Origin: Inquilinus sp. KBS0705
GTDB lineage: Bacteria > Bacteroidota > Bacteroidia > Sphingobacteriales > Sphingobacteriaceae
Direction: 5' to 3'
Assembly (NCBI GenBank): GCA_005938025.2
Contig: VCCI02000002.1
Location: forward strand, 372,001-436,000
Length of the DNA: 64,000 nt
Positions within the stretch are counted from its first letter, which is position 1. Each line of letters starts with the position of its first letter. A program made the position numbers and the translations under genes. Of the stretch, positions 1 to 64,000 are shown in pieces. Under the pieces are notes generated by a model. It was not told where the DNA came from and made no database searches. It saw nothing but the letters and a program-made list of their open reading frames with translations.

Positions 1-252
1 GCGGGGCCACTTGAATATGTCGTGTATACTAATAACCTTGGAGGTGAGGACCATCTTACAATAGTCAGTCCGTTTATGAATAACGAATTTAACGAAGCGT
101 TAGAGTACTTGGGTATTAATCCTTCTAAAATAAAATACAAAGGCAAAACAATCATAAATCCTGGCTTAGCAAGGCAAATACTTTCTTCTGAAAAACAAGC
201 TACTTATATTCCTAAAATTGAGGAACAACCAACTGTTTTGGAATTGCATTAA
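1..252 (+). CDS. C-terminal end of an unrecognised protein (5' truncated)
   Basis: The reading frame is open from base 1 to a TAA at 250-252, so this is the last 83 residues of a gene that begins outside the window. A GTG at position 22 could be taken as a start, but the frame continues upstream of it and a partial gene is the simpler reading. The segment is soluble, with no membrane span, and ends in Glu-Leu-His. I recognise no family. The next gene starts 138 bp later behind its own candidate promoter, so the two are probably separate transcription units. Confidence 0.6.
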   Translation, partial: AGPLEYVVYTNNLGGEDHLTIVSPFMNNEFNEALEYLGINPSKIKYKGKTIINPGLARQILSSEKQATYIPKIEEQPTVLELH

Positions 253-337
253 ATTTTTGACTTCCCGTTGTACTTAGTACAGCACAATGTGTTAATAAAT
301 TTTCTAATCAAAATTTTCTAGTGCAAATTTTTTAACC

Positions 338-345
338 TACGTTTG
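338..345 (+). promoter_or_regulatory. Candidate -7 promoter element for the SNF2 helicase gene
   Basis: TACGTTTG matches the Bacteroidota -7 consensus TAnnTTTG exactly and lies 45 bp before the ATG. No clear TTG -33 box is visible at the expected distance, so support is from the -7 element and position only. Confidence 0.4.
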
Positions 346-390
346 AATTTTTTGTTGTTGTAGCTTTCATTAATTTTTTATCAGAAATTA

Positions 391-3285
391 ATGTTACGCG
401 TAGACAGCAGTAAGCCTTGCCAGATCATTTATGCCATTGCCCGGCACGATTACTTGTCGTACGTTATTGAGCCGCACATTGTTCAGCTAAACCCCAACGG
501 CGAATTTTCCTTTACCCATCAGCGCCTGTTTTCAAATACTGCCGAAGAGTTTTCGCAGTGTATTGACGATACCGACCGTAAACTTATCAAGATACTGGAG
601 GATATAGAGCAAGGCAACATTATTAAAAAGTTCTACAAAAAACCCATACGTCCCTTCGAATTTTTTGCCAAAATATTTAACGATCAGCTTTTTGATACCA
701 TCCGCCCCAAGATGGAGAAAAAAATAGCCGAAGCACTGGCATTGTTAGGTAAAAAAGAGATATATGTAATGAGTAAAGAGGGGTATCCAGCAGGCCGTAA
801 AGTGCATATAGCAAGCGAGCCGGCATCGGTACTTTTCCATTTTAGGCGCAACGAGGAAGAGATACGCTATTTCCCTACCATTAAGTACCAGGGTATGCGT
901 ATCGAATTTATGTTTAAAAATGCCGAGATCATTAGTAACCACCCGGCCTGGATGCTGTTGGATGACACCTTGTATTATTTTGATAAGGAAATAGAGGGTA
1001 AAAAGCTGTTGCCTTTTTTAAATAAGCGGTACATAGCTATCCCAAAATCATCGGAGCAATCTTATTTCGAAAAATTTGTGGCTCCGTTGATAGAAAAGCA
1101 TAGCGTATATGCCGAAGGGTTTACCATCAACACAGAAAAACACGAAGCCATCCCTGTGTTAAAACCTATTTATGTTGAGGGCGGCACTTCGCAATTACAG
1201 CTATATTTTAAATATGCAGGGTACGTTTTCCCGTATGGGGATGGGCGGCATGTATCTGTAAGAATGGAGCGCACAGGCGACGAATATGTATTCCACCGTA
1301 TTAAACGATCGGTAAGCTGGGAGAAAGGGAAGCTGCAACAACTGGAAGCGATGGGTTTAAAAACTGTTTCTTCATTATTTCAAAATTTGGAAGTTGCAGT
1401 CGGAGATGAAGACTCGGATCGCTCTTTTCCGGTATTTGAATGGCTAAACCAGCACCACGATGATTTAGTAAACAATGGGTTTGAAATTGAACAACCCGAT
1501 GGGCAAAAGCGATATGTTTTCGGTAACACTAAAATAGACTTAGAAATAAGTGAGAATAATGATTGGTTTGATATTAACGCGGTGGTTTACTTTGGGCCCT
1601 ATCGCATTCCTTTCATTCAGTTAAAAAATCATATACTCAGCCATAAAAAAGAATTTGTACTACCATCAGGCGAGATTGCTGTTATACCCGAACTATGGTT
1701 CTCGCAATACGGCAATTTATTACACTTTAGCGAGGGTGGGGATAATATTAAACTGCGCCGGCACCATATAGGTTTGGTAAATGAGTTGCAGGAAGGCGAA
1801 ATGGCCGAAGTAGCCATGAATAAAAAGCTGCAAAAACTAAGCGACTTTGAAGCGACGGAAGATGTACCAATGCCCTTAAATTTTGCGGGAAGTTTACGCC
1901 CTTACCAAAAAGCAGGGTATAATTGGTTCCACTTTTTAAAGGAATACCATTTTGGGGGTTGCCTTGCAGATGATATGGGCTTGGGGAAAACCATACAAAC
2001 CCTTGCCTTGCTGCAAAAACATAAAGAGGATACCGAAGCACAGGGAAGTAAGGGTACATCGTTGGTAATAATGCCAACCTCGCTTATATATAATTGGCTA
2101 AACGAGGCTAAAAAGTTTGCACCGCAATTAAAGCTGATGGTACATACCGGTGCGTTTCGTTACAAGTCGGCAGAGGTATTTAAAAACTATGATGTGGTAA
2201 TTACAACCTATGGTATTAGCCGTATTGATATTGAAATGTTTAAAGCTTATTATTTTGACTACGTGATATTAGACGAAAGTCAGAATATTAAGAACCCCTC
2301 ATCAAAATCTTTCCAATCGGTAAGACAATTAAAATCGCGGTTCAAACTCATACTAAGCGGTACACCCGTAGAAAATTCAGTTAACGACTTGTGGACACAA
2401 ATGTCGTTTATAAACCCCGGCCTACTAGGCACGCAGCAATTCTTCCAAAATGAATTTGTAACCCCTATTGAAAAGAAGAAGGATGAAGATAAGGCCCGCA
2501 AGTTGCAGGCAATAATAAAGCCTTTTGTATTACGCCGAACTAAGGAACAGGTAGCAACAGAGTTGCCGCCTAAAACCGAGAACCTGTTTTATTGTAAAAT
2601 GAGCGAAGAACAGGCCGAGGTGTATGATAAGGTAAAGTCTGAATACCGAAACGAGTTATTGAAAAGTTTGGAGGACGGTACCTATGCTAAAACCCAGATA
2701 CAGGTTTTACAGGGCTTAATAAAACTAAGGCAAATAGCTAACCACCCATTAATGATAGACCAGGACTATGAGGGAGACTCGGGCAAGTTTGAAGACGTGG
2801 TGCATACCTTATCAAACGTGTTGGATGGGGGGCATAAAGTACTGGTATTTTCGCAATTTGTGAAGCAGTTAACTATTTACCGCGAGCATTTTGAAAAGGA
2901 AGGCATACCGTATGTTTATTTGGATGGCAGTACCCAAAACCGCGGCGATGTAGTTAAAAAGTTTCAGGAAGATGCTAAGACGAGGGTGTTTTTAATATCA
3001 ATAAAAGCCGGAGGCGTTGGTTTAAACTTAACCGAAGCCGATTATGTATTTATTTTAGACCCATGGTGGAACCCGGCTGTTGAGCAGCAAGCCATTGACA
3101 GAACACACCGTATTGGGCAAACTAAAAATGTGTTTATTTACAAGTTTATCACAAAAGATACGGTAGAAGAAAAGATACTGGCCCTACAGCACCGTAAGTT
3201 AAGTGTAGCAAGAGCGTTGATTACTACTGAGGATAGTTTTATCAAATCGTTATCGGCTGATGATATTAAAGAAATATTAGGATAA
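391..3285 (+). CDS. SNF2-family DEAD/DEAH-like helicase/translocase
   Basis: This is a 964-residue Swi2/Snf2 ATPase, predicted to translocate on double-stranded DNA and remodel protein-DNA complexes. The N-terminal half (about 1-500) is the poorly conserved extension seen in large bacterial SNF2 proteins. The ATPase core follows: Walker A DDMGLGKT at about 527-534, Walker B DESQ at about 628-631, SGTPVENSVNDLW (motif III region), and motif VI QAIDRTHRIGQ near 900-910. The ATG at 391 is the first in frame after the intergenic gap. There is no signal peptide, so it should be cytoplasmic. It is the first gene of a plus-strand run but 64 bp separate it from the next start. The biological target cannot be told from sequence. 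Confidence 0.93.
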   Translation: MLRVDSSKPCQIIYAIARHDYLSYVIEPHIVQLNPNGEFSFTHQRLFSNTAEEFSQCIDDTDRKLIKILEDIEQGNIIKKFYKKPIRPFEFFAKIFNDQLFDTIRPKMEKKIAEALALLGKKEIYVMSKEGYPAGRKVHIASEPASVLFHFRRNEEEIRYFPTIKYQGMRIEFMFKNAEIISNHPAWMLLDDTLYYFDKEIEGKKLLPFLNKRYIAIPKSSEQSYFEKFVAPLIEKHSVYAEGFTINTEKHEAIPVLKPIYVEGGTSQLQLYFKYAGYVFPYGDGRHVSVRMERTGDEYVFHRIKRSVSWEKGKLQQLEAMGLKTVSSLFQNLEVAVGDEDSDRSFPVFEWLNQHHDDLVNNGFEIEQPDGQKRYVFGNTKIDLEISENNDWFDINAVVYFGPYRIPFIQLKNHILSHKKEFVLPSGEIAVIPELWFSQYGNLLHFSEGGDNIKLRRHHIGLVNELQEGEMAEVAMNKKLQKLSDFEATEDVPMPLNFAGSLRPYQKAGYNWFHFLKEYHFGGCLADDMGLGKTIQTLALLQKHKEDTEAQGSKGTSLVIMPTSLIYNWLNEAKKFAPQLKLMVHTGAFRYKSAEVFKNYDVVITTYGISRIDIEMFKAYYFDYVILDESQNIKNPSSKSFQSVRQLKSRFKLILSGTPVENSVNDLWTQMSFINPGLLGTQQFFQNEFVTPIEKKKDEDKARKLQAIIKPFVLRRTKEQVATELPPKTENLFYCKMSEEQAEVYDKVKSEYRNELLKSLEDGTYAKTQIQVLQGLIKLRQIANHPLMIDQDYEGDSGKFEDVVHTLSNVLDGGHKVLVFSQFVKQLTIYREHFEKEGIPYVYLDGSTQNRGDVVKKFQEDAKTRVFLISIKAGGVGLNLTEADYVFILDPWWNPAVEQQAIDRTHRIGQTKNVFIYKFITKDTVEEKILALQHRKLSVARALITTEDSFIKSLSADDIKEILG

Positions 3286-3349
3286 CAATTAAACATCCGC
3301 ACCTTAACCTTGTTGCGTTTTTTGTAACATTGCAGAAACTTTCCAGTAC

Positions 3350-4321
3350 TTGGCAGCATCTAAAAAAGTCCTATCCTATTTACTTAAGGCGGCTATACTT
3401 GTTTTAGCCTATTTATTTATTTATCATCAGTTTTTAAACAAAAACGATAGCCTTAAACAGTTTGAGCATTTAATAGCTCAAATAAAACAGCAGCAGGTAA
3501 TAATTACACTATCTGCGATGGTAGTACTAATGCTGATAAACTGGTTGCTCGAAAGTTTTAAATGGCAATATCTTTCCAAGCGTTTAAGTCCTATATCGTT
3601 GTGGGTAGCTGTCGAGGCTGTTTTTTGTGGGCTTACCTGGGCCATATTTACGCCTAACCGCATTGGTGAATATGGGGGCCGGGTAATGTTTTTACCAAAC
3701 CGGAAACGGGTGCATGGGGTATTTGCTATGGCGGTTGGTGCTTTCGCGCAAAATGTTATAACCAATGTGGTAGGTGTGTTGGCATCGCTATGGTTTATTT
3801 ACTTTTTCTTTGAGCTTAACACCTGGCTATATGTGTTGCTCGTAACTGTATCAGCTATATATCTGGGGTTATTCTTGGTTTTTTATTTTAACATACAATG
3901 GTTGGTTAACGGGCTAAACCGGGTATCATTTCTTAAAAAGTATCATCGTTTTTTTGATATTATGGGTAGATACAAAACCAAAGAACTTTTGGTAGTTATA
4001 GGTTACAGCCTTGCCCGGTTTTTTGTATTCTCATTTCAGTATTATTTAGTTATACATCTGCTATTGCCGCAAGTACCGTTTATATACATGATAATTACCG
4101 TGTTTGTATTCATATTTATACAATCAGCGCTGCCATCGCTGGATCTGCTTGATATCGGAGTTCGCAGTTTTACCGCGGCACACTTATTTTTATATATTAC
4201 CAACCAGCAAATAGCTATAATTGCAGCTGTATCATCCATATGGCTAATTAACCTTATTATTCCGGCAATAATAGGTTCGGCATTTGTATTTAAACTTAAA
4301 TTTTTTGATCGCACTGCATAG
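3350..4321 (+). CDS. Lysylphosphatidylglycerol synthase TM-region / UPF0104 family membrane protein
   Basis: A 323-residue polytopic membrane protein with about eight hydrophobic segments. It carries the family hallmark where a membrane span is followed by FTPNRIGEYGGR (about 103-114), as in the flippase-like domain shared by MprF, AglD and YbhN proteins. It lacks the cytosolic aminoacyl-transferase domain of true MprF, so it is the membrane portion only. The start is TTG; no ATG gives a full first membrane span. The 3' end overlaps the downstream glycosyltransferase by about 38 bp, or 17 bp if that gene uses a second TTG. This suggests one operon acting on lipid-linked sugars or polar lipids. 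The substrate is unknown. Confidence 0.8.
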   Translation: MAASKKVLSYLLKAAILVLAYLFIYHQFLNKNDSLKQFEHLIAQIKQQQVIITLSAMVVLMLINWLLESFKWQYLSKRLSPISLWVAVEAVFCGLTWAIFTPNRIGEYGGRVMFLPNRKRVHGVFAMAVGAFAQNVITNVVGVLASLWFIYFFFELNTWLYVLLVTVSAIYLGLFLVFYFNIQWLVNGLNRVSFLKKYHRFFDIMGRYKTKELLVVIGYSLARFFVFSFQYYLVIHLLLPQVPFIYMIITVFVFIFIQSALPSLDLLDIGVRSFTAAHLFLYITNQQIAIIAAVSSIWLINLIIPAIIGSAFVFKLKFFDRTA

Positions 4322-5435
4322 TATTATCTCGTTATTTCTTGCCGGCCTTTACCTGCTGGTAGTAGTCTATCTAATTAAAGGATGGGCGGCATTAAAACGC
4401 CCCGATATTACTGGTGCTACCTTTACCACAAAAGTTACCATACTAATTGCCGCACGCAACGAGGAAGAGCTTATACACCTTACCATTAATGATATTATAG
4501 CGCAAGACTATCCAAAACATTTAACAGAAGTTATAATAGTTGACGATCATTCCACCGATCGTACTGCAGACATTATTCGCAGTTACGCAGGCCAGGGCGT
4601 TAAATTGCTACAGCTAAAGGAAGATGCGGCACTAAATTCCTATAAAAAGAAAGCAATTGCAGAAGCCATAGGGCTTTCGACCGGCGATTTAATGGTAGCT
4701 ACCGATGCCGATTGCCGCATGGGCACAAAGTGGCTCTCATCAATAGTGGGATATTACGAAACGCACCAGCCGGTAATGATATCATCGCCGGTGACTTACT
4801 TTGAAGAAAAGTCGTTGTTTGAGCGCATGCAAACACTTGAATTCTCGTACCTGATAGGTATTGGCGCTTCTTTTATAGGCAACGGGCGTGCCTCAACATG
4901 TAACGGCGCCAACCTGGCTTATCGTAAAGATGTTTTTTATGAAGTAGGCGGGTTTAAGGGCATAGACGACCTGGCATCGGGCGATGACGAACTGTTGCTT
5001 CAAAAGGTGGCCGTAACTTACCCTAGCCGCATAGGCTTTTTTAAGAGAAGTGAAGCCATTGTTTATACCCATGCAAAACCAACCCTTAGCGATTTTTTAC
5101 AGCAAAGGCGCAGGTGGGCATCAAAATCAACACGGTATAAAGATAAAAGCGTCGTAGCGCTTGCTGTTTGCATCTGGTTGTTTAACCTTTCGCTACTGAT
5201 AAACGCCGGGTTAAGCTTTTATGACATCCATTTCTTTAAACTTTTTTTGGTTCAGTTTTGGCTTAAATTTGCATTCGAGGCCGTTTTTTTATACCCCATC
5301 ATGTCATTTTTCAAGCGCCCCGCATTGTTGGGTTTGCTAATACTGCTTGCACCCTTGCACATCATATATTTTGTGTATGTCGGCTTAATGGGTAATACCC
5401 GCAAATATGCCTGGAAGGGGCGCGTGGTACGATAG
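4284..5435 (+). CDS. Family 2 glycosyltransferase, membrane-anchored
   Basis: A 383-residue GT-A fold inverting glycosyltransferase. An N-terminal membrane span (about 10-33) precedes the catalytic domain: nucleotide-binding VTILIAARNEEE, DDHS (87-90), metal-binding DAD (141-143), catalytic GDDE (233-236) and QQRRRW (273-278), the QxxRW motif of processive-type GT2 enzymes. Three C-terminal hydrophobic segments follow. Start choice: TTG 4284 is annotated, but a second in-frame TTG at 4305 would shorten the overlap with the preceding flippase-like gene. Domain layout resembles enzymes that extend or decorate membrane polysaccharide or glycolipid; the acceptor is unknown. Operon with the upstream UPF0104 gene is likely. 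Confidence 0.88.
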   Translation: MYLNLNFLIALHSIISLFLAGLYLLVVVYLIKGWAALKRPDITGATFTTKVTILIAARNEEELIHLTINDIIAQDYPKHLTEVIIVDDHSTDRTADIIRSYAGQGVKLLQLKEDAALNSYKKKAIAEAIGLSTGDLMVATDADCRMGTKWLSSIVGYYETHQPVMISSPVTYFEEKSLFERMQTLEFSYLIGIGASFIGNGRASTCNGANLAYRKDVFYEVGGFKGIDDLASGDDELLLQKVAVTYPSRIGFFKRSEAIVYTHAKPTLSDFLQQRRRWASKSTRYKDKSVVALAVCIWLFNLSLLINAGLSFYDIHFFKLFLVQFWLKFAFEAVFLYPIMSFFKRPALLGLLILLAPLHIIYFVYVGLMGNTRKYAWKGRVVR

Positions 5436-5518
5436 TGTATTCGTGGTTTAAAATAAATGCGCCCGGCTGCAATTTATAAACAGAATTATTATTTATTTTA
5501 GGCTGCCTAAAGTAAATA

Positions 5519-6757
5519 ATGCAAAATAATAACGATGGTTCCGGTGAAGATGAGTTGATTCGGCTACTGTTAAAAAGGCAGTCGGAATTAAACTCGTTAT
5601 TGGAGATAACCCGGGCTATAAATAAAAACACATCTACCCAGATACTTATACAGATGCTGGAGACTATTTTGCAAAGCTATTTGCAAGTAGGAAAGTTCCG
5701 TTTCCTGATACTAAAGGAGGGCGTTTATACCTGTATATCTAAATACGGCGGAACTATTGAACCCCCCACAGTGCTTAATCAAACATGGAAGCATTTAAAT
5801 AAATTCAAATCGCCCGCTTTGTTAAAGGGCAATCCCAACCAGGTTTTAAACGGGTACGAATACTTTATTCCTATTTATCATAAAAATAGGGCCCTTGCAT
5901 TTGCCCTTATAGGTAACTTTAATACCAGTGGCGAAATGCTGGATAACGACCTTAATTTTATACAAACTTTAATTAACGTTATTGTTGTAGCCTTGGAGAA
6001 TAAAAGGCTTTTTAGGGAGCGCCTGCTGGCCGAACGTTTTCAGCGCGAGATGGAGCTTGCCGCAGAGGTACAAAACATGCTTATCCCGGTTAGGGTGTAT
6101 AAAGAAACAGCTGTTGAAGTTGGTGCAAAATATTTACCACACCAGGATATAGGAGGCGATTATTTTGATTTTTTCCGCTTAAACGAAAATGAGTTTATGT
6201 GGTGTATTGCCGATGTATCGGGCAAAGGGATATCGGCCGCATTGCTAATGGCAAATTTTCAGGCAAGTTTGCAAGGGTTGGCGGCCATAGAAGATGACTT
6301 GGCTAACATTGTAGAACGGTTAAACAAAATAGTGATTCGCAATACTAAAGGCGAGAAGTTTATCACTTTGTTTTTAGCGCGTTATAACGAAAAAACACGT
6401 AAGCTTAATTATGTTAATGCGGGCCATAATCCATCTATTTTATATGCTAATGGGGAAGCTGTTCCTTTAAAGTTAGGTACAACTATGATTGGCGTGTTTG
6501 ACGAATTACCTTTTTTAAATGAGGGGGAAGTAGATGTTGACCCGGGCAGCTTGTTATTTAACTATACGGATGGCCTGATGGATCATGAAATGCCAAACTT
6601 TAAAACTTGGAGCGAAGAAAAATTGCTTGAGTTTGTTATAAAGCATGGCGAAATGCCACCCGATAATTTCAACGATGCCTTAATGAACCATGTAAACGTT
6701 GTAGTTAAGGGTACACCTATTGATGACATTACCCTATTATCTATCCGTATCACTTAA
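5519..6757 (+). CDS. GAF-domain SpoIIE/RsbU-type PP2C serine phosphatase
   Basis: A 412-residue cytosolic signalling protein. A GAF-like sensor region spans about 25-170, then a short coiled linker (FRERLLAERFQREMELAAEVQ) leads to an SpoIIE/PP2C phosphatase domain (about 185-410). Metal-binding motifs are visible: GGDYFDF (212-218), DVSGKGISAALLM (232-244), NAGHNP and a late DDIT. Family members dephosphorylate an anti-sigma-factor antagonist (STAS protein) in partner-switching pathways. No anti-sigma kinase or STAS gene lies nearby, so its partner is elsewhere. The gene is 83 bp after the glycosyltransferase and converges on radA, leaving only 13 bp between the stops. Confidence 0.88.
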   Translation: MQNNNDGSGEDELIRLLLKRQSELNSLLEITRAINKNTSTQILIQMLETILQSYLQVGKFRFLILKEGVYTCISKYGGTIEPPTVLNQTWKHLNKFKSPALLKGNPNQVLNGYEYFIPIYHKNRALAFALIGNFNTSGEMLDNDLNFIQTLINVIVVALENKRLFRERLLAERFQREMELAAEVQNMLIPVRVYKETAVEVGAKYLPHQDIGGDYFDFFRLNENEFMWCIADVSGKGISAALLMANFQASLQGLAAIEDDLANIVERLNKIVIRNTKGEKFITLFLARYNEKTRKLNYVNAGHNPSILYANGEAVPLKLGTTMIGVFDELPFLNEGEVDVDPGSLLFNYTDGLMDHEMPNFKTWSEEKLLEFVIKHGEMPPDNFNDALMNHVNVVVKGTPIDDITLLSIRIT

Positions 6758-6770
6758 ATGGAGTTTGCGC

Positions 6771-8204
6771 TTATCCAAAAAGTAGCCCAAATACCTCTTC
6801 TATTCTTCCCACAGGCTTTACATCAATTTTATAACGCGATAGATCCCAGGCTTTTTTATCCTTATTGGCCGATGGCATGTTATATTTTGATATAAATATC
6901 TGCTCAAACCCCAATTTCTGAGCTTCGGCAATGCGTTGTTCGATCCGGTTAACCGCCCGTATCTCGCCCGATAGGCCTATTTCTCCGGCAAAACAAGTTT
7001 TAAATGGAATAGGGATATCTTCCAACGATGATATAATAGCAGCAGCCAATCCAAGGTCTATAGCAGGGTCTTCTACCCGTATACCGCCGGTAATATTTAA
7101 AAATACATCCTGCGCGCCTAACCGAAAGCCGCAGCGCTTTTCTAATACGGCCAGTAGCATGCTCATTCGTTTGGTATCAAAGCCAGTTGCGGTGCGCTGT
7201 GGCGTGCCATAAGCAGATGTGCTTACCAATGCCTGGGTTTCAATCAGCATCGGCCTCATGCCCTCTAAAGTGGCTGATATAGTTATCCCACTTAGTGGTT
7301 CGTCTCGTTGAGATAGCAATATCTCTGATGGGTTAGACACCTCCCTTAATCCTTCGCCCAGCATTTCATATATCCCCAACTCGGAGGCTGATCCAAACCT
7401 GTTTTTTATAGTACGTAATATACGGTATACATGATGACGGTCGCCTTCAAATTGCAGAACGGTATCAACCATGTGCTCCAATATTTTAGGGCCGGCTATC
7501 ATACCATCTTTAGTAATATGCCCTATCAAAAACACAGGGGTAGCTGTTTCTTTAGCAAAACGAAGCAACTCTGCCGTACACTCGCGCACCTGCGATACGC
7601 TGCCCGGTGTCGATTCGATATGTGATGAATGTAACGTTTGAATAGAGTCTATCACCACCAGGTCAGGTTCCAGTTCTTCTATCTGCTTGAATATATTTTG
7701 GGTGGATGTTTCAGTAAGTATATAACAAGCTTTCCCAATTTCCGATTTTGTGGGTAATGATGGAGTACCTCCAACAGTTGCTAACCGCTCTGCGCGCATT
7801 TTTATTTGATGGTCGCTCTCTTCGCCCGATACATATAGTACCTTAATGTTGGGCATATTTAAAGCCAGCTGCAGCATTAATGTAGATTTGCCAATGCCCG
7901 GCTCCCCGCCTATTAGTACCAGCGAGCCTGCAACAATACCCCCCCCTAACACACGGTTAAATTCGCTATCCGGCGTTAACAGGCGATGCTCTTCTTTAAA
8001 AACTATATCGGTAACCTGCACAGGTTTGTTAGAGCGTTGCGAGGTTGTAGGGCTTGCTTTCCACGTAGGTACAGATGCGTTTGGCTTTTCCAGAATTTCT
8101 TCTACAAAAGTGTTCCATTGCTGGCAGCTTGGGCATTTGCCCAGCCACTTAGCCGATTCGTAGCCACAGCTTTGGCAAAAGTATGCGATCTTGGTTTTAG
8201 CCAT
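6771..8204 (-). CDS. radA: DNA repair protein RadA (Sms)
   Basis: RadA is a RecA-like branch-migration ATPase that promotes recombination intermediates and DNA repair. The 477-residue protein has the full architecture: an N-terminal zinc finger (Cys10, Cys13, Cys24, Cys27), Walker A GGEPGIGKST at about 99-108, the RadA signature KNRFG at 267-271, and a C-terminal Lon-protease-like domain ending in the GEIGLSGEIRAVNRIEQR region. Length matches the family. The ATG at 8204 is the only sensible start because the zinc finger begins ten residues in. It is monocistronic here, convergent with the SpoIIE phosphatase and divergent from the CBM9-like gene. Confidence 0.97.
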   Translation of the reverse strand: MAKTKIAYFCQSCGYESAKWLGKCPSCQQWNTFVEEILEKPNASVPTWKASPTTSQRSNKPVQVTDIVFKEEHRLLTPDSEFNRVLGGGIVAGSLVLIGGEPGIGKSTLMLQLALNMPNIKVLYVSGEESDHQIKMRAERLATVGGTPSLPTKSEIGKACYILTETSTQNIFKQIEELEPDLVVIDSIQTLHSSHIESTPGSVSQVRECTAELLRFAKETATPVFLIGHITKDGMIAGPKILEHMVDTVLQFEGDRHHVYRILRTIKNRFGSASELGIYEMLGEGLREVSNPSEILLSQRDEPLSGITISATLEGMRPMLIETQALVSTSAYGTPQRTATGFDTKRMSMLLAVLEKRCGFRLGAQDVFLNITGGIRVEDPAIDLGLAAAIISSLEDIPIPFKTCFAGEIGLSGEIRAVNRIEQRIAEAQKLGFEQIFISKYNMPSANKDKKAWDLSRYKIDVKPVGRIEEVFGLLFG

Positions 8205-8327
8205 TGTTAGATGTGCAGATTATAGATACAAATATGCTAATTATTTTGCCAATATAATTAGCAATTTATACAGCCATAAATCAGTCGCGATACAAGTTGG
8301 CTATAAATGCAATTGCTATATTAGTGC

Positions 8328-9425
8328 ATGGTTAAAAAAAGCTTTCTATCTATCGGTTTATTAATAACAGGTCAAATCGCCAGTGCTCAGGATTTGCTTA
8401 AAACAATGAGCCATCTATTTACCACACCTAAAAGTTATATAGTAACTTATACTACAAACGCCCCTAAAATTGATGGTGACATTAATGATGCGCCATGGCA
8501 ACAGGCGGCATGGACAGATAGTTTTGTAGATATTGAAGGTGATTTAAACCCCAAGCCTGCGTTTTCAACGCAGGTAAAAATGCTTTGGGATAGCAGTAAT
8601 CTTTATGTTGCAGTAAAAATGCAGGAGCCTCACTTATGGGCCAACTTAACCAGACACGATCAAACTATTTATAAGGATAACGACTTTGAGCTTTTTATAG
8701 ACCCCAATAACGATGCCCGCGATTATTTTGAAGTAGAGGTAAACCAACGCAACGCTATATTCGACCTGTTTATGCCTAAGCCGTATCGCGATAAGGGAGA
8801 CGCATTAATTAGTTGGGACACACCCGGCATGCAAACTGCAGTACAGTTACAGGGCACGCTTAATAACCCAACAGATACTGATACCGGCTGGACCGTTGAG
8901 TTTAAAATTCCCTTTAGTGCTATCAATATCGGTTTTGACGGTGGCGTGCCTACCGATGGCAAAGTATGGCGCATCAATTTTTCGAGGGTGGAGTGGGATA
9001 CTCAAATAAAAAACGGCAAGTATGTTAAACTTACCGATAGTAAAGGAAAGAATTTGCCCGAGCGTAATTGGGTGTGGTCGCCGCAGGGTATAGTTAACAT
9101 GCATGCCCCCGAGCGCTGGGGCTATTTACAATTTGTAAGCGGTAAAGATGCACCTAAACAGGATTTTAATATACCGTATATCGACCTGCAAAAAGAATAC
9201 TTGTGGCTGGTTTATTACAAGCAAAAAGAATATTATAAACAGCATAAGGCGTTTGCCGCCAGCTTAAGCGATCTAAATATTTTATCAACTTCTATAGTTG
9301 TTAATGGAACAAGTAATACACTTATCATGGCAGGTTCGGCAACCTTTTTTTCGGCCGGTATAACTGATGGTAAAGCTGCAATGTGGACTATAAATAATGA
9401 CGGGTTATTACAAGCTTATAAGTAA
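8328..9425 (+). CDS. Exported carbohydrate-binding family 9-like protein
   Basis: A 365-residue secreted protein. Residues 1-20 form a signal peptide ending in ASAQ. Then comes a domain of the CBM9-like family, with the typical opening PKIDGDINDAPWQQAAW, the stretch SNLYVAVKMQEPHLWA, DNDFELFIDPNNDARDYFEVEVNQ, and GWTVEFKIPFSAI. In this family the fold binds sugars or sits in cell-surface proteins of unclear function; no catalytic domain is visible. The C-terminal 100 residues (after WGYLQF) are not conserved in a way I recognise. The gene is flanked by its own intergenic spaces and ends in a hairpin shared with rng. Confidence 0.75.
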   Translation: MVKKSFLSIGLLITGQIASAQDLLKTMSHLFTTPKSYIVTYTTNAPKIDGDINDAPWQQAAWTDSFVDIEGDLNPKPAFSTQVKMLWDSSNLYVAVKMQEPHLWANLTRHDQTIYKDNDFELFIDPNNDARDYFEVEVNQRNAIFDLFMPKPYRDKGDALISWDTPGMQTAVQLQGTLNNPTDTDTGWTVEFKIPFSAINIGFDGGVPTDGKVWRINFSRVEWDTQIKNGKYVKLTDSKGKNLPERNWVWSPQGIVNMHAPERWGYLQFVSGKDAPKQDFNIPYIDLQKEYLWLVYYKQKEYYKQHKAFAASLSDLNILSTSIVVNGTSNTLIMAGSATFFSAGITDGKAAMWTINNDGLLQAYK

Positions 9426-9440
9426 CAGCAATATAAATAA

Positions 9441-9473
9441 AAAGAGCGAATGCTGTTTTGGCATCCGCTCTTT
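9441..9473. terminator. Shared hairpin between convergent CBM9-like gene and rng
   Basis: The 13-nt arms 9441-9453 and 9461-9473 pair with a single A-C mismatch around a 7-nt loop. An A-run on one side and a short T-run on the other let it act as a bidirectional terminator for the convergent genes. Confidence 0.7.
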
Positions 9474-9491
9474 AATCCGCATATAGCTATC

Positions 9492-11042
9492 TTAAAGCTT
9501 AATCTCTTCGTCCTTAGATGAGAAGAATTTAAATTCGGTAATTTGGTAGGCCGGGTTGCTTTTAACCTTTATCCACTGGCCATATTTAAAGTACCATTTC
9601 ATTTGGCGGTTATACAAGCCTTTGCGTATGTAAGCCTCGATATACGGGTGTACACAAAGTGTAATATTTTTCTCGTTTTGCTCGGTTAAAATGTAATTGA
9701 AATTAGTTTCGATATCATCTATAAGCAATACGGTTGGCCTTATAGTACCTGTACCGCCACAAGCAGGGCAAACCTCGCTTGTAACAATATTCATTTCGGG
9801 CCTTACACGCTGACGGGTAATTTGTATCAAGCCAAATTTGCTCGGTGGCAAAATGGTATGCTTGGCACGGTCATCAGCCATTTGTGCTTTCAGGTAATCA
9901 AAAAGCTCTTTGCGGTTGGTTGGCTTGTGCATGTCAATAAAATCGACAACTACAATGCCGCCCATATCGCGCAGGCGCAATTGGCGCGCGATTTCCTTAG
10001 CGGCTTCTTTATTTACCTGGTAAGCATTTTCTTCCTGGTTCTCTTTATTAGCTGTGCGGTTACCGCTGTTTACATCAATTACGTGCAAAGCTTCGGTATG
10101 CTCAATAACTAAATAGGCGCCACCAGCTAAATTAACCGTTTTGCCAAAGGTAGATTTGATCTGTTTATCTACCCCATGATGTTCAAATAACGGTTCACGG
10201 TGCTTATGTAACCTAACAATTCCCTCCATATCAGGTGATATTTCGCGTATGTAAGAGCGGACTTCGTCGTACATACTTTGATCATTCACATAAATATTGT
10301 GGAAGTCAGGGTTCAAAATATCCCTAAGGATAGTTGAGGTGCGCCCAATTTCGCCCAATATCTTTTTAGATGGCTCGGTACCGTGTAGTTTAGTTACGAA
10401 AGTTTCCCATTTGGATATAAGATCCAACAGGTCCTTTTGTAATTCCTGCACGCCCTTACCTTCAGATACGGTACGTATAATTACGCCGAAATGCTTGGGC
10501 TTAATACTTTCAACCACCTTACGCAGGCGGTTACGCTCTGTATTGCTTTTTATCTTTTTTGAGATAGATATTACCTCAGAAAAAGGCACCAGCACTACAT
10601 ACCTGCCTGCAATAGAAAGATCGGAACTTAAGCGGGGCCCTTTGGTAGATATAGGCTCCTTTGCAATTTGTACGGGCACAAGCAGGCTCTTTGATAAAAC
10701 ATCCGAGATTTTGCCTCCTTTGTTTATATCAGCCTCAAGCTTAAAATTATCTAAAAGCTTTGATTGGTATCCCCCGCTACGTACTTGTTTGGTAAGCTTA
10801 AGCAGGCTTTGTACCTGCGGCCCCAAATCAAGGTAATGCAAAAAGGCATCTTTCTCGTAACCAACATCCACAAAGGCAGCATTTAAGCTGGGCATAATTT
10901 TTTTTATGCGGCCTAAATAGATATCGCCAACAGTATAATTGTTGGTGATTTGCTCTTTATGTAGTTCTACAAGTTGTTTGTCCTGTAATAATGCAATAGT
11001 AGCCCCGCCCGGGGATGAATCGATAATTAATTCTTTTATCAA
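9492..11042 (-). CDS. rng: Ribonuclease E/G family endoribonuclease
   Basis: A 516-residue member of the Rne/Rng family, close to RNase G in length and lacking the long C-terminal scaffold of E. coli RNase E. It cuts single-stranded RNA in rRNA maturation and mRNA decay. Visible are the N-terminal S1 domain (NYTVGDIYLGRIKKIMPSLN, DAFLHYLDL), the 5'-sensor/RNase H-like region, the DNase I-like catalytic core with VIDVNSGN and VVDFIDM carrying the metal-binding aspartates, and the zinc-link motif CPACGGTG. An ATG at 11042 gives a full N-terminus. A rho-independent terminator lies just upstream, so it is probably transcribed apart from the HU cluster, although the gene order is consecutive on the same strand. 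Confidence 0.95.
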   Translation of the reverse strand: MIKELIIDSSPGGATIALLQDKQLVELHKEQITNNYTVGDIYLGRIKKIMPSLNAAFVDVGYEKDAFLHYLDLGPQVQSLLKLTKQVRSGGYQSKLLDNFKLEADINKGGKISDVLSKSLLVPVQIAKEPISTKGPRLSSDLSIAGRYVVLVPFSEVISISKKIKSNTERNRLRKVVESIKPKHFGVIIRTVSEGKGVQELQKDLLDLISKWETFVTKLHGTEPSKKILGEIGRTSTILRDILNPDFHNIYVNDQSMYDEVRSYIREISPDMEGIVRLHKHREPLFEHHGVDKQIKSTFGKTVNLAGGAYLVIEHTEALHVIDVNSGNRTANKENQEENAYQVNKEAAKEIARQLRLRDMGGIVVVDFIDMHKPTNRKELFDYLKAQMADDRAKHTILPPSKFGLIQITRQRVRPEMNIVTSEVCPACGGTGTIRPTVLLIDDIETNFNYILTEQNEKNITLCVHPYIEAYIRKGLYNRQMKWYFKYGQWIKVKSNPAYQITEFKFFSSKDEEIKL

Positions 11043-11111
11043 CTGCTACTCCATTTCTTAAAACGGTATAACATTATACCGTGTGTTAATAAGTGGGTAA
11101 AAACCACACAC

Positions 11112-11132
11112 AAAAACCCCGATAAATCGGGG
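11112..11132 (-). terminator. Rho-independent terminator after the HU/TPR/COX24 cluster
   Basis: On the minus strand the perfect 7-bp stem CCCCGAT/ATCGGGG with a 2-nt loop (11117-11132) is followed by five T residues (11112-11116). It lies 20 bp past the 29-residue gene and before rng. Confidence 0.8.
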
Positions 11133-11152
11133 TAATAAACTACTTATGTAGC

Positions 11153-11242
11153 TTATTTTTTCTTATGTCTGTTTTTTCTTAAACGCTTTTTGCGTTTGTG
11201 GGTAGCCATTTTATGTCTCTTACGTTTTTTACCGCTTGGCAT
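11153..11242 (-). CDS. 29-residue AURKAIP1/COX24-type basic miniprotein
   Basis: A minus-strand ORF of 29 codons. It opens Met-Pro-Ser-Gly-Lys-Lys-Arg-Lys-Arg-His-Lys and contains KMATHKRKKRLRKNRHKKK; 17 residues are Lys or Arg and three are His. The pattern (KRxxH..KMxxHKRxKRLRKxR) matches the AURKAIP1/COX24 domain, whose mitochondrial member mS38 is a small-subunit ribosomal protein. Annotated Bacteroidota genomes carry similar short proteins under that name. A ribosomal role in bacteria is my inference. The gene starts 22 bp after the TPR gene and is followed by a strong terminator, so it looks like the last gene of the HU-TPR transcript. It is easily missed because of its length. Confidence 0.85.
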   Translation of the reverse strand: MPSGKKRKRHKMATHKRKKRLRKNRHKKK

Positions 11243-11264
11243 GATAATAATTTTTAAGTGTACT

Positions 11265-12110
11265 TTATTTTTTTAATTCCTTTATATACTCATCTATGCG
11301 CTGCCCTGCTGCAGGGTCGCCCATTAACTGCTTGCATTTTTCGTATGCAGCAATCGCTTCTTGTTTTTGGCCAAGCTGTTTATAGCTCTCGGCCAGGTAA
11401 AAGTAAGGCTCAATCTCTTCTTTTTGTGCAATAAGGGTTTTAAACCGCTGCACAGCCTTTTCGTACTGGCCCGACCGCATCGAAAACATACCTAAATTTA
11501 GGTTTGCATCGTGGTTTGTAGGGTCTTGCTTAACTACATCAAGCAATAATGCTATACCTTGCATTGGGGTTCCGCCGCCATTTACATAAGCAACACCTAA
11601 ACCGGTTTTAGCTTCAAGGCTGGTCGGCTTTAGTTGGGTTGCATGTTCAAATGCCTCAACAGCGTTTGCAATAAAAGCCCCTTGTGCCGAAGAATCCTGC
11701 GATACTTTAATAGCTGTATTAAACCTGTTACCGGTATTTAACCAATCGGCAAACAAATTACTTTTTTTAGCCATTTGCTGATAGTAAAATGCTGCAGGGG
11801 CCGGTTGGTTAACGTTGTCCCATGCAGTGGCAAGCTGTTTTTGTATGATCAGCTTATCTGCATCGCCGGCGTTTCTAAGCCTGTCTTCTAACGCTGATAT
11901 CTGTTGCGACTGCGTTGGCTCTAAAAGCGCTTTTGCACTTGCAGATACCGTAGCTACAGTAACGTTTGCTGCTGGCTTTGCGGCTTGCGCCATACCTGCG
12001 GCACCAGCACGGTTTTCTTTTGGCTTAACTAAACCTTTAACAGGTAACGAATACAAATAGCCCATAATAGCAACTACTATTACACTTACAACTATTTGAT
12101 TCTTCTTCAT
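11265..12110 (-). CDS. Membrane-anchored tetratricopeptide-repeat protein
   Basis: A 281-residue protein with a single N-terminal hydrophobic segment (about 5-24) that acts as a signal anchor. An Ala-rich low-complexity linker (about 35-65) follows, then TPR units through the C-terminal two thirds, for example LKPTSLEAKTGLGVAYVNGG, PTNHDANLNLGMFSMRSGQY and IEPYFYLAESYKQLGQKQEA. TPR domains mediate protein-protein contacts; the partner is unknown. The start is 5 bp after the HU stop, implying co-transcription with the nucleoid protein and the miniprotein that follows. Confidence 0.85.
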   Translation of the reverse strand: MKKNQIVVSVIVVAIMGYLYSLPVKGLVKPKENRAGAAGMAQAAKPAANVTVATVSASAKALLEPTQSQQISALEDRLRNAGDADKLIIQKQLATAWDNVNQPAPAAFYYQQMAKKSNLFADWLNTGNRFNTAIKVSQDSSAQGAFIANAVEAFEHATQLKPTSLEAKTGLGVAYVNGGGTPMQGIALLLDVVKQDPTNHDANLNLGMFSMRSGQYEKAVQRFKTLIAQKEEIEPYFYLAESYKQLGQKQEAIAAYEKCKQLMGDPAAGQRIDEYIKELKK

Positions 12111-12115
12111 GCTGA

Positions 12116-12418
12116 TTATTTACTTGCTTTAGCAGTTTTGTTACCTGTGCGAACTTTCTCAACAAAAGTTTTAGCCGGTTTAAAGCTTGGTACAAAATGC
12201 TCAGGGATAATTATAGCAGTGTTTTTTGAAATGTTACGTGCTGTTTTCTTAGCTCTCTTTTTTACCACAAAGCTACCAAAACCTCTTACATAAACGTTTT
12301 CGCCGCCTACCATTGAACTTTTAACTACTTTGAAAAACGCCTCAACAGTTTCCTGTACATCAACTTTTTCTATTCCTGTCTTAGATGAGATTTCAGCTAT
12401 AATTTCTGCCTTGGTCAT
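12116..12418 (-). CDS. HU/IHF-family nucleoid DNA-binding protein
   Basis: A 100-residue HU-like protein that bends and compacts DNA. The N-terminal helical dimer region MTKAEIIAEISSKTGIEKVDVQETVEAFF is followed by the beta-arm signature VRGFGSFVVKKRAKKTARNI. The C-terminal 10 residues (KVRTGNKTAKASK) are a basic tail slightly longer than E. coli HU. A perfect TAnnTTTG promoter element sits about 50 bp upstream on this strand. It heads a short transcript with the TPR protein and COX24-type miniprotein and is divergent from mutY. Confidence 0.95.
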   Translation of the reverse strand: MTKAEIIAEISSKTGIEKVDVQETVEAFFKVVKSSMVGGENVYVRGFGSFVVKKRAKKTARNISKNTAIIIPEHFVPSFKPAKTFVEKVRTGNKTAKASK

Positions 12419-12469
12419 ATCCTGTTTTCTTTTATTTAAATGTATAAATACTTAACTGTTTTGGGGTTG

Positions 12470-12477
12470 CAAAAGTA
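12470..12477 (-). promoter_or_regulatory. Candidate -7 element for the HU gene
   Basis: Read on the minus strand this is TACTTTTG, an exact TAnnTTTG match, leaving a 5' leader of about 45 nt before the HU ATG. No TTG was found at -33. Confidence 0.5.
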
Positions 12478-12591
12478 TCGCTTTAAAATTAAAGATTAAA
12501 ATAAATAGAAGATTTTTTTTGTAGAGCCCCCAAACGGGCATTTTTTACCGTAAATTATGATACAATAATGATATGTGTTACTTTGCAACGA

Positions 12592-13635
12592 ATGAATTTT
12601 TCTCAAGAACTGATCGGCTGGTATATAGATAATAAGCGCGATCTGCCCTGGCGCAATACTACCGATGCATACGTTATTTGGTTATCCGAAATTATACTTC
12701 AACAAACCCGTGTAGAGCAGGGACTGCCTTATTTTCACCGCTTTGCAGAAAAATACCCAACGGTAAGCGCCTTTGCCGCAGCACACGAGGATGATATTTT
12801 AAAGCTATGGCAGGGGCTGGGCTATTACTCAAGAGGCAGGAACATGTTAAAGACAGCCAGGCTTGTTCAGGAGCAATATAATGGTGTGTTTCCGGATAAT
12901 TATACAGAGCTGATAAAACTTAAAGGGATAGGCGAATATACTGCCGCGGCCATATCTTCTTTTGCCGCTAACGAGCCCCGGGCTGTAGTGGATGGGAATG
13001 TTTACCGTGTTTTGGCCCGGTATTTTGGGATAAACGAGCCCATAAACTCGCCAAAGGGGAAGAAGTTGTTTCAAGGTATTGCGGATGATATGCTCGACAG
13101 GCGGCGGCCCGCACTGCATAACCAGGCCATAATGGAATTTGGCGCAATGCTTTGCAAGCCAAAGAACCCGGCCTGTGGTATCTGCCCATTACGTATTGGT
13201 TGTGAGGCATTTAAGACTAACGCCACTACCTATTTACCCGTAAAACTTAAAAAGGTTAAAGTGCGGAACAGGTTTTTTAACTATACGTTAATAATTGACG
13301 GCGAAAAAATTCTAATGAACAAGCGCGACGAAAGCGACATCTGGGCAAATATGTACGATTTGCCAATGATAGAAACCCCCGCACTTGTTAGCCCCGAGGA
13401 GTTGGTAACATTGCCCGAAATGAAAATTTTTGGCGAAAACATAGTTATTAAGCACAAATACCCTTTAACCAAGCACATATTAACCCATCAGCAACTATAT
13501 ATACAGTTTATACAAATTGATAACCTGCCCCAAAAACTGGCACCCGGATGGTTTTATGCCGACATTTCCGACCTGAAGAATTTAGCGCTTCCGAAGAGTA
13601 TTTTTATATTTATAAAAAATTTTTTTAATTTCTAA
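12592..13635 (+). CDS. mutY: A/G-specific adenine glycosylase MutY
   Basis: MutY removes adenine mispaired with 8-oxoguanine. The start is placed at 12592 (MNFSQELIGWYIDNKRDLPWR, 347 residues). An ATG 24 bp earlier is in frame but adds eight non-conserved residues. Key features: catalytic Glu33 in WLSEIILQQT, the helix-hairpin-helix LKGIGEYTAAAI (110-121), catalytic Asp134 in VVDGNV, and the [4Fe-4S] ligands Cys188, Cys195, Cys198 and Cys204 (C-x6-C-x2-C-x5-C). The C-terminal NUDIX-like domain reads the 8-oxoG strand. It is 23 bp upstream of ssb, giving a DNA-maintenance pair. Confidence 0.96.
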   Translation: MNFSQELIGWYIDNKRDLPWRNTTDAYVIWLSEIILQQTRVEQGLPYFHRFAEKYPTVSAFAAAHEDDILKLWQGLGYYSRGRNMLKTARLVQEQYNGVFPDNYTELIKLKGIGEYTAAAISSFAANEPRAVVDGNVYRVLARYFGINEPINSPKGKKLFQGIADDMLDRRRPALHNQAIMEFGAMLCKPKNPACGICPLRIGCEAFKTNATTYLPVKLKKVKVRNRFFNYTLIIDGEKILMNKRDESDIWANMYDLPMIETPALVSPEELVTLPEMKIFGENIVIKHKYPLTKHILTHQQLYIQFIQIDNLPQKLAPGWFYADISDLKNLALPKSIFIFIKNFFNF

Positions 13636-13658
13636 ATAATTCTTCGTTATTTTATGGC

Positions 13659-14078
13659 ATGTCTGGAATTAATAAAGTGATACTTGTGGGGCATTTAGGA
13701 AAGGACCCCGAGGTGCGGCATTTAGAAGGCGGCGTGGCCGTAGCAAGCTTTCCGTTAGCAACATCAGAAACATTTAATAAGGATGGCCGTAAAGTAGAGC
13801 AAACCGAGTGGCATAACATTGTAATGTGGCGCGGATTGGCCGATGTGGCCTCTAAATACCTACAAAAAGGCAAACTGGTATATATAGAAGGCAAGCTTAG
13901 AACGCGCTCTTTTGAGGATAAAGAGGGCATTAAGAAGTACACTACCGAAGTAGTGGCCGAAAACTTTACCATGCTTGGCCGCAAAACCGATTTTGAACCC
14001 GAAACCAATAACAGGGCCGTAAAAGTTAGCGAAAACGGTAACTATCGGAATAGTGATTCCGACGACTTTCCATATTAA
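13659..14078 (+). CDS. ssb: Single-stranded DNA-binding protein
   Basis: A 139-residue SSB that coats single-stranded DNA in replication and repair. The OB-fold opening MSGINKVILVGHLGKDPEVR, the central TEWHNIVMWR strand and the acidic, hydrophobic C-terminal tip DSDDFPY, which recruits partner proteins, are all present. The linker before the tip is short (about 20 residues). It directly follows mutY and is closed by a strong terminator. Bacteroidota often carry more than one ssb, so this may not be the only copy. Confidence 0.95.
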   Translation: MSGINKVILVGHLGKDPEVRHLEGGVAVASFPLATSETFNKDGRKVEQTEWHNIVMWRGLADVASKYLQKGKLVYIEGKLRTRSFEDKEGIKKYTTEVVAENFTMLGRKTDFEPETNNRAVKVSENGNYRNSDSDDFPY

Positions 14079-14100
14079 CCAATTACAAACTTAACTAATA

Positions 14101-14147
14101 CGAAAAAGCCCTTTTGATGTTTCTATCAAAAGGGCTTCGTTTTTTTG
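14101..14147. terminator. Strong rho-independent terminator after ssb
   Basis: A perfect 13-bp stem (14106-14118 with 14125-14137) is followed by CG and seven T residues. A-rich flanks on the other side would let it work in both directions. The 130 bp from here to the next gene are AT-rich and hold nothing else I can identify. Confidence 0.9.
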
Positions 14148-14279
14148 TTGGGTTACCTATAAATAATTCTTTATTTTTCGTTTTTATTGCGGATTTTTCG
14201 TTTTAATTCGTTTGCTGTTGCTAACTAATATAAAATTATTTTTGATATAAACAATAGGTAAACGCTGTTCTACTGATTT

Positions 14280-16460
14280 TTATCTGCCACCCGGCGGGCA
14301 GTATTGTTTCAAATAATTAGTGTACAAAGTATGTAAATGCGCCGTAGTGCCCGGCCCCTCAAATATACCATGGGTACGGTTAGGGTACGACATCAGCTGG
14401 AACTGCTTGTTGTATTTCACCAACTCGTTTATCAGCTCCTCGGCATTTTTGTAGTGTACGTTATCATCGCCGGTACCGTGTATGTACAGCAGGTTACCGC
14501 GCAGGTTTTTGGCATAGGTAATTGGCGATCCCTTTATAAAGGCAGCCCGGCCTTCTTCGTTAATAGGTACACCCATGTAACGCTCCTGGTAAACATTGTC
14601 GTAAGTAAACTGGTCGCCTACGGCAGCTACGGCTATGCCGGTTTTATAGATATCGGGATATTGGAACATCAGGTTAAGGGTTGATGATCCGCCACCGCTC
14701 CATCCCCATACAGCAACGCGGGTGCTATCTACATAAGGCCATTTCAAAATCTCCTTAGCAGCCATTGCCTGGTCGCGCACGTTGATAACGCCTATGTTTT
14801 TATAGATAGATTTGCGCCATGCTGTACCCTTGGGTGCCGGTGCGCCACGATTTTCAACAGATATATAAATGTACCCGTCGTCGGCCATGTTGCCGTTGTA
14901 CATATTGTTTTGCCCCGCTCCCCAGGTATCGGTAACGGTTTGCGCAGCAGGCTCGCCGTATACATAAAATACAACCGGGTATTTTTTGGTTGGGTCAAAG
15001 TTGGTTGGCTTTTTCATCCAGCCATCTATTTCAACACCATCAACTGTTTTTACTTTAAAAAACTCGGTTTTGTTTTTGGCATCTGTGGCCAGTTTTACCT
15101 CGTCGCCGCTTAAGTGCTTATGATCGGGCAGGCTTACTACCTCGCTGATGTAAGGCGTATAGGCATTGGTAAAGTTGTGCAAAGCTATTTTGCCATTTGG
15201 CGATACCTGGTAACTATTGGTACCGGTTTGGTTGGCAGGGGTTAGGCGCTCGGCTTTGCCGCCGCTTAATTTAATGCGGTACAGGTACTCCTGGGTAGCA
15301 TTATCAGGCGACGCGGTAAAGTAAATATAACCGCCGGCCTCGTCAATACGGCTCAGGTTAATAATATCGTAATTACCGGTGGTTATCAACTTCTCTTTGC
15401 CATCCCTGTCTATACGCGATATGTGCCTCCAGCCGTCTTTTTCGCTCACCCATAAAAACTCTTTGCCCTTGTTAAGCCATTCCCAGCCAACCGGGTCTCC
15501 ATCGTTCCAACGCGATTTTCCGTCTATCCAGGCCTTATCATTTTCTTCGTGTATCACACGGGTGCTTCCGTTTGATATGTTGCCAATTAAAATGCGGCTT
15601 TGGGTTTGTGCGCGGTTTAGCTGCTCAACAATGATCTCGTTAGGGTTGGTGGTCCACTCCATACGGGGCAGGTAATGCTGTATGGGGTCGCCGGGGATAT
15701 TCATCCAGCTGTTTTTGCCGCTGGCTACATCCAAAATACCTATCCTGGCCGAGCTTGGGTCTTCGCCGGATACCGGGTACTCTACCGGTACCGTAAACGA
15801 GTAGGTAGAGTCGGTGGTGTTCAGCATCAGGTAATTCTTTATTTTGGTAGCATCTATCTGCCAGTAGGCTATCGACCGGCTATCAGGCGACCAGCGGAAA
15901 CCATCCCGGCAATCCAGCTCTTCTTCGTAAACCCAGTCGAACGTGCCGTTTATCAGCTTTTTAGTGCCGTCGGTAGTTAATTGCTTAATGCTGTTATCTG
16001 CAAGGTTTTCTACATATATATTATGCTCGCTTACATAGCCCACTTTGCTTCCATCCGGAGAGAATTTGGCAAACATTAATGACGATGCAGGCAAGCCTTT
16101 GCCCAACTGCACCAGCTTTTTAGCGGCAAAATCATACACCCAGTAATCGCCGCGGGTATCATAACGCCATACGCGCTTGGTGTTATTGTTTATCAGTGCT
16201 TTTTGCCCATCGTCAGATATAGTGAACCTTCTGATGCTGATAGGTTGCCCGCCTTCGGGTGTTAGCATGGCCTTGGTTATCCATGCCGATTTTTTGGTAT
16301 TGTCGCGCACATCAACCATAAAAACCTCGCCGCCCTGTACCTTGTAGTACTGGTAACCGTCTTTGGTCCAGTTGGTGCTTCGCTGGGCATTGGCAGTAAG
16401 CTGCAAAAGCAACAGCGATAAAAACACAAGGGAGAATGCCCCCCATCGATATATTTTCAT
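14280..16460 (-). CDS. Exported S9B dipeptidyl-peptidase IV-type serine peptidase
   Basis: A 726-residue exported peptidase. A signal peptide (1-25, ending NAQ) precedes an eight-bladed DPP-IV-type beta-propeller (about 70-490) with the conserved FDWVYEEEL loop, whose paired glutamates bind the substrate amino terminus in DPP4. The C-terminal alpha/beta hydrolase domain has the nucleophile in GWSGGGSS (Ser near 588), Asp in GTGDDNVHY and His in THGIFEG. Family activity is removal of Xaa-Pro dipeptides. Likely periplasmic or surface-exposed. Divergent from the serine hydrolase gene across 91 bp. Confidence 0.93.
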   Translation of the reverse strand: MKIYRWGAFSLVFLSLLLLQLTANAQRSTNWTKDGYQYYKVQGGEVFMVDVRDNTKKSAWITKAMLTPEGGQPISIRRFTISDDGQKALINNNTKRVWRYDTRGDYWVYDFAAKKLVQLGKGLPASSLMFAKFSPDGSKVGYVSEHNIYVENLADNSIKQLTTDGTKKLINGTFDWVYEEELDCRDGFRWSPDSRSIAYWQIDATKIKNYLMLNTTDSTYSFTVPVEYPVSGEDPSSARIGILDVASGKNSWMNIPGDPIQHYLPRMEWTTNPNEIIVEQLNRAQTQSRILIGNISNGSTRVIHEENDKAWIDGKSRWNDGDPVGWEWLNKGKEFLWVSEKDGWRHISRIDRDGKEKLITTGNYDIINLSRIDEAGGYIYFTASPDNATQEYLYRIKLSGGKAERLTPANQTGTNSYQVSPNGKIALHNFTNAYTPYISEVVSLPDHKHLSGDEVKLATDAKNKTEFFKVKTVDGVEIDGWMKKPTNFDPTKKYPVVFYVYGEPAAQTVTDTWGAGQNNMYNGNMADDGYIYISVENRGAPAPKGTAWRKSIYKNIGVINVRDQAMAAKEILKWPYVDSTRVAVWGWSGGGSSTLNLMFQYPDIYKTGIAVAAVGDQFTYDNVYQERYMGVPINEEGRAAFIKGSPITYAKNLRGNLLYIHGTGDDNVHYKNAEELINELVKYNKQFQLMSYPNRTHGIFEGPGTTAHLHTLYTNYLKQYCPPGGR

Positions 16461-16551
16461 AATCTTAGTTTGGATGTTGTTAATAATAAATAATGACTCA
16501 GTAAATTCGGCGTTAAATTAGTATTTTAAAGCCTTTGAATATATTATCCCT

Positions 16552-18084
16552 ATGAAAAAAATATCGCTGTTGTTTTTAAGCTTTTTTATCTTGCTATCGG
16601 CCACCGCCCAAAACATCGACAGAAGTAAATTTATTAAGGACAGCCTTGATGTTTACATTAACAAGGCACTTACCAGTTGGCGTATACCCGGTGCTGCGGT
16701 TTGTATTGTAAAAGATGGCAAAATAGTGTTGATGAAGGGCTATGGCATTAAAGAACTGGGCATGCAAAACAAGGTAGACGAGAATACCCTGTTTATGATA
16801 GGCAGCAACACCAAGGCATTTACCGCAACCGCTTTGGCCATGTTACAGGCCGATAATAAGCTATCGCTTGATGAAAAGGTGACCAAGTATATACCTGAGT
16901 TTAAGCTGGAAAATAAAGCGGCAGGCGAAATGGCCATAGTAAAAGATTTGCTTTGCCACCGCTTGGGTTTCAAAACTTTTCAGGGCGATTTTACTTTTTA
17001 CAACACTAACCTGGCCCGCCACGATGTTATTGAAAAGCTGGGTAAAATGAAAGCGGAGTACCCCTTTCGCACAAAATGGGGTTATACCAACGCGGCATTT
17101 TTAACCGCTGGCGAAATTATACCGCGTGTTACCGGCAAACCATGGGAGGTATATTTAAAAGAAAATATTTTTGCCCCGCTTGGCATGAGCAGCACCCTTG
17201 CCCTAACAGCCGATATGCCCAAGGCCCTTAACTGTACCGTACCGCACACCCTGGTTGATGGCCGCCTTACCGCTATACCCTATTGCAATATTGATGGTCT
17301 GGCACCCGCGGGTGCCATTAGTTCGTCTGTTAGCGATATGAGCAAATGGGTAATGGCTTTGCTGGATAACGGTAAAGTTGGCGGCAAGCAAATTATACCC
17401 GAGGCGGCAATAGCAGCCACCCGCCAGCCACAGGATTATGTATCAACAGCCAACTATTTAAATGGCGATATTGGATTTGAGTTATATGGCTTGGGCTGGT
17501 CAATACAAGATTATTGCGGGCGGCGGCTGGTAATGCATACAGGCGGCGTTAATGGCTATGTATCATCGGTAACGCTGGTGCCAAAAGAAAACCTGGGTAT
17601 TGTGATACTCACCAACAGCGACCAGAATGAGCTTTATGAAGCTTTAAAATGGGATATTATAGATGCCTATTTTAAAAACAAAAATTATCATTACAACGAT
17701 GTGTATTTAGAGTACAACAAGACTAACATGGCCCAGTTTCAGGCTATTGATAAGAAAATGCGCGACAGTACCTTACTTAACCTTAAGCCTCAACTATCTG
17801 CCAATAAATACACCGGCAAGTATGTGAACGACCTTTATGGCAGCCTGGAAATAACCCGCGGCGAAAGCGGCAACGACCTGGAGATTCGCTTTGAGCACCA
17901 TCCAAAAATGTATGCCAAGCTACAGCCCCTGGGCGGCAACCGTTTTTACGTAACCTTTTCAGACCCTGTGCTTGGAAAGGCTATTTTCCCTTTTACGGTA
18001 AAAGACGGCAAAGTAACCGGCGTGCGTGTTAAAGTAGCCGATTTTGTAGAGTATAACCCGTATGATTTTAAGAAGGTGGAGTAG
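16552..18084 (+). CDS. Exported beta-lactamase-fold serine hydrolase
   Basis: A 510-residue protein of the class C beta-lactamase/DD-peptidase clan. A signal peptide (1-20, ending TAQ) is followed by the catalytic fold with SNTK (85-88, S-x-x-K), YTN (178-180) and HTGG as the third box in place of KTG. The C-terminal about 110 residues match the DUF3471-type domain often appended to such enzymes. In this clan such proteins are usually peptidases or esterases rather than antibiotic-resistance enzymes; the substrate is unknown. The start at 16552 gives the signal peptide directly. Confidence 0.88.
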   Translation: MKKISLLFLSFFILLSATAQNIDRSKFIKDSLDVYINKALTSWRIPGAAVCIVKDGKIVLMKGYGIKELGMQNKVDENTLFMIGSNTKAFTATALAMLQADNKLSLDEKVTKYIPEFKLENKAAGEMAIVKDLLCHRLGFKTFQGDFTFYNTNLARHDVIEKLGKMKAEYPFRTKWGYTNAAFLTAGEIIPRVTGKPWEVYLKENIFAPLGMSSTLALTADMPKALNCTVPHTLVDGRLTAIPYCNIDGLAPAGAISSSVSDMSKWVMALLDNGKVGGKQIIPEAAIAATRQPQDYVSTANYLNGDIGFELYGLGWSIQDYCGRRLVMHTGGVNGYVSSVTLVPKENLGIVILTNSDQNELYEALKWDIIDAYFKNKNYHYNDVYLEYNKTNMAQFQAIDKKMRDSTLLNLKPQLSANKYTGKYVNDLYGSLEITRGESGNDLEIRFEHHPKMYAKLQPLGGNRFYVTFSDPVLGKAIFPFTVKDGKVTGVRVKVADFVEYNPYDFKKVE

Positions 18085-18741
18085 ATAGATGTGCAGATTT
18101 TAAATGTGCAGATATGCAGATGAATTTGTCGGCCTAATTATTTGTTGTTGGTGACAACACCACAACTGTTAGGAAGAAACGAAACAACCCGTCATGCCGT
18201 CCGCCGGCTGGCGGATCGGCATCCCACATGCAAAGTGTAGATTAGAAAGGTGGACAGCATGCTAATTACCGTCCTGTGAGATCCTGAAACAAGTTCAGGA
18301 TGACTGATTTTTAATCTTCCGAGCACCTATGGTGACAACACCAACAACGGCGGGAATTAAATCCCTCCTCGGGGAGGGATGCGTTTAGAAAATGAGCGTA
18401 AAGGCAGGGAGGGGTTTATATGAGTGTGGGTACAATCGACTTGAACACCTATTAACCCCTTCCTCCTCCTTCCCAGGGGAAGGAATCGCACATCCCCCCA
18501 CTATTTGCCCTTGTTGGTGTTGTCACCAACAAGCCGCCATGCACTTAAACTGTAGTATCATTACCGTCCTAAAGGTTGTTGGAGAAAACTCCAACAACGG
18601 CGACCCACCCCCACCAGTAACTTAATCCACCATGTCATCTCGAGCGAGCGCAGCGACGAGAGATCTTGTTCATTATGCAAAGCTCGCCACCTACCAGTTG
18701 AACAAGATTTCTCGTTATCACTCGAAATGACAGCAAGGCAA
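18085..18741. repeat. 657-bp gene-free stretch built of palindromic intergenic repeats
   Basis: No credible gene. It holds a run of unrelated short palindromes: a repeated ATGTGCAGAT-type motif (18087-18121), a GC-rich palindrome (18194-18222), TCCTGAA/TTCAGGA arms (18282-18300), GTTGGTG/CACCAAC arms (18513-18530) with partial inverted copies near 18151 and 18329, a TCCCTCC/GGAGGGA arm pair near 18361, and the long inverted repeat at 18633-18732. Such elements are scattered between genes in Sphingobacteriaceae. Open frames within are accidental. Confidence 0.75.
18633..18732. repeat. 100-bp imperfect inverted repeat
   Basis: Left arm 18633-18672 (TGTCATCTCGAG...CTTGTTCA) is complementary, with gaps, to the right arm 18699-18732 (TGAACAAGATTTCTCG...AAATGACA), separated by about 26 bp. 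It sits 10 bp past the stop of the minus-strand phosphatase gene and could serve as its terminator or as a mobile palindromic repeat. Confidence 0.75.
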
Positions 18742-19056
18742 TTACAAATACTCCTGCAAACTATCCTTCAATAGTTGCACCAATTCCGGGTCGTTAAACG
18801 CGTAGTTGTCTTCAATATCCAGCACGATGATAGGGACATCATTTGGTTGATAATAGCGCTTTATAATATCGCGGTGTTTGTTTTCCATCACAAAAACAAC
18901 ATCGGCCCAATCGAGGGCTTTTTGATTGACCTTAATGCGTGACTTATCGCTGGTACCTGCCGAGCGTGCGTTATGGTAGACATGCCCTTTAAATAAAAGT
19001 TCGGCCGTTGGGCTGCGCCATTGGTTTTTACTACAAATGAATAGGAGGTTGGACAT
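18742..19056 (-). CDS. Small low-molecular-weight-type protein tyrosine phosphatase
   Basis: A 104-residue cytosolic protein, shorter than the usual about 150 residues of LMW-PTPs. The phosphate loop is present: Cys8-x5-Arg14-Ser near the N-terminus (ICSKNQWRSP). An ARSAGT motif and a DIEDNYAFNDPEL segment near the C-terminus stand where the catalytic Asp-Pro of the family lies. The ATG overlaps the stop of the upstream M20 gene by one base (TAATG), which implies translational coupling. Its substrate is unknown; coupling to a peptidase is unusual for a capsule-type tyrosine phosphatase. Confidence 0.75.
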   Translation of the reverse strand: MSNLLFICSKNQWRSPTAELLFKGHVYHNARSAGTSDKSRIKVNQKALDWADVVFVMENKHRDIIKRYYQPNDVPIIVLDIEDNYAFNDPELVQLLKDSLQEYL

Positions 19057-20360
19057 TATTTCCCCTTAGCATTCATATAATCCAGCGTTAAATTGCACAA
19101 TGCTTTAACACCAAGGGTAAAGCCGCTTTCGTCGATATAGAAATCGGGCGTGTGGTGCGATGGCGCGGTTATGGCGTTGCCGCCTTTTGGCATGCCGCCT
19201 AAAAAGATGAACAAGCCGGGTACCTTTTGCTGAAAAAAGCTAAAATCTTCGGCACCGGTAACCGGCGGGCGCAGTAATACATTTTCGGTGCCGGCGGTAG
19301 CCTGCAAGGAAGGCAGCATTTGCGCGGTTAGTTTAGGGTCGTTATAAGTAACCGGGTAATGATTGCTGTAGGGTATCTTTATTTCGACAGTCGCACCCTG
19401 CGCCTCGGCGGTTTTGGTGGCTATCAGCTTTACTTTGTCTATTAGCAGGCGCTCGTCGCTTTCAGACAGGGCGCGAATGGTGCCCAGCATTTCTACGGTT
19501 TCAGGGATAATGTTAGACCGATTGCCGCCTTTAATTGCGCCAATGGTAACCACGGCGGGGTTTTCGGTAACGTTGATGTTGCGGCTTACAATAGTTTGCA
19601 GGTTATTAATGATCTCGGCCGCGGTCACTATCGGGTCGATACTCGACCATGGGTAGGCCCCATGTGCCGAGCGCCCTTTTACAATGATCTGCATATCGTT
19701 TACCGCCGCCATGGTACCGCCCGGGCGGTAAGTGATCTTGCCCACTTCAGTTTGCGAGTTAATGTGCAGGCCAAATATTACATCAACCTTTGGGTTTTCT
19801 AAAACACCCTGTTTTACCATTTCTTCGGCACCGCCTTTTTCGCCGGGTTCAACACCTTCTTCGGCTGGCTGAAAAATGAATTTAACCGTACCGTGCAAAT
19901 CGTTCTTCATTGACGATAGCACCTCAGCAACCCCCATCAAAATGGCCATGTGCGAATCGTGGCCGCAGGCATGCATGGTGCCAACCTCCTGTTTGTTGTA
20001 AATGGCCCGGTCTTTTGATGCAAAGGGCAGTTTAACACGCTCTACCACGGGTAGGCCGTCCATATCGGCACGCAGGGCAACTACCGGACCGGGCTTGCCG
20101 CCTTTTAATATGCCGACCACACCGGTAGTGGCAACGCCTGTTTGCACCTGTAAGCCCAGGGCCTGCAAATGTTTGGCTATAATGCCGCTGGTGCGTACCT
20201 CGTGGTTGCCCAGCTCAGGGTGTTCATGAAAATCGCGACGCCAGGCAATCACCTTATCTTTCAAGGCATCGGCTTTTTTGCTTACCTGTGTTTTTAAGGC
20301 GGTTTGCGCACCTGCCGATAGGGTTATAAATGACAGGGATATCAGTAATAGTTTTTTCAT
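19056..20360 (-). CDS. Exported M20-family amidohydrolase
   Basis: A 434-residue metal-dependent amidohydrolase of the M20D/IAA-amino-acid hydrolase group, which cleaves N-acyl amino acids or amidated small molecules. The start is set at 20360 because it yields a signal peptide (MKKLLLISLSFITLSAGAQ); an upstream in-frame start would add 29 residues in front of it. Metal-binding segments are seen: MHACGHDSH with Cys and His ligands, PAEEGVEPGEKGG with the catalytic Glu, GLHI, and the late His in APSHHTPDF. The dimerisation domain lies in the middle. It overlaps the tyrosine phosphatase gene by one base. Confidence 0.9.
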   Translation of the reverse strand: MKKLLLISLSFITLSAGAQTALKTQVSKKADALKDKVIAWRRDFHEHPELGNHEVRTSGIIAKHLQALGLQVQTGVATTGVVGILKGGKPGPVVALRADMDGLPVVERVKLPFASKDRAIYNKQEVGTMHACGHDSHMAILMGVAEVLSSMKNDLHGTVKFIFQPAEEGVEPGEKGGAEEMVKQGVLENPKVDVIFGLHINSQTEVGKITYRPGGTMAAVNDMQIIVKGRSAHGAYPWSSIDPIVTAAEIINNLQTIVSRNINVTENPAVVTIGAIKGGNRSNIIPETVEMLGTIRALSESDERLLIDKVKLIATKTAEAQGATVEIKIPYSNHYPVTYNDPKLTAQMLPSLQATAGTENVLLRPPVTGAEDFSFFQQKVPGLFIFLGGMPKGGNAITAPSHHTPDFYIDESGFTLGVKALCNLTLDYMNAKGK

Positions 20361-20486
20361 GCACGTATAGGTTAGCTTGCTAAATATAATAAAAATACCA
20401 TTCATCACATTTTTGGCAGGGTTGGTCACATTTATTTTATTAAGCAAGGCGGCTGCCTTAAGCTTGTATCATATTAAAAAACCATA

Positions 20487-21977
20487 ATGAAATACAGCAA
20501 AATAGAGTTTTGGGCAGCGAATGCCTTATTTATCATTAGCCTGTTGATATTGCTTAACCACGGCCTTGAGCAGTACGGTTATATAGTAAGCCGGGAACAT
20601 GCAGTGCCTAACTTTATATTTAACGTGCTGCTGCCACAGGTTGCCATTGTTTTAGCATCGTACGGCGCTTTCATGACTGTTAACTTTTACGCCATACCCA
20701 AACTTTGGGCCCGTGGTAAACGCGTAAAGGCTGTTGTTGTGATCATACTTGTTTTAAAAGCAATGGGCTTGATTTTCACCGTAGCCCAAAGCTATTTAGC
20801 CAGCTGGATATACCAGCAGTACGGCAACGGACTGGCATCAAACCTTACATTTTTAAGCCGGGGCTTTAGCATGGCTATTACCTTTTATATAGCGTATGGG
20901 GTGTATGTACTTATCCGCGAAGCGTTGATATACCAGTACAAATTACAACAAGCCCGCCAAACCCTGCGGTCGAAGGTTATACGCGAGGTTATTATCACGC
21001 TGTCCATTTGGGGGGTTTTGTTTATACCCGTTTGGGGGTTTTTAATGGCGACCAATCCGGGGCTTAGTGTAATTTATGTTGTCGGCCTGCCCTTTTGTTT
21101 CATCATTTATTTTGTAAATTTATACGCGCTTATCCCATATTATAAAAGCGAAAAAAAGGTAAGCGGATTAGTTTACTTTGGCCTGTTAATGCTGCTGGTA
21201 ATTGGTGCCGGCTTCCTCGAGATCATGTTTTTGATGGCCTTTGCCTGGCGGTTTTCGTACATGGGGTATTTGGTTTACGTATGGGCTATTCCGGCGGTGT
21301 TGACAATCGGGTTATCATGGCGCGTTTACCAAGCCAATGAGGATACTTACCGGCAGCTGGTCAGCCTGCAAAGCAAGCTTGGGGCATCAAACGCTAACCT
21401 GCAATTTTTACGATCGCAAATAAACCCGCACTTTTTGTTTAATGCCCTTAACACCCTTTACGGTACAGCCCTTACCGAGCAAGCCGAAAAAACCGGCGAG
21501 GGCATACAAAAGCTGGGGGATATGATGCGCTTTATGCTGCATGAAAACAACCAGGACAGCATACCCCTAAGCCGAGATATTGAGTACCTGCACAATTATA
21601 TCGACCTGCAAAACCTGCGCATAGCATTATCAGACAATATAAAGATCAAGGCGGATATAACTGACGAGTACAGCGATTTTAATATTGCCCCCATGCTGCT
21701 TATCCCATTTATAGAGAATGCCTACAAGCATGGTATAAGTTTTAAACAGGCATCGTGGATAACCGTAAGCCTGCAGGTGGCCGGCAATGTATTACAGCTT
21801 GATGTATATAACAGCCTGCATCCCGAAAAAGATAACGACCCCGAAAGGCAACGATCGGGCATTGGGCTGGAGAATGTTAAGCAGCGCCTGCAACTGCTTT
21901 ACCCAAACCGCCACGAATTGGTTATACGCCAAAACACCAACGAATTTTTTATACATCTAACCCTGCACCTGTCATGA
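20487..21977 (+). CDS. LytS/YehU-type sensor histidine kinase
   Basis: A 496-residue membrane kinase. About eight hydrophobic segments occupy residues 1-280 with no recognisable extracellular ligand domain. The cytosolic part has the His_kinase signature with phospho-acceptor His315 in SQINPHFLFNALN. It ends with an ATPase domain containing PMLLIPFIENAYKHG (N box) and GIGLENVKQRL (G box). Partners of this class are LytTR response regulators, and one lies two genes downstream. Its stop overlaps the next ATG by four bases (ATGA), so the kinase, thioredoxin-like protein and regulator form one translationally coupled operon. Confidence 0.92.
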   Translation: MKYSKIEFWAANALFIISLLILLNHGLEQYGYIVSREHAVPNFIFNVLLPQVAIVLASYGAFMTVNFYAIPKLWARGKRVKAVVVIILVLKAMGLIFTVAQSYLASWIYQQYGNGLASNLTFLSRGFSMAITFYIAYGVYVLIREALIYQYKLQQARQTLRSKVIREVIITLSIWGVLFIPVWGFLMATNPGLSVIYVVGLPFCFIIYFVNLYALIPYYKSEKKVSGLVYFGLLMLLVIGAGFLEIMFLMAFAWRFSYMGYLVYVWAIPAVLTIGLSWRVYQANEDTYRQLVSLQSKLGASNANLQFLRSQINPHFLFNALNTLYGTALTEQAEKTGEGIQKLGDMMRFMLHENNQDSIPLSRDIEYLHNYIDLQNLRIALSDNIKIKADITDEYSDFNIAPMLLIPFIENAYKHGISFKQASWITVSLQVAGNVLQLDVYNSLHPEKDNDPERQRSGIGLENVKQRLQLLYPNRHELVIRQNTNEFFIHLTLHLS

Positions 21978-23467
21978 AAAAACTAATTACACTATTGCTG
22001 TGCCTTAGCACGGCCCTAAACACTTATGCCCAGTTTAGACTGAGCGGTAACACCGGCGGCGTAAAAACCGATAGCGTTTATTTAAATATCCCGTTTATTT
22101 ATGGCTTTTATCATGATAACGATATTGCCATAGCGGTAGATAGTAAAGGAAACTTTAGTAAAACCATTTATTTACCCAAGCAAAAGTTTGCCACCCTAAA
22201 TATCGAAGGCAAACACAGTAGTTTATTATTAACGCCCGGCAAATCTTTAGATATTAGGGTTAATACTGCCGATACAACTATCAGCAACTTTAAAGGTACA
22301 TCAGCAGCCGAGAATAGCCTGCTGGCCAAATTACACCTAGACGATATTCCGTTTTTTTCAAAAGGGGGTAATAATCCTTATGTGAAACTAACACTGCCGC
22401 AATTGCAGCAGCAAGTTGTACAACCGTGGATGGCCATGCGCGATGAAAATATAAAGCTGATACGGTCTTCGGCCTTATCACAGGCTTATAAAAACCTGAT
22501 AGAGCAGGAAGTTAGGGCATTTGCCCTAACCCAACTAAACGATTTTGCACGTGGCATTTTAGAGACCGGCCGTAAACAGATCTTTGAATTTGTACTAAGT
22601 GTTTACCAGGATGCTCCGCTGATGGCATCTGCTTTACCGGCAGGTCCGCGCTACTATAACTTTGCCAACAGCTACATTGGCTATTACGAAACGTTGGCAT
22701 TTCAGGGGCTATCTGACGAGCAAATGAAAGACCCTAAAACCTATATCAAATACTTTAATATAAGGCTTGACAGCGGCAACCGGGTGGCTAAAGAAAAAGG
22801 CAAACTGTTTGTAAACTGGATAGTGGTACATAATCAATTTGACAAGCGTATAGCCGAAAATTGGCTGGCACAGGCTATTGATACCAAATGTTTAAGCAAA
22901 GACATAGCAGAGGCAAAACCCTTGCTTAGCGAGCTTAAAAACTACTACCCAAAAAGCGAATATCTGCTCATGTTAACGGTTAAAGTAAAACAGCTTGAAA
23001 CCCTGCTGGCTAAAAATGCCGATAACAAAGAGATACAAATTGCCGATGGATATAACAAAATGACATCTATTTACCAGGCGATAAGTAAGTTTAAAGGCAA
23101 AGTGGTTTATCTGGATATTTGGGGCACATGGTGCGGCCCATGCAAGCAGGAAATAAAGTATAACCCCGCCCTAAAGCAATATTTTAAAGGCAAAGACGTA
23201 GCTTTTGTTTACCTTGACATGGACGACGATGAAAAAGATGGTAAATGGCGCGATTTTATAAAAGTAAACGGCATGACAGGCTTACATTTGCGCAAAAGCC
23301 GAAGTGATATTCAGCCGTTTTGGGATGAGTTGATGCCTAAGGGCGATGATACCCGTTATTACCCAATGTATTTTATATTTGATAAAACCGGCAAATTGGT
23401 ACAACCCAACGCCAAACGCCCCAGCGACAAAGAAGAATTGTATAAACAGATAGCGCAGTATTTATAA
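21974..23467 (+). CDS. Exported TlpA-like thioredoxin-fold protein
   Basis: A 497-residue secreted protein: signal peptide (1-20, ending TYAQ), then an N-terminal beta-rich domain like the DUF4369-type extension of Bacteroidota thioredoxins, a helical middle region, and a C-terminal TlpA/AhpC-TSA-type domain with the redox motif WCGPC (cysteines near 387 and 390) and YLDMDDD. It should act as a periplasmic disulfide oxidoreductase. It lies between a histidine kinase and its regulator, overlapping the kinase by 4 bp and the regulator by 1 bp, so it may be part of the signal path or its output. That link is inference. Confidence 0.88.
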   Translation: MKKLITLLLCLSTALNTYAQFRLSGNTGGVKTDSVYLNIPFIYGFYHDNDIAIAVDSKGNFSKTIYLPKQKFATLNIEGKHSSLLLTPGKSLDIRVNTADTTISNFKGTSAAENSLLAKLHLDDIPFFSKGGNNPYVKLTLPQLQQQVVQPWMAMRDENIKLIRSSALSQAYKNLIEQEVRAFALTQLNDFARGILETGRKQIFEFVLSVYQDAPLMASALPAGPRYYNFANSYIGYYETLAFQGLSDEQMKDPKTYIKYFNIRLDSGNRVAKEKGKLFVNWIVVHNQFDKRIAENWLAQAIDTKCLSKDIAEAKPLLSELKNYYPKSEYLLMLTVKVKQLETLLAKNADNKEIQIADGYNKMTSIYQAISKFKGKVVYLDIWGTWCGPCKQEIKYNPALKQYFKGKDVAFVYLDMDDDEKDGKWRDFIKVNGMTGLHLRKSRSDIQPFWDELMPKGDDTRYYPMYFIFDKTGKLVQPNAKRPSDKEELYKQIAQYL

Positions 23468-24156
23468 TGATAAGAGCCATTGCTATAGATGATGAACCCC
23501 TGGCCCTTGAGGTAATAAAGTCGCATGCGGCTAAAGTGCCTTTTTTAGAGGTTTTGGCTTATTTTACAGATGCGCTCAAAGCCATTGAATATATGGCATC
23601 CCACCCTGCCGACCTGCTGTTTTTAGATATCAAAATGCCCGACATATCGGGCATAGAGCTATTTGAAAGCTTGCAGCAAAAGCCCATGGTGGTATTTACC
23701 ACCGCATACACCGAGCATGCGGTACAAAGCTACGAGCTAAACGCGGTAGATTATCTGCTAAAGCCATTCCCGTTTACCCGCTTTTTAAAGGCATGCCACA
23801 AGGCCAACGATCTATTGCAGGCCAGGCAAAACCATAAACCGGCACCTGCCGATAGTATTTTTATTAAAGCCGGTTACGAGCAGGTTAAAATTACCTATAG
23901 CGATATACTTTACCTGGAAAGCGGGGGTAATTACATGAGCTTTGTATTAGCAAACGGTAAAAGCATTCTATCGCGATTGACCATTACAGATGCGCTGGCT
24001 TTACTGCCTCCGCAGCAATTTATAAGGGTTCACCGGTCATATATTGTAAACAAAAATAAAGTTGATAGGGCCGAACGGCACCAGCTGCACCTTAGCGGCC
24101 GGGTTGTGCCGCTTGGCAATAGTTTTAATACCGAATTACTAACCGGTAAAAACTAA
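23467..24156 (+). CDS. LytTR-family response regulator
   Basis: A 229-residue regulator. The receiver domain (1-115) has the acidic pair at Asp8-Asp9, the phospho-acceptor Asp54 in LLFLDIKMPD, Thr in FTTAYTEH and Lys in YLLKPF. A LytTR DNA-binding domain (about 130-225) follows with YLESGGNYMSF and FIRVHRSYIVNKNKV. It should bind direct repeats upstream of target genes once phosphorylated by the LytS-type kinase encoded at 20487-21977. The start overlaps the thioredoxin gene stop by one base. A strong terminator follows. Confidence 0.95.
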   Translation: MIRAIAIDDEPLALEVIKSHAAKVPFLEVLAYFTDALKAIEYMASHPADLLFLDIKMPDISGIELFESLQQKPMVVFTTAYTEHAVQSYELNAVDYLLKPFPFTRFLKACHKANDLLQARQNHKPAPADSIFIKAGYEQVKITYSDILYLESGGNYMSFVLANGKSILSRLTITDALALLPPQQFIRVHRSYIVNKNKVDRAERHQLHLSGRVVPLGNSFNTELLTGKN

Positions 24157-24190
24157 AAAAGAGGCGCGTTATTTAACGCGCCTCTTTTTT
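24155..24190. terminator. Bidirectional terminator between LytTR regulator and FKBP gene
   Basis: A perfect 11-bp GC-rich stem (24161-24171 with 24174-24184) is flanked by six A residues on the left and six T residues on the right. It serves both convergent genes. Confidence 0.92.
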
Positions 24191-24203
24191 AAATAATAGA
24201 TGA

Positions 24204-24695
24204 CTATTGGAAGTCCTTTAAAGTTATATTGAATATCATAACTGCGTTGGCACCTACCGAAGGGCTTGGCGACGAGTTACCATACGCCAGGGCAGATGGT
24301 AAAATAAGTATCATCTTTCCGCCTTTTCTCATTAACGGGATACCCAATTTCCAGCCTTCAATAATATTGGCCCTAAAGTTAAGCGGTGTAGTATAACTAC
24401 CAGAGTCAAACACGGTGCCTTTAGGTAACGTACCTACGTAATCTACCGATACTATTGAGTTTTCGGTTGGATGAGCTCCCGTACCAGCTGTTGTTATCTG
24501 GTAATAAAGACCTTTAGGCCCTTTTGTAGCAGTAATTTCGGGGTGTGCAGTTAAATATGCTTGAATGGTTACGCTATCTGCTTTTGCCTGTGCAACCGAG
24601 TCGAAAGGTGGAATCACCACATCATCCGCTTTTTTTGAACATGATGATAAACCAACTATCACCACTCCTAATATCATCAATAAATAATTTTTCAT
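24204..24695 (-). CDS. FKBP-type peptidyl-prolyl isomerase lipoprotein
   Basis: A 163-residue lipoprotein with signal MKNYLLMILGVVIVGLSSC and lipobox Cys19, then a linker and one FKBP domain (TAGTGAHPTENSIVSVDYVG, VFDSGSYTTPLNF, GWKLGIPLMRKGGK, LAYGNSSPSPSVGANA). It should accelerate prolyl isomerisation of proteins in the periplasm. Start choice: an ATG at 24722 overlaps the aspS stop (TAATG) but puts nine residues before the signal peptide; 24695 is preferred. Either way the gene is probably co-transcribed with aspS. Confidence 0.9.
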   Translation of the reverse strand: MKNYLLMILGVVIVGLSSCSKKADDVVIPPFDSVAQAKADSVTIQAYLTAHPEITATKGPKGLYYQITTAGTGAHPTENSIVSVDYVGTLPKGTVFDSGSYTTPLNFRANIIEGWKLGIPLMRKGGKMILILPSALAYGNSSPSPSVGANAVMIFNITLKDFQ

Positions 24696-24721
24696 ATTGT
24701 TATATACGTCAATAAGTCCCA

Positions 24722-26470
24722 TTACGATACAGTAGTTTTAATTTTTAGTTCATTTAGTTGCGCATCGGCAATTGTTGATGGCGAATCTATCATTACATCG
24801 CGGCCCGAATTATTTTTAGGGAAGGCGATAACATCGCGAATAGAATCTAATCCGGCGAAGATAGAGGTTAACCTGTCGAACCCGAAAGCGATACCACCGT
24901 GCGGTGGTGCGCCGTATTCAAAGGCATCCATTAAAAAGCCAAACTGTTTCTGTGCCTCCTCGGGCGAAAAGCCTAAATGCTTAAACATTAACGATTGCAA
25001 AGCCCTATCGTGTATACGGATAGAGCCACCGCCAATTTCGGTACCGTTTATAACTAAATCGTAAGCATTAGCGCGTACGTTTTTAGGGTCGGTATCTAAT
25101 AGTGTGATATCCTCGGGCTTGGGCGAGGTAAACGGGTGGTGCATAGCATGGTAACGCTCTGTTTCCTCGTCCCACTCCAATAAAGGAAAATCTAACACCC
25201 AAAGCGGCGAAAATTTATTTTTATCGCGCAGGCCTAAACGGCCGCCAACTTCTAAACGCAGCTCGTTCAATTGTTTACGCACCTTGTCGGTTTCGCCGGC
25301 TAATATAAATATCAAATCGCCCGGTTCTGTTTCAAACGCGGCGCTCCATTTGGCCAGTTCTTCTTCGTTGTAAAATTTATCTACCGATGATTTTAATGTA
25401 CCATCATCATTATGGCGGCAATATATTAAACCGGTAGCGCCAATTTGCGGGCGTTTCATCCACTCGGTTAGTTCATCTATTTGCTTGCGGGTATAACTTG
25501 CGCAGCCTTTTGCATTGATGCCAACAACCAGTTCGGCATTATCAAAAATGCTGAAACCTTTACCTTTAACTACATCATTCAGCTCAACAAACTGCATCCC
25601 AAAACGGGTGTCGGGTTTGTCAGATCCGTACAGGCGCATCGCGTCGGCATACTGCATACGTGGGAAATCGCCAAGGTCAAGTCCCTTTACCGTTTTAAAC
25701 AGGTGGCGTGTTAAGCCCTCAAAAATATTCAGGATATCTTCCTGGGTAATAAACGACATTTCGCAGTCTATCTGTGTAAATTCCGGCTGCCTGTCGGCGC
25801 GCAGATCCTCATCCCTAAAGCACTTTACTATCTGAAAATAACGGTCGAAACCGCTCACCATCAGTAATTGCTTAAAGGTTTGCGGCGATTGCGGCAGGGC
25901 GTAAAATTCACCGAGGTTCATACGGCTTGGCACCACAAAATCGCGTGCACCTTCGGGTGTCGATTTAATGAGCACCGGCGTTTCTACCTCGATGAAATCT
26001 AATCCGTCTAAATATTTGCGTATCTCTTGTGCCATTTTATGGCGCAAAACCAGGTTGTTGCGTATAGGGTTGCGGCGCAGGTCAAGGTAGCGGTATTTGG
26101 CCCTTAACTCTTCACCGCCGTCAGTTTCGTCTTCAATTAAAAATGGCGGTATTTTGGCGGCGTTCAGTATTTCCAGTTCGGTAATCGCTATCTCAATTTC
26201 GCCGGTAGGTATTTTAGTATTTTTATTTGAACGCTCCAGCACTTTGCCCGTTACTTTAATAACAAACTCGCGGCCCAGCTGGCGGCCTGCTTCGCGCAGG
26301 TCAGCATCGGTATCGGTATTTAAAACCAGTTGTGTTAAACCATATCGGTCGCGCACATCAATAAATGTTGTACCGCCAAGGTCACGCGATTTTTGCACCC
26401 ATCCGCAAAGGGTTACCGTTTCACCTAAATTGCTGATATTTAATTGTCCGCAGGTGTGAGTTCTAAGCAT
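24722..26470 (-). CDS. aspS: Aspartyl-tRNA synthetase
   Basis: A 582-residue class II aminoacyl-tRNA synthetase of the bacterial type. The anticodon-binding OB domain ([25 protein letters not shown]) leads to the catalytic core: motif 1 in the FIEVETPVL region, motif 2 [20 protein letters not shown], the bacterial GAD insertion (about 300-420), and motif 3 GIAFGFDRL. An ATG at 26494 would add eight residues but overlaps the -7 promoter element at 26492-26499, so the downstream ATG at 26470 is chosen. Transcription diverges from the thiamine-regulated receptor gene. Confidence 0.97.
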
Positions 26471-26491
26471 AGTTGGTATTTTAAAAGTTTG

Positions 26492-26499
26492 CAAAACTA
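26492..26499 (-). promoter_or_regulatory. Candidate -7 element for aspS
   Basis: Minus-strand TAGTTTTG is an exact TAnnTTTG match 21 bp before the aspS ATG at 26470. Its position argues against the upstream ATG at 26494. Confidence 0.55.
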
Positions 26500-26573
26500 C
26501 GTTTTTGGGTCGAAAGCTGAAAGCCTAAAGCAGAAACGTTGGTGTATGAATAACACAAATCCAAAATGAAACA

Positions 26574-26602
26574 TTCAAAATTCGAAATAACATCTATATT
26601 TG
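26574..26602 (+). promoter_or_regulatory. Promoter ahead of the TPP riboswitch
   Basis: TATATTTG at 26595-26602 fits the Bacteroidota -7 consensus exactly, with a weak TTC at 26574 near the -33 position. A start around 26608 would place the riboswitch at the very 5' end of the transcript. Confidence 0.6.
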
Positions 26603-26611
26603 CCCTATAAT

Positions 26612-26820
26612 TCTCAAGGGGTGCCTTGCTTTGGTGTAATAAAAATAATCTGCAGGTTATTTTACCAAACTGAAAGACAGGCTGAGATCAAACCCATGAT
26701 CCCCCGACCCCCTAAAGGGGAGCAATAAAGCCTTAAAGATCTTTTAGGGCCCCCTGCTCCTCCTTCAGGGGGCCGGGGGGTCTGCACCTGATCCGGGTAA
26801 TGCCGGCGTAGGGAGAGGTA
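26612..26820 (+). promoter_or_regulatory. Thiamine pyrophosphate (THI-box) riboswitch with expanded arms
   Basis: The conserved blocks of a TPP riboswitch occur in order: GGGGTGCC (26618-26625), GGCTGAGATC (26680-26689), ACCC (26692-26695), ACCTGATC (26786-26793), CCGG-GTAAT-GCCGG (P5) and GCGTAGGGA (26806-26814). TPP binding to this RNA represses downstream genes. Two insertions enlarge it to about 210 nt: an AT-rich extension of the P3 arm (about 26626-26679) and a GC-rich repeat hairpin in the P2-P4 junction (26698-26782). The next gene, a TonB receptor, starts 69 nt downstream; I see no clear T-run terminator in between, so control may act on translation start. Confidence 0.95.
26698..26782. 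repeat. GC-rich palindromic repeat lodged inside the riboswitch
   Basis: Arms 26698-26724 and 26755-26782 pair over about 27 bp with one wobble, two mismatches and one bulged base. The inner part (26731-26748) is itself nearly palindromic. C-runs and G-runs of the form CCCCCGACCCCCTAAAGG and its complement are typical of dispersed intergenic palindromes in this family. It lies between the ACCC of P2 and the ACCTGATC of P4, a junction where TPP riboswitches tolerate an optional stem. Confidence 0.8.
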
Positions 26821-26888
26821 ACAAGTTAAGTGTACTGCCGTTTTATCCCGGCGAGCAGATGGTTTAACTAATTTATTGTTCAACAATT

Positions 26889-29333
26889 TTGAAAAACTTA
26901 TTTGCGGCGCTCTTCGCCCTGCTGCTGCCTGTTGTGGCATCGGCTCAATTTTCCATCAGCGGAAAAATCACAAACCAGGCCGGCGATGAACTGCCCGGCG
27001 CAACCATCAGCATTAACAGCCCGGCTGTAAACACCGTTGCCGGCGCTAACGGAAATTACACCCTTAGCAATTTACAAAGCGGCAACTATACTATAAAAGC
27101 CAGCTTTGTAGGCTATCAAACCATCACCAAAACCATTCGGCTTAATAATAATCAGGTGGTTGATCTTTTGCTTACAAGCGCTGCCTTTAGTGCGGAGGAA
27201 GTGACAGTTACTGCTACACGGGCGGGTAAAAACTCGCCAACGGCCTTTACCAACTTAAGCAAAAAAGACCTGGAAAAAAACAATTTTGGCCAAGATTTAC
27301 CTTACCTGCTTAACCAAACACCATCGGTTGTGGTAAGTGCGGATGCGGGCACAGGTATTGGCTACACTGGTATACGTATTCGCGGCTCGGATGCTACACG
27401 GGTAAATGTTACTATAAACGGCATCCCCTACAACGATTCGGAAAGCCAGGGTTCGTACTTTGTCGATCTGCCCGATATTGCATCATCCATCAATAACATA
27501 CAAATACAGCGCGGTGTGGGCACATCAACCAATGGCGCTGGCGCATTTGGTGGCAGCATCAATATATCAACCACCACGCGCCGCGATACCGGCTATGCCG
27601 ATATCAGCACCTCGGCAGGCTCGTTTGGCACCTTAAAAAACACCCTTAACCTGGGTACGGGTTTGTTGGGCGGCAAGTTTAGTGTAGATGGCAGGCTGTC
27701 GCGAATAAAGTCTGACGGATACATAGACAGGGGGGCGTCTGACCTGAAGTCGTTTTTTGTGAGCGGCGCTTACTACGGTAAAAGCAGCACATTAAGGGCC
27801 AATATATTTTCGGGCTACGAGCGCACCTACCAGGCCTGGAACGGCGTGGCCGATTATATTATAAGTGATAATACGCTGCCAAACCACCGCACATATAACG
27901 AACTGGGCATATTGCCCGACGGCAGCTTTTATAAAGATCAGGTTGATGATTATTTGCAAAACCACTACCAGTTACTATACGATCAAAAACTATCGGACAA
28001 GGTAAGTTTTAGCGGTGCCCTACACTATACCAAAGGTAAAGGCTATTACGAAGAGTATAAAGCAAACGCGGCCGTGGCTGATTATGGACTTACACCTGTA
28101 GTTATTGGTGATAGTATCATTGCCAATACCGACCTGGCCCGCCGCCGCTGGCTGGATAACGATTTTTATGGTGTTACCTATGCTCTAAAATATCAGCCAC
28201 AAACCAATCTTAACTTTACTTTAGGGGGCGCTTATAACCGCTACACCGGCGCGCATTATGGCAATATTATTTATACTAAGCAAAGTGCCGGCATTGCACC
28301 TAACTACGAGTATTACCGCGATGATGCCAAAAAGAACGACTTTAACATTTTTGCCCGTGGCGAATACAAATTGGGTAATGCAACACTTTTTGCAGATATG
28401 CAATATCGCCGTATTTATTACTCGTTTTTGGGCTTCGACCAAAACCTGAATAATGTGCAGCAAAGTGCAACGCTTAACTTTTTTAACCCCAAAGCGGGTA
28501 TAACCTACGAGCTGGACGAGCGCAATAACATTTACGCGTCATTCGCTGTGGGCAACCACGAGCCCAACCGCGACGATTACACCAACTCGACCCCGCTAAG
28601 CAGGCCCAAGCCCGAGAACTTAAAAGATTTTGAATTGGGTTACCGCACCAACGGCAGCATATTTAAAGGAGGCATTAACGGCTTTTACATGTTGTATAAA
28701 AACCAGCTGATACTAACCGGAGCCTTAAATGATGTAGGCTCGCAAATACGCAACAACGTAGATAAAAGCTACCGCGCGGGCATTGAGTTTGATGGCCGTG
28801 TTAAAATAGCCAACCAGCTAAGCGCCGCAGCAACAGCTACCATTAGTACCAATAAAATTAAAAACTACAGCCAGTTTTTAAACAACTATGATAATAATAC
28901 CCAGGTAGAAATATTTTTGCCAAAAACGGATATTGCCTATTCGCCCTCTTTCATTGCATCGGGCGAGATAAGTTACAGCCCAATAAAGGGCGGCGAAATA
29001 TCGCTGCTGGGTAAATACATCAGCAGCCAGTATTTAGATAATACCATGAATACCAACCCGGCAGCTTTCCCGGTAGCGGCAAGCAACCGGTACATTATGG
29101 ACCGTAAATTGAACAGCTATTTTGTAAGCGACATCAGGATGCGCTATAACTTTAGTGTACGATCTGTTAAAAACATTGGGCTTGGGCTATTGGTTAATAA
29201 CCTGTTTAATAAACAATACGAAGCCAACGGCGCAACCTACCCCGATATTGAAGGCGGGCAGGTGGTAAATTACAATTACTATTTCCCGCAAGCTACGCGC
29301 AACTTTTTGGCATCGGTTAGTTTGAGCTTTTAA
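26889..29333 (+). CDS. TonB-dependent outer-membrane receptor, probably for thiamine compounds
   Basis: An 814-residue receptor. TTG start with a signal peptide (MKNLFAALFALLLPVVASAQ), then a carboxypeptidase-regulatory-like domain (about 21-100, GKITNQAGDELPGATISI, YTLSNLQSGNYTIKASFVGY), the plug (GIRIRGSDATRVNVTINGIPYNDSES with flanking conserved motifs) and a 22-strand barrel ending in the C-terminal Phe typical of outer-membrane proteins (FLASVSLSF). Energised by TonB-ExbBD, it imports a scarce ligand. The TPP riboswitch in its leader points to thiamine, a thiamine phosphate or a precursor. Predicted TPP-controlled receptors are known in Bacteroidota. Confidence 0.92.
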   Translation: MKNLFAALFALLLPVVASAQFSISGKITNQAGDELPGATISINSPAVNTVAGANGNYTLSNLQSGNYTIKASFVGYQTITKTIRLNNNQVVDLLLTSAAFSAEEVTVTATRAGKNSPTAFTNLSKKDLEKNNFGQDLPYLLNQTPSVVVSADAGTGIGYTGIRIRGSDATRVNVTINGIPYNDSESQGSYFVDLPDIASSINNIQIQRGVGTSTNGAGAFGGSINISTTTRRDTGYADISTSAGSFGTLKNTLNLGTGLLGGKFSVDGRLSRIKSDGYIDRGASDLKSFFVSGAYYGKSSTLRANIFSGYERTYQAWNGVADYIISDNTLPNHRTYNELGILPDGSFYKDQVDDYLQNHYQLLYDQKLSDKVSFSGALHYTKGKGYYEEYKANAAVADYGLTPVVIGDSIIANTDLARRRWLDNDFYGVTYALKYQPQTNLNFTLGGAYNRYTGAHYGNIIYTKQSAGIAPNYEYYRDDAKKNDFNIFARGEYKLGNATLFADMQYRRIYYSFLGFDQNLNNVQQSATLNFFNPKAGITYELDERNNIYASFAVGNHEPNRDDYTNSTPLSRPKPENLKDFELGYRTNGSIFKGGINGFYMLYKNQLILTGALNDVGSQIRNNVDKSYRAGIEFDGRVKIANQLSAAATATISTNKIKNYSQFLNNYDNNTQVEIFLPKTDIAYSPSFIASGEISYSPIKGGEISLLGKYISSQYLDNTMNTNPAAFPVAASNRYIMDRKLNSYFVSDIRMRYNFSVRSVKNIGLGLLVNNLFNKQYEANGATYPDIEGGQVVNYNYYFPQATRNFLASVSLSF

Positions 29334-29345
29334 TTTTAAAGTAAC

Positions 29346-29387
29346 GCAAATATCACATTGTTTATATATTGCAAGTGTGATATTTGC
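29346..29387. promoter_or_regulatory. Perfect 12-bp inverted repeat between receptor and phosphatase genes
   Basis: GCAAATATCACA (29346-29357) and TGTGATATTTGC (29376-29387) are exact complements 18 nt apart, just past the receptor stop. There is no T-run. The right arm contains GATATTTG, one base off the -7 consensus, with a TTG 18 nt upstream. It may be an operator over a promoter for the phosphatase, a weak terminator, or an mRNA-stabilising hairpin. Confidence 0.6.
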
Positions 29388-29405
29388 CTACTTAAATATG
29401 CTGCC

Positions 29406-31067
29406 ATGAGAATAAAATTGCTGCTTACGCTAAGCTTTGCTGCTACTGTATTAAATCTATCAGCCCAAAATAAACGGACTGTCACCGCAACTGCTGCTAC
29501 TTTATCCCGCCCAAAGCTGGTTGTTGGCATCGTAGTTGACCAAATGCGCTGGGATTACCTGTACCGTTATTACGACCGTTATCAAAACGGCGGCTTCAAG
29601 CGCATGCTTAACGAAGGATTTACTTGCGAAAACACCCAAATAGATTATATACCCACGGTTACTGCCGCCGGGCATAGCTGTATTTATACGGGATCAGTAC
29701 CATCTATACATGGTATTGCCGGTAACGATTTTATAGTACAAGCCACCGGCAAAGCCATGTACTGTACAGACGATAGTACCGTTGTTGCAGTAGGGAGTAC
29801 GTCGGCGGCCGGCAAAATGTCGCCGCGCAATTTGTTGGTTACAACAGTTACCGACGAATTAAGATTAGCAACCAACTTCCGGTCGAAAGTTATTGGCATC
29901 GCGTTAAAGGACCGCGGCGGAATATTACCGGCAGGGCATGCTGCCAACGCAGCGTACTGGTTTGATGATAGCAACGGCAGCTGGATAAGCAGCACTTATT
30001 ACATGGCCGACCTGCCTGCATGGGTTAAAAATGTTAATGCCCAAAAATCGGCGGAAAAGTATCTGAAGCAAGATTGGAACACCCTTTACCCTATTAGTAC
30101 CTATGCGCAAAGTGCGCCGGATAACAGCCCGAAATACGAAGGCAAATATAGTGGCGCTGATGCGCCAACCTTCCCGGTTAAAACATCGGAGTTGTATAAA
30201 GGCCGAATCGGTATGGTACGATCGACACCGTACGGCAATACCATTACTTTAGAGATGGCAAAAGCCGCGGTAGAAAATGAGCAATTAGGCAACCATACTG
30301 TAACCGATTTTTTAGCAGTAAGCTGCTCATCTACCGATTATATAGGTCACCAGTTTGGTCCGAATTCTGTGGAGATTGAGGATACTTACCTGCGTTTGGA
30401 TAAAGACCTGGCATCATTTTTTACCTATTTAGATGAAAAAGTAGGCAAAGGCAATTACACCGTATTTTTAAGTGCCGACCATGGTGCCGCTCATAATCCC
30501 ACCTTTTTAACCGACCACAATATACCGGCCGGCAACTGGAGCGAAGCGCCTGCTTTAGCGGGCTTAAATAAACTGCTTGAAGATAAATACAAAATAAAAC
30601 GCCCGGTGCTTAATTTTGAGAACTACCAGGTAAACCTTAATTATGCCGCGCTTAAAAAAGACAATATCAGCGAAGACGCGGTTAAATATGACTGCGTACA
30701 ATACCTTAAAACACTGCCCGAGATAGCGTACGCTGTTGATATGGCGCATGTGCAGGAAGCCAGCATTCCGCAAGACCTTAAGGTAAGGATACAAAACGGC
30801 TACAATGCCGAACGCAGCGGTACAATCCAGATAATTTTAAAACCGGGATGGTTTTCGGGCAACCATGGTGCTACGGGTACTACCCATGGTTCGTGGAACC
30901 CATACGATGCGCATATCCCGCTGGTATTTATGGGCTGGGGCGTTAAGCACGGCAGCCTGGTACGCGAAACCCATATGACGGATATTGCGCCAACTATTGC
31001 CGCCTTGTTACATATACAGGCGCCAAACGGTAACATTGGCAAACCGATAGGGGAAGTGTTGAAATAA
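29406..31067 (+). CDS. PafA-type alkaline phosphatase, exported
   Basis: A 553-residue exported phosphomonoesterase. The ATG at 29406 gives a signal peptide (MRIKLLLTLSFAATVLNLSAQ); an upstream TTG would extend it without need. Residues match the Elizabethkingia PafA pattern: Asp45 (VVDQM), nucleophile Thr86 in PTVTAAGHS, Asn107 in GIAGND, Lys168 and Arg170 in ALKDRGG, and ADHGA with later His. The spacing between nucleophile and Asn (21 residues) is that of PafA. Such enzymes strip phosphate from many organic phosphates in the periplasm. Between a TPP-regulated receptor and thiE, it could dephosphorylate thiamine phosphates; that role is inference. Confidence 0.88.
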   Translation: MRIKLLLTLSFAATVLNLSAQNKRTVTATAATLSRPKLVVGIVVDQMRWDYLYRYYDRYQNGGFKRMLNEGFTCENTQIDYIPTVTAAGHSCIYTGSVPSIHGIAGNDFIVQATGKAMYCTDDSTVVAVGSTSAAGKMSPRNLLVTTVTDELRLATNFRSKVIGIALKDRGGILPAGHAANAAYWFDDSNGSWISSTYYMADLPAWVKNVNAQKSAEKYLKQDWNTLYPISTYAQSAPDNSPKYEGKYSGADAPTFPVKTSELYKGRIGMVRSTPYGNTITLEMAKAAVENEQLGNHTVTDFLAVSCSSTDYIGHQFGPNSVEIEDTYLRLDKDLASFFTYLDEKVGKGNYTVFLSADHGAAHNPTFLTDHNIPAGNWSEAPALAGLNKLLEDKYKIKRPVLNFENYQVNLNYAALKKDNISEDAVKYDCVQYLKTLPEIAYAVDMAHVQEASIPQDLKVRIQNGYNAERSGTIQIILKPGWFSGNHGATGTTHGSWNPYDAHIPLVFMGWGVKHGSLVRETHMTDIAPTIAALLHIQAPNGNIGKPIGEVLK

Positions 31068-31098
31068 GTTTAAAGTCAAAGGTCCGATTGAGCGATGG

Positions 31099-31150
31099 GT
31101 CATCCCGAGCTTGTCGAAGGACGCGGGCGGGTACTGGTTCGACATGCCGG
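31099..31150. repeat. Short intergenic repeat between phosphatase and thiE
   Basis: A GTCATCCCGAGCTTGTCGAAGG-like unit with GTCGAA (31113-31118) and TTCGAC (31138-31143) as inverted arms. It resembles dispersed repeats of these genomes and occupies most of the 99-bp spacer. Confidence 0.5.
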
Positions 31151-31166
31151 ATAATTTAAATAGACT

Positions 31167-31790
31167 ATGAAAAAGTATATCTCCAAATTCCATTATCTAA
31201 CGCAGGACCTGCCCAACCGCAGCCATGTAGAACAGGCCCAAATTGCCTGCGAAGCCGGGGCCAATTGGGTGCAGTACCGCTGCATGACCAAAAACGACGG
31301 GGAATTAATAGCTGAGATAAACCAGATAGCTGCCATTTGCGATGATTGGGGCGCTACGCTGATACTAACCAACCATTACCACCTGCTGGACAAGGTAGAC
31401 GCGCAGGGCGTGCACATAGAAGATTTTGATGCCGACTTTGCCGCCATACGCAACGTAATAACCGACGAGAAAACTTTAGGTGCTTCAGCTACGAATATCG
31501 AGGCGTTATTAAGGGTGCAAAACTCCGGCATGGTTGATTATTGTGGTTATGGCCCCTTTGCGCATACCGATACCAAGCCCAACAATAAGCCGCTTTTGGG
31601 TTACGAAGGCTACCGCGAACTGGAACGCCAGCCGATAGATATACCTGTGATTGCTGTTGGGGGTGTACAATTAAAAGATGTAGACCTGCTTTTAAAAACA
31701 GGTATTTATGGCATCGCCGTATCGGCCGCCGTTAACCTGTCGCTTGACCCGAATGGGATGGTAAAAGAGTTTTATCGTAAGATCTATTAA
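31167..31790 (+). CDS. thiE: Thiamine phosphate synthase
   Basis: A 207-residue TIM-barrel enzyme that joins hydroxymethylpyrimidine diphosphate and the thiazole phosphate to form thiamine monophosphate. Motifs are present: VQYR early (pyrimidine site), a LILTNHYHL strand, LGASAT, the phosphate-binding YCGYGPFAHTDTK and IAVGGV. No other thi gene follows, so this is a single-gene branch rather than the thiCEGH operon; a second thiE may exist elsewhere. The stop overlaps that of the convergent lipoprotein gene by four bases. Confidence 0.92.
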   Translation: MKKYISKFHYLTQDLPNRSHVEQAQIACEAGANWVQYRCMTKNDGELIAEINQIAAICDDWGATLILTNHYHLLDKVDAQGVHIEDFDADFAAIRNVITDEKTLGASATNIEALLRVQNSGMVDYCGYGPFAHTDTKPNNKPLLGYEGYRELERQPIDIPVIAVGGVQLKDVDLLLKTGIYGIAVSAAVNLSLDPNGMVKEFYRKIY

Positions 31791-32284
31791 AACATAGGGT
31801 GGGGGTTAGCCGATTTGGCCGGCACTTCCTGTATCACATCCCAATGCTCTACAATTTTACCGCCCGCTATCCTGAATATGTCGATCACCGAGCTGGTTTT
31901 GTCGCCCATTTTATTTTTAAGGTGTATGTAAACCAAATCGCCGTCGGCACTTAGGTGCTGTATATCTATTTTAGTTTTGGGGGCGCCCTTAAACCATATC
32001 ATGGCACCTTGCTTTAAGGGCTCGCGGCCATCAGGTAAAATAGGGTTATGCTGTATGTAATCTAAAGCCAGATATTTATCCAGCGCGGCAATGTTTTTAT
32101 CGCCAAAAAACGCCTGGTAAAAATCGGCAACCAGCTTTTTATTTGCTTTAATGGTCGAGTCCTGTTTAATGAGCGAATCGGCTAAGGTTAGTTTTGCGCC
32201 TGTTTCGCCGCCCGAGTACTTACAGGAGGTAAAAGCAATAGTAAAAACGGCTAATACAAAAAGGGTTGCGGCTAAATTTTTCAT
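31787..32284 (-). CDS. NTF2-like (SnoaL-type) lipoprotein
   Basis: A 165-residue lipoprotein. The start at 32284 gives the signal MKNLAATLFVLAVFTIAFTSC with lipobox Cys21; an ATG 15 bp upstream adds five residues. The mature part is a SnoaL/NTF2-like alpha+beta cone: KKLVADFYQAFFGDKNIAALDKYLALDYIQHNP, GLxx-like WFKGAPKTKIDI, and IVEHWDVIQEVP at the end. Many such proteins are found next to carbonyl or steroid metabolism, yet nothing here points to a substrate. Convergent with thiE and divergent from the S9 peptidase. Confidence 0.82.
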   Translation of the reverse strand: MKNLAATLFVLAVFTIAFTSCKYSGGETGAKLTLADSLIKQDSTIKANKKLVADFYQAFFGDKNIAALDKYLALDYIQHNPILPDGREPLKQGAMIWFKGAPKTKIDIQHLSADGDLVYIHLKNKMGDKTSSVIDIFRIAGGKIVEHWDVIQEVPAKSANPHPMF

Positions 32285-32351
32285 GTATAAATATATCAAA
32301 CAAAAAGTAATTACCTAAACTGTTAAATTGCGGCTACTAAGCTGATCACTC

Positions 32352-34724
32352 ATGAAGAAAATACTGACCCCCTTATTGCTTTTTGTGTTTGCAGGCGCTT
32401 CGGCACAAACGATGGATGTGCTAACGGTCGAAAAAATAATGCGCGACCCAAAATGGATGGGTACATCGCCATCAAACATCCGCTGGAGCGACGATAGCAA
32501 AAAAATATACTTTAACTGGAACCCGGATAACGCCGAACGCGACGAGCTATTTTCTATAACCCCGGCCAACATTAAACCGCAAAAAATATCCGTAGCCGAG
32601 CACCGCGATATGATACCTGAAGGCGGCAAGTGGAACAAAAAGCTAACACTGAAAACCTATGAAAAGAATGGGGATATCTATTTACTGAATATTATTAACG
32701 GGCAATCAACCCGGCTTATCAACACTACCGATCGTGAAAGCAACCCAACATTCAGCGGTGATGAAAGCAGCATTATATTTACCAGTGGTAATAACCTGTT
32801 TGCGTTTAAACTTAACAAAGGCGAATTAACCCAGCTAACCAATTTTGTAAAAGCCAAAAGCGACGCAAAAAAAACCGAAAAAGATAATGAACAGGCCGCA
32901 TATCTAAAAAAGCAGCAACTGGAGTTATTCGACATTATTAAGAAGAACGAGAAAGACCGCAAGCTGGATTCTGCCGAGCGCAGCATGCTTAAAGCAGCAA
33001 AGCTAAAAGAAATTGTTATTGGCGATAAAAGGCTAAGCGGTGTGCAGGTTAGTCCGGATGGAAGGTACATTACCTACCGCGTTAACCAGCGCGCCGAAGG
33101 CGAGAAAGAAGATATAGTAGCCGATTTTGTAACCGAAAGCGGCTATGTTGAAGGCTTGCCAAACCGCAGTAAAGTGGGCGGGCCACAAGGCAGTTCGGAG
33201 AGTTTTATTTTTGATACCAAACGAGATAGTGTTTACAAGATCGTCACGACTGACCTGCCCGGTATAAAAGATATACCTGAATATGTAAAAGATTACCCCA
33301 AACGTTTAGAAGAACTTAAAAAGCTAAATGCCGACCGCAAGGTTGATGTTACCGGCCCCTATTGGAGCGACGACGGCAAATATGCCATTGTAAACGTAGA
33401 TGCGCAGGATAATAAAGACCGCTGGCTGATGAAACTGGATGCCGCAACCGGCAAGCTAAGCCTGCTTGACCGCCAGCACGATGATGCCTGGATAGGAGGC
33501 CCCGGTACCGGCGCATGGTTTGCCAACGGCAGCTTAGGCTATACCGATAACACCCACTTTTACTACCAAAGCGAAGCCAGCGGCTACTCGCACCTTTACC
33601 TTGCCGATTTGGCAACCGGCGATAAAAAACAACTAACATCGGGCAAATGGGAGGTGCAAACACTGCATTTATCAAACGATAAAACAACGTTTTACTTTAC
33701 CGCCAATATCGAACATCCGGGCGTTACACACTTTTACCGTATACCGGTAACAGGTGGCGCACCGGTAAAAATCACATCGATGAAGGGCGGTAACGAGATA
33801 GACCTATCGCCGGATGAGAAATGGCTGGCTATACGGTACTCTTATTCAAACAAACCATGGGAACTTTATGTGCAGCCCAATAAACCAGGCGCAAAGGCAG
33901 TACAGGTAACCAACTCTACCACTCCCGAATTTAAATCGTACCCATGGCGCGAGCCGGAGGTGATCAGCTTTAAGAACCGTTACGGTAAAGATATTTACGC
34001 TCGTTTGTACCTGCCTAAAAACCCAGATCCGGCAAAGCCCGCGGTGGTGTTTGTGCACGGTGCCGGTTACCTGCAAAACGTTCATTTTTGGTGGAGCAGC
34101 TATTTCCGCGAGTATATGTTTAACAACATGCTTACCGATAATGGCTACACAGTATTAGATATTGATTACACAGCCAGTTCGGGCTATGGCCGTGATATAC
34201 GCACCGGCATATACCGCCACATGGGCGGCGCAGATCTTACCGATCAGGTAGATGGTGTAAAATTGTTGGTAGATAAGTATGGCGTTAACCCTAAACATGT
34301 AGGCCTGTATGGCGGCTCGTACGGGGGCTTTATTACACTAATGGCCCTGTTTACCCAGCAGGATGTATTTGCCTCGGGCGCGGCTTTGCGGTCGGTTACC
34401 GATTGGGCGCATTATAACCACGGTTATACCTCCAATATTTTAAACGAACCATATAACGATGAAAAGGCATACCGCCAAAGCTCGCCAATTTATTTTGCCG
34501 ATGGTTTAAAAGGTAATTTGCTGATGCTGCACGGCATGGTAGACCAAAACGTGAACTTTCAGGATATTGTGCGCCTAACGCAACGGTTGATAGAACTGCA
34601 TAAGCAAAACTGGCAGCTGGCACCCTATCCGGTAGAAGACCATGGCTTTATACAGCCCAGCAGTTGGACAGACGAGTACAGCAGGATATATAAGTTATTT
34701 GAAACAACTTTGAAGGGAAAATGA
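32352..34724 (+). CDS. Exported S9-family prolyl oligopeptidase
   Basis: A 790-residue exported serine peptidase: signal peptide (ending ASAQ at 19), beta-propeller (about 40-540) and alpha/beta hydrolase domain with nucleophile in GLYGGSYGGF, Asp in HGMVDQNV and His in VEDHGF. It contains a charged helical insertion (about 165-225, many Lys/Glu) within the propeller, not seen in the S9 gene at 14280. Family role is cleavage of short peptides, often after Pro or Ala. Its stop overlaps the ATG of the next lipoprotein gene by four bases, so the two are coupled. Confidence 0.92.
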   Translation: MKKILTPLLLFVFAGASAQTMDVLTVEKIMRDPKWMGTSPSNIRWSDDSKKIYFNWNPDNAERDELFSITPANIKPQKISVAEHRDMIPEGGKWNKKLTLKTYEKNGDIYLLNIINGQSTRLINTTDRESNPTFSGDESSIIFTSGNNLFAFKLNKGELTQLTNFVKAKSDAKKTEKDNEQAAYLKKQQLELFDIIKKNEKDRKLDSAERSMLKAAKLKEIVIGDKRLSGVQVSPDGRYITYRVNQRAEGEKEDIVADFVTESGYVEGLPNRSKVGGPQGSSESFIFDTKRDSVYKIVTTDLPGIKDIPEYVKDYPKRLEELKKLNADRKVDVTGPYWSDDGKYAIVNVDAQDNKDRWLMKLDAATGKLSLLDRQHDDAWIGGPGTGAWFANGSLGYTDNTHFYYQSEASGYSHLYLADLATGDKKQLTSGKWEVQTLHLSNDKTTFYFTANIEHPGVTHFYRIPVTGGAPVKITSMKGGNEIDLSPDEKWLAIRYSYSNKPWELYVQPNKPGAKAVQVTNSTTPEFKSYPWREPEVISFKNRYGKDIYARLYLPKNPDPAKPAVVFVHGAGYLQNVHFWWSSYFREYMFNNMLTDNGYTVLDIDYTASSGYGRDIRTGIYRHMGGADLTDQVDGVKLLVDKYGVNPKHVGLYGGSYGGFITLMALFTQQDVFASGAALRSVTDWAHYNHGYTSNILNEPYNDEKAYRQSSPIYFADGLKGNLLMLHGMVDQNVNFQDIVRLTQRLIELHKQNWQLAPYPVEDHGFIQPSSWTDEYSRIYKLFETTLKGK

Positions 34725-35146
34725 AGAAGTTATACATAATATGTTTATTATTCCTTGCAGCCTGCTCATCCTCAAAAAAGCCTGATAGTGCTTTGGTGAG
34801 TATCAGCCTGGTAAATAACAAGCAGTCGGTACAATTTAAAGGCCTGGATTATGCCGTTATCAGCGAAATAAACCGCGATTCGTCCGTTCAGGCATGGCAA
34901 AGCCTTATCCCGGTTTATAAAATGCCGGCCGATACCGATATGAAAAGCTATCAGCCGGTACAGCCGGGCAGGTATCAGTTACAGGATAGCGCGGTGGTTT
35001 TTACGCCCGATACCCCTTTTGCCAAAGGACAGGTTTATTTTGTGCGAAATTATAAGCTGGGCGAAAGTGTAAGCGCGGTTGATTTTGTAAAAGGGCGCAT
35101 ACAACCGGGCCGTACCCGATTTACCGATTTGATTTTTAAGCAATAA
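34721..35146 (+). CDS. Small lipoprotein of unknown function
   Basis: A 141-residue lipoprotein: MKKLYIICLLFLAAC with lipobox Cys15 followed by Ser-Ser-Ser-Lys-Lys. The mature domain has alternating hydrophobic stretches that suggest a beta-sandwich (ALVSISLVNNKQSVQFKG, DSAVVFTPDTPFAKGQVYFVRNY). I do not recognise the family. An ATGA overlap with the S9 peptidase gene implies equal expression and possibly a shared surface or periplasmic site. Confidence 0.8.
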   Translation: MKKLYIICLLFLAACSSSKKPDSALVSISLVNNKQSVQFKGLDYAVISEINRDSSVQAWQSLIPVYKMPADTDMKSYQPVQPGRYQLQDSAVVFTPDTPFAKGQVYFVRNYKLGESVSAVDFVKGRIQPGRTRFTDLIFKQ

Positions 35147-35150
35147 GCAT

Positions 35151-35178
35151 TTGAAATAGAAAATATTTCTTACATTTG
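35151..35178 (+). promoter_or_regulatory. Promoter of the rimP-nusA-infB operon
   Basis: TTG at 35151-35153, a 17-nt spacer, and TACATTTG at 35171-35178 match both halves of the Bacteroidota promoter. The start would fall near 35185, about 100 nt before rimP. Confidence 0.7.
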
Positions 35179-35190
35179 CATCTGAATTAA

Positions 35191-35218
35191 AAAAGAGGGG
35201 GCGATTGTCCCCTCTTTT
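35191..35218 (+). terminator. Hairpin in the rimP-nusA-infB leader: terminator or attenuator
   Basis: A perfect 10-bp stem AAAAGAGGGG/CCCCTCTTTT (35191-35200, 35209-35218) with an 8-nt loop, followed by ATTTTATC. It can end transcripts from the preceding lipoprotein gene. Because it lies some 6 nt beyond the predicted start of the operon promoter, it would also be in the leader of the nusA transcript. Confidence 0.65.
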
Positions 35219-35282
35219 ATTTTATCAATCAAATTATCATCCGTCCCAAAAGCAACCGGGATATCAGGAAAAACATACGATA

Positions 35283-35747
35283 ATGAATATTGAAAAAAGG
35301 GTAACCGAACTGGTAGAAGAGAAAATTGCCGATAACCCCAGCTTGTTCTTAGTGGATGTTAAAATGCACTCAAACGGCAAGCTCATCGTTTTGGTTGATG
35401 GGGATAACGGTATAGGTATTGCCGATTGTGTAGCCATAAGCAGGCATGTTGGTTTTCACCTCGAAGAAGAGAATGTGATAGAGACCGCCTATAACCTGGA
35501 GGTATCATCGCCGGGGATAGATACCCCGCTTACCTCGCAAAGGCAATACGCCAAAAACGTGGGCAGGCAACTGGGCATTAAAATGGACGATGGCACCAAG
35601 CGCGAAGGCGAACTATTAGAGGCCGGCGACGGTTTTATAATAATTGAAGAAAAAATAAAAGAAAAAGGGAAAAAGGCTGAAACTGTTGAAAGCACTATCC
35701 CTACAGATAAAATAACAGAAACAAAAGTTTTAATATCATTCAAGTAG
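35283..35747 (+). CDS. rimP: Ribosome maturation factor RimP
   Basis: A 154-residue RimP that assists 30S subunit assembly. The start is ATG 35283 (MNIEKRVTELVEEKIADNPS); the frame is open upstream to 35205, but those codons lie inside the leader hairpin and are not conserved. Typical segments are LFLVDVKMHSNGKLIVLVDGDNGIGIADCVAISR and YNLEVSSPGID in the N-terminal domain, then the SH3-like C-terminal domain. Only three bases separate it from nusA, the usual order. Confidence 0.95.
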   Translation: MNIEKRVTELVEEKIADNPSLFLVDVKMHSNGKLIVLVDGDNGIGIADCVAISRHVGFHLEEENVIETAYNLEVSSPGIDTPLTSQRQYAKNVGRQLGIKMDDGTKREGELLEAGDGFIIIEEKIKEKGKKAETVESTIPTDKITETKVLISFK

Positions 35748-35750
35748 AAG

Positions 35751-36986
35751 ATGAGCAATATTAATTTAATTGATTCTTTTCAGGAATTTAAAGATTTCAA
35801 GAACATTGACCGCCCAACCATGATGAGCGTACTGGAAGACGTTTTCAGAAGCATGATCAGGAAAAAATACGGCAACGACGAAAACTGCGACGTTATAGTA
35901 AACACAGATAACGGCGATTTGGAAATTTGGCGTACACGTACCGTAATGGAAGATGGTTTTAGCGAGGATGATGACCTGGAGATTGAACTTGCAGAAGCAA
36001 GATTAACAGACCCTGACCTGGAAGTTGGCGACGACTTTATTGAGCAGATAACTTTAGAAAGCTTTGGCCGCCGTGCCATTTTAGCTGCCCGCCAAACGCT
36101 GGTATCTAAAATTTTAGAACTGGAGAAAGACGAGATATTTAAAAAATATAAAGACCGCGTTGGCGAAATTGTTACCGGCGAAGTTTACCAGGTTTGGAAA
36201 AAAGAAACCCTGGTGCTGGATGATGAAGGCAACGAGCTTTTATTACCTAAAACCGAACAAATACCTGCCGATTACTTTAAAAAAGGGGATAGCGTAAGGG
36301 CAGTAGTGAGCAAAGTGGATATGCTTAACAGCAACCCTAAGATCATTATATCGCGTACGGCACCCGAGTTTTTACAGCGTTTGTTTGAGCTGGAAGTACC
36401 CGAAATTTTTGATGGTTTGATCACGATCAAAAAGATCGTTCGCGAACCGGGCGAAAGAGCTAAGGTAGCGGTAGAATCGTATGATGACCGTATTGATCCG
36501 GTTGGTGCCTGCGTAGGTATGAAAGGGTCGCGTATACATGGTATAGTGCGCGAGTTAAAAAACGAAAATATTGACGTTATTAACTACACAAACAACATAC
36601 AACTATACATACAGCGTGCACTATCGCCGGCCAAAATAACATCTATTAAGCTGGATGATGAGAAAAAAACAGCCGCAGTATACTTAAAACCCGATCAGGT
36701 ATCTTTAGCTATCGGTCGTGGTGGCCATAACATAAAATTGGCAGGTAAATTGACAGGTTACGAAATAGATGTTTACCGCGAGGCTGATGAGCATGATGAG
36801 GATGTGGACATCGAAGAATTCTCAGACGAAATTGATAGCTGGATAATTGACGAATTTAAACGCATTGGGCTTGATACTGCAAAATCGGTATTGGCATTAA
36901 GCGTTGGTGAGTTGGTTAAACGTACCGATCTGGAAGAAGAAACGGTTAAAGATGTGTTATCAATTTTGCAGGCAGAATTTGAATAA
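35751..36986 (+). CDS. nusA: Transcription termination/antitermination factor NusA
   Basis: A 411-residue NusA: N-terminal RNA polymerase-binding domain (1-125, NLIDSFQEFKDFKNIDRPTM), S1 domain (about 130-200, GEIVTGEVYQVWKKETLVLD), KH1 (GACVGMKGSRIHGIVRELKNENIDVI) and KH2 (KPDQVSLAIGRGGHNIKLAGKLTGYEIDV). A helical C-terminal segment (KSVLALSVGELVKRTDLEEETVKDVLSIL) resembles one acidic repeat of the longer E. coli protein. It modulates pausing, termination and antitermination. It sits between rimP and infB as in most bacteria. Confidence 0.97.
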   Translation: MSNINLIDSFQEFKDFKNIDRPTMMSVLEDVFRSMIRKKYGNDENCDVIVNTDNGDLEIWRTRTVMEDGFSEDDDLEIELAEARLTDPDLEVGDDFIEQITLESFGRRAILAARQTLVSKILELEKDEIFKKYKDRVGEIVTGEVYQVWKKETLVLDDEGNELLLPKTEQIPADYFKKGDSVRAVVSKVDMLNSNPKIIISRTAPEFLQRLFELEVPEIFDGLITIKKIVREPGERAKVAVESYDDRIDPVGACVGMKGSRIHGIVRELKNENIDVINYTNNIQLYIQRALSPAKITSIKLDDEKKTAAVYLKPDQVSLAIGRGGHNIKLAGKLTGYEIDVYREADEHDEDVDIEEFSDEIDSWIIDEFKRIGLDTAKSVLALSVGELVKRTDLEEETVKDVLSILQAEFE

Positions 36987-37010
36987 ACAGAATAACAAAA
37001 ATTAAAATCG

Positions 37011-37018
37011 TATTTTTG
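37011..37018 (+). promoter_or_regulatory. Possible internal promoter before infB
   Basis: TATTTTTG is an exact -7 match 27 bp before the infB ATG. No TTG appears near -33, so this is a weak candidate within an operon. Confidence 0.3.
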
Positions 37019-37045
37019 CGATAATTAGCAGAGAAAATTTAATAA

Positions 37046-40021
37046 ATGTCAGAAGACAAATCCATAAAATTAATAAAAGCGGTAAAAGAATTAAACATTG
37101 GTATGGGTACCATTGTCGATTTTTTAGCGACCAAAGGCTACAAAGTAGAAAAGCAGCCAATGGCCAAGCTGGATAACGATATGTACACAACCCTGTTAAA
37201 GGAGTTTGCTGTTGATAAAATTATTAAGGAGGAGGCCAAGCAGATCAGTATAGGCAAAATCAGGAAAGAAGAACCTGGTGCAGTGCCCGAAACTACTAAG
37301 CCCGTTGAGGGCCGTCGTTCGCGAGATTTCGAGAACGAAGAGATACTGATTAAAAACACCGGCCACTTTACTCCGGCCCCGGCCGATAAGCCAAAACCGG
37401 CAGAGCCGGCTGCTCCGGCTAAAACCGAAGAGCGTGCCGATGCATCATTGCCCGGTGTTAAGGTAATTGGTAAAATAGACCTTAATAACCTTGGTGCTAA
37501 ACCACCTGTTGCAGAAAAAGCACAGCCCGAGCCGGCCAAAGCTGCGGAGCCAGTTAAGGAAACTGTCGCACCTGTTGTAGAAGCACCTGCGCCAAAAGCG
37601 CCGGAACTTGTCAAAGAGGTTGCCGCACCTATTGCAGAAACACCAAAAGCAGCCGAGCCGGTAGCAGAAAAAGCCCCGGAAGCGCCAAAAGCACCCGAAC
37701 CGGTTAAAGAAGTTGCTGCACCTGTTGCAGAAACCCCGGTTGCTGATGCAGCCACAAGCGGCGATGACGCGCCTGAAGATGAAGTAATACGCGCCAATGC
37801 AGAAAGGCTTACAGGCCCTAAAATTATTGGTAAGATACAGTTACCTGTTAATGCGCCTAAGCGTAATAACCCGGTAGCCTCGTCGTCTAACACAGCAGGT
37901 AACGCTGCCGATCAGAAACGTAAGCGTAAGCGTAAAGATAGCCAGGGTGGCAATGGTGGCCAGCAGGCCCCGCCAACAGGCAATATCAATCCAAACCGTC
38001 CCGATTTCAGGAACAGGCCAACTGCCCCTCCGGGAGGTGGTAACCGTCCCGATTTTAGAGGAGGCAGAAACGCGCCACCTACAGGCGGCCCTAAAGAAGA
38101 ACCATCTGAAAAGGATATACAAGACCAGATAAAAGCTACACTTGCACGCTTAAGCGGCGCAGGTAAAAGCGGTAAGTTTGCCCAGCGTGCTAAATTCCGT
38201 CGTCAAAAACGTGATGATGTGGCTGCAACTGCCGAAGAACTGGCAATGGAGCAGGATGCCCAATCGAAAGTATTAAGGGTAACCGAGTTTGTTACAGCAA
38301 ATGAGCTGGCCATAATGATGGATGTATCTGTAACACAGATCATATCTACCTGTATGAGCTTGGGGATGTTTGTGTCTATTAACCAGCGTTTGGATGCCGA
38401 AACATTAAGCATTGTTGCTGATGAGTTTGGCTACCAAGTTGAGTTTGTAAAACCACAGGACGAAGAAGCCAATTTGGACATTGAAGATGATCCGGCTGAT
38501 TTAGTACCGCGCGCGCCAATTGTGACCATAATGGGCCACGTTGACCACGGTAAAACATCGTTACTCGATTTTATACGCAAAACAAACGTAATAGGCGGCG
38601 AAGCAGGGGGTATAACCCAGCACATTGGCGCTTATGAAGTTACTTTACCTGAAGAAAAAGGAAAAATAACTTTCCTGGATACACCGGGTCACGAGGCGTT
38701 TACCGCCATGCGTGCAAGGGGTGCACAGGTAACAGATATTGTTATTATAGTTATTGCTGCTGATGATAGCGTGATGCCGCAAACCCGCGAGGCCATAAAC
38801 CACGCGCAGGCTGCAGGTGCACCTATTATATTTGCCTTTAACAAAATTGACAGGCCGGGTGCCAACGCCGATAAGATACGCGAGCAGTTATCGGCCATGA
38901 ACATATTGGTAGAAGAATGGGGTGGTAAATACCAAACCCAGGAAATATCTGCCAAAACCGGTTTAAATGTTGAATTGCTGTTAGAAAAAGTATTACTTGA
39001 AGCCGAGTTGCTTGAATTAAAGGCTAACCCTAATAAGCGTGCCGTAGGTACCGTAATTGAGGCAGCCTTAGATAAAGGCCGTGGTATAGTAACTACTATA
39101 TTGGTACAGGCAGGCCGCCTAAAAGTGGGCGACCCAATATTAGCCGGTTGCTATAGCGGGCGTGTTAAAGCCTTAACCAACGAACGTGGCCAAAGGGTTG
39201 AATCGGCAGGGCCATCAACGCCGGTACAGGTGTTGGGTATGCAGGGCGCACCTACAGCGGGCGATAAGTTTAACGCTTTAGACAGCGAAGTTGAAGCACG
39301 CGAAATTGCAAACAAACGTTTACAATTACAACGCGAGCAAGGCTTACGTACTCAGAAACACATTACACTTGACGAGATAGGCCGCCGTTTGGCAGTTGGT
39401 AACTTTAAGGAACTTAACATTATTGTTAAGGGTGACGTGGATGGATCTATCGAGGCTTTATCAGATTCGTTATTAAAATTATCTACCGAGCAAATACAGG
39501 TTAATATCATATCAAAAGCAGTTGGTCAGATATCAGAGTCGGACGTATTGCTGGCATCAGCATCAGATGCGATCATCATTGGTTTCCAGGTACGCCCATC
39601 AGGCGGTGCCCGTAAACTTGCCGAGGCTGAGCAAATTGATATCAGGCTTTACTCCATCATCTACGACGCTATCAACGAGATAAAAGCGGCGATGGAAGGT
39701 ATGCTTGCCCCAACATTTGAAGAGAAGATTGTAGCTAACGTTGAAATACGCGAAACCTTTAAAATTAGCAAAGTGGGTACCATTGCAGGTTGTATGGTAT
39801 TAGATGGTAAGATAAACCGTAACAGCAAAATACGTATCATCCGTGATGGCGTAGTTGTACATACCGGCGAGCTTGCATCACTTAAACGCTTTAAAGACGA
39901 TGTTAAAGAGGTAGCTACCGGTTACGAATGCGGGTTAAATATTGCAAACTACAACAACATTGAAGTTGGCGATATAGTTGAAGCATACGAAAACGTAGAA
40001 GTAAAACGTAAGCTTACCTAA
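37046..40021 (+). CDS. infB: Translation initiation factor IF-2
   Basis: A 991-residue GTPase that brings fMet-tRNA to the 30S subunit. A short N-terminal IF2 domain ([29 protein letters not shown]) is followed by about 350 residues of low-complexity Ala/Pro/Glu/Lys sequence (about 100-260, with repeated EPVKEVAAP-like units) and a basic Gly/Asn/Pro-rich stretch (about 290-350). Then come the second N domain, the G domain ([29 protein letters not shown]) and domains II-IV. The length and the disordered linker are normal for Bacteroidota. A terminator follows. Confidence 0.97.
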
Positions 40022-40065
40022 GTGCTAAAAAGACGCGAAGTATCGCGCCTCTACTAAATATTTTT

Positions 40066-40094
40066 AAAGGATGGCTATTAGCCGTCCTTTTTTT
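40066..40094 (+). terminator. Terminator of the rimP-nusA-infB operon
   Basis: Stem AAAGGATGGC (40066-40075) with GCCGTCCTTT (40081-40090), one G-T wobble, a 5-nt loop and a run of seven T residues. A second small palindrome of the AGACGCGAAG...CGCGCCTCT type (40030-40053) lies just before it. Confidence 0.88.
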
Positions 40095-40106
40095 GTTTAT
40101 CGCTAT

Positions 40107-42683
40107 TTAAAATCCCCTTTTACGGGTTACACCAATGCGGCGTGGCGGCTTAGGCGATATTTTTTCAGCGTCTTCTTCATCTACGCTGTATCTGCGGGCC
40201 ATTTTAGCAATCCGCTCTTCCATTGTCTCCGTACTAAGGCGTTCGCGGCCAAGGCTATCAACCAATATAGGGAAGGCAAACGGAGTAGGGCGTTCAATAA
40301 CTTTTAATACAATACTTTGGGTGGCTATACGCTGCAAGGCGGCGCGCAACCTAAATTCCTCTAACTGAAAGGCCAGTGCTTCGTTGTAGGCCTGGCGCAC
40401 CAGCAGGTTGTCGGGCTCGTACTCGTTAAACACCTCAAACAACAACGAAGTAGAAGCTTGCAGGTGCTTGTTTTTTACCTGCTGCCCCGGGTAGCCGGTG
40501 AAAACCAAGCCGCCAATATGGGCAATATCCCTAAAACGGCGACGGGCCATCTCGTTGGCGTTTAAACTGTTTTGTATATCGGCTATAAGGTTGTTTATAG
40601 AAAAGAAATCCGCATCTTCCAAAACTTGCTCTATAGGTATATCCTCGTCGGTAAGCAGTTCAAAGCCATAATCATTCATGGCGATTGAAAAGCTGGCGGG
40701 TTTTATTTTTGATATGCGGTAGGCCAGTAACGATGCCATCCCCTCATGCACCAGCCTGCCCTCAAATGGGTAAAATAATAAGTGGTGCCCTTCCCGCGAT
40801 TTAAACGACTCTATCAAAAACTCGTGGCTTTGCGGCAAATGCGACAATTTAGCCTGAAGGTCAAATAATGGTTTCAGGGCAACAACTTCTTCATCGGTTT
40901 CAATCCCATGCGCCACCTCGTCCAACTTATCGCGGAACACGGCTGATAACTGCGACGATAGCGGCATACGCCCACCTGCCCAACTTGGTATAAGCCCTTT
41001 GGTTTTGGTAGACTTTTTTACATAGGCCGTCATTTCCTTCACCTTAATAAACTCCAGGCTGCGACCGGCAAACCAAAAGGTATTACCCGGTTTTAATTTG
41101 GCTATAAAGCCCTCCTCTAAAGTACCCAAGCTGCCGCCGCTTAACCATTTTACCCTGATGCTCAGCTCGCTGGTAATGGTGCCAATACTTAGCCTGTGCC
41201 GCATAGCCACGCGGCGGTTATTTACTTTATACAAGCCATTTTCTACTTCAACTTTCAAAAATTCATCATACTGGGCAAGAGTTTTACCCCCGTTTGTTAT
41301 AAAATCTAAAAGCTGATTAAATTCATCGCGTCTTAAATCGGCAAAGGCAAAGCTGCTTTTTACTTCTTTATATAATTCATCGGCTCTGAATCCATCTGAT
41401 ACTGCAAGCGTAACCATGTATTGTATCAATACATCCATAGTAAGGAGCATAGGGTCACGGCTTTCAAATACGCCATTTTTAATGGCCTGTTTTAACGCGG
41501 CCCCCTCTAAAAGCTCTAAAGAATGGGTGGGCACAAAATAAGCTTTTGAAATGGCCCCCGGATGGTGCCCGCTGCGCCCTGCGCGTTGCATAAAGCGGGC
41601 CACTCCCTTTGGGCTGCCAACTTGCACAACGGTGTCTACGGGCCTAAAATCAACCCCCAGGTCAAGGCTTGATGTGCATACTACCACCTTGAGCATCTCG
41701 GCATGCAGGGCCTGCTCAACCCAGTTGCGCAGTTCGTTATCTAACGATCCGTGATGCATGGCCATTACCCCGGCATATTCGGGGTAGTTGTCTAAAATGG
41801 CGTGGTACCATATTTCCGACTGCGACCTTGTATTGGTAAATATCAGCGTGGTTTTGCTGCGGGCCACAATTTCCATCACCTGCGGCAGCAACTTTACCCC
41901 TATATGCCCTGCCCACGAGTAGTTTTCGATATTATCGGGGATAACGGATTGTATAACCAGGCGTTTATCAATATTGGCCCTAACCATTTTAATTTGATCC
42001 GCCGGAAAATCATTACCCAACAATACTTCGGCGGCCTGCTCCAGGTTGCCAATGGTTGCGCTTATACCCCACATTTTAAGTCTGTAGTCTGAAGTCTGAA
42101 GTCTGGAAGTCGCGGGGGCTTCAGACTTCAGACTTAAGGCTTTCAACTTGGAAAGCCCCAACTCCACCTGTACCCCACGCTTGGTACCTAATAACTCGTG
42201 CCATTCATCTATCACTACTACCTGTAATCCCTGGAAGACCTTTGGATACTCCTTTTGCGCCAGCATTAAGTGCAGGCTTTCGGGTGTGGTAAGTAATACT
42301 TCGGGTAGTTTCTTTTTAAGCGCGGCTTTCTCGGCTGCCGATGTATCGCCGGTACGCGTCATGATGCGCCAAGGCAGGCCTATATCGTCGCACACTTCCT
42401 GCATGGCTTTGCGTATATCGTTGGTTAGGGCGCGCAATGGCGTTATCCAAAGCATAAGTAAGCCGTTATTTTTTTTGGAGGTGTAACTATCGGGGTTTTT
42501 ATTAATGAAATCCGCAAGGAAGGGCAAAAACAGCGCAAATGTTTTACCGCTGCCTGTTGGGGCATTTAACAGGCCCGAATAGCCCGAAAGATAAGCCCCT
42601 TCCATTTCTTTTTGAAACGGAAACTGTTTCCAGTGCTTATCCTTATACCATTGCTGTATTACCTGCTGACCTTTTGACGCCAT
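40107..42683 (-). CDS. Lhr-like DEXH-box helicase, DNA-ligase-associated type
   Basis: An 858-residue superfamily 2 helicase resembling the ligase-associated DEXH group (Lhr2 type). Motifs: Walker A NAPTGSGKT (40-48), ITPLRAL (Ia), TTPESL, DEWH (159-162), WGISATIG (motif III), SLDLGVDFRPVDTVVQ (V) and RFMQRAGRSGH (VI), then the winged-helix and Lhr-core C-terminal domains. Members usually sit with an ATP-dependent ligase, an exonuclease-like MBL protein and a phosphoesterase; none is adjacent here. Residues 183-203 are encoded by a palindromic intergenic-type repeat (see 42076-42137), placed between DEWH and the SAT motif. The stop is 12 bp from the infB terminator. Confidence 0.9.
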   Translation of the reverse strand: MASKGQQVIQQWYKDKHWKQFPFQKEMEGAYLSGYSGLLNAPTGSGKTFALFLPFLADFINKNPDSYTSKKNNGLLMLWITPLRALTNDIRKAMQEVCDDIGLPWRIMTRTGDTSAAEKAALKKKLPEVLLTTPESLHLMLAQKEYPKVFQGLQVVVIDEWHELLGTKRGVQVELGLSKLKALSLKSEAPATSRLQTSDYRLKMWGISATIGNLEQAAEVLLGNDFPADQIKMVRANIDKRLVIQSVIPDNIENYSWAGHIGVKLLPQVMEIVARSKTTLIFTNTRSQSEIWYHAILDNYPEYAGVMAMHHGSLDNELRNWVEQALHAEMLKVVVCTSSLDLGVDFRPVDTVVQVGSPKGVARFMQRAGRSGHHPGAISKAYFVPTHSLELLEGAALKQAIKNGVFESRDPMLLTMDVLIQYMVTLAVSDGFRADELYKEVKSSFAFADLRRDEFNQLLDFITNGGKTLAQYDEFLKVEVENGLYKVNNRRVAMRHRLSIGTITSELSIRVKWLSGGSLGTLEEGFIAKLKPGNTFWFAGRSLEFIKVKEMTAYVKKSTKTKGLIPSWAGGRMPLSSQLSAVFRDKLDEVAHGIETDEEVVALKPLFDLQAKLSHLPQSHEFLIESFKSREGHHLLFYPFEGRLVHEGMASLLAYRISKIKPASFSIAMNDYGFELLTDEDIPIEQVLEDADFFSINNLIADIQNSLNANEMARRRFRDIAHIGGLVFTGYPGQQVKNKHLQASTSLLFEVFNEYEPDNLLVRQAYNEALAFQLEEFRLRAALQRIATQSIVLKVIERPTPFAFPILVDSLGRERLSTETMEERIAKMARRYSVDEEDAEKISPKPPRRIGVTRKRGF
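42076..42137. repeat. 62-bp palindromic repeat read in frame inside the helicase gene
   Basis: TTAAGTCTG...AGTCTGAAGTCTG (left arm from 42076) and CTTCAGACTTCAGACTTAA (right arm, to 42137) are inverted copies around a GC-rich centre. The AGTCTGA unit recurs in tandem. On the coding strand it specifies LKSEAPATSRLQTSDYRLK-type residues with no stop and no frameshift. Flanking codons join a normal helicase sequence (SKLKA...MWGISATIG), as if the repeat had been inserted. Confidence 0.85.
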
Positions 42684-42747
42684 TATTAATAACCAACAAA
42701 ATAGCTTTTTGCGGGTTATGTATCAACCATTAAACAATTAAAATGTT

Positions 42748-43410
42748 ATGACCATTAAAGGATATACATATGCGCTGATACTATTTGCCGCTGTAACAGC
42801 GGTATCGTGCGGGCGGCCATCACCTACCCGGGCAAATAGTGACAGCACTAATACAGTAGACGAGAAAGTAGAAAAGGATACTGTTATAAAAGCCGATACC
42901 ACTACTTCGAAATCGCCAACAGCGGCACAACTAATAGTGCCCGGCAAAAGCGTTGGGCAAACAACTATAAACGAAGCCGCCGAAAGTGTACATAAAAAAC
43001 TGGGCAATGCCGACGATGGCGATGCGGCCATGGGTAAAAGCATGAGCATTTGGTATGCTAACCATGATACTGTCGGCTACAAAACGCAGATATATTTTTC
43101 GAGAAACATGGGTAACGATGAAACCAGCCGTGTTAAACAAATACGTGTTACATCGCCGTGGTTTAAGGTGAGCGATGCCATACACGCCGGTGCGCCGTTA
43201 AAAAATGCGGCACAAGCTTTTAAACTAACACCATCCGGAACGTTTACTGAGAAAGGTAATACCTATACCATTTACGACGATACAACGTCGGGCATAGCCT
43301 TTGAGGCTAATAACCACGATATCTGTACAGGAATAGTGGTTTATGAACCCGGCAAGGCAGCAGGAGCCACCTACTTGCCCTTTTATCCTGATTTTAAACC
43401 TGTAAAATAA
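42748..43410 (+). CDS. Lipoprotein of unknown function
   Basis: A 220-residue lipoprotein: signal MTIKGYTYALILFAAVTAVSC with lipobox Cys21, a Ser/Thr/Asp-rich linker (about 25-60), and a mature domain with VPGKSVGQTTINEAAESVHKKLG, a pattern seen in proteins that evaluate helix-sheet modules, plus SRVKQIRVTSPWFKVSDAIHAG. I cannot assign a family or function. Divergent from the helicase gene (64 bp) and convergent with the M16 peptidase, from which a bidirectional terminator separates it. Confidence 0.8.
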   Translation: MTIKGYTYALILFAAVTAVSCGRPSPTRANSDSTNTVDEKVEKDTVIKADTTTSKSPTAAQLIVPGKSVGQTTINEAAESVHKKLGNADDGDAAMGKSMSIWYANHDTVGYKTQIYFSRNMGNDETSRVKQIRVTSPWFKVSDAIHAGAPLKNAAQAFKLTPSGTFTEKGNTYTIYDDTTSGIAFEANNHDICTGIVVYEPGKAAGATYLPFYPDFKPVK

Positions 43411-43441
43411 AAAAGACGCCTTGTATTTTAAGGCGTCTTTT
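43411..43441. terminator. Bidirectional terminator between lipoprotein and M16 genes
   Basis: Perfect 12-bp stem AAAAGACGCCTT/AAGGCGTCTTTT (43411-43422, 43430-43441) with a 7-nt loop, serving both convergent genes. Confidence 0.9.
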
Positions 43442-43458
43442 GATCATAAAAACAATCC

Positions 43459-46323
43459 TTATTTCTTTTCGGGCATCAGGATAAGCTTTATCAGGTTGGT
43501 ACCGCTTAAGTATTTATTTGCAGCATCTTTAGTGCTTTGCACAGTTATTTGTTCGAGGTTTTTTACGTGGCTAAGTATTTCATCCGGGTTTTGATCGTTT
43601 TGCGCGGCAGCGGCCAAAAAGCCCGACCACGAGATATTTTGTTTCATTTGCACCTGTGTAGAACGTGCTTCTTCTGATACAAATTTTTGTATGTCTTCTG
43701 GCTGTGCTCCCGCTTGTTTAATTTTCGCTATTTCCTCTGTAGTTGCATTTATCAACTTGTCTACATTAGCAGCCGAGCAGGTGAACGATATAGTGATAGA
43801 ATAACGCCCCGCCGGATTTTTTTGATAGCTTGCCCTAACGCCGGGCGCATAAACGCCGCTTTCCTGTTCGCGCAGGCGCTGTATCAGCTTAATATTCAAT
43901 ACCTCTTCAAGGGCATCCATTTGCAGGTTGTTAGCGTCGTTAAAAACATAGTCGCCACTGTATACCATTTGCACGCTTGCCTTGTCATCTAAGCCTTTAT
44001 AAACGGTTTTAGTGATTTGGCCCGCTGGCGGATGAACGTTTAAATTTTTAAATGTTTCCTTTTTATTGGTTGATGGCAATGCACCTAAGTAAGCCTCTAT
44101 AAGCGGTTTTACAAACACAGGTTTAAATGCCCCAACAAATACAAAGGTAAAACCGCTGGCATCAGCAAATCTGTCTTTATAAAAGCTGTAAGCTTTATCT
44201 AACGATGCGGAATTTAGGCGATCGATGGTAGTTACCATTCCGCGGAAATTATAATTGCTTAAAACGGCCGATATGGTATCCTGGTAAACACTGCCAGGGT
44301 CAACACCACGGGTAGCTAAAATTGATTTTGTTTGGCTTATGTTACCCTGCCATATATCGGCATCCTTACGAGGTTGGGTAAAGTATAAATAGATCAATTG
44401 TAAGGCCGTTTCAAAATCAGCAGGGGAAGAACTGCCTCTCACACCCTGTGTAATTTCGCCTATATATGGCGAAACACTTACATTTTTATCACTCAGCATT
44501 TTATCAAGCTGGCCCTGGTTAAATTCGGATATCCCGCTATTACCAATAATGGCACTTGATAAGTTGGCCGATGTATAATCGGCATCGCTTGCTAATGATG
44601 TACCGCCAAAGCCAAAGCTGCTTATTAGTATCTGGTCGTTTTTAAAATCGGTTGGCTTTAAAATTACCTTTACGCCGTTACCCAAAGTATAAGTGGTAGT
44701 CCCGATAGACTCGTCGGTTGTTTCGTTTACCACAGTGGTACCGCCTTCGGGTAATTTGCTCATTAACGGCTTGCTGGTAACATTATCTACATAAGCACTA
44801 ATGTTATTACCGGCAGTGCCTATCCAGTTTAATACTGTTTTTTCATCCGGCAGGTTGTCCTTTTCTTTTTCGGGTCCTTCAACAATTACTACACGGTTTT
44901 GGTCGCTGATAAATTTGCCGGCTAAAGCGTTTACATCTTCAAGGGTTACTTTATTAATGTTATTAACATAAAAACTATATTCAAACTCGATACCCGGTAT
45001 TGCCTCACCTTTTAGAAAGTGCTGCTGGTACTCGCGCACATAGCTTGATGAATTTGTTTTATCACGCTCGTTATAAGAATTTTGCATGCCAACTAACGAC
45101 GCTTGCTTGGCGCGCTCCAATTCGGTAAGTGTAAATCCAAATTTGCGGGCACGTTCAGTTTCGGCAACAAGGGCTTTAACCGCTGTTTCCAGGCCACCGG
45201 GTTTCGATACTGTTATAGATGTAAAAGCATCCTGCTTGCCTATTAATGGTGCATAGGTAGCCCTTGCAAATAAAAATGGTGGCTCGGGTTTTTGTAAAAG
45301 CTCGCCAAGGCGCTGGTTTAGCATATAATTAAATAATGATACGCGCACACCATCCATATAGCCGGCGGCGGTTTTAATTATTTTTTGCGGGTGCTTCACC
45401 ACAATTTGTGCAAGTGTGTAAGGAAATTCTTTATCGGTAGCTATTTTTACTACAGTACCCGGCGTTGGTGCAACGGTATAATCGGGCCTTGGTTTTTCGG
45501 CAATCGGGTTTTTTAAACCCGAGAAATTTGCTTTTATAAGCTGCTCTACCTGTTTTACATCAAAATCGCCAACAGCAATTACGGCTTGCATATCTGGCCG
45601 GTACCAATCGGCGTAAAAACTTTTTATAGTAGCGGCATCAAAGTTTTTTAGTATTTCTTCTTTACCAATAGGCAAGCGTGCTGCATATCTCGAATTATTT
45701 AATAATACCGGCAGTGTTTGCAGACTTAAACGCTCTTGCGCGTTTTTACCACGAAGGCGCTCTTCTTCTAACACTACACCACGCTCTTTGTCCAGTTCGG
45801 TTTGGTCAAAGGTGATATAGCCCGCCCAGTTGGCCAATATGTTAAAGCCCTTCTCAAAAACCTGCGCACTATCGGTAGGTAAGGGTAATTGATATACAGT
45901 TTCGTCAAAAGAGGTATAGGCATTTAAATCGGCACCAAACTTCACCCCAGATTTTTGAAGATAATCTACCAGTTGGTTTTTCGGATAATCGCGCGTACCG
46001 TTAAAAGCCATATGCTCGGTAAAGTGTGCAAGGCCCAGTTGTGTGTCTGTCTCTAATATCGATCCGGCTTTGTTAACCAGGTAAAGGTCGGCACGTTTTT
46101 GTGGTTGCTCGTTATGGCGAATGTAATACGTTAAGCCGTTAGGTAATTTACCAATTATAACAGCGGCATCAATAGGTAAAGCTGTTGGTTTTAGCTGCTC
46201 GGCAGCCGCTACCGGTTTGCGTTTGGGTGATGGGTTTGGTTTCTTTTTAACCTGGCCAAATGCACAACCCGTTGCTATAACAAAAGCTAACGCGGTTACA
46301 GAAATTTTTCTGTTCAAATTCAT
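43459..46323 (-). CDS. Exported M16-family zinc metallopeptidase (two-lobed)
   Basis: A 954-residue pitrilysin-type peptidase with two M16 halves. The first carries the inverted zinc motif HFTEH (His100, Glu103, His104) and a distal Glu in ELDKERGVVLEEE. The second (about 530-950) keeps the fold but no HxxEH, as usual for fused M16 proteins. The N-terminus is a signal sequence (ALAFVIATGCAFGQ) that could be type I or, through Cys20, a lipoprotein signal. A Lys/Pro-rich spacer (26-40) follows. It probably degrades peptides in the periplasm. Confidence 0.92.
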   Translation of the reverse strand: MNLNRKISVTALAFVIATGCAFGQVKKKPNPSPKRKPVAAAEQLKPTALPIDAAVIIGKLPNGLTYYIRHNEQPQKRADLYLVNKAGSILETDTQLGLAHFTEHMAFNGTRDYPKNQLVDYLQKSGVKFGADLNAYTSFDETVYQLPLPTDSAQVFEKGFNILANWAGYITFDQTELDKERGVVLEEERLRGKNAQERLSLQTLPVLLNNSRYAARLPIGKEEILKNFDAATIKSFYADWYRPDMQAVIAVGDFDVKQVEQLIKANFSGLKNPIAEKPRPDYTVAPTPGTVVKIATDKEFPYTLAQIVVKHPQKIIKTAAGYMDGVRVSLFNYMLNQRLGELLQKPEPPFLFARATYAPLIGKQDAFTSITVSKPGGLETAVKALVAETERARKFGFTLTELERAKQASLVGMQNSYNERDKTNSSSYVREYQQHFLKGEAIPGIEFEYSFYVNNINKVTLEDVNALAGKFISDQNRVVIVEGPEKEKDNLPDEKTVLNWIGTAGNNISAYVDNVTSKPLMSKLPEGGTTVVNETTDESIGTTTYTLGNGVKVILKPTDFKNDQILISSFGFGGTSLASDADYTSANLSSAIIGNSGISEFNQGQLDKMLSDKNVSVSPYIGEITQGVRGSSSPADFETALQLIYLYFTQPRKDADIWQGNISQTKSILATRGVDPGSVYQDTISAVLSNYNFRGMVTTIDRLNSASLDKAYSFYKDRFADASGFTFVFVGAFKPVFVKPLIEAYLGALPSTNKKETFKNLNVHPPAGQITKTVYKGLDDKASVQMVYSGDYVFNDANNLQMDALEEVLNIKLIQRLREQESGVYAPGVRASYQKNPAGRYSITISFTCSAANVDKLINATTEEIAKIKQAGAQPEDIQKFVSEEARSTQVQMKQNISWSGFLAAAAQNDQNPDEILSHVKNLEQITVQSTKDAANKYLSGTNLIKLILMPEKK

Positions 46324-46426
46324 AAATTAATTAGGGATTAAAGCACTAAGATGCAAAACGAATTTTTTAGTTGCAAATTGTTTTAATAGCTGTAAAATAG
46401 CTTTTGATGAAGCAGAGACAACAAAT

Positions 46427-47539
46427 TTAAATTTTTATAAATATTTTATTTTTATAAAACACCCACATTACCAGCCACAATACCGCTACTATAAATATTG
46501 CACCAGCCAAAGAGGCATTTACAGGAGAAAAATATGGTGCAAAGAAAAACTCATAAATAGACTTTTTACCAATATGCACTAAGTTTAAATAATGCGGTAT
46601 AAAGCCCGATAATACATAAGCTGTTATAGCGTTAGCGCCAAAGACAACAAACGGATAAGTAAAGCGCTTATGCCCCTGTACATCTATCAGCCAAAAAGAT
46701 ATGGCCAAACCTATAGTAGCCAGCCCGCCAGTGTACAATACAAACGAGCTTGTCCATAAAGCTTTATTAATAGGGAAGAACAGATCCCAAAACAAGGCTA
46801 TTACAACAGCTATAGTGCCGTAGGTAAACATCCAGCTCACCTTTGTGCTGTCGTCACGGTCTTTACGTTTTAGCCAGCTGCCCACGCGTATACCAAAAAG
46901 GCCCGTGCCTATAGCAGGCAATGTGCCCAGCAAGCCTTCAGGATCCCAGGTTTTTGATGATCGCCAAAGGTGGTCGGTAGTAAATACCAGGCGGTCTATC
47001 CAGGCACCCATATTGGTTTCGGGGTTAAGGTTAGCATAACCCACACCCGGTACCGGTATAAACGTCATGATGATATAATAGCCTATCAATACGGCTACGA
47101 GCAGCCAATCGCGGGTTTTTTGTGATGTTTTTAAGTATAGTATAGTGCAAATAAAGTATACCAGTGCAATACGTGGTAATACACCCGGTAACCTAAGTTT
47201 AGACACATCAAAGTTCCAACGAAGAATAAGCTGCGAACACCAGGTGATGAGCAGTAAAATTATAGTACGGCGCAAAGCGGCCAAGATCATTTTAGACTGA
47301 CTGGCACCGCTTGCCTTTTTGCTTTCCATAGCATACACTATAGATACCCCCACCATAAACAGGAAAAAAGGAAACACCAGGTCGGTGGGTGTACAGCCGT
47401 TCCACTCGGAGTGCTCCAGCGGTGCGTAAATATGCCCCCAATCGCCGGGGTCATTAACCAATATCATGCAGGCAATGGTTAACCCGCGAAAAACATCAAG
47501 AGAGAGCAGTCGTCCGGGTTTGGTAATGTTTTTATTCAT
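46427..47539 (-). CDS. nagX: NagX-like membrane acyltransferase (DUF5009/HGSNAT-type)
   Basis: A 370-residue polytopic membrane protein with about ten hydrophobic segments. The N-terminus RLLSLDVFRGLTIACMILVNDPGDWGHIYAPLEHSEWNGCTPTDLVFPFFLF is diagnostic in parts (SLDVFRG, PTDLVFPFFLF) of the family that includes human heparan-alpha-glucosaminide N-acetyltransferase and bacterial NagX. It lies in an amino-sugar block with nagB and anmK, which supports a role in handling GlcNAc-type sugars at the membrane. A broken four-helix-bundle gene separates it from nagB. The reaction in bacteria is not settled, so the symbol is tentative. Confidence 0.8.
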   Translation of the reverse strand: MNKNITKPGRLLSLDVFRGLTIACMILVNDPGDWGHIYAPLEHSEWNGCTPTDLVFPFFLFMVGVSIVYAMESKKASGASQSKMILAALRRTIILLLITWCSQLILRWNFDVSKLRLPGVLPRIALVYFICTILYLKTSQKTRDWLLVAVLIGYYIIMTFIPVPGVGYANLNPETNMGAWIDRLVFTTDHLWRSSKTWDPEGLLGTLPAIGTGLFGIRVGSWLKRKDRDDSTKVSWMFTYGTIAVVIALFWDLFFPINKALWTSSFVLYTGGLATIGLAISFWLIDVQGHKRFTYPFVVFGANAITAYVLSGFIPHYLNLVHIGKKSIYEFFFAPYFSPVNASLAGAIFIVAVLWLVMWVFYKNKIFIKI

Positions 47540-47570
47540 TTGTTTTACGTTTGACGTAGTATGTTTTACG

Positions 47571-47924
47571 TTATTTCCTTACTTTTTCGACTAGATTAAT
47601 ATTCATTGCTCTTACCTTATTTACGTGTTCTTGCAGTATTACAAACTGTTCCATGGATAAATAGTTAAGGTCTTAAGCCAAAATTATTAGGTAATCAGTT
47701 TCATTAGCCGATCCTAATGCGATTTGTAGAAAATTAGCAAAATCTTGCGCCGTATAGCGTCCACATCCTTCAGAAATATTGCAAGCAATTGATACGCATG
47801 CTCTTCTGAGTTGAGATGTTACCCCAAAGGTTTCTTCCTTAGGGAAACCCTTAGAAAACTCATACACTTTTAATGACAGTTTATGCGCTTCCTGCCATAA
47901 AAGTAAATCTTTAAAGTTTTGCAT
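47571..47924 (-). pseudogene. Four-helix-bundle (23S rRNA IVS-type) protein gene broken by an in-frame stop
   Basis: The minus-strand frame starts at ATG 47924 (MQNFKDLLLWQEAHKLSLKV) and shows the family signature RRACVSIACNISEGCGR and FLQIALGSANETDYLI. It stops at TAA 47673-47675 after 83 residues. Past that stop the same frame continues with DLNYLSMEQFVILQEHVNKV and ends at TAA 47571-47573. The total, 117 codons plus stop, is the normal length of this family, whose members read a Lys or similar residue where the TAA stands, so one AAA-to-TAA change is the simplest cause. The truncated form would lack helix four. A sequencing error is the alternative. Confidence 0.85.
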
Positions 47925-47988
47925 TATTTTAATTATTCTTTTTTGCTTAATCAAAACGTATTACGAAAAACGTATCACGTACAACCCT

Positions 47989-49908
47989 TTAAAACTTATA
48001 CCGTACAAAGGCTTCCATGGCTGCATACTCGGCCATACCCAGCTTGTCGTAGTTTTGGGCGGTCTCGCGGTTGCGGTCCTCAGCGCGTACCCAAAACTCG
48101 CGCATGTCATCGCCAGGGAAAACCGGCGTATCTTTTTGCGACTGGTGCTTAAAAATGGCATAGCGTTTACGCAGCACTTCATTTGGCGATAAGGGTACCG
48201 CCATCTCTATCTCGTGGGTGGCAAACTCGTGCCATGCACCGCGGTACATCCATACCCAGCAATCTTTTACCCAATCTTCTGTTTCGCGCAATTTTCTTAG
48301 GGCGGCAATAATAATATTAAAACAAACTACGTGCGTACCATGCGGGTCGGCAAAGTCGCCGGCGGTGAAAACCTGTCGGGGCTTTACTTTTTGCAGCAAT
48401 TCCATAGTTAGTTTTACATCTTCTTCGCCAACCGAATTTTTTTGTGTTTTCCCGGTCTCGTAAAACGGCAGGGCCTGGAAATGGATATTACTATCAGGCA
48501 GCCCCGCATAGCGCGCGCCCGATATGGCCTCGGTTTTGCGGATGAAGCCTTTTACGTTACGTATCTCCTGCGTATCTATCTGGTTGGGGCGTTTATGGCT
48601 TACAAACTCGCGCATATCGGCATAAATGCCTTTTAATTTGCTTGCATCCTCGCCCACGCTTTCTTTAAAGTCGATAGCAAACTCAACATAGCGGAGCACG
48701 TCATCGTCCCAAACAGCCGTGTTACCCGATGTTTGGTAGGCTACATGCACATCGTGCCCCTGGTCTACCAAACGGATGAACGTGCCACCCATCGATATTA
48801 CATCATCATCAGGATGCGGAGAAAATACGATGGAGCGCTTTTTAGCGGGCTCGGCCCTTTCAGGTCTTTGGCTGTCATCGGCACCCGGCTTACCACCCGG
48901 CCAGCCGGTGATGGTATGCTGCACCTGGTTAAATATATCAATGTTAATCTCGTATACCGGGCCTTGTTCAACAGCCAGTTGGGCCATACCATGTGCGTTA
49001 TAATCTTCTTCGGTTAGTTTTAAAATGGGTTTGCCTACAGTACCCGATAGCCATATCACGGCTTTCTTTTTTAGCATATTATCCCATACGCAGTCTTTTA
49101 CCAGCCATGGTGTATCAAAACGGGTGAGCGCTGATGCGGCACCCTCGTCCAGTATAAATTCAACATGATCTGACAATTGCAGGTAAGTGGCCGGCACTTC
49201 ACCCGATAGTTCACCCTCTACAGCTTTGCGAATGATGGGTGCTTTTTTAGTGCTCCATGCCATCAGCAATATTTCGCGGGCCTTAAATATAGTACCCACG
49301 CCCATGGTGATGGCTTTGGTGGGTACATTCTCTTTACCACCAAAATCGCGCGAAGCATCACGGCGGGTCAAATCATCCAAAGTAACCAGCCTGGTGCCGG
49401 AGTTAGGTGCAGAACCGGGTTCGTTAAAGCCGATGTGGCCGGTACGGCCAATACCTAATAGCTGTAGATCCAAGCCGCCTAATTCTTCTATCTGCTTCTC
49501 ATAGTTCAAACAAAAGGCAGCTACCGCTTCGGCAGATAATGTACCATCAGGGATATGTACATTATTTTTGTCAATATCCACATGGTCAAATAAATTCTCG
49601 TTCATGAAGGTAACGTAGCTTTGCACCGCATCGGGCTGCATCGGGAAATACTCGTCGAGGTTAAAGGTAATTACACCTTTAAATGATAATCCCTCCTGTT
49701 GATGCATCCTAACCAGCTCTGCATAAACCTGTATGGGGGTTACGCCGGTTGCCAGGCCAAGTACTGCCGGTTGGCCGGCGGCTTGCTTTTCGTGTATCAG
49801 TTTGGCTATGCGTGCCGCTACCGCTAACGATGCTGTGCGCTGATCGGCATAAACGGTTACCGGTAGCTTTTCGTAGCGTGTTTCTTCAAGTAGGTTTAAT
49901 CTGGCCAT
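47989..49908 (-). CDS. nagB: Glucosamine-6-phosphate deaminase fused to a PIG-L/LmbE-type deacetylase domain
   Basis: A 639-residue two-domain protein. Residues 1-270 are a NagB isomerase/deaminase (LGLATGVTP, FNLDEYFP at 83-89, GIGRTGHIGFNEP at 152-164) that converts glucosamine 6-phosphate to fructose 6-phosphate and ammonia. Residues about 355-630 are a PIG-L domain with the zinc motif PHPDDD (364-369), GTH downstream and a VWMYRG segment; this group deacetylates GlcNAc-type sugars. The fusion is known among Bacteroidota. The ATG at 49908 is chosen; one at 49947 falls inside a perfect -7 element. Divergent from anmK, so both ends of amino-sugar recycling are controlled from one spacer. Confidence 0.92.
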   Translation of the reverse strand: MARLNLLEETRYEKLPVTVYADQRTASLAVAARIAKLIHEKQAAGQPAVLGLATGVTPIQVYAELVRMHQQEGLSFKGVITFNLDEYFPMQPDAVQSYVTFMNENLFDHVDIDKNNVHIPDGTLSAEAVAAFCLNYEKQIEELGGLDLQLLGIGRTGHIGFNEPGSAPNSGTRLVTLDDLTRRDASRDFGGKENVPTKAITMGVGTIFKAREILLMAWSTKKAPIIRKAVEGELSGEVPATYLQLSDHVEFILDEGAASALTRFDTPWLVKDCVWDNMLKKKAVIWLSGTVGKPILKLTEEDYNAHGMAQLAVEQGPVYEINIDIFNQVQHTITGWPGGKPGADDSQRPERAEPAKKRSIVFSPHPDDDVISMGGTFIRLVDQGHDVHVAYQTSGNTAVWDDDVLRYVEFAIDFKESVGEDASKLKGIYADMREFVSHKRPNQIDTQEIRNVKGFIRKTEAISGARYAGLPDSNIHFQALPFYETGKTQKNSVGEEDVKLTMELLQKVKPRQVFTAGDFADPHGTHVVCFNIIIAALRKLRETEDWVKDCWVWMYRGAWHEFATHEIEMAVPLSPNEVLRKRYAIFKHQSQKDTPVFPGDDMREFWVRAEDRNRETAQNYDKLGMAEYAAMEAFVRYKF

Positions 49909-49944
49909 ATAAATAGGGTTGTAATAGGATATAAAGGGTAAAAA

Positions 49945-49952
49945 CAAATATA
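49945..49952 (-). promoter_or_regulatory. Candidate -7 element for nagB
   Basis: Minus-strand TATATTTG, an exact consensus match 36 bp before the chosen nagB start. It overlaps the alternative upstream ATG. Confidence 0.5.
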
Positions 49953-50020
49953 TCAGATATTTACATACAGGGCATTTTAATTTATCTTTTGTGAAGCAGG
50001 GTAAAAATGTAATTTAGGGC

Positions 50021-51214
50021 ATGCCAAAACTAAATGTTAACCTGCAAAAGCTATTTTCTATCGCCAAAAAAGACGAAAAGTTGGGTGTTGGGCTAATGTC
50101 GGGTACATCATTAGACGGGTTGGATATAGCCCTATGCAGCTTTAAAGGGAACGGAGTTAATACCGAATTTAAGCTAAAGCAATTTATCACCATACCCTAC
50201 CAACAACAGTTTAAACAAGAGGTGCAGCAAGTTTTCGCGCAAAAACAGGTGAGTTTAGAGAAAGTATGTTTACTAAATGAATTTATAGGCAGCTTCCATG
50301 GCAAATTGGTGTTACAGGCACTCTCCGAATGGAAAATAGCACCCGCCGAAGTGGATTTTATTGCCAGTCACGGGCAAACCATTTATCATGCGCCTAAAAG
50401 CCAGCACAAGCAACCGGGTTATAGCAATGCTACATTGCAAATTGGTGATGCCGACCACCTGGCCGTTAAAACCGGGATATTAACCGTTAGCGATTTTAGG
50501 CAGAAACACATTGCAGTAGGCGGCGAGGGCGCCCCCTTAGCTTTATACGGCGATGTCTTATTAGGAAGCCAGCCGGGCGAAAACCGCATACTGCTGAATA
50601 TCGGTGGTATTGCTAACCTTACCTACCTACCCGCTGATGGCAATACAGACAACGTATTATGCACAGATATTGGCCCCGGCAATACGCTGATAGATGCTGC
50701 CTGCCGCGAATATTTTGACAAAGCGTATGACGAAGATTCGGCTATTGCCTATTCGGGCGAGGTGAATGAGGAATTGTTGGAAGCATTGCTGCACCACCCG
50801 TTTTTTAATGAAAACTTACCTAAAACCACCGGGCCCGAGCTGTTTAACTTATCTTTCGTAGGTAACGCACAACAGGCATCGCGCACGCTCAACATTGGCA
50901 AGGCAGATTTAGTGGCTACACTTAGCGCCTTTACAGGGCGGTCTATCGCCCAATTTATACAGGCCAATTTTAAGGCAGACGATCTTCATGTGTTTACCAG
51001 CGGCGGCGGCGCACGCAACCCTTTTGTGGTTAACTATTTAAAGCAGACATTACCCAACGCAAGCATAGGCAACACTGCCGATCTGGGTTTAAACCCCGAT
51101 GCCAAAGAAGCTATATTGTTTGCGCTGTTAGGTAACGAGGCCCTGTGTGGAAACCCAATAAAAATTGGCAATAACCCCGCTGTGCTGATGGGTAAGTTTA
51201 GCTTTCCGCAGTAG
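50021..51214 (+). CDS. anmK: Anhydro-N-acetylmuramic acid kinase
   Basis: A 397-residue sugar kinase of the ASKHA fold that phosphorylates and opens 1,6-anhydro-MurNAc released in peptidoglycan recycling. Motifs: GLMSGTSLDGLDIALCSF (phosphate 1 loop, about 23-40), VDFIASHGQTIYHAPK, NIGGIANLTYLP, CTDIGPGNTLIDAACREYFDKAYDEDSA and TSGGGARNPFV. The first 20 residues are a short extension beyond the usual start. It diverges from nagB. With nagB and the nagX-like gene it defines a cell-wall amino-sugar recycling locus; murQ is not in view. Confidence 0.96.
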   Translation: MPKLNVNLQKLFSIAKKDEKLGVGLMSGTSLDGLDIALCSFKGNGVNTEFKLKQFITIPYQQQFKQEVQQVFAQKQVSLEKVCLLNEFIGSFHGKLVLQALSEWKIAPAEVDFIASHGQTIYHAPKSQHKQPGYSNATLQIGDADHLAVKTGILTVSDFRQKHIAVGGEGAPLALYGDVLLGSQPGENRILLNIGGIANLTYLPADGNTDNVLCTDIGPGNTLIDAACREYFDKAYDEDSAIAYSGEVNEELLEALLHHPFFNENLPKTTGPELFNLSFVGNAQQASRTLNIGKADLVATLSAFTGRSIAQFIQANFKADDLHVFTSGGGARNPFVVNYLKQTLPNASIGNTADLGLNPDAKEAILFALLGNEALCGNPIKIGNNPAVLMGKFSFPQ

Positions 51215-51220
51215 GTATAC

Positions 51221-51778
51221 TTAAACTTCCTCTTTAACGTAATGTAGCGCGATGCACCCATTTTTTAAAACTTTGGAGTTGGCCAGTGTTAAGTTGATCT
51301 TCTCGGGGATGTCGAAGTTATCAAACAGCTTTCGCCCTTTGCCTACAATAGCCGGGTGTATAACAAAATAAAATTCATCAACCAGGCCAAGCACTGTCAA
51401 CTGCTCACGCAAATTTACTCCCCCTATAGATATCCTTTTGCCGGGCTGCTCCTTTAGCTTACGTATCACCTCGCCGGGGTTATCTCGCATAATTACCGCA
51501 TTCCCTTCGACGCTGGTTAATGTTTTCGAAAAAACTATCTTATCTATCTCGGTGATCCTTTTGGCAAATGCAAGCGTATCCGCCGATTCTGTTCCTTCAC
51601 GGGCCACATCAGCCCAATAAGGGAACATTAGCTCGTACATTTTACGGCCATAAACTATCTGGTCAACATCTTCCATCAGTGCTGTAAAATATTCATGAAT
51701 TTCCCGGTCGCCGTTAAATTTAGTATGGTCGTAGTTGCCATCTATACTAATATTCATGCCGTAGGTTACTGTTCTCAT
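51221..51778 (-). CDS. RibD C-terminal/dihydrofolate-reductase-like protein
   Basis: A 185-residue single-domain protein of the RibD_C/DHFR-like superfamily: VTYGMNISIDGNYD, DQIVYGRKMYELM, KIVFSKTL, GKRISIGGVNLREQLTVLGLVDEFYFVIHPAIVGKGRKLFD. Members reduce small pyrimidine or pteridine-type substrates with NADPH; the substrate is unknown for this subgroup. It is convergent with anmK (6 bp between stops) and free-standing, without other riboflavin genes. Confidence 0.85.
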   Translation of the reverse strand: MRTVTYGMNISIDGNYDHTKFNGDREIHEYFTALMEDVDQIVYGRKMYELMFPYWADVAREGTESADTLAFAKRITEIDKIVFSKTLTSVEGNAVIMRDNPGEVIRKLKEQPGKRISIGGVNLREQLTVLGLVDEFYFVIHPAIVGKGRKLFDNFDIPEKINLTLANSKVLKNGCIALHYVKEEV

Positions 51779-51903
51779 TTGGGTTGGTTTTAGTTTTATT
51801 AAGTAAAAATAGCAGAAACAGCGGATAGGCTGAAGGCCATCTGCGACAAATTGCGGGGTGATTTAAGCCAAGTATTTCTTATATTCGAACCAAATTTCAC
51901 ATT

Positions 51904-52350
51904 ATGAATTTATATAGCTTTTTTAAGTACTTCCACTCGGGTTTCCGTTATATAGTAGTGCTATTGGTAGTAATAGCTATTGTACGCGCCTTTGCCGACT
52001 GGGCAGGCAAAAAACCTTACACCGAGGGCAACCGCAAGCTTAACCTGTTTGCCATGATATCGGCACATACGCAGTTTTTGTTGGGCATTATCTTGTACTT
52101 TTTAAGCCCTTATGTACAGTTCAACAGCACAACCATGAAAAATTTTGACACCCGTTACTGGACGGTTGAACATATTACTATGATGCTGATCGCCATTGTT
52201 TTAATTACCATCGGGCATTCAAAATCAAAAAGAGCATTAACGCCCGTGGCAAAAAACAAGGCTATTGCTATTTTTTATACTATAGCATTTGTTATAGTAG
52301 TTATAGCTATAGTGGCCAGTAAAAGGCCCTTTTTGGGCATTACCCATTAA
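51904..52350 (+). CDS. Four-span membrane protein of unknown function
   Basis: A 148-residue integral membrane protein with four hydrophobic segments (about 13-33, 50-70, 90-110, 125-143). The first pair is joined by a basic loop (WAGKKPYTEGNRKLN), and histidines sit near membrane faces (KYFHSGFRY, SAHTQF, VEHITMM), reminiscent of small cytochrome-b-like proteins. I recognise it only as a conserved Bacteroidota hypothetical. It precedes the trp leader but has a separate promoter-sized gap, so co-transcription is unlikely. Confidence 0.75.
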   Translation: MNLYSFFKYFHSGFRYIVVLLVVIAIVRAFADWAGKKPYTEGNRKLNLFAMISAHTQFLLGIILYFLSPYVQFNSTTMKNFDTRYWTVEHITMMLIAIVLITIGHSKSKRALTPVAKNKAIAIFYTIAFVIVVIAIVASKRPFLGITH

Positions 52351-52368
52351 AATAATTGCACAAAAAAT

Positions 52369-52397
52369 TTGCAAATTCATTTTTCTTTATAAATTTG
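52369..52397 (+). promoter_or_regulatory. Promoter of the trpEGC attenuator transcript
   Basis: TTG at 52369-52371, an 18-nt spacer and TAAATTTG at 52390-52397 match both promoter halves exactly. The expected start (about 52403-52405) lies only 2-4 nt before the leader ATG. Confidence 0.75.
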
Positions 52398-52406
52398 TTC
52401 CGCACA

Positions 52407-52475
52407 ATGAAAAAAATCAACCATACAACAAATTGGTGGCACTCAAATAAATTTTGGCGGCCGGATAGTTTTTAA
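52407..52475 (+). CDS. trpL: Tryptophan-rich leader peptide of the trp attenuator
   Basis: A 22-codon ORF, ATG to TAA, with tandem Trp10-Trp11 and a third Trp17; it begins MKKINHTTNWW and ends RPDSF. Three Trp in 22 residues just after a consensus promoter and before an attenuator is the mark of a trp leader peptide. Ribosomes would stall at the Trp codons when charged Trp-tRNA is short. The predicted transcript start leaves almost no 5' leader, so translation may be leaderless or nearly so. It is too short for standard gene finding. Confidence 0.9.
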   Translation: MKKINHTTNWWHSNKFWRPDSF

Positions 52476-52543
52476 TGTGCATTACTAATCAAATGTAAAC
52501 CTAATTTGAAACCCGGCGAACGCTCAATTCGCCGGGTTTTTTT
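52460..52543 (+). terminator. trp attenuator: terminator with competing antiterminator
   Basis: Terminator: perfect 12-bp stem AAACCCGGCGAA/TTCGCCGGGTTT (52509-52520, 52528-52539), 7-nt loop, T-run 52537-52543. Antiterminator: GCCGG (52460-52464) pairs with CCGGC (52513-52517) and, past a 3-nt bulge, GTTT (52468-52471) with AAAC (52509-52512), which takes up the 5' half of the terminator. The first strand lies inside the leader ORF, just 3' of the Trp10-Trp11 codons. A ribosome stalled there frees it; a ribosome at the stop covers it. Confidence 0.88.
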
Positions 52544-52567
52544 GTTTAATGTCCTTTTGAGAATAAC

Positions 52568-53977
52568 ATGAAAAAATATAAAATTACTACAATCCAAAAG
52601 AAGCTGCTGGCCGATACTACAACGCCTGTAAGTATTTACCTGCGCCTTAGGGATGTTTTTCCAAACTCGTTACTACTGGAAAGTTCTGACTATCATAGCA
52701 GGGAAAACAGCCTTAGTTTTGTATGCTGTGCCCCTTTTAGCGGTTTGGTTTTAGACGAGGGTAAGCTAAAAAAGAAATTCCCGGATGGAGCAGAAGAGAT
52801 AATCGCACCGGGTACATTTGATATCACCGAAGAGATCAACAGCTTTTCGGCCAGGTTTGAGGTAGAAGCTAACACATCTAAAATATTATCAAACGGGTTG
52901 TTTGGTTATTTTACCCACGAGGCGGTTGAACATTTCGAAACCATCCGCTTAAAAGAAAGTACCGACACTACCCGTAAAATACCGGTAATGCAGTACCATA
53001 TTTACAGTTATATTATAGCTATAGACCACTTTAAAAACGAACTGTATATTTTCCATAACCATGTTGAGGGCCAAAAGGAAACAAATGGGCTGGAGAAAAT
53101 TGAAGACCTTATTAAAAATAAAAACTTCCCCGAGTATACCTTTAAAAGCGATGAAGCCGAACAATCAAACTTAACGAACGACGAGTTTATAGCGATAGTG
53201 GAGAAAATGAAGCAGCATATTTACCGCGGCGATGTTTTCCAGATAGTACCGTCAAGGGCATTTTCGCGTGGGTTTTTAGGTGATGAATTTAATGTGTACA
53301 GGGCGCTGCGCTCAATAAACCCATCGCCGTATTTGTTTTATTTTGATTATGGTGACTTCAGGATATTCGGTTCATCGCCCGAGGCGCAGATTACTATTAA
53401 AAACCGTGTAGCCAGCATTTTCCCTATTGCCGGCACGTTTAAGCGCAGCGGGGATGACGAAAAAGATGCAGAGATAGCCCGTAATTTAGAAAACGACCCA
53501 AAGGAATCTGCAGAGCATGTTATGCTGGTAGACCTTGCCCGTAACGATCTTAGCCGCCATTGCGAGCAGGTTAGTGTAAAAGCCTTTAAAGGGGTGCAAT
53601 ACTACTCGCACCTTATACATTTGGTATCGCATGTTAGTGGTAAAATAAAAGAGGGCACATCATCATTTAAAATTGTGGCCGATACTTTCCCGGCAGGCAC
53701 ATTAAGCGGGGCGCCAAAATACCGTGCTATGGAGATAATAGACGAAAACGAAAAAAGCAAACGTAGCTTTTATAGCGGCGCTATTGGCTTTTTTGGCTTT
53801 AACGGCGATTTTAACCACGCCATTATGATACGCTCGTTTTTAAGTAAGAACAATACTTTGCACTACCAGGCAGGGGCTGGTATTGTAGCCGGGTCGGTAG
53901 CCGAAAGTGAATTAAAAGAGGTTGACAATAAAATAGCCGCGCTGCGCAAAGCAATTGAGCTTGCAGAGGAATTATAG
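52568..53977 (+). CDS. trpE: Anthranilate synthase component I
   Basis: A 469-residue chorismate-using enzyme that makes anthranilate with ammonia from TrpG. N-terminal region with LLESSD (about 38-43), the feedback-inhibition signature; the catalytic domain has YRGDVFQIVPSRAFSR, INPSPYLFYFDYGDFRIFGSSPE, PIAGTFKRSGDDEKD, DLARNDLSRHC and FPAGTLSGAPKYRAMEIIDENE. The ATG is 24 nt after the attenuator T-run. Length matches other Bacteroidota TrpE. First gene of trpEGC. Confidence 0.96.
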   Translation: MKKYKITTIQKKLLADTTTPVSIYLRLRDVFPNSLLLESSDYHSRENSLSFVCCAPFSGLVLDEGKLKKKFPDGAEEIIAPGTFDITEEINSFSARFEVEANTSKILSNGLFGYFTHEAVEHFETIRLKESTDTTRKIPVMQYHIYSYIIAIDHFKNELYIFHNHVEGQKETNGLEKIEDLIKNKNFPEYTFKSDEAEQSNLTNDEFIAIVEKMKQHIYRGDVFQIVPSRAFSRGFLGDEFNVYRALRSINPSPYLFYFDYGDFRIFGSSPEAQITIKNRVASIFPIAGTFKRSGDDEKDAEIARNLENDPKESAEHVMLVDLARNDLSRHCEQVSVKAFKGVQYYSHLIHLVSHVSGKIKEGTSSFKIVADTFPAGTLSGAPKYRAMEIIDENEKSKRSFYSGAIGFFGFNGDFNHAIMIRSFLSKNNTLHYQAGAGIVAGSVAESELKEVDNKIAALRKAIELAEEL

Positions 53978-54061
53978 CGGCTGATTGGTAGTTAGAGAAT
54001 AGGGATTAGGCAAGCATAACAGGAATGAGGAGCTAAATCCTGTAAATAAAAGTTAGAAAAA

Positions 54062-54631
54062 ATGAAAAACATATTAATAATTGATAATTACGATTCTTTC
54101 ACCTACAACCTGGTGCATTTGGTAAACGAGTTAGGTTTGCAATGTGATGTGTGGAGAAACGACCAGTTTGATATAAACGATGTTGATAAATACAGCCACA
54201 TTATCCTTTCGCCGGGGCCGGGCATTCCATCTGAGGCTGGTTTACTTTTACAAGTGATTGAGAAGTATGCCCCAACAAAAAGCATGTTTGGCGTATGTTT
54301 GGGGCAGCAGGCCATAGCCGAGGTGTTTGGCGGACAGTTATACAATCTGCCGCAGCCTATGCACGGTATTGCCACCCCCATAAAAGTAACTGATAGCAGC
54401 GAAAAACTTTTTGATGGGTTACCCGATACCATCAAGGTTGGCCGTTATCACTCGTGGGTGGTTGAAAAGGATCTGCCCGCAGTATTGGTAACCACTGCTA
54501 TAGATGAAGAAGACGGGTCGGTAATGGCCCTGCGACATAAAACATATAATGTGCGCGGCGTACAGTTCCATCCCGAATCGGTACTAACCGAGTATGGTAA
54601 AGAAATGATGCAGAACTGGTTAAATGCTTAA
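54062..54631 (+). CDS. trpG: Anthranilate synthase component II (glutamine amidotransferase)
   Basis: A 189-residue class I glutaminase that supplies ammonia to TrpE. Triad: Cys in FGVCLGQQAIAE (about 79), His-x-Glu in VQFHPESVLTE near 168-170. The ILSPGPGIPSEAG oxyanion loop is intact. It is a free-standing subunit, not fused to TrpE or TrpD. An 84-bp spacer with short repeats separates it from trpE. The same glutaminase could also serve p-aminobenzoate synthesis, as in some bacteria. Confidence 0.95.
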   Translation: MKNILIIDNYDSFTYNLVHLVNELGLQCDVWRNDQFDINDVDKYSHIILSPGPGIPSEAGLLLQVIEKYAPTKSMFGVCLGQQAIAEVFGGQLYNLPQPMHGIATPIKVTDSSEKLFDGLPDTIKVGRYHSWVVEKDLPAVLVTTAIDEEDGSVMALRHKTYNVRGVQFHPESVLTEYGKEMMQNWLNA

Positions 54632-54675
54632 GTTTACAAAAATCAAAATCGCTATTTGGCCTAACAAGGGGATAA

Positions 54676-55458
54676 ATGAATATTTTAGATAAAATAGTAG
54701 CTCATAAAAAAAAGGAAGTTGACCGGGATAAGCGAGAAACAACTTATACCGAGTTAGAGGAGTCGGAGTCTTTTCGCCGCGATACCTACTCGTTTAAAGA
54801 GTTTTTACTGGCACCTGAGCGTACCGGCATCATAGCCGAATTTAAACGGCAGTCGCCATCAAAAGGCATCATCAATAATGATGCGCTTGTAAAAGAAGTA
54901 ACTAAGCAATATGCGGATGCTGGTGCTTCAGCGCTGTCGGTTTTAACCGATAAGCAGTTTTTTGGTGGCCGCAAGCTTGATCTGGTAAGGGCTCGCAGGG
55001 CCAATACCGTCCCCGTACTGCGTAAAGACTTTATGATAGATGAGTACCAGATAGTAGAGGCAAAATCATTAGGTGCCGATATTATTTTACTGATAGCCGC
55101 TATACTTACCCCGGCAGAGATAAAGAGTTTTGCTGCTCTTGCCAAAAGCCTGGAGCTAAATGTTTTGCTCGAGGTGCATAACCTGGAAGAACTGGAGCGC
55201 AGCATAGATTCCAACTTAGATGCCATTGGCGTAAACAACCGTAACCTGGCCGATTTTACAGTATCGGTAGAAAACTCTTATCAACTGGTTGATAAAATAC
55301 CCGCGGAGTTTTTAAAGATATCTGAAAGTGCCATTAGCGATACTGAAACCATTAAGCAGTTGAAAAAGGTTGGCTTTAACGGCTTTTTAATTGGCGAAAA
55401 CTTTATGAAACAACAAGACCCAGGCGCTGCCATGCGGGAGTTTGTAAAAGGCCTATAG
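54676..55458 (+). CDS. trpC: Indole-3-glycerol-phosphate synthase
   Basis: A 260-residue TIM-barrel enzyme that closes CdRP to indole-3-glycerol phosphate. Motifs: GIIAEFKRQSPSKGII (catalytic Lys), YADAGASALSVLTDKQFFGG, VLRKDFMIDEYQIVEAKSLGADIILLIAAIL, LLEVHNLEELE, IGVNNRNL and FLIGENFM. Single-domain, without the TrpF fusion of enterobacteria. It follows trpG by 44 bp. trpD, which acts between TrpE-TrpG and TrpC, is absent from this locus, as are trpF, trpB and trpA. Confidence 0.96.
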   Translation: MNILDKIVAHKKKEVDRDKRETTYTELEESESFRRDTYSFKEFLLAPERTGIIAEFKRQSPSKGIINNDALVKEVTKQYADAGASALSVLTDKQFFGGRKLDLVRARRANTVPVLRKDFMIDEYQIVEAKSLGADIILLIAAILTPAEIKSFAALAKSLELNVLLEVHNLEELERSIDSNLDAIGVNNRNLADFTVSVENSYQLVDKIPAEFLKISESAISDTETIKQLKKVGFNGFLIGENFMKQQDPGAAMREFVKGL

Positions 55459-55468
55459 GCCGTATAAT

Positions 55469-55502
55469 TTGAAACGCAGGCAAACAAGTTTTATTAACTT
55501 TG
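55469..55502 (+). promoter_or_regulatory. Promoter of hflX
   Basis: TTG at 55469-55471 and an exact -7 element TAACTTTG at 55495-55502, spaced by 23 nt. It starts 11 bp after the trpC stop and lies 22 bp before the hflX ATG. Confidence 0.5.
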
Positions 55503-55524
55503 TTATTACTGCAGGAGAGGATCT

Positions 55525-56709
55525 ATGAAACAAAAATTTTATGATACTGCTGTGAAGCAGGAGCGTGTTGTGCTGGTAGGGGTAATTACACCTAACGAAA
55601 CCGAGGCGCAGGAAAAAGAATATTTAGAGGAGTTGGAATTTTTGGTTGCTACCGCTGGTGGCGATACAGTAAAAAGCTTTACCCAAAAGTTGCAACGGCC
55701 CGAGCGATCGACCTTTGTAGGTACAGGCAAACTGGAAGAGATAAAAGAATATGTTACATCCGAAGAAATAGATATTGTGGTGTTTGATGACGAGCTTTCG
55801 CCGTCGCAACTGCGTAATATTGAGCGCGAGCTACAGGTGAAGATATTGGACCGCAGCAATCTGATACTGGACATTTTTGCCGGCCGCGCCCAAACCGCGC
55901 AGGCTAAAACCCAGGTAGAATTGGCTCAGTTGCAATACCTATTACCCCGCCTAACCCGCTTATGGACTCACCTTGAGCGCCAAAAAGGTGGTATTGGTAT
56001 GCGCGGACCGGGCGAGTCGCAGATTGAGACGGACAGGCGATTGATTCTGAACAAAATATCGTTACTAAAAGAGCGCCTTAAACTGATAGATAGACAAAAT
56101 GAAACACAGCGGAAAAACCGCCAGCAATTGATACGTGTAGCTTTGGTTGGTTATACCAACGTGGGTAAATCAACCATTATGAATATGCTGGCAAAATCTG
56201 AAGTGTTTGCCGAAAACAAGCTGTTTGCCACGCTGGATACTACCGTGCGTAAAGTGGTTATTGAAAACGTGCCCTTTTTACTGTCAGATACGGTAGGGTT
56301 TATACGCAAGCTACCTCACCATTTGGTAGAGTGCTTTAAATCTACATTGGATGAAGTGCGTGAAGCCGATATATTAATACACGTGGTAGATATATCGCAC
56401 CCTACGTTTGAAGACCAGATACGTACTGTGAACGAAACGCTGAAAGACCTGGGTGCTATTGATAAACGTATAATAACCGTTTTTAATAAAATAGACGCCT
56501 TTGAACCCGAACAGCACAATGTTGATATAACAGAAGGCCCTTTAACACTCGACGACTTTAAGCATAGCTGGATGGCTAAAAACAACAGCCCGGCTATATT
56601 CATATCGGCCACTCAAAAAGAGAATGTAGAAGAATTTAGAGAGTTGCTGTATGAAGAAGTAAAGAAAATACATACAGAGCGTTATCCTTACGATAACTTG
56701 CTATACTAA
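55525..56709 (+). CDS. hflX: GTPase HflX
   Basis: A 394-residue ribosome-associated GTPase that splits or rescues stalled 70S ribosomes under stress. An N-terminal HflX domain (VGVITPNETEAQEKEYLEELEFLV, FVGTGKLEE, VVFDDELSPSQLRNIE) and a Gly-rich helix linker (GGIGMRGPGESQIETDRR) precede the G domain: GYTNVGKST (G1), DTVGFIRKLPHHLVE (G3), NKID (G4) and SATQKEN (G5). It follows trpC but has its own promoter. Its stop overlaps that of convergent pepT by four bases. Confidence 0.96.
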   Translation: MKQKFYDTAVKQERVVLVGVITPNETEAQEKEYLEELEFLVATAGGDTVKSFTQKLQRPERSTFVGTGKLEEIKEYVTSEEIDIVVFDDELSPSQLRNIERELQVKILDRSNLILDIFAGRAQTAQAKTQVELAQLQYLLPRLTRLWTHLERQKGGIGMRGPGESQIETDRRLILNKISLLKERLKLIDRQNETQRKNRQQLIRVALVGYTNVGKSTIMNMLAKSEVFAENKLFATLDTTVRKVVIENVPFLLSDTVGFIRKLPHHLVECFKSTLDEVREADILIHVVDISHPTFEDQIRTVNETLKDLGAIDKRIITVFNKIDAFEPEQHNVDITEGPLTLDDFKHSWMAKNNSPAIFISATQKENVEEFRELLYEEVKKIHTERYPYDNLLY

Positions 56710-57959
56710 TCCCGTTCTTCCCAAATCATGCATAAATGCAGTATAGTTTGTACTGCTTTTTGCATGTCTTGTACCGATACCCATTCCTGCTTGCCATGAA
56801 AAGCATGCTCGCCGGCAAAGATATTAGGGCAGGGCAAGCCCATAAAACTTAAACGTGACCCATCTGTACCGCCACGTATGCTGCATAGTTTGGCATTTAG
56901 CCCGGCGCGCCTTATAGCTTCCATGCCATATTCAACAATTTGCGGGTGTTGGGCCAGCATATTTTTCATATTCCGGTATTGCGGTGTTGTATGCAAAGTG
57001 GCGCTGGAGTTTGGAAAACCTTGTAAAACGTCGGCTGCAATTTTATCGATAACGGCTGCATGAGCGGCTAAATTTTCCTCATCAAAATCCCGTACTATGA
57101 AATCTATAGTAGCCGTTTCTACATGGCCTTCTATATTTACTGGGTGTACAAAGCCCTGCATCTCATCTGTTCCCTCGGGCGATAGGTTATGCGGTAACGC
57201 TGCAATAATTAATCCGGCTATTTTTATGGCACTTTCCATTTTGCCTTTCGCAAAACCCGGGTGTGCGCTTACGCCTTGTATGGTTAGTCGCGCCCCATCT
57301 GCCGAAAATGTTTCGTTTTCCATGTTTCCCGCACTTTCGCCGTCAATCGTATATCCTGCAAATGCCCCTAGTTTGGCAATATCTACCTTATCAACTCCCC
57401 GGCCTATTTCTTCATCCGGAGTAAATAATATCCTTATTTTACCGTGTTTAATGGCCGGGTTGCTCATTAATTGATAGCAGGCATCCATTATTTCGGCAAC
57501 GCCGGCTTTGTTATCGGCTCCCAGTAACGTTGTGCCGGATGCAGTGATGATATCATTACCCATTTGGTTTATAAGGTCGGGATGATCTTTCAGGCGCAGC
57601 ACCTGTGTAGTATCATCGGGTAAAATAATATCGTTGCCGTTGTAATTTTCGTGTATTAATGGCTTCACATTTTTTCCGCTGCAGTCAGGCGCGGTATCCA
57701 TATGCGAACAAAAGCAGATTACAGGTACGTCCGGCTTATCCGTATTTGCAGGAATGGTAGCATATACATAGCCATACTCGTCTAAATCCGCATCAACTAC
57801 GCCCATTTCTAAAAGCTCAGCTACAAGTAACCGTCCCAGGTCTTTTTGCTTATCAGTAGATGGGCAAGTGGGCGAAGATGGGTCAGATTGGGTATCTATT
57901 TTTACATATCGTAGAAATCTTTCTGTAACTGTATATCGTAAATACTCGTTAAAATGCAT
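56706..57959 (-). CDS. pepT: Peptidase T (tripeptide aminopeptidase)
   Basis: A 417-residue M20B di-zinc aminopeptidase that removes the N-terminal residue from tripeptides in the cytosol. Motifs: FLRYVKIDTQSDPSSPTCPST at the N-terminus, SHMDTAPD (first metal His), TLLGADNKAGVAEI (bridging Asp), FTPDEEIGRGVD (catalytic Glu pair), GESAGN-type segment and FAGEHAFHGKQEWV (last metal His). No signal peptide. Monocistronic; convergent with hflX. Confidence 0.96.
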   Translation of the reverse strand: MHFNEYLRYTVTERFLRYVKIDTQSDPSSPTCPSTDKQKDLGRLLVAELLEMGVVDADLDEYGYVYATIPANTDKPDVPVICFCSHMDTAPDCSGKNVKPLIHENYNGNDIILPDDTTQVLRLKDHPDLINQMGNDIITASGTTLLGADNKAGVAEIMDACYQLMSNPAIKHGKIRILFTPDEEIGRGVDKVDIAKLGAFAGYTIDGESAGNMENETFSADGARLTIQGVSAHPGFAKGKMESAIKIAGLIIAALPHNLSPEGTDEMQGFVHPVNIEGHVETATIDFIVRDFDEENLAAHAAVIDKIAADVLQGFPNSSATLHTTPQYRNMKNMLAQHPQIVEYGMEAIRRAGLNAKLCSIRGGTDGSRLSFMGLPCPNIFAGEHAFHGKQEWVSVQDMQKAVQTILHLCMIWEERD

Positions 57960-58039
57960 ATAGAGGTGTTTTTTGCCTGTTAGCCCGATTTTTGTTTGTA
58001 TGGGTACACAGATAGTAAATATCTATAACATTAATTATT

Positions 58040-58759
58040 TTGAGAAAGTATTTTTTATTAATTCTAATAATAATTAGCTCGGTAAAGTTAAAAGCCCAGG
58101 ATAGTTATAATTATGCAGCATATGGTATTGGTTTTGGCGCCAGCTACGCCCGCCCATTTGCCGACTTGAAGCGGAATTATGATGACCGCATTTACAATGT
58201 AAACTTAAATTACTATTACTCGCCATACTTGCCAATCACTCTCGAGATTCAGGCCGGTCACTTGCGTGGTGGTGGCAATACTATTGCCGAAGACATTGCT
58301 ACCCGCCGTTTTAATAATAATTTTAAAGCAGTTTTATTACATGCCAACATACAACTGGGCGAGTTAATAGATTACGAAGGCGACTTTTTTATGAACGTGG
58401 TAAAAAACTTTTATCTGGGTTCGGGTTTTGGGTTTATGATAAATAAAGTGGATGCTAACAGATACAGCGTTATTGACCCCACTTACCGCTTTCCGGGTAA
58501 GGATAACAGCTTTAACATGGTTATCCCTATACGTTTTGGCTACGAATTTAAAATATATAACAGCTACGATGAGCCAAATATTCGCCTGGATATTGGCTAT
58601 CAGCATAATATGACGTTTGGCGAGGGATTAGATGGGTATAACGACGGAGCGGTTAGTTTTAAAAACAATGCGCTTGATCAATATCGTCAAATAACTATTG
58701 GAATTAAATTTAACTTTGGAGGTGAATCGTCATACGATAAATCGATAAGCGGATTTTAA
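58040..58759 (+). CDS. Outer-membrane beta-barrel protein
   Basis: A 239-residue exported protein with a TTG start. The signal peptide is short (MRKYFLLILIIISSVKLKAQ). The mature part is alternating polar/aromatic strands, such as YGIGFGASYARPFADL, YNVNLNYYYSPYLPITLEIQ and IRLDIGYQHNMTFGEG, typical of a small barrel of the porin-family/PorT-like type. Function unknown. One base separates its stop from the next TTG start, so it is co-transcribed with the YjbR gene. Confidence 0.8.
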   Translation: MRKYFLLILIIISSVKLKAQDSYNYAAYGIGFGASYARPFADLKRNYDDRIYNVNLNYYYSPYLPITLEIQAGHLRGGGNTIAEDIATRRFNNNFKAVLLHANIQLGELIDYEGDFFMNVVKNFYLGSGFGFMINKVDANRYSVIDPTYRFPGKDNSFNMVIPIRFGYEFKIYNSYDEPNIRLDIGYQHNMTFGEGLDGYNDGAVSFKNNALDQYRQITIGIKFNFGGESSYDKSISGF

Positions 58760-58760
58760 T

Positions 58761-59120
58761 TTGAACATAGAAGAACTACGCGATTATTGCCTGCAAAAAC
58801 CAGCAGTTACCGAAAGTTTCCCTTTCGGAGAAGATACGCTTGTATTTAAGGTTGGCGAAAAGATATTCCTGCTTGCAGGATTAGAGGACGGGCGCCATTT
58901 TAATGCCAAATGCGACCCCGAACTGGCTGTAGAATTACGCGAGCAGCACACCGAAGTTAAGCCGGGTTACCACATGAATAAAACCCACTGGAACACTGTT
59001 TATATGAGCGGATCGCTTACAAACAAACAGCTTAAAGGGATGATCGATCACTCTTACAGCTTGGTTTTTAAAAGTTTATCTAAAAAGTTACAGGCCGAAA
59101 TTACAGCGGCTAACAATTGA
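58761..59120 (+). CDS. YjbR/MmcQ-family protein
   Basis: A 119-residue protein matching the YjbR/MmcQ fold: IEELRDYCLQKPAVTESFPFGEDTLVFKVGEKIFLL, FNAKCDPELAVELRE, HMNKTHWNTVYM and LIDHSY-like IDHSYSLVFKSL. The family has a double-wing DNA-binding-like fold, but no defined function. TTG start 1 bp after the barrel-protein stop. It is cytosolic, so the pairing with an outer-membrane protein is unexplained. Confidence 0.88.
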   Translation: MNIEELRDYCLQKPAVTESFPFGEDTLVFKVGEKIFLLAGLEDGRHFNAKCDPELAVELREQHTEVKPGYHMNKTHWNTVYMSGSLTNKQLKGMIDHSYSLVFKSLSKKLQAEITAANN

Positions 59121-59142
59121 TGGATATCATCAGCTATATTTG
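59117..59142 (+). promoter_or_regulatory. Promoter candidate for the M14 peptidase-rhomboid pair
   Basis: TATATTTG at 59135-59142 matches the -7 consensus; a TTG at 59117-59119 is 15 nt upstream, slightly closer than usual. It is 15 bp before the ATG at 59157, so the leader would be short. Confidence 0.45.
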
Positions 59143-59156
59143 TTGTAGTTGTTGAT

Positions 59157-60899
59157 ATGAAAAAAACCATTTTACTGCTTATTGCCATTGCTTTTACCGC
59201 CCGGGTAAATGCGCAATTAACCCCGTTTGAATTAAGTAAGGATAAAAACTATACGGCTACCCATGCCGAAGCCATTGCCTACTATAAAAATTTAGCTAAA
59301 CAGCAGCCGCAAATGCATTTGTTTGAGTATGGATCAACAGATGTAGGCAAGCCGTTAACACTGGTTGTATTATCGCGAGACAAGGTTTTTGACCCGGCTT
59401 TAATAAAAAAACAAAACAAAAGGGTGATACTCATTAATAATGGGATTCATCCCGGCGAGCCCGATGGGGTTGATGGCAGTATGATGCTAGTGCGCGATCT
59501 GCTTAAAAAGAACCTGTTGCCTAAAGATGTAGTCCTATGCTTTATTGCCCTATACAATATTGATGGCAGCATGAACCGCGGCACATCGCGTGCCAACCAA
59601 AACGGGCCGCGTGCCTATGGTTTTAGGGGCAATTATCGCAATTTAGACCTTAACCGCGATTTTATAAAGTCGGACAGTAAAAACGCGCTTGCGTTTGCTC
59701 AGATACTTAATACCTGGCAACCCGAGGTATTGCTGGATAATCATGTAAGCGATGGGGCCGACTATCAGTATGTAATGACGTTGATAGAAACCCAAAAGGA
59801 TAAGCAAAACCCTGTACTGGCGGCTTATACCGACAAAACGCTTACCCCTGATCTGTACAAAGGAATGAAACAAAGCGGTTTTGAAATGATTCCCTATGGC
59901 GCAGGTGAAAGCGGGTTGCCTGATTCGGGGATTGTAAGCTTTATGGAAACACCCCGCTTTTCTACAGGTTATGCGGCGCAGCATAATATAATTAGCTACA
60001 TGACCGAGACACATATGCTAAAACCGTATGATAAGCGAGTATACGCTACATACTACTTTATGCAGCACCTTATTGATATTTGCCAGCGCGATGCCAAAGT
60101 ATTGGGTGATATGAAAAAGCGGGTGGACGCCGAAGTAAGCGCCCAAAAGACGTTTGACCTGAGCTGGCAATTAGACGATTCAAAGATAGATACGATTACA
60201 TTTAAGGGTTATGCTGCGGCATATAAAGAAAGTGATGTGAGCGGCCTTAAACGCCTGTATTACGACAGAAGCAAGCCATATACAAAAACAGTTAAGTTTT
60301 ATAATACCTATAAAGCATCGGCCAGCGCCGATAAACCTGTGGCTTATGTTATCCCGCAGGCATGGGGCAAAGTGATCGACCTGTTTAAGCTAAATAGAGT
60401 AGCTATGCGCCGTTTAAGCCACGATACTACACTTAGCCTGCAGATGTATTATATAAGCGATTACAAGACCGGTACAAGGCCCTACGAGGGGCACTACGTA
60501 CACACCGGCGTAAAATTGAACCCGGTTGATAGCAAAATAAAGTTTTACGAAGGCGACTATGTGGTATATGTGAACCAGCCAATAAACCGTTACATTGTTG
60601 AAACGTTAGAACCCCAAGGCGTAGATTCTTTTTTTGCCTGGAACTTTTTTGATTCGATGTTAGGGCAAAAGGAATACTTTTCTGATTACGTTTTTGAGGA
60701 TAAAGCAGCCGAATTATTAAAGGCCGACCCCGAATTACGCAAAAAACTTGACGAAGAAAAAGCCAAAAATCCACAAATAGCCAACAGTGCCGTAGGCCAG
60801 CTTAACTGGGTTTACCGAAACTCGCCTTATTTTGAAAAAACTGCCATGCGTTACCCTATAGGCCGCTTACTAACCGATACCAAACTCGATCTTAAATGA
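59157..60899 (+). CDS. Exported M14-family zinc carboxypeptidase
   Basis: A 580-residue exported peptidase: signal peptide (1-20, ending VNAQ), then an M14 carboxypeptidase domain with zinc ligands in NNGIHPGEPDG (His98, Glu101), the substrate-binding NLDLNRDF and the third ligand in LLDNHVSDGAD. The C-terminal about 230 residues are an extension of unknown role. It would trim C-terminal residues from peptides in the periplasm. An ATGA overlap couples it to the rhomboid gene. Confidence 0.88.
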   Translation: MKKTILLLIAIAFTARVNAQLTPFELSKDKNYTATHAEAIAYYKNLAKQQPQMHLFEYGSTDVGKPLTLVVLSRDKVFDPALIKKQNKRVILINNGIHPGEPDGVDGSMMLVRDLLKKNLLPKDVVLCFIALYNIDGSMNRGTSRANQNGPRAYGFRGNYRNLDLNRDFIKSDSKNALAFAQILNTWQPEVLLDNHVSDGADYQYVMTLIETQKDKQNPVLAAYTDKTLTPDLYKGMKQSGFEMIPYGAGESGLPDSGIVSFMETPRFSTGYAAQHNIISYMTETHMLKPYDKRVYATYYFMQHLIDICQRDAKVLGDMKKRVDAEVSAQKTFDLSWQLDDSKIDTITFKGYAAAYKESDVSGLKRLYYDRSKPYTKTVKFYNTYKASASADKPVAYVIPQAWGKVIDLFKLNRVAMRRLSHDTTLSLQMYYISDYKTGTRPYEGHYVHTGVKLNPVDSKIKFYEGDYVVYVNQPINRYIVETLEPQGVDSFFAWNFFDSMLGQKEYFSDYVFEDKAAELLKADPELRKKLDEEKAKNPQIANSAVGQLNWVYRNSPYFEKTAMRYPIGRLLTDTKLDLK

Positions 60900-61501
60900 T
60901 AGAATACTTGCAATATGCCCCTGTAGCATCAATTATATTCGCTATAACCCTTATCACTTCGTTAATGGCTTTCTCGAGTGAAGACCTGTATGGCAAGTTT
61001 ATTATGAACCCATGGAACGTATCGCGGGGAAAACGTGTTTACACTGTTATCACCAGCGGATTGATCCATAAAGACTGGAACCACCTGTTTTTTAATATGC
61101 TGTCTTATTACTTTTTTGCTTTTCAGTTGGAGGGCTTAATTGGGCATTGGCAGTTTGCTGTGTTATATATACTCAGCTTAATATTAAGTGATCTGCCATC
61201 TATTCAAAAGCACAAAGAAGATATCTGGTACAACAGCCTGGGCGCTTCGGGTGCTATCAGCGCGGTTATATTCAGTTATATTATGTATGATCCTTTGGCT
61301 AAAATGGGCATATTGTTTATCCCTATACCTATATCGGCATGGATATTTGGTATACTGTACCTGGTGTATTGCCACTTTGCATCAAAGCACGCGCGCGATA
61401 ATGTTAACCACGATGCCCACTTGTTTGGCGCGTTAAGCGGCGTTATTATCACCATAGCCTTAAACCCGCATGTAGTGCACAATTTTATCGAGAAGTTTTA
61501 A
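60896..61501 (+). CDS. Rhomboid-family intramembrane serine protease
   Basis: A 201-residue membrane protein with six hydrophobic segments and rhomboid motifs: HLFFNMLSYYFFA (conserved HxxxN), the catalytic serine in GASGAISAVIFSY, and the catalytic His in HDAHLFGALSGV. It should cleave membrane proteins within the bilayer. The ATG overlaps the M14 gene by four bases, so a secreted and an intramembrane protease are made together. Convergent with an unknown gene, overlapping it by four bases. Confidence 0.9.
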   Translation: MIEYLQYAPVASIIFAITLITSLMAFSSEDLYGKFIMNPWNVSRGKRVYTVITSGLIHKDWNHLFFNMLSYYFFAFQLEGLIGHWQFAVLYILSLILSDLPSIQKHKEDIWYNSLGASGAISAVIFSYIMYDPLAKMGILFIPIPISAWIFGILYLVYCHFASKHARDNVNHDAHLFGALSGVIITIALNPHVVHNFIEKF

Positions 61502-62487
61502 TTGGGCAGCTTAATTGATTCAGTGCTGATTTTGTTGCCATCGGTATCAAACAAAAAACTCATCGGTTTCTCAGGGTCTTTAATGATCTCTAACAACAGA
61601 AAACCCCAGTTTTTCCAAAAGTTTTCTAACACCTGGCCATAGGTTTTATTCATCCAGTCGTCAAATAAGGGCTTGCTGCTTATGCCACGCAGGGGCATGG
61701 CATCTATATAAATCTCATCCTCCACCGGTAAAATATTATACTCTGGCAGTCTATTAAACAGGTAGTTAGAATAAAATACCCTCCCCGAAAATTCCTCGAA
61801 CTGTATGGGGTGCAGGATGTCGTTCTTTATCTTTTCATACACTTCTTTGTGATAAGATGCATTGGCCCCGTTATCCTGCAGGCACATCACCAGGCCAAAG
61901 TCCTGTATACGTAAGGCAAAAGTTTGGGTATTTATCTCATCCCGATAAGCAAACTCATCTACTTTGTTATCAACCCTAAAAATAAACAGACTATAAGGTA
62001 CAAATTCATCAAAGTGCAGCGGCAGGTTTATGCTTTGCAGCATTAAATGTAAATGGCTGAATTTGTGTATTATGGATTGAGAAATATTAAATTCTTCACC
62101 CTGCGCATGCATCATTTTTATACCGGCCTGTATTTCGTTAAATATGATACCGTACATCAGTTTACCCGCCCATTGAAACAATTTTAATTCATCAAGCGCT
62201 TTAACGCCTTCATATCCGCCAGCAAAGGCGTGGGCTATAGTTTGCTCTAAAGGCCCCAGGTATTCATCGTTAATATAGGCCGAGCAGGGGATCTTAATAT
62301 CTTTATAGGTCGCAATTGTTTCGTCCAGCAGTTTAAAGGGCTGTTCTTCAAGATTGTAAAGGCTCATAAGCCATTGAGGGAAAACCTGTATTTTTTCTTC
62401 TTCGCTGTTGAGTGCTTGCCCGGTTAAAAAGCATTTATTGTTACTAAAGTTAAAGCTTTCGAAAGGAGCATAAATTTGTGCCGGCAT
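61498..62487 (-). CDS. Uncharacterised 329-residue cytosolic protein
   Basis: No family recognised. The protein lacks a signal peptide and membrane spans and is rich in aromatic and acidic residues. An early KCFLTGQ segment resembles the start of small zinc-binding proteins but only one Cys is present there. It has mixed helix predicted by eye and a long central segment (about 90-180) with HAFAGGYEG and SQSIIHKFSHLHL. The start at 62487 lies 55 bp from the divergent epimerase ATG. Its stop overlaps the rhomboid stop. Confidence 0.7.
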   Translation of the reverse strand: MPAQIYAPFESFNFSNNKCFLTGQALNSEEEKIQVFPQWLMSLYNLEEQPFKLLDETIATYKDIKIPCSAYINDEYLGPLEQTIAHAFAGGYEGVKALDELKLFQWAGKLMYGIIFNEIQAGIKMMHAQGEEFNISQSIIHKFSHLHLMLQSINLPLHFDEFVPYSLFIFRVDNKVDEFAYRDEINTQTFALRIQDFGLVMCLQDNGANASYHKEVYEKIKNDILHPIQFEEFSGRVFYSNYLFNRLPEYNILPVEDEIYIDAMPLRGISSKPLFDDWMNKTYGQVLENFWKNWGFLLLEIIKDPEKPMSFLFDTDGNKISTESIKLPN

Positions 62488-62541
62488 AGCCGCAAAGATA
62501 ATCAGGATTTTAATTGTAAAACTTTAGCTTTGATATTTGAC

Positions 62542-63555
62542 ATGCAGCTTACTTATCAACCCTTCCAATTACAGCTAAAGCACCCTTTTACCATCGCTAA
62601 ATTTTCGCGCACATCAACCCCTGTTATGTTGTTGCAGCTTAACCATGAGGGATTTACAGGGTATGGAGAAGCATCTATGGTGCCCTATATGGGCGAAAGT
62701 CACGAAACAGCAATAGCGTTTTTAAACAAGGTTGATGTAACAGCCTTTAAATATACCTTTGATTTTGAAAGCATTATCAACTATTTAGACGGTATTGCCC
62801 CTGGTAACCCGGCTATAAAGGCAGCTATAGACATCGCTCTGCACGACTTGGATGGCAAAATTAAAGGCCAACCCTGCTGGCAACTACTGGGCAGCGACCC
62901 GTCAAAAATGCCTGTTACCAGCTATACTGTAGGCATTGATACGCCGGAGGTGATCATACAAAAGGTTAACGAGGCTAAGGGATTGAGAATCATCAAAGTA
63001 AAGCTTGGCCGCGATAGTGATAAGGAGCTGATACAAACGATACGCACAGCTACTAACGTGCCATTATATGTAGATGCCAACCAGGGCTGGACCGACCGCA
63101 AGCAAAGTTTGGATATGGCGTATTGGCTTAAAGAACAAGGTGTTAAGCTGATAGAGCAGCCATTTTTAAAAACAGATATAGATAGCAATGCCTGGTTAAC
63201 CGAAAATAGCCCCATACCCATTATTGGCGATGAAGCAGTACAACGTTTGCCTGATGTAGCCCTTGCTAAAGGCGTTTATCATGGCATTAACGTTAAGTTG
63301 ATGAAGTGTGCCGGAATGCACGAAGCACAGTTAATGATAAATAAGGCTAAAGAACTAGGCATGAGTACGTTAATTGGCTGTATGAGCGAAACAAGTTGCG
63401 CCACCCTTGGCGCCGCCGCCCTTGCCCCTCAATGCGATTGGGCTGACCTTGACGGGCCTTTTCTTACAGCCAACAACCCATATCAAACGCCCGCTTTTAC
63501 TGACGGTAAGTGGGTGCTGAATAATGAGCCCGGCTTAGGTTTGCATCAGTTTTAA
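62542..63555 (+). CDS. Dipeptide epimerase, enolase superfamily (L-Ala-D/L-Glu type)
   Basis: A 337-residue enolase-superfamily protein. The ATG 62542 (MQLTYQPFQLQLKHPFTIA) is chosen; an upstream start at 62476 would overlap the divergent gene and adds non-conserved residues. Catalytic Lys in IKVKLG, metal ligands in DANQGW, EQP and GDEA, and the second Lys in NVKLMKCAG fit the muconate-lactonising group. SYTVG and the sequence around EQPF suggest the Ala-Glu dipeptide epimerase clade used in murein peptide recycling. Substrate specificity is inference. Confidence 0.85.
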   Translation: MQLTYQPFQLQLKHPFTIAKFSRTSTPVMLLQLNHEGFTGYGEASMVPYMGESHETAIAFLNKVDVTAFKYTFDFESIINYLDGIAPGNPAIKAAIDIALHDLDGKIKGQPCWQLLGSDPSKMPVTSYTVGIDTPEVIIQKVNEAKGLRIIKVKLGRDSDKELIQTIRTATNVPLYVDANQGWTDRKQSLDMAYWLKEQGVKLIEQPFLKTDIDSNAWLTENSPIPIIGDEAVQRLPDVALAKGVYHGINVKLMKCAGMHEAQLMINKAKELGMSTLIGCMSETSCATLGAAALAPQCDWADLDGPFLTANNPYQTPAFTDGKWVLNNEPGLGLHQF

Positions 63556-63666
63556 TTATACACCCCGCTATAAATTATTGCAGTTTTTTTGTGGGGTACA
63601 GCTAAATTTTTCCATTTTTTTGTTGGGGTGCCTGTTACCAATATAGTAAAAACATTCCATATAAAC

Positions 63667-63696
63667 AAAAAAGGAGCGCATGTGCGCCCCCTTTTT
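63667..63696 (-). terminator. Terminator of the ammonium transporter gene
   Basis: GCGC arms (63676-63679, 63684-63687) extend with flanking G-C pairs, with A-rich and T-rich ends. On the minus strand the hairpin ends in a T-run (63667-63672). It fits the end of the partial gene to its right. Confidence 0.7.
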
Positions 63697-63717
63697 ATAA
63701 ACATGTTCGATGTATAG

Positions 63718-64000
63718 TTATAGCTCTTCGTCATGCTGGCTCATATCAAGACCAGCAATTTCGTCAGCTTCAGATACACGCAACTTGCTTATCATATCTG
63801 TTATCTTCAATAATAGAAGAGATCCGAAGAAAGCAAATGCGGAAACAGTAACCAGCGCGATAAGATGGGTAACAAAAAGGCCTGCGTTGCCATTCAGCAA
63901 TCCATCGTTACCGGCAGAGTTTACACTTTTTGTTGCGAATATACCAGTCAGTAACATACCTACCATACCACCTACACCGTGGCAAGGGAATACATCTAAA
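63718..64000 (-). CDS. amt: Ammonium transporter, C-terminal end (3' part only)
   Basis: The frame runs off the right edge of the window. The visible 93 residues read from LDVFPCHGVGGMVGMLLTGIF, which carries the pore-lining second His of Amt/MEP/Rh channels, through a last membrane span (HLIALVTVSAFAFFGSLLLLKI) to a cytosolic tail ending SQHDEEL. Such channels pass ammonium or ammonia and are usually controlled by a PII protein encoded nearby, beyond this window. Confidence 0.88.
   Translation of the reverse strand, partial: LDVFPCHGVGGMVGMLLTGIFATKSVNSAGNDGLLNGNAGLFVTHLIALVTVSAFAFFGSLLLLKITDMISKLRVSEADEIAGLDMSQHDEEL

Follow-up and report, generated by a model that had tools for sequence, protein, structure and literature searches.

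A Trp-rich leader precedes trpE-trpG-trpC

The window, that is, the whole 64,000-nucleotide stretch of DNA that was analysed, carries the genes trpE, trpG and trpC on its forward strand, directly downstream of a compact leader region. The trpE gene of this genome is 93% identical to that of named Mucilaginibacter species. The features of the locus are as follows.

52368..52371, + strand: -33 promoter element TTTG, read in the sequence, with a similar element in 83 of 95 relatives
52390..52397, + strand: -7 promoter element TAAATTTG, of the Bacteroidota type TAnnTTTG, read in the sequence, with the strict consensus in 92 of 95 relatives
52402..52403, + strand: predicted transcription start, from the Flavobacterium johnsoniae spacing rule (PMC6847099) applied to the window
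52407..52475, + strand: leader peptide ORF MKKINHTTNWWHSNKFWRPDSF and its stop, 22 codons, read in the sequence, with a Trp-rich leader in all 95 relatives
52434..52439, + strand: control codons Trp10-Trp11, which double as strand 1 of hairpin 1:2; no variation of TGGTGG among 56 aligned leaders
52443..52457, + strand: inner portion of the 1:2 hairpin, a short stem-loop just 3' of the Trp codons with arms 52443-52447 and 52453-52457, from covariation and the window RNA fold
52460..52471, + strand: strand 2, antiterminator 5' arm, GCCGG (52460-52464) and GUUU (52468-52471), from sequence, fold and relatives
52509..52520, + strand: strand 3, the arm common to both structures, being the 3' arm of the antiterminator (52509-52517) and the 5' arm of the terminator, from sequence, fold and relatives
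52528..52543, + strand: strand 4, the 3' arm of the terminator (52528-52539) and the T-run (52537-52543), from sequence and fold
52568..53977, + strand: trpE, anthranilate synthase component I (Pfam PF04715, PF00425)
54062..54631, + strand: trpG, glutamine amidotransferase subunit (Pfam PF00117)
54676..55458, + strand: trpC, indole-3-glycerol phosphate synthase (Pfam PF00218)

The promoter halves, the ORF with Trp10-Trp11, the antiterminator and the 12-bp terminator described in an initial annotation were all found again on re-reading the sequence. The two promoter elements are separated by 18 nt, and the leader ORF extends from the ATG at 52407-52409 to a TAA stop at 52473-52475. In the antiterminator, whose arms were also re-read, GCCGG and GUUU of strand 2 are matched by CCGGC (52513-52517) and AAAC (52509-52512), respectively, and the perfect 12-bp terminator is made of AAACCCGGCGAA (52509-52520) and UUCGCCGGGUUU (52528-52539), with seven T and 24 nt between the end of the T-run and the trpE ATG (52568). 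Antiterminator and terminator share one arm and are mutually exclusive, an arrangement that is backed by covariation. In the window and in its relatives, the intrinsic terminator sits between the leader ORF and the first structural gene. The folding z score of the leader RNA, -2.1, is modest on its own.

Conservation of the Trp codons and covariation of the RNA arms

The alignment with Mucilaginibacter and Pedobacter trpE leaders that had been suggested as a check of the initial annotation bears it out. Our comparison set comprised 110 trpE loci from these two genera and their kin, with 95 distinct upstream stretches, and all 95 contain, at the same place, a short ORF with at least two Trp codons; a plain WW rule detects 91 of them and the remainder carry W-x-W. 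The TGGTGG codons show no variation when 56 diverse leaders are aligned, and a Trp leader also precedes trpE in about 30 loci from other genera and families. In four loci (L054, L060, L102 and L110), leader and terminator lie approximately 80 to 110 nt farther from trpE, as if by an insertion 3' of the terminator. In L237 and L239, no Trp leader was found just 5' of trpE; the gene adjoins the end of a trpB-like ORF there, and an attenuator, if any, would precede trpB. The leader-like ORFs (MKLWQ...) before trpE in L121 and L222 contain just one Trp codon, and their spacing is near-leaderless.

Trp17, which the initial annotation also listed, is not upheld as a control codon by the comparison. 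Relative to the leader ORF, strand 2 occurs in each of the three frames (61, 23 and 11 sequences), and the same RNA stretch yields peptide tails of the LAAG, WQPD or GSR type, so that the region is conserved as RNA and not as peptide. The Trp17 codon of the window, which stems from the UUGG arm of a hairpin, is not conserved and is not regulatory, since a ribosome stalled on it would bury strand 2.

The initial annotation had named the parts of the attenuator correctly and had overlooked one, a short hairpin just past the Trp codons, which covaries strongly. This inner hairpin fills the space between the last Trp codon and strand 2, leaving about 2 nt free on each side, and its arms appear as CCAA/UUGG, CCUG/CAGG, CCUUA/UAAGG, CUUAC/GUAAG, CCGUU/AACGG or CUAU/AUAG. 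The arms of strands 2 and 3 differ in a compensatory manner: most Mucilaginibacter have GCCGG/CCGGC, and nine Pedobacter-like loci have UCGG/CCGA. The sequences being related and not independent, shuffle figures are not to be taken as probabilities, and on this footing 438 of 475 strand 2:3 cells are paired, more than in any of 2000 shuffles (429 on average, at most 434), and the inner hairpin is 85% paired, with 33 double-changed cells against 12.6 in shuffled data, a number reached in 0 of 500 shuffles. The contrast for 2:3 is modest because most leaders share the GCCGG/CCGGC arms; covariation of the inner hairpin is much stronger, and its signal is lost when the partner arm is slid.

The distance from the second Trp codon to the start of strand 2 is 19 to 24 nt in 91 of 95 sequences, a spacing that fits a ribosome footprint; a clear strand 2 match was not found in a few relatives (L104, L105, L106, L108 and L110). 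In many relatives, the inner hairpin is extended by an outer stem between the Trp codons and strand 2 (CUGGU/GCCGG), and since the one runs into the other, the two together equal the classic 1:2 hairpin. The window's own fold contains the inner hairpin, and its outer 1:2 pairs have a low probability (0.01). RNAalifold run on the 95-sequence alignment returned mostly the terminator, since the competing helices cannot form together. A pairing of GCACA at the 5' end of the window's leader with UGUGC past the stop was set aside, being absent from the relatives looked at.

Ribosome position selects between the alternative helices

We folded the window RNA with the ribosome footprint blocked, the footprint sizes being assumed. 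When the A site holds Trp10 or Trp11 and transcription has not yet reached strand 4, the 2:3 pairing probability is 0.96 to 1.0; with the ribosome at the stop, 2:3 pairing is 0 and the terminator reaches 1.0 once strand 4 is present. Masked folding supports the proposal that a stall at Trp10/11 frees the antiterminator and that a ribosome at the stop blocks it. In the full-length fold, the terminator is always preferred, so that antitermination must be kinetic; by analogy with E. coli, we envisage a step that would be governed by timing. In the geometry of the window, a stall at the Trp codons leaves strand 2 free and a ribosome at the stop covers it; in some relatives the stop lies 24 to 28 nt past strand 2, and these may need the 1:2 hairpin.

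The predominance of the terminator in the full-length fold is also what would be expected of a plain intrinsic terminator next to a chance Trp-rich ORF, without translation-coupled control. This explanation is very hard to credit, given that the Trp codons are invariant, that the spacing of strand 2 is fixed and that the alternative pairings covary. Conservation, covariation and masked folding together lend strong support to the attenuator and the geometry first proposed for it, and trpE-trpG-trpC is very probably governed by a ribosome-mediated (Yanofsky-type) transcription attenuator.

In the sequence of events that we propose, RNA polymerase would start 4 to 5 nt 5' of the leader ATG and a ribosome would load, with no Shine-Dalgarno sequence to guide it, at the 5' end or close to it. 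When Trp-tRNA is scarce, this ribosome would stall on Trp10-Trp11 and cover strand 1 and the inner hairpin, leaving strand 2 (GCCGG) free to capture the emerging strand 3 (CCGGC); the 3:4 terminator would then fail to form and trpE would be transcribed. When Trp-tRNA is ample, the ribosome would proceed as far as the stop (52473), which lies 13 nt beyond the point where strand 2 begins, and so cover strand 2; strand 3 would pair with strand 4, and transcription would end. Once the ribosome has been released, or if the leader is not translated, strand 2 could be sequestered in the 1:2 hairpin, which would also favour termination.

The leader start codon lies close to the promoter

The leader ATG of the window stands 9 nt past the G of the -7 box. 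Since the distance from the -7 box to the transcription start is 4 to 5 nt in F. johnsoniae (PMC6847099), the start is predicted at 52402-52403 and the 5'UTR would be 4 to 5 nt long, which revises the 2 to 4 nt given initially. In all but three of the 95 relatives (92), a strict TAnnTTTG box is located 3 to 13 nt 5' of the leader start codon, with a mode of 8 nt and variable bases in between, and a -33-like element is found 17 to 18 nt 5' of the -7 box in 83 of 95. Outside this group, where the loci were read by eye, a leader could be recognised in 31 loci of other genera or families, and approximately 23 of these have a -7-like box at most 13 nt from the start codon, several of these boxes with one deviating base; in others the box is at 15 to 33 nt, and L118, from another family, has a Trp leader and no visible -7 box.

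Such distant or missing boxes would suit the view that the same attenuator acts on leadered transcripts, produced by read-through from the upstream gene (51904-52350) or from a farther promoter, the leader being translated as an ordinary ORF without a Shine-Dalgarno sequence. The upstream gene is codirectional (+ strand) and ends 57 nt before the leader ATG, and several relatives likewise have a gene end upstream. We nevertheless consider leadered transcripts rather unlikely, as the -33/-7 promoter directly 5' of the leader ORF is kept across the genus, even where the surroundings differ.

Initiation close to the 5' end, as the initial annotation proposed, agrees with the conserved short spacing from box to ATG, a computational observation; a 5'UTR of 4 to 5 nt would make the transcript near-leaderless and not leaderless. 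In published maps of other Bacteroidota, 3.7% of 5'UTRs are shorter than 10 nt in Bacteroides thetaiotaomicron (PMC7366714), 87% of leaders exceed 10 nt in F. johnsoniae (PMC6847099), and 5.5% of mRNAs are leaderless in F. psychrophilum (PMC9723704). In 400 kb of the window's own genome (contig C1, 1-400000), a TAHHTTTG box is no more than 13 nt away from the first ATG in 15 of 42 genes, an upper estimate, since the 42 are the genes with TAHHTTTG in the 150 nt upstream and their starts are the most upstream ones, uncurated. Judged by their N-termini, these short-spaced ordinary genes include guaA, pyrD, pheT and tgt. The idea that short spacing is exotic in this genome was rejected on this count. 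With many ordinary genes of this 400 kb (L200-L219) having a TAnnTTTG box 3 to 13 nt 5' of their first, uncurated ATG, short 5'UTRs may be common in the genus.

The pattern TATAAATTTG-N(4-12)-ATG was counted 8 times, against 10 in a reversed control; as the count equals that of the control, a single match carries no weight and only conservation counts. The conserved short spacing is a real trait of the trp leaders and is not foreign to the genome. A broader reading, possible but somewhat doubtful, is that across much of the phylum trp leader transcripts have a 5'UTR of 0 to 9 nt, whose short length would be selected and would act as a built-in timing element where translation does not rely on Shine-Dalgarno sequences, the his leaders of the genus having longer 5'UTRs.

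Relation to known trp leaders

The trp leader of E. coli (RF00513) consists of a Trp-rich leader peptide, strands 1 to 4 and a terminator before trpE. The window has the same order of parts and, as we infer, the same logic; it differs by the absence of a Shine-Dalgarno leader and by its promoter type, and it scores 17.3 bits with the Trp_leader model RF00513 against a cut-off of 41. Closer in phylogeny, the Bacteroidete tryptophan peptide leader RNA (Bacteroid-trp, RF01692) was described by Weinberg in 2010 (PMC2864571). It is likewise a Trp leader before Bacteroidota trp genes, and its model matches the other-family loci L226 and L227, which have the same anatomy. With this covariance model (at least 49 bits), no match was obtained in the window or its own genome, and the Sphingobacteriaceae leaders tested fall below the gathering score; the -7 box is 18 nt from the ATG in RF01692 members and 9 nt in the window. 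Rfam searches at the gathering score and at relaxed E-values gave no credible family for the window, the weak matches to RsaOG, Aar and the like at relaxed E-values being far below the cut-offs and reflecting the terminator.

The trp leader transcript of the alphaproteobacterium Sinorhizobium meliloti begins at the leader ATG, as mapped experimentally (PMC7298713), and that of the window would begin almost at the ATG. In S. meliloti, roles in trans have been shown for the RNA (rnTrpL) and for peTrpL, a peptide of 14 residues. The window shares the layout of a short transcript from near the leader ATG to the terminator (PMC7298713), and its terminated leader RNA or peptide might also act in trans. 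We regard this as improbable, for the C-terminus is variable and the reading frame of the region past the Trp codons differs among relatives, which argues against a conserved peptide function.

The window element belongs to a known type, Bacteroidota trp leaders being already curated and the ATG start being established in S. meliloti; in addition, a flavobacterial transcriptome gave strong clues for leader-peptide attenuation before amino-acid operons (PMC9723704). To call it a notable form of the classic mechanism was therefore an overstatement, as ordinary genes share the spacing, S. meliloti trpL is a precedent and RF01692 exists. The understanding of attenuation itself is unchanged. What our results add is a large and well-supported collection of trp attenuators for comparison, beyond the reach of the present Rfam model and backed by covariation of the competing helices, and a simple setting for testing Shine-Dalgarno-independent, near-5'-end initiation against the pace of RNA polymerase in Bacteroidota.

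Other leaders in the genome and the genus

The trp genes of this genome are split, with trpEGC in the window, trpDFB apart and trpA at another place. A second, independent trp attenuator, which counts in favour of the one before trpE and has its own leader and terminator, lies directly before trpD-trpF-trpB:

L246 1162-1285 (G000, contig C1, near 1290524), minus strand of L246: trpD attenuator with leader MKTINNNWWWLNEIS

Its strand 2 reads GGCAGCC and its strand 3 GGUUGCC, followed by GGCAGCC and a T-run. A WW(W) leader precedes trpD in 21 of 25 genomes of the genus, mostly with a -7-like box 7 to 16 nt from the ATG. Simple residue-rule searches for Thr and Ilv leaders returned nothing convincing.

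Upstream of pheA, a Phe/Tyr-rich leader (MNNSRAYFYGFYFYFTSKSRD and kin) is followed by a CCCGGC..GCCGGG terminator that immediately precedes the gene (L194 1340-1405 in G000; L183-L198), and both are kept across the genus. His-rich leaders (MGQFKLHHLHLHHHPVMNR and kin) lie upstream of hisG in the genus (L141, minus strand, 1222; L128-L140), with no obvious intrinsic terminator before hisG in these loci. Near-leaderlessness as a general rule for the attenuators of the genus was rejected, the box being at 28 to 59 nt in the his leaders and at about 16 nt, with a deviating box, before pheA. Past the leader, the hisG loci have a conserved TGTTTCTACGCGAAAT-like stretch.
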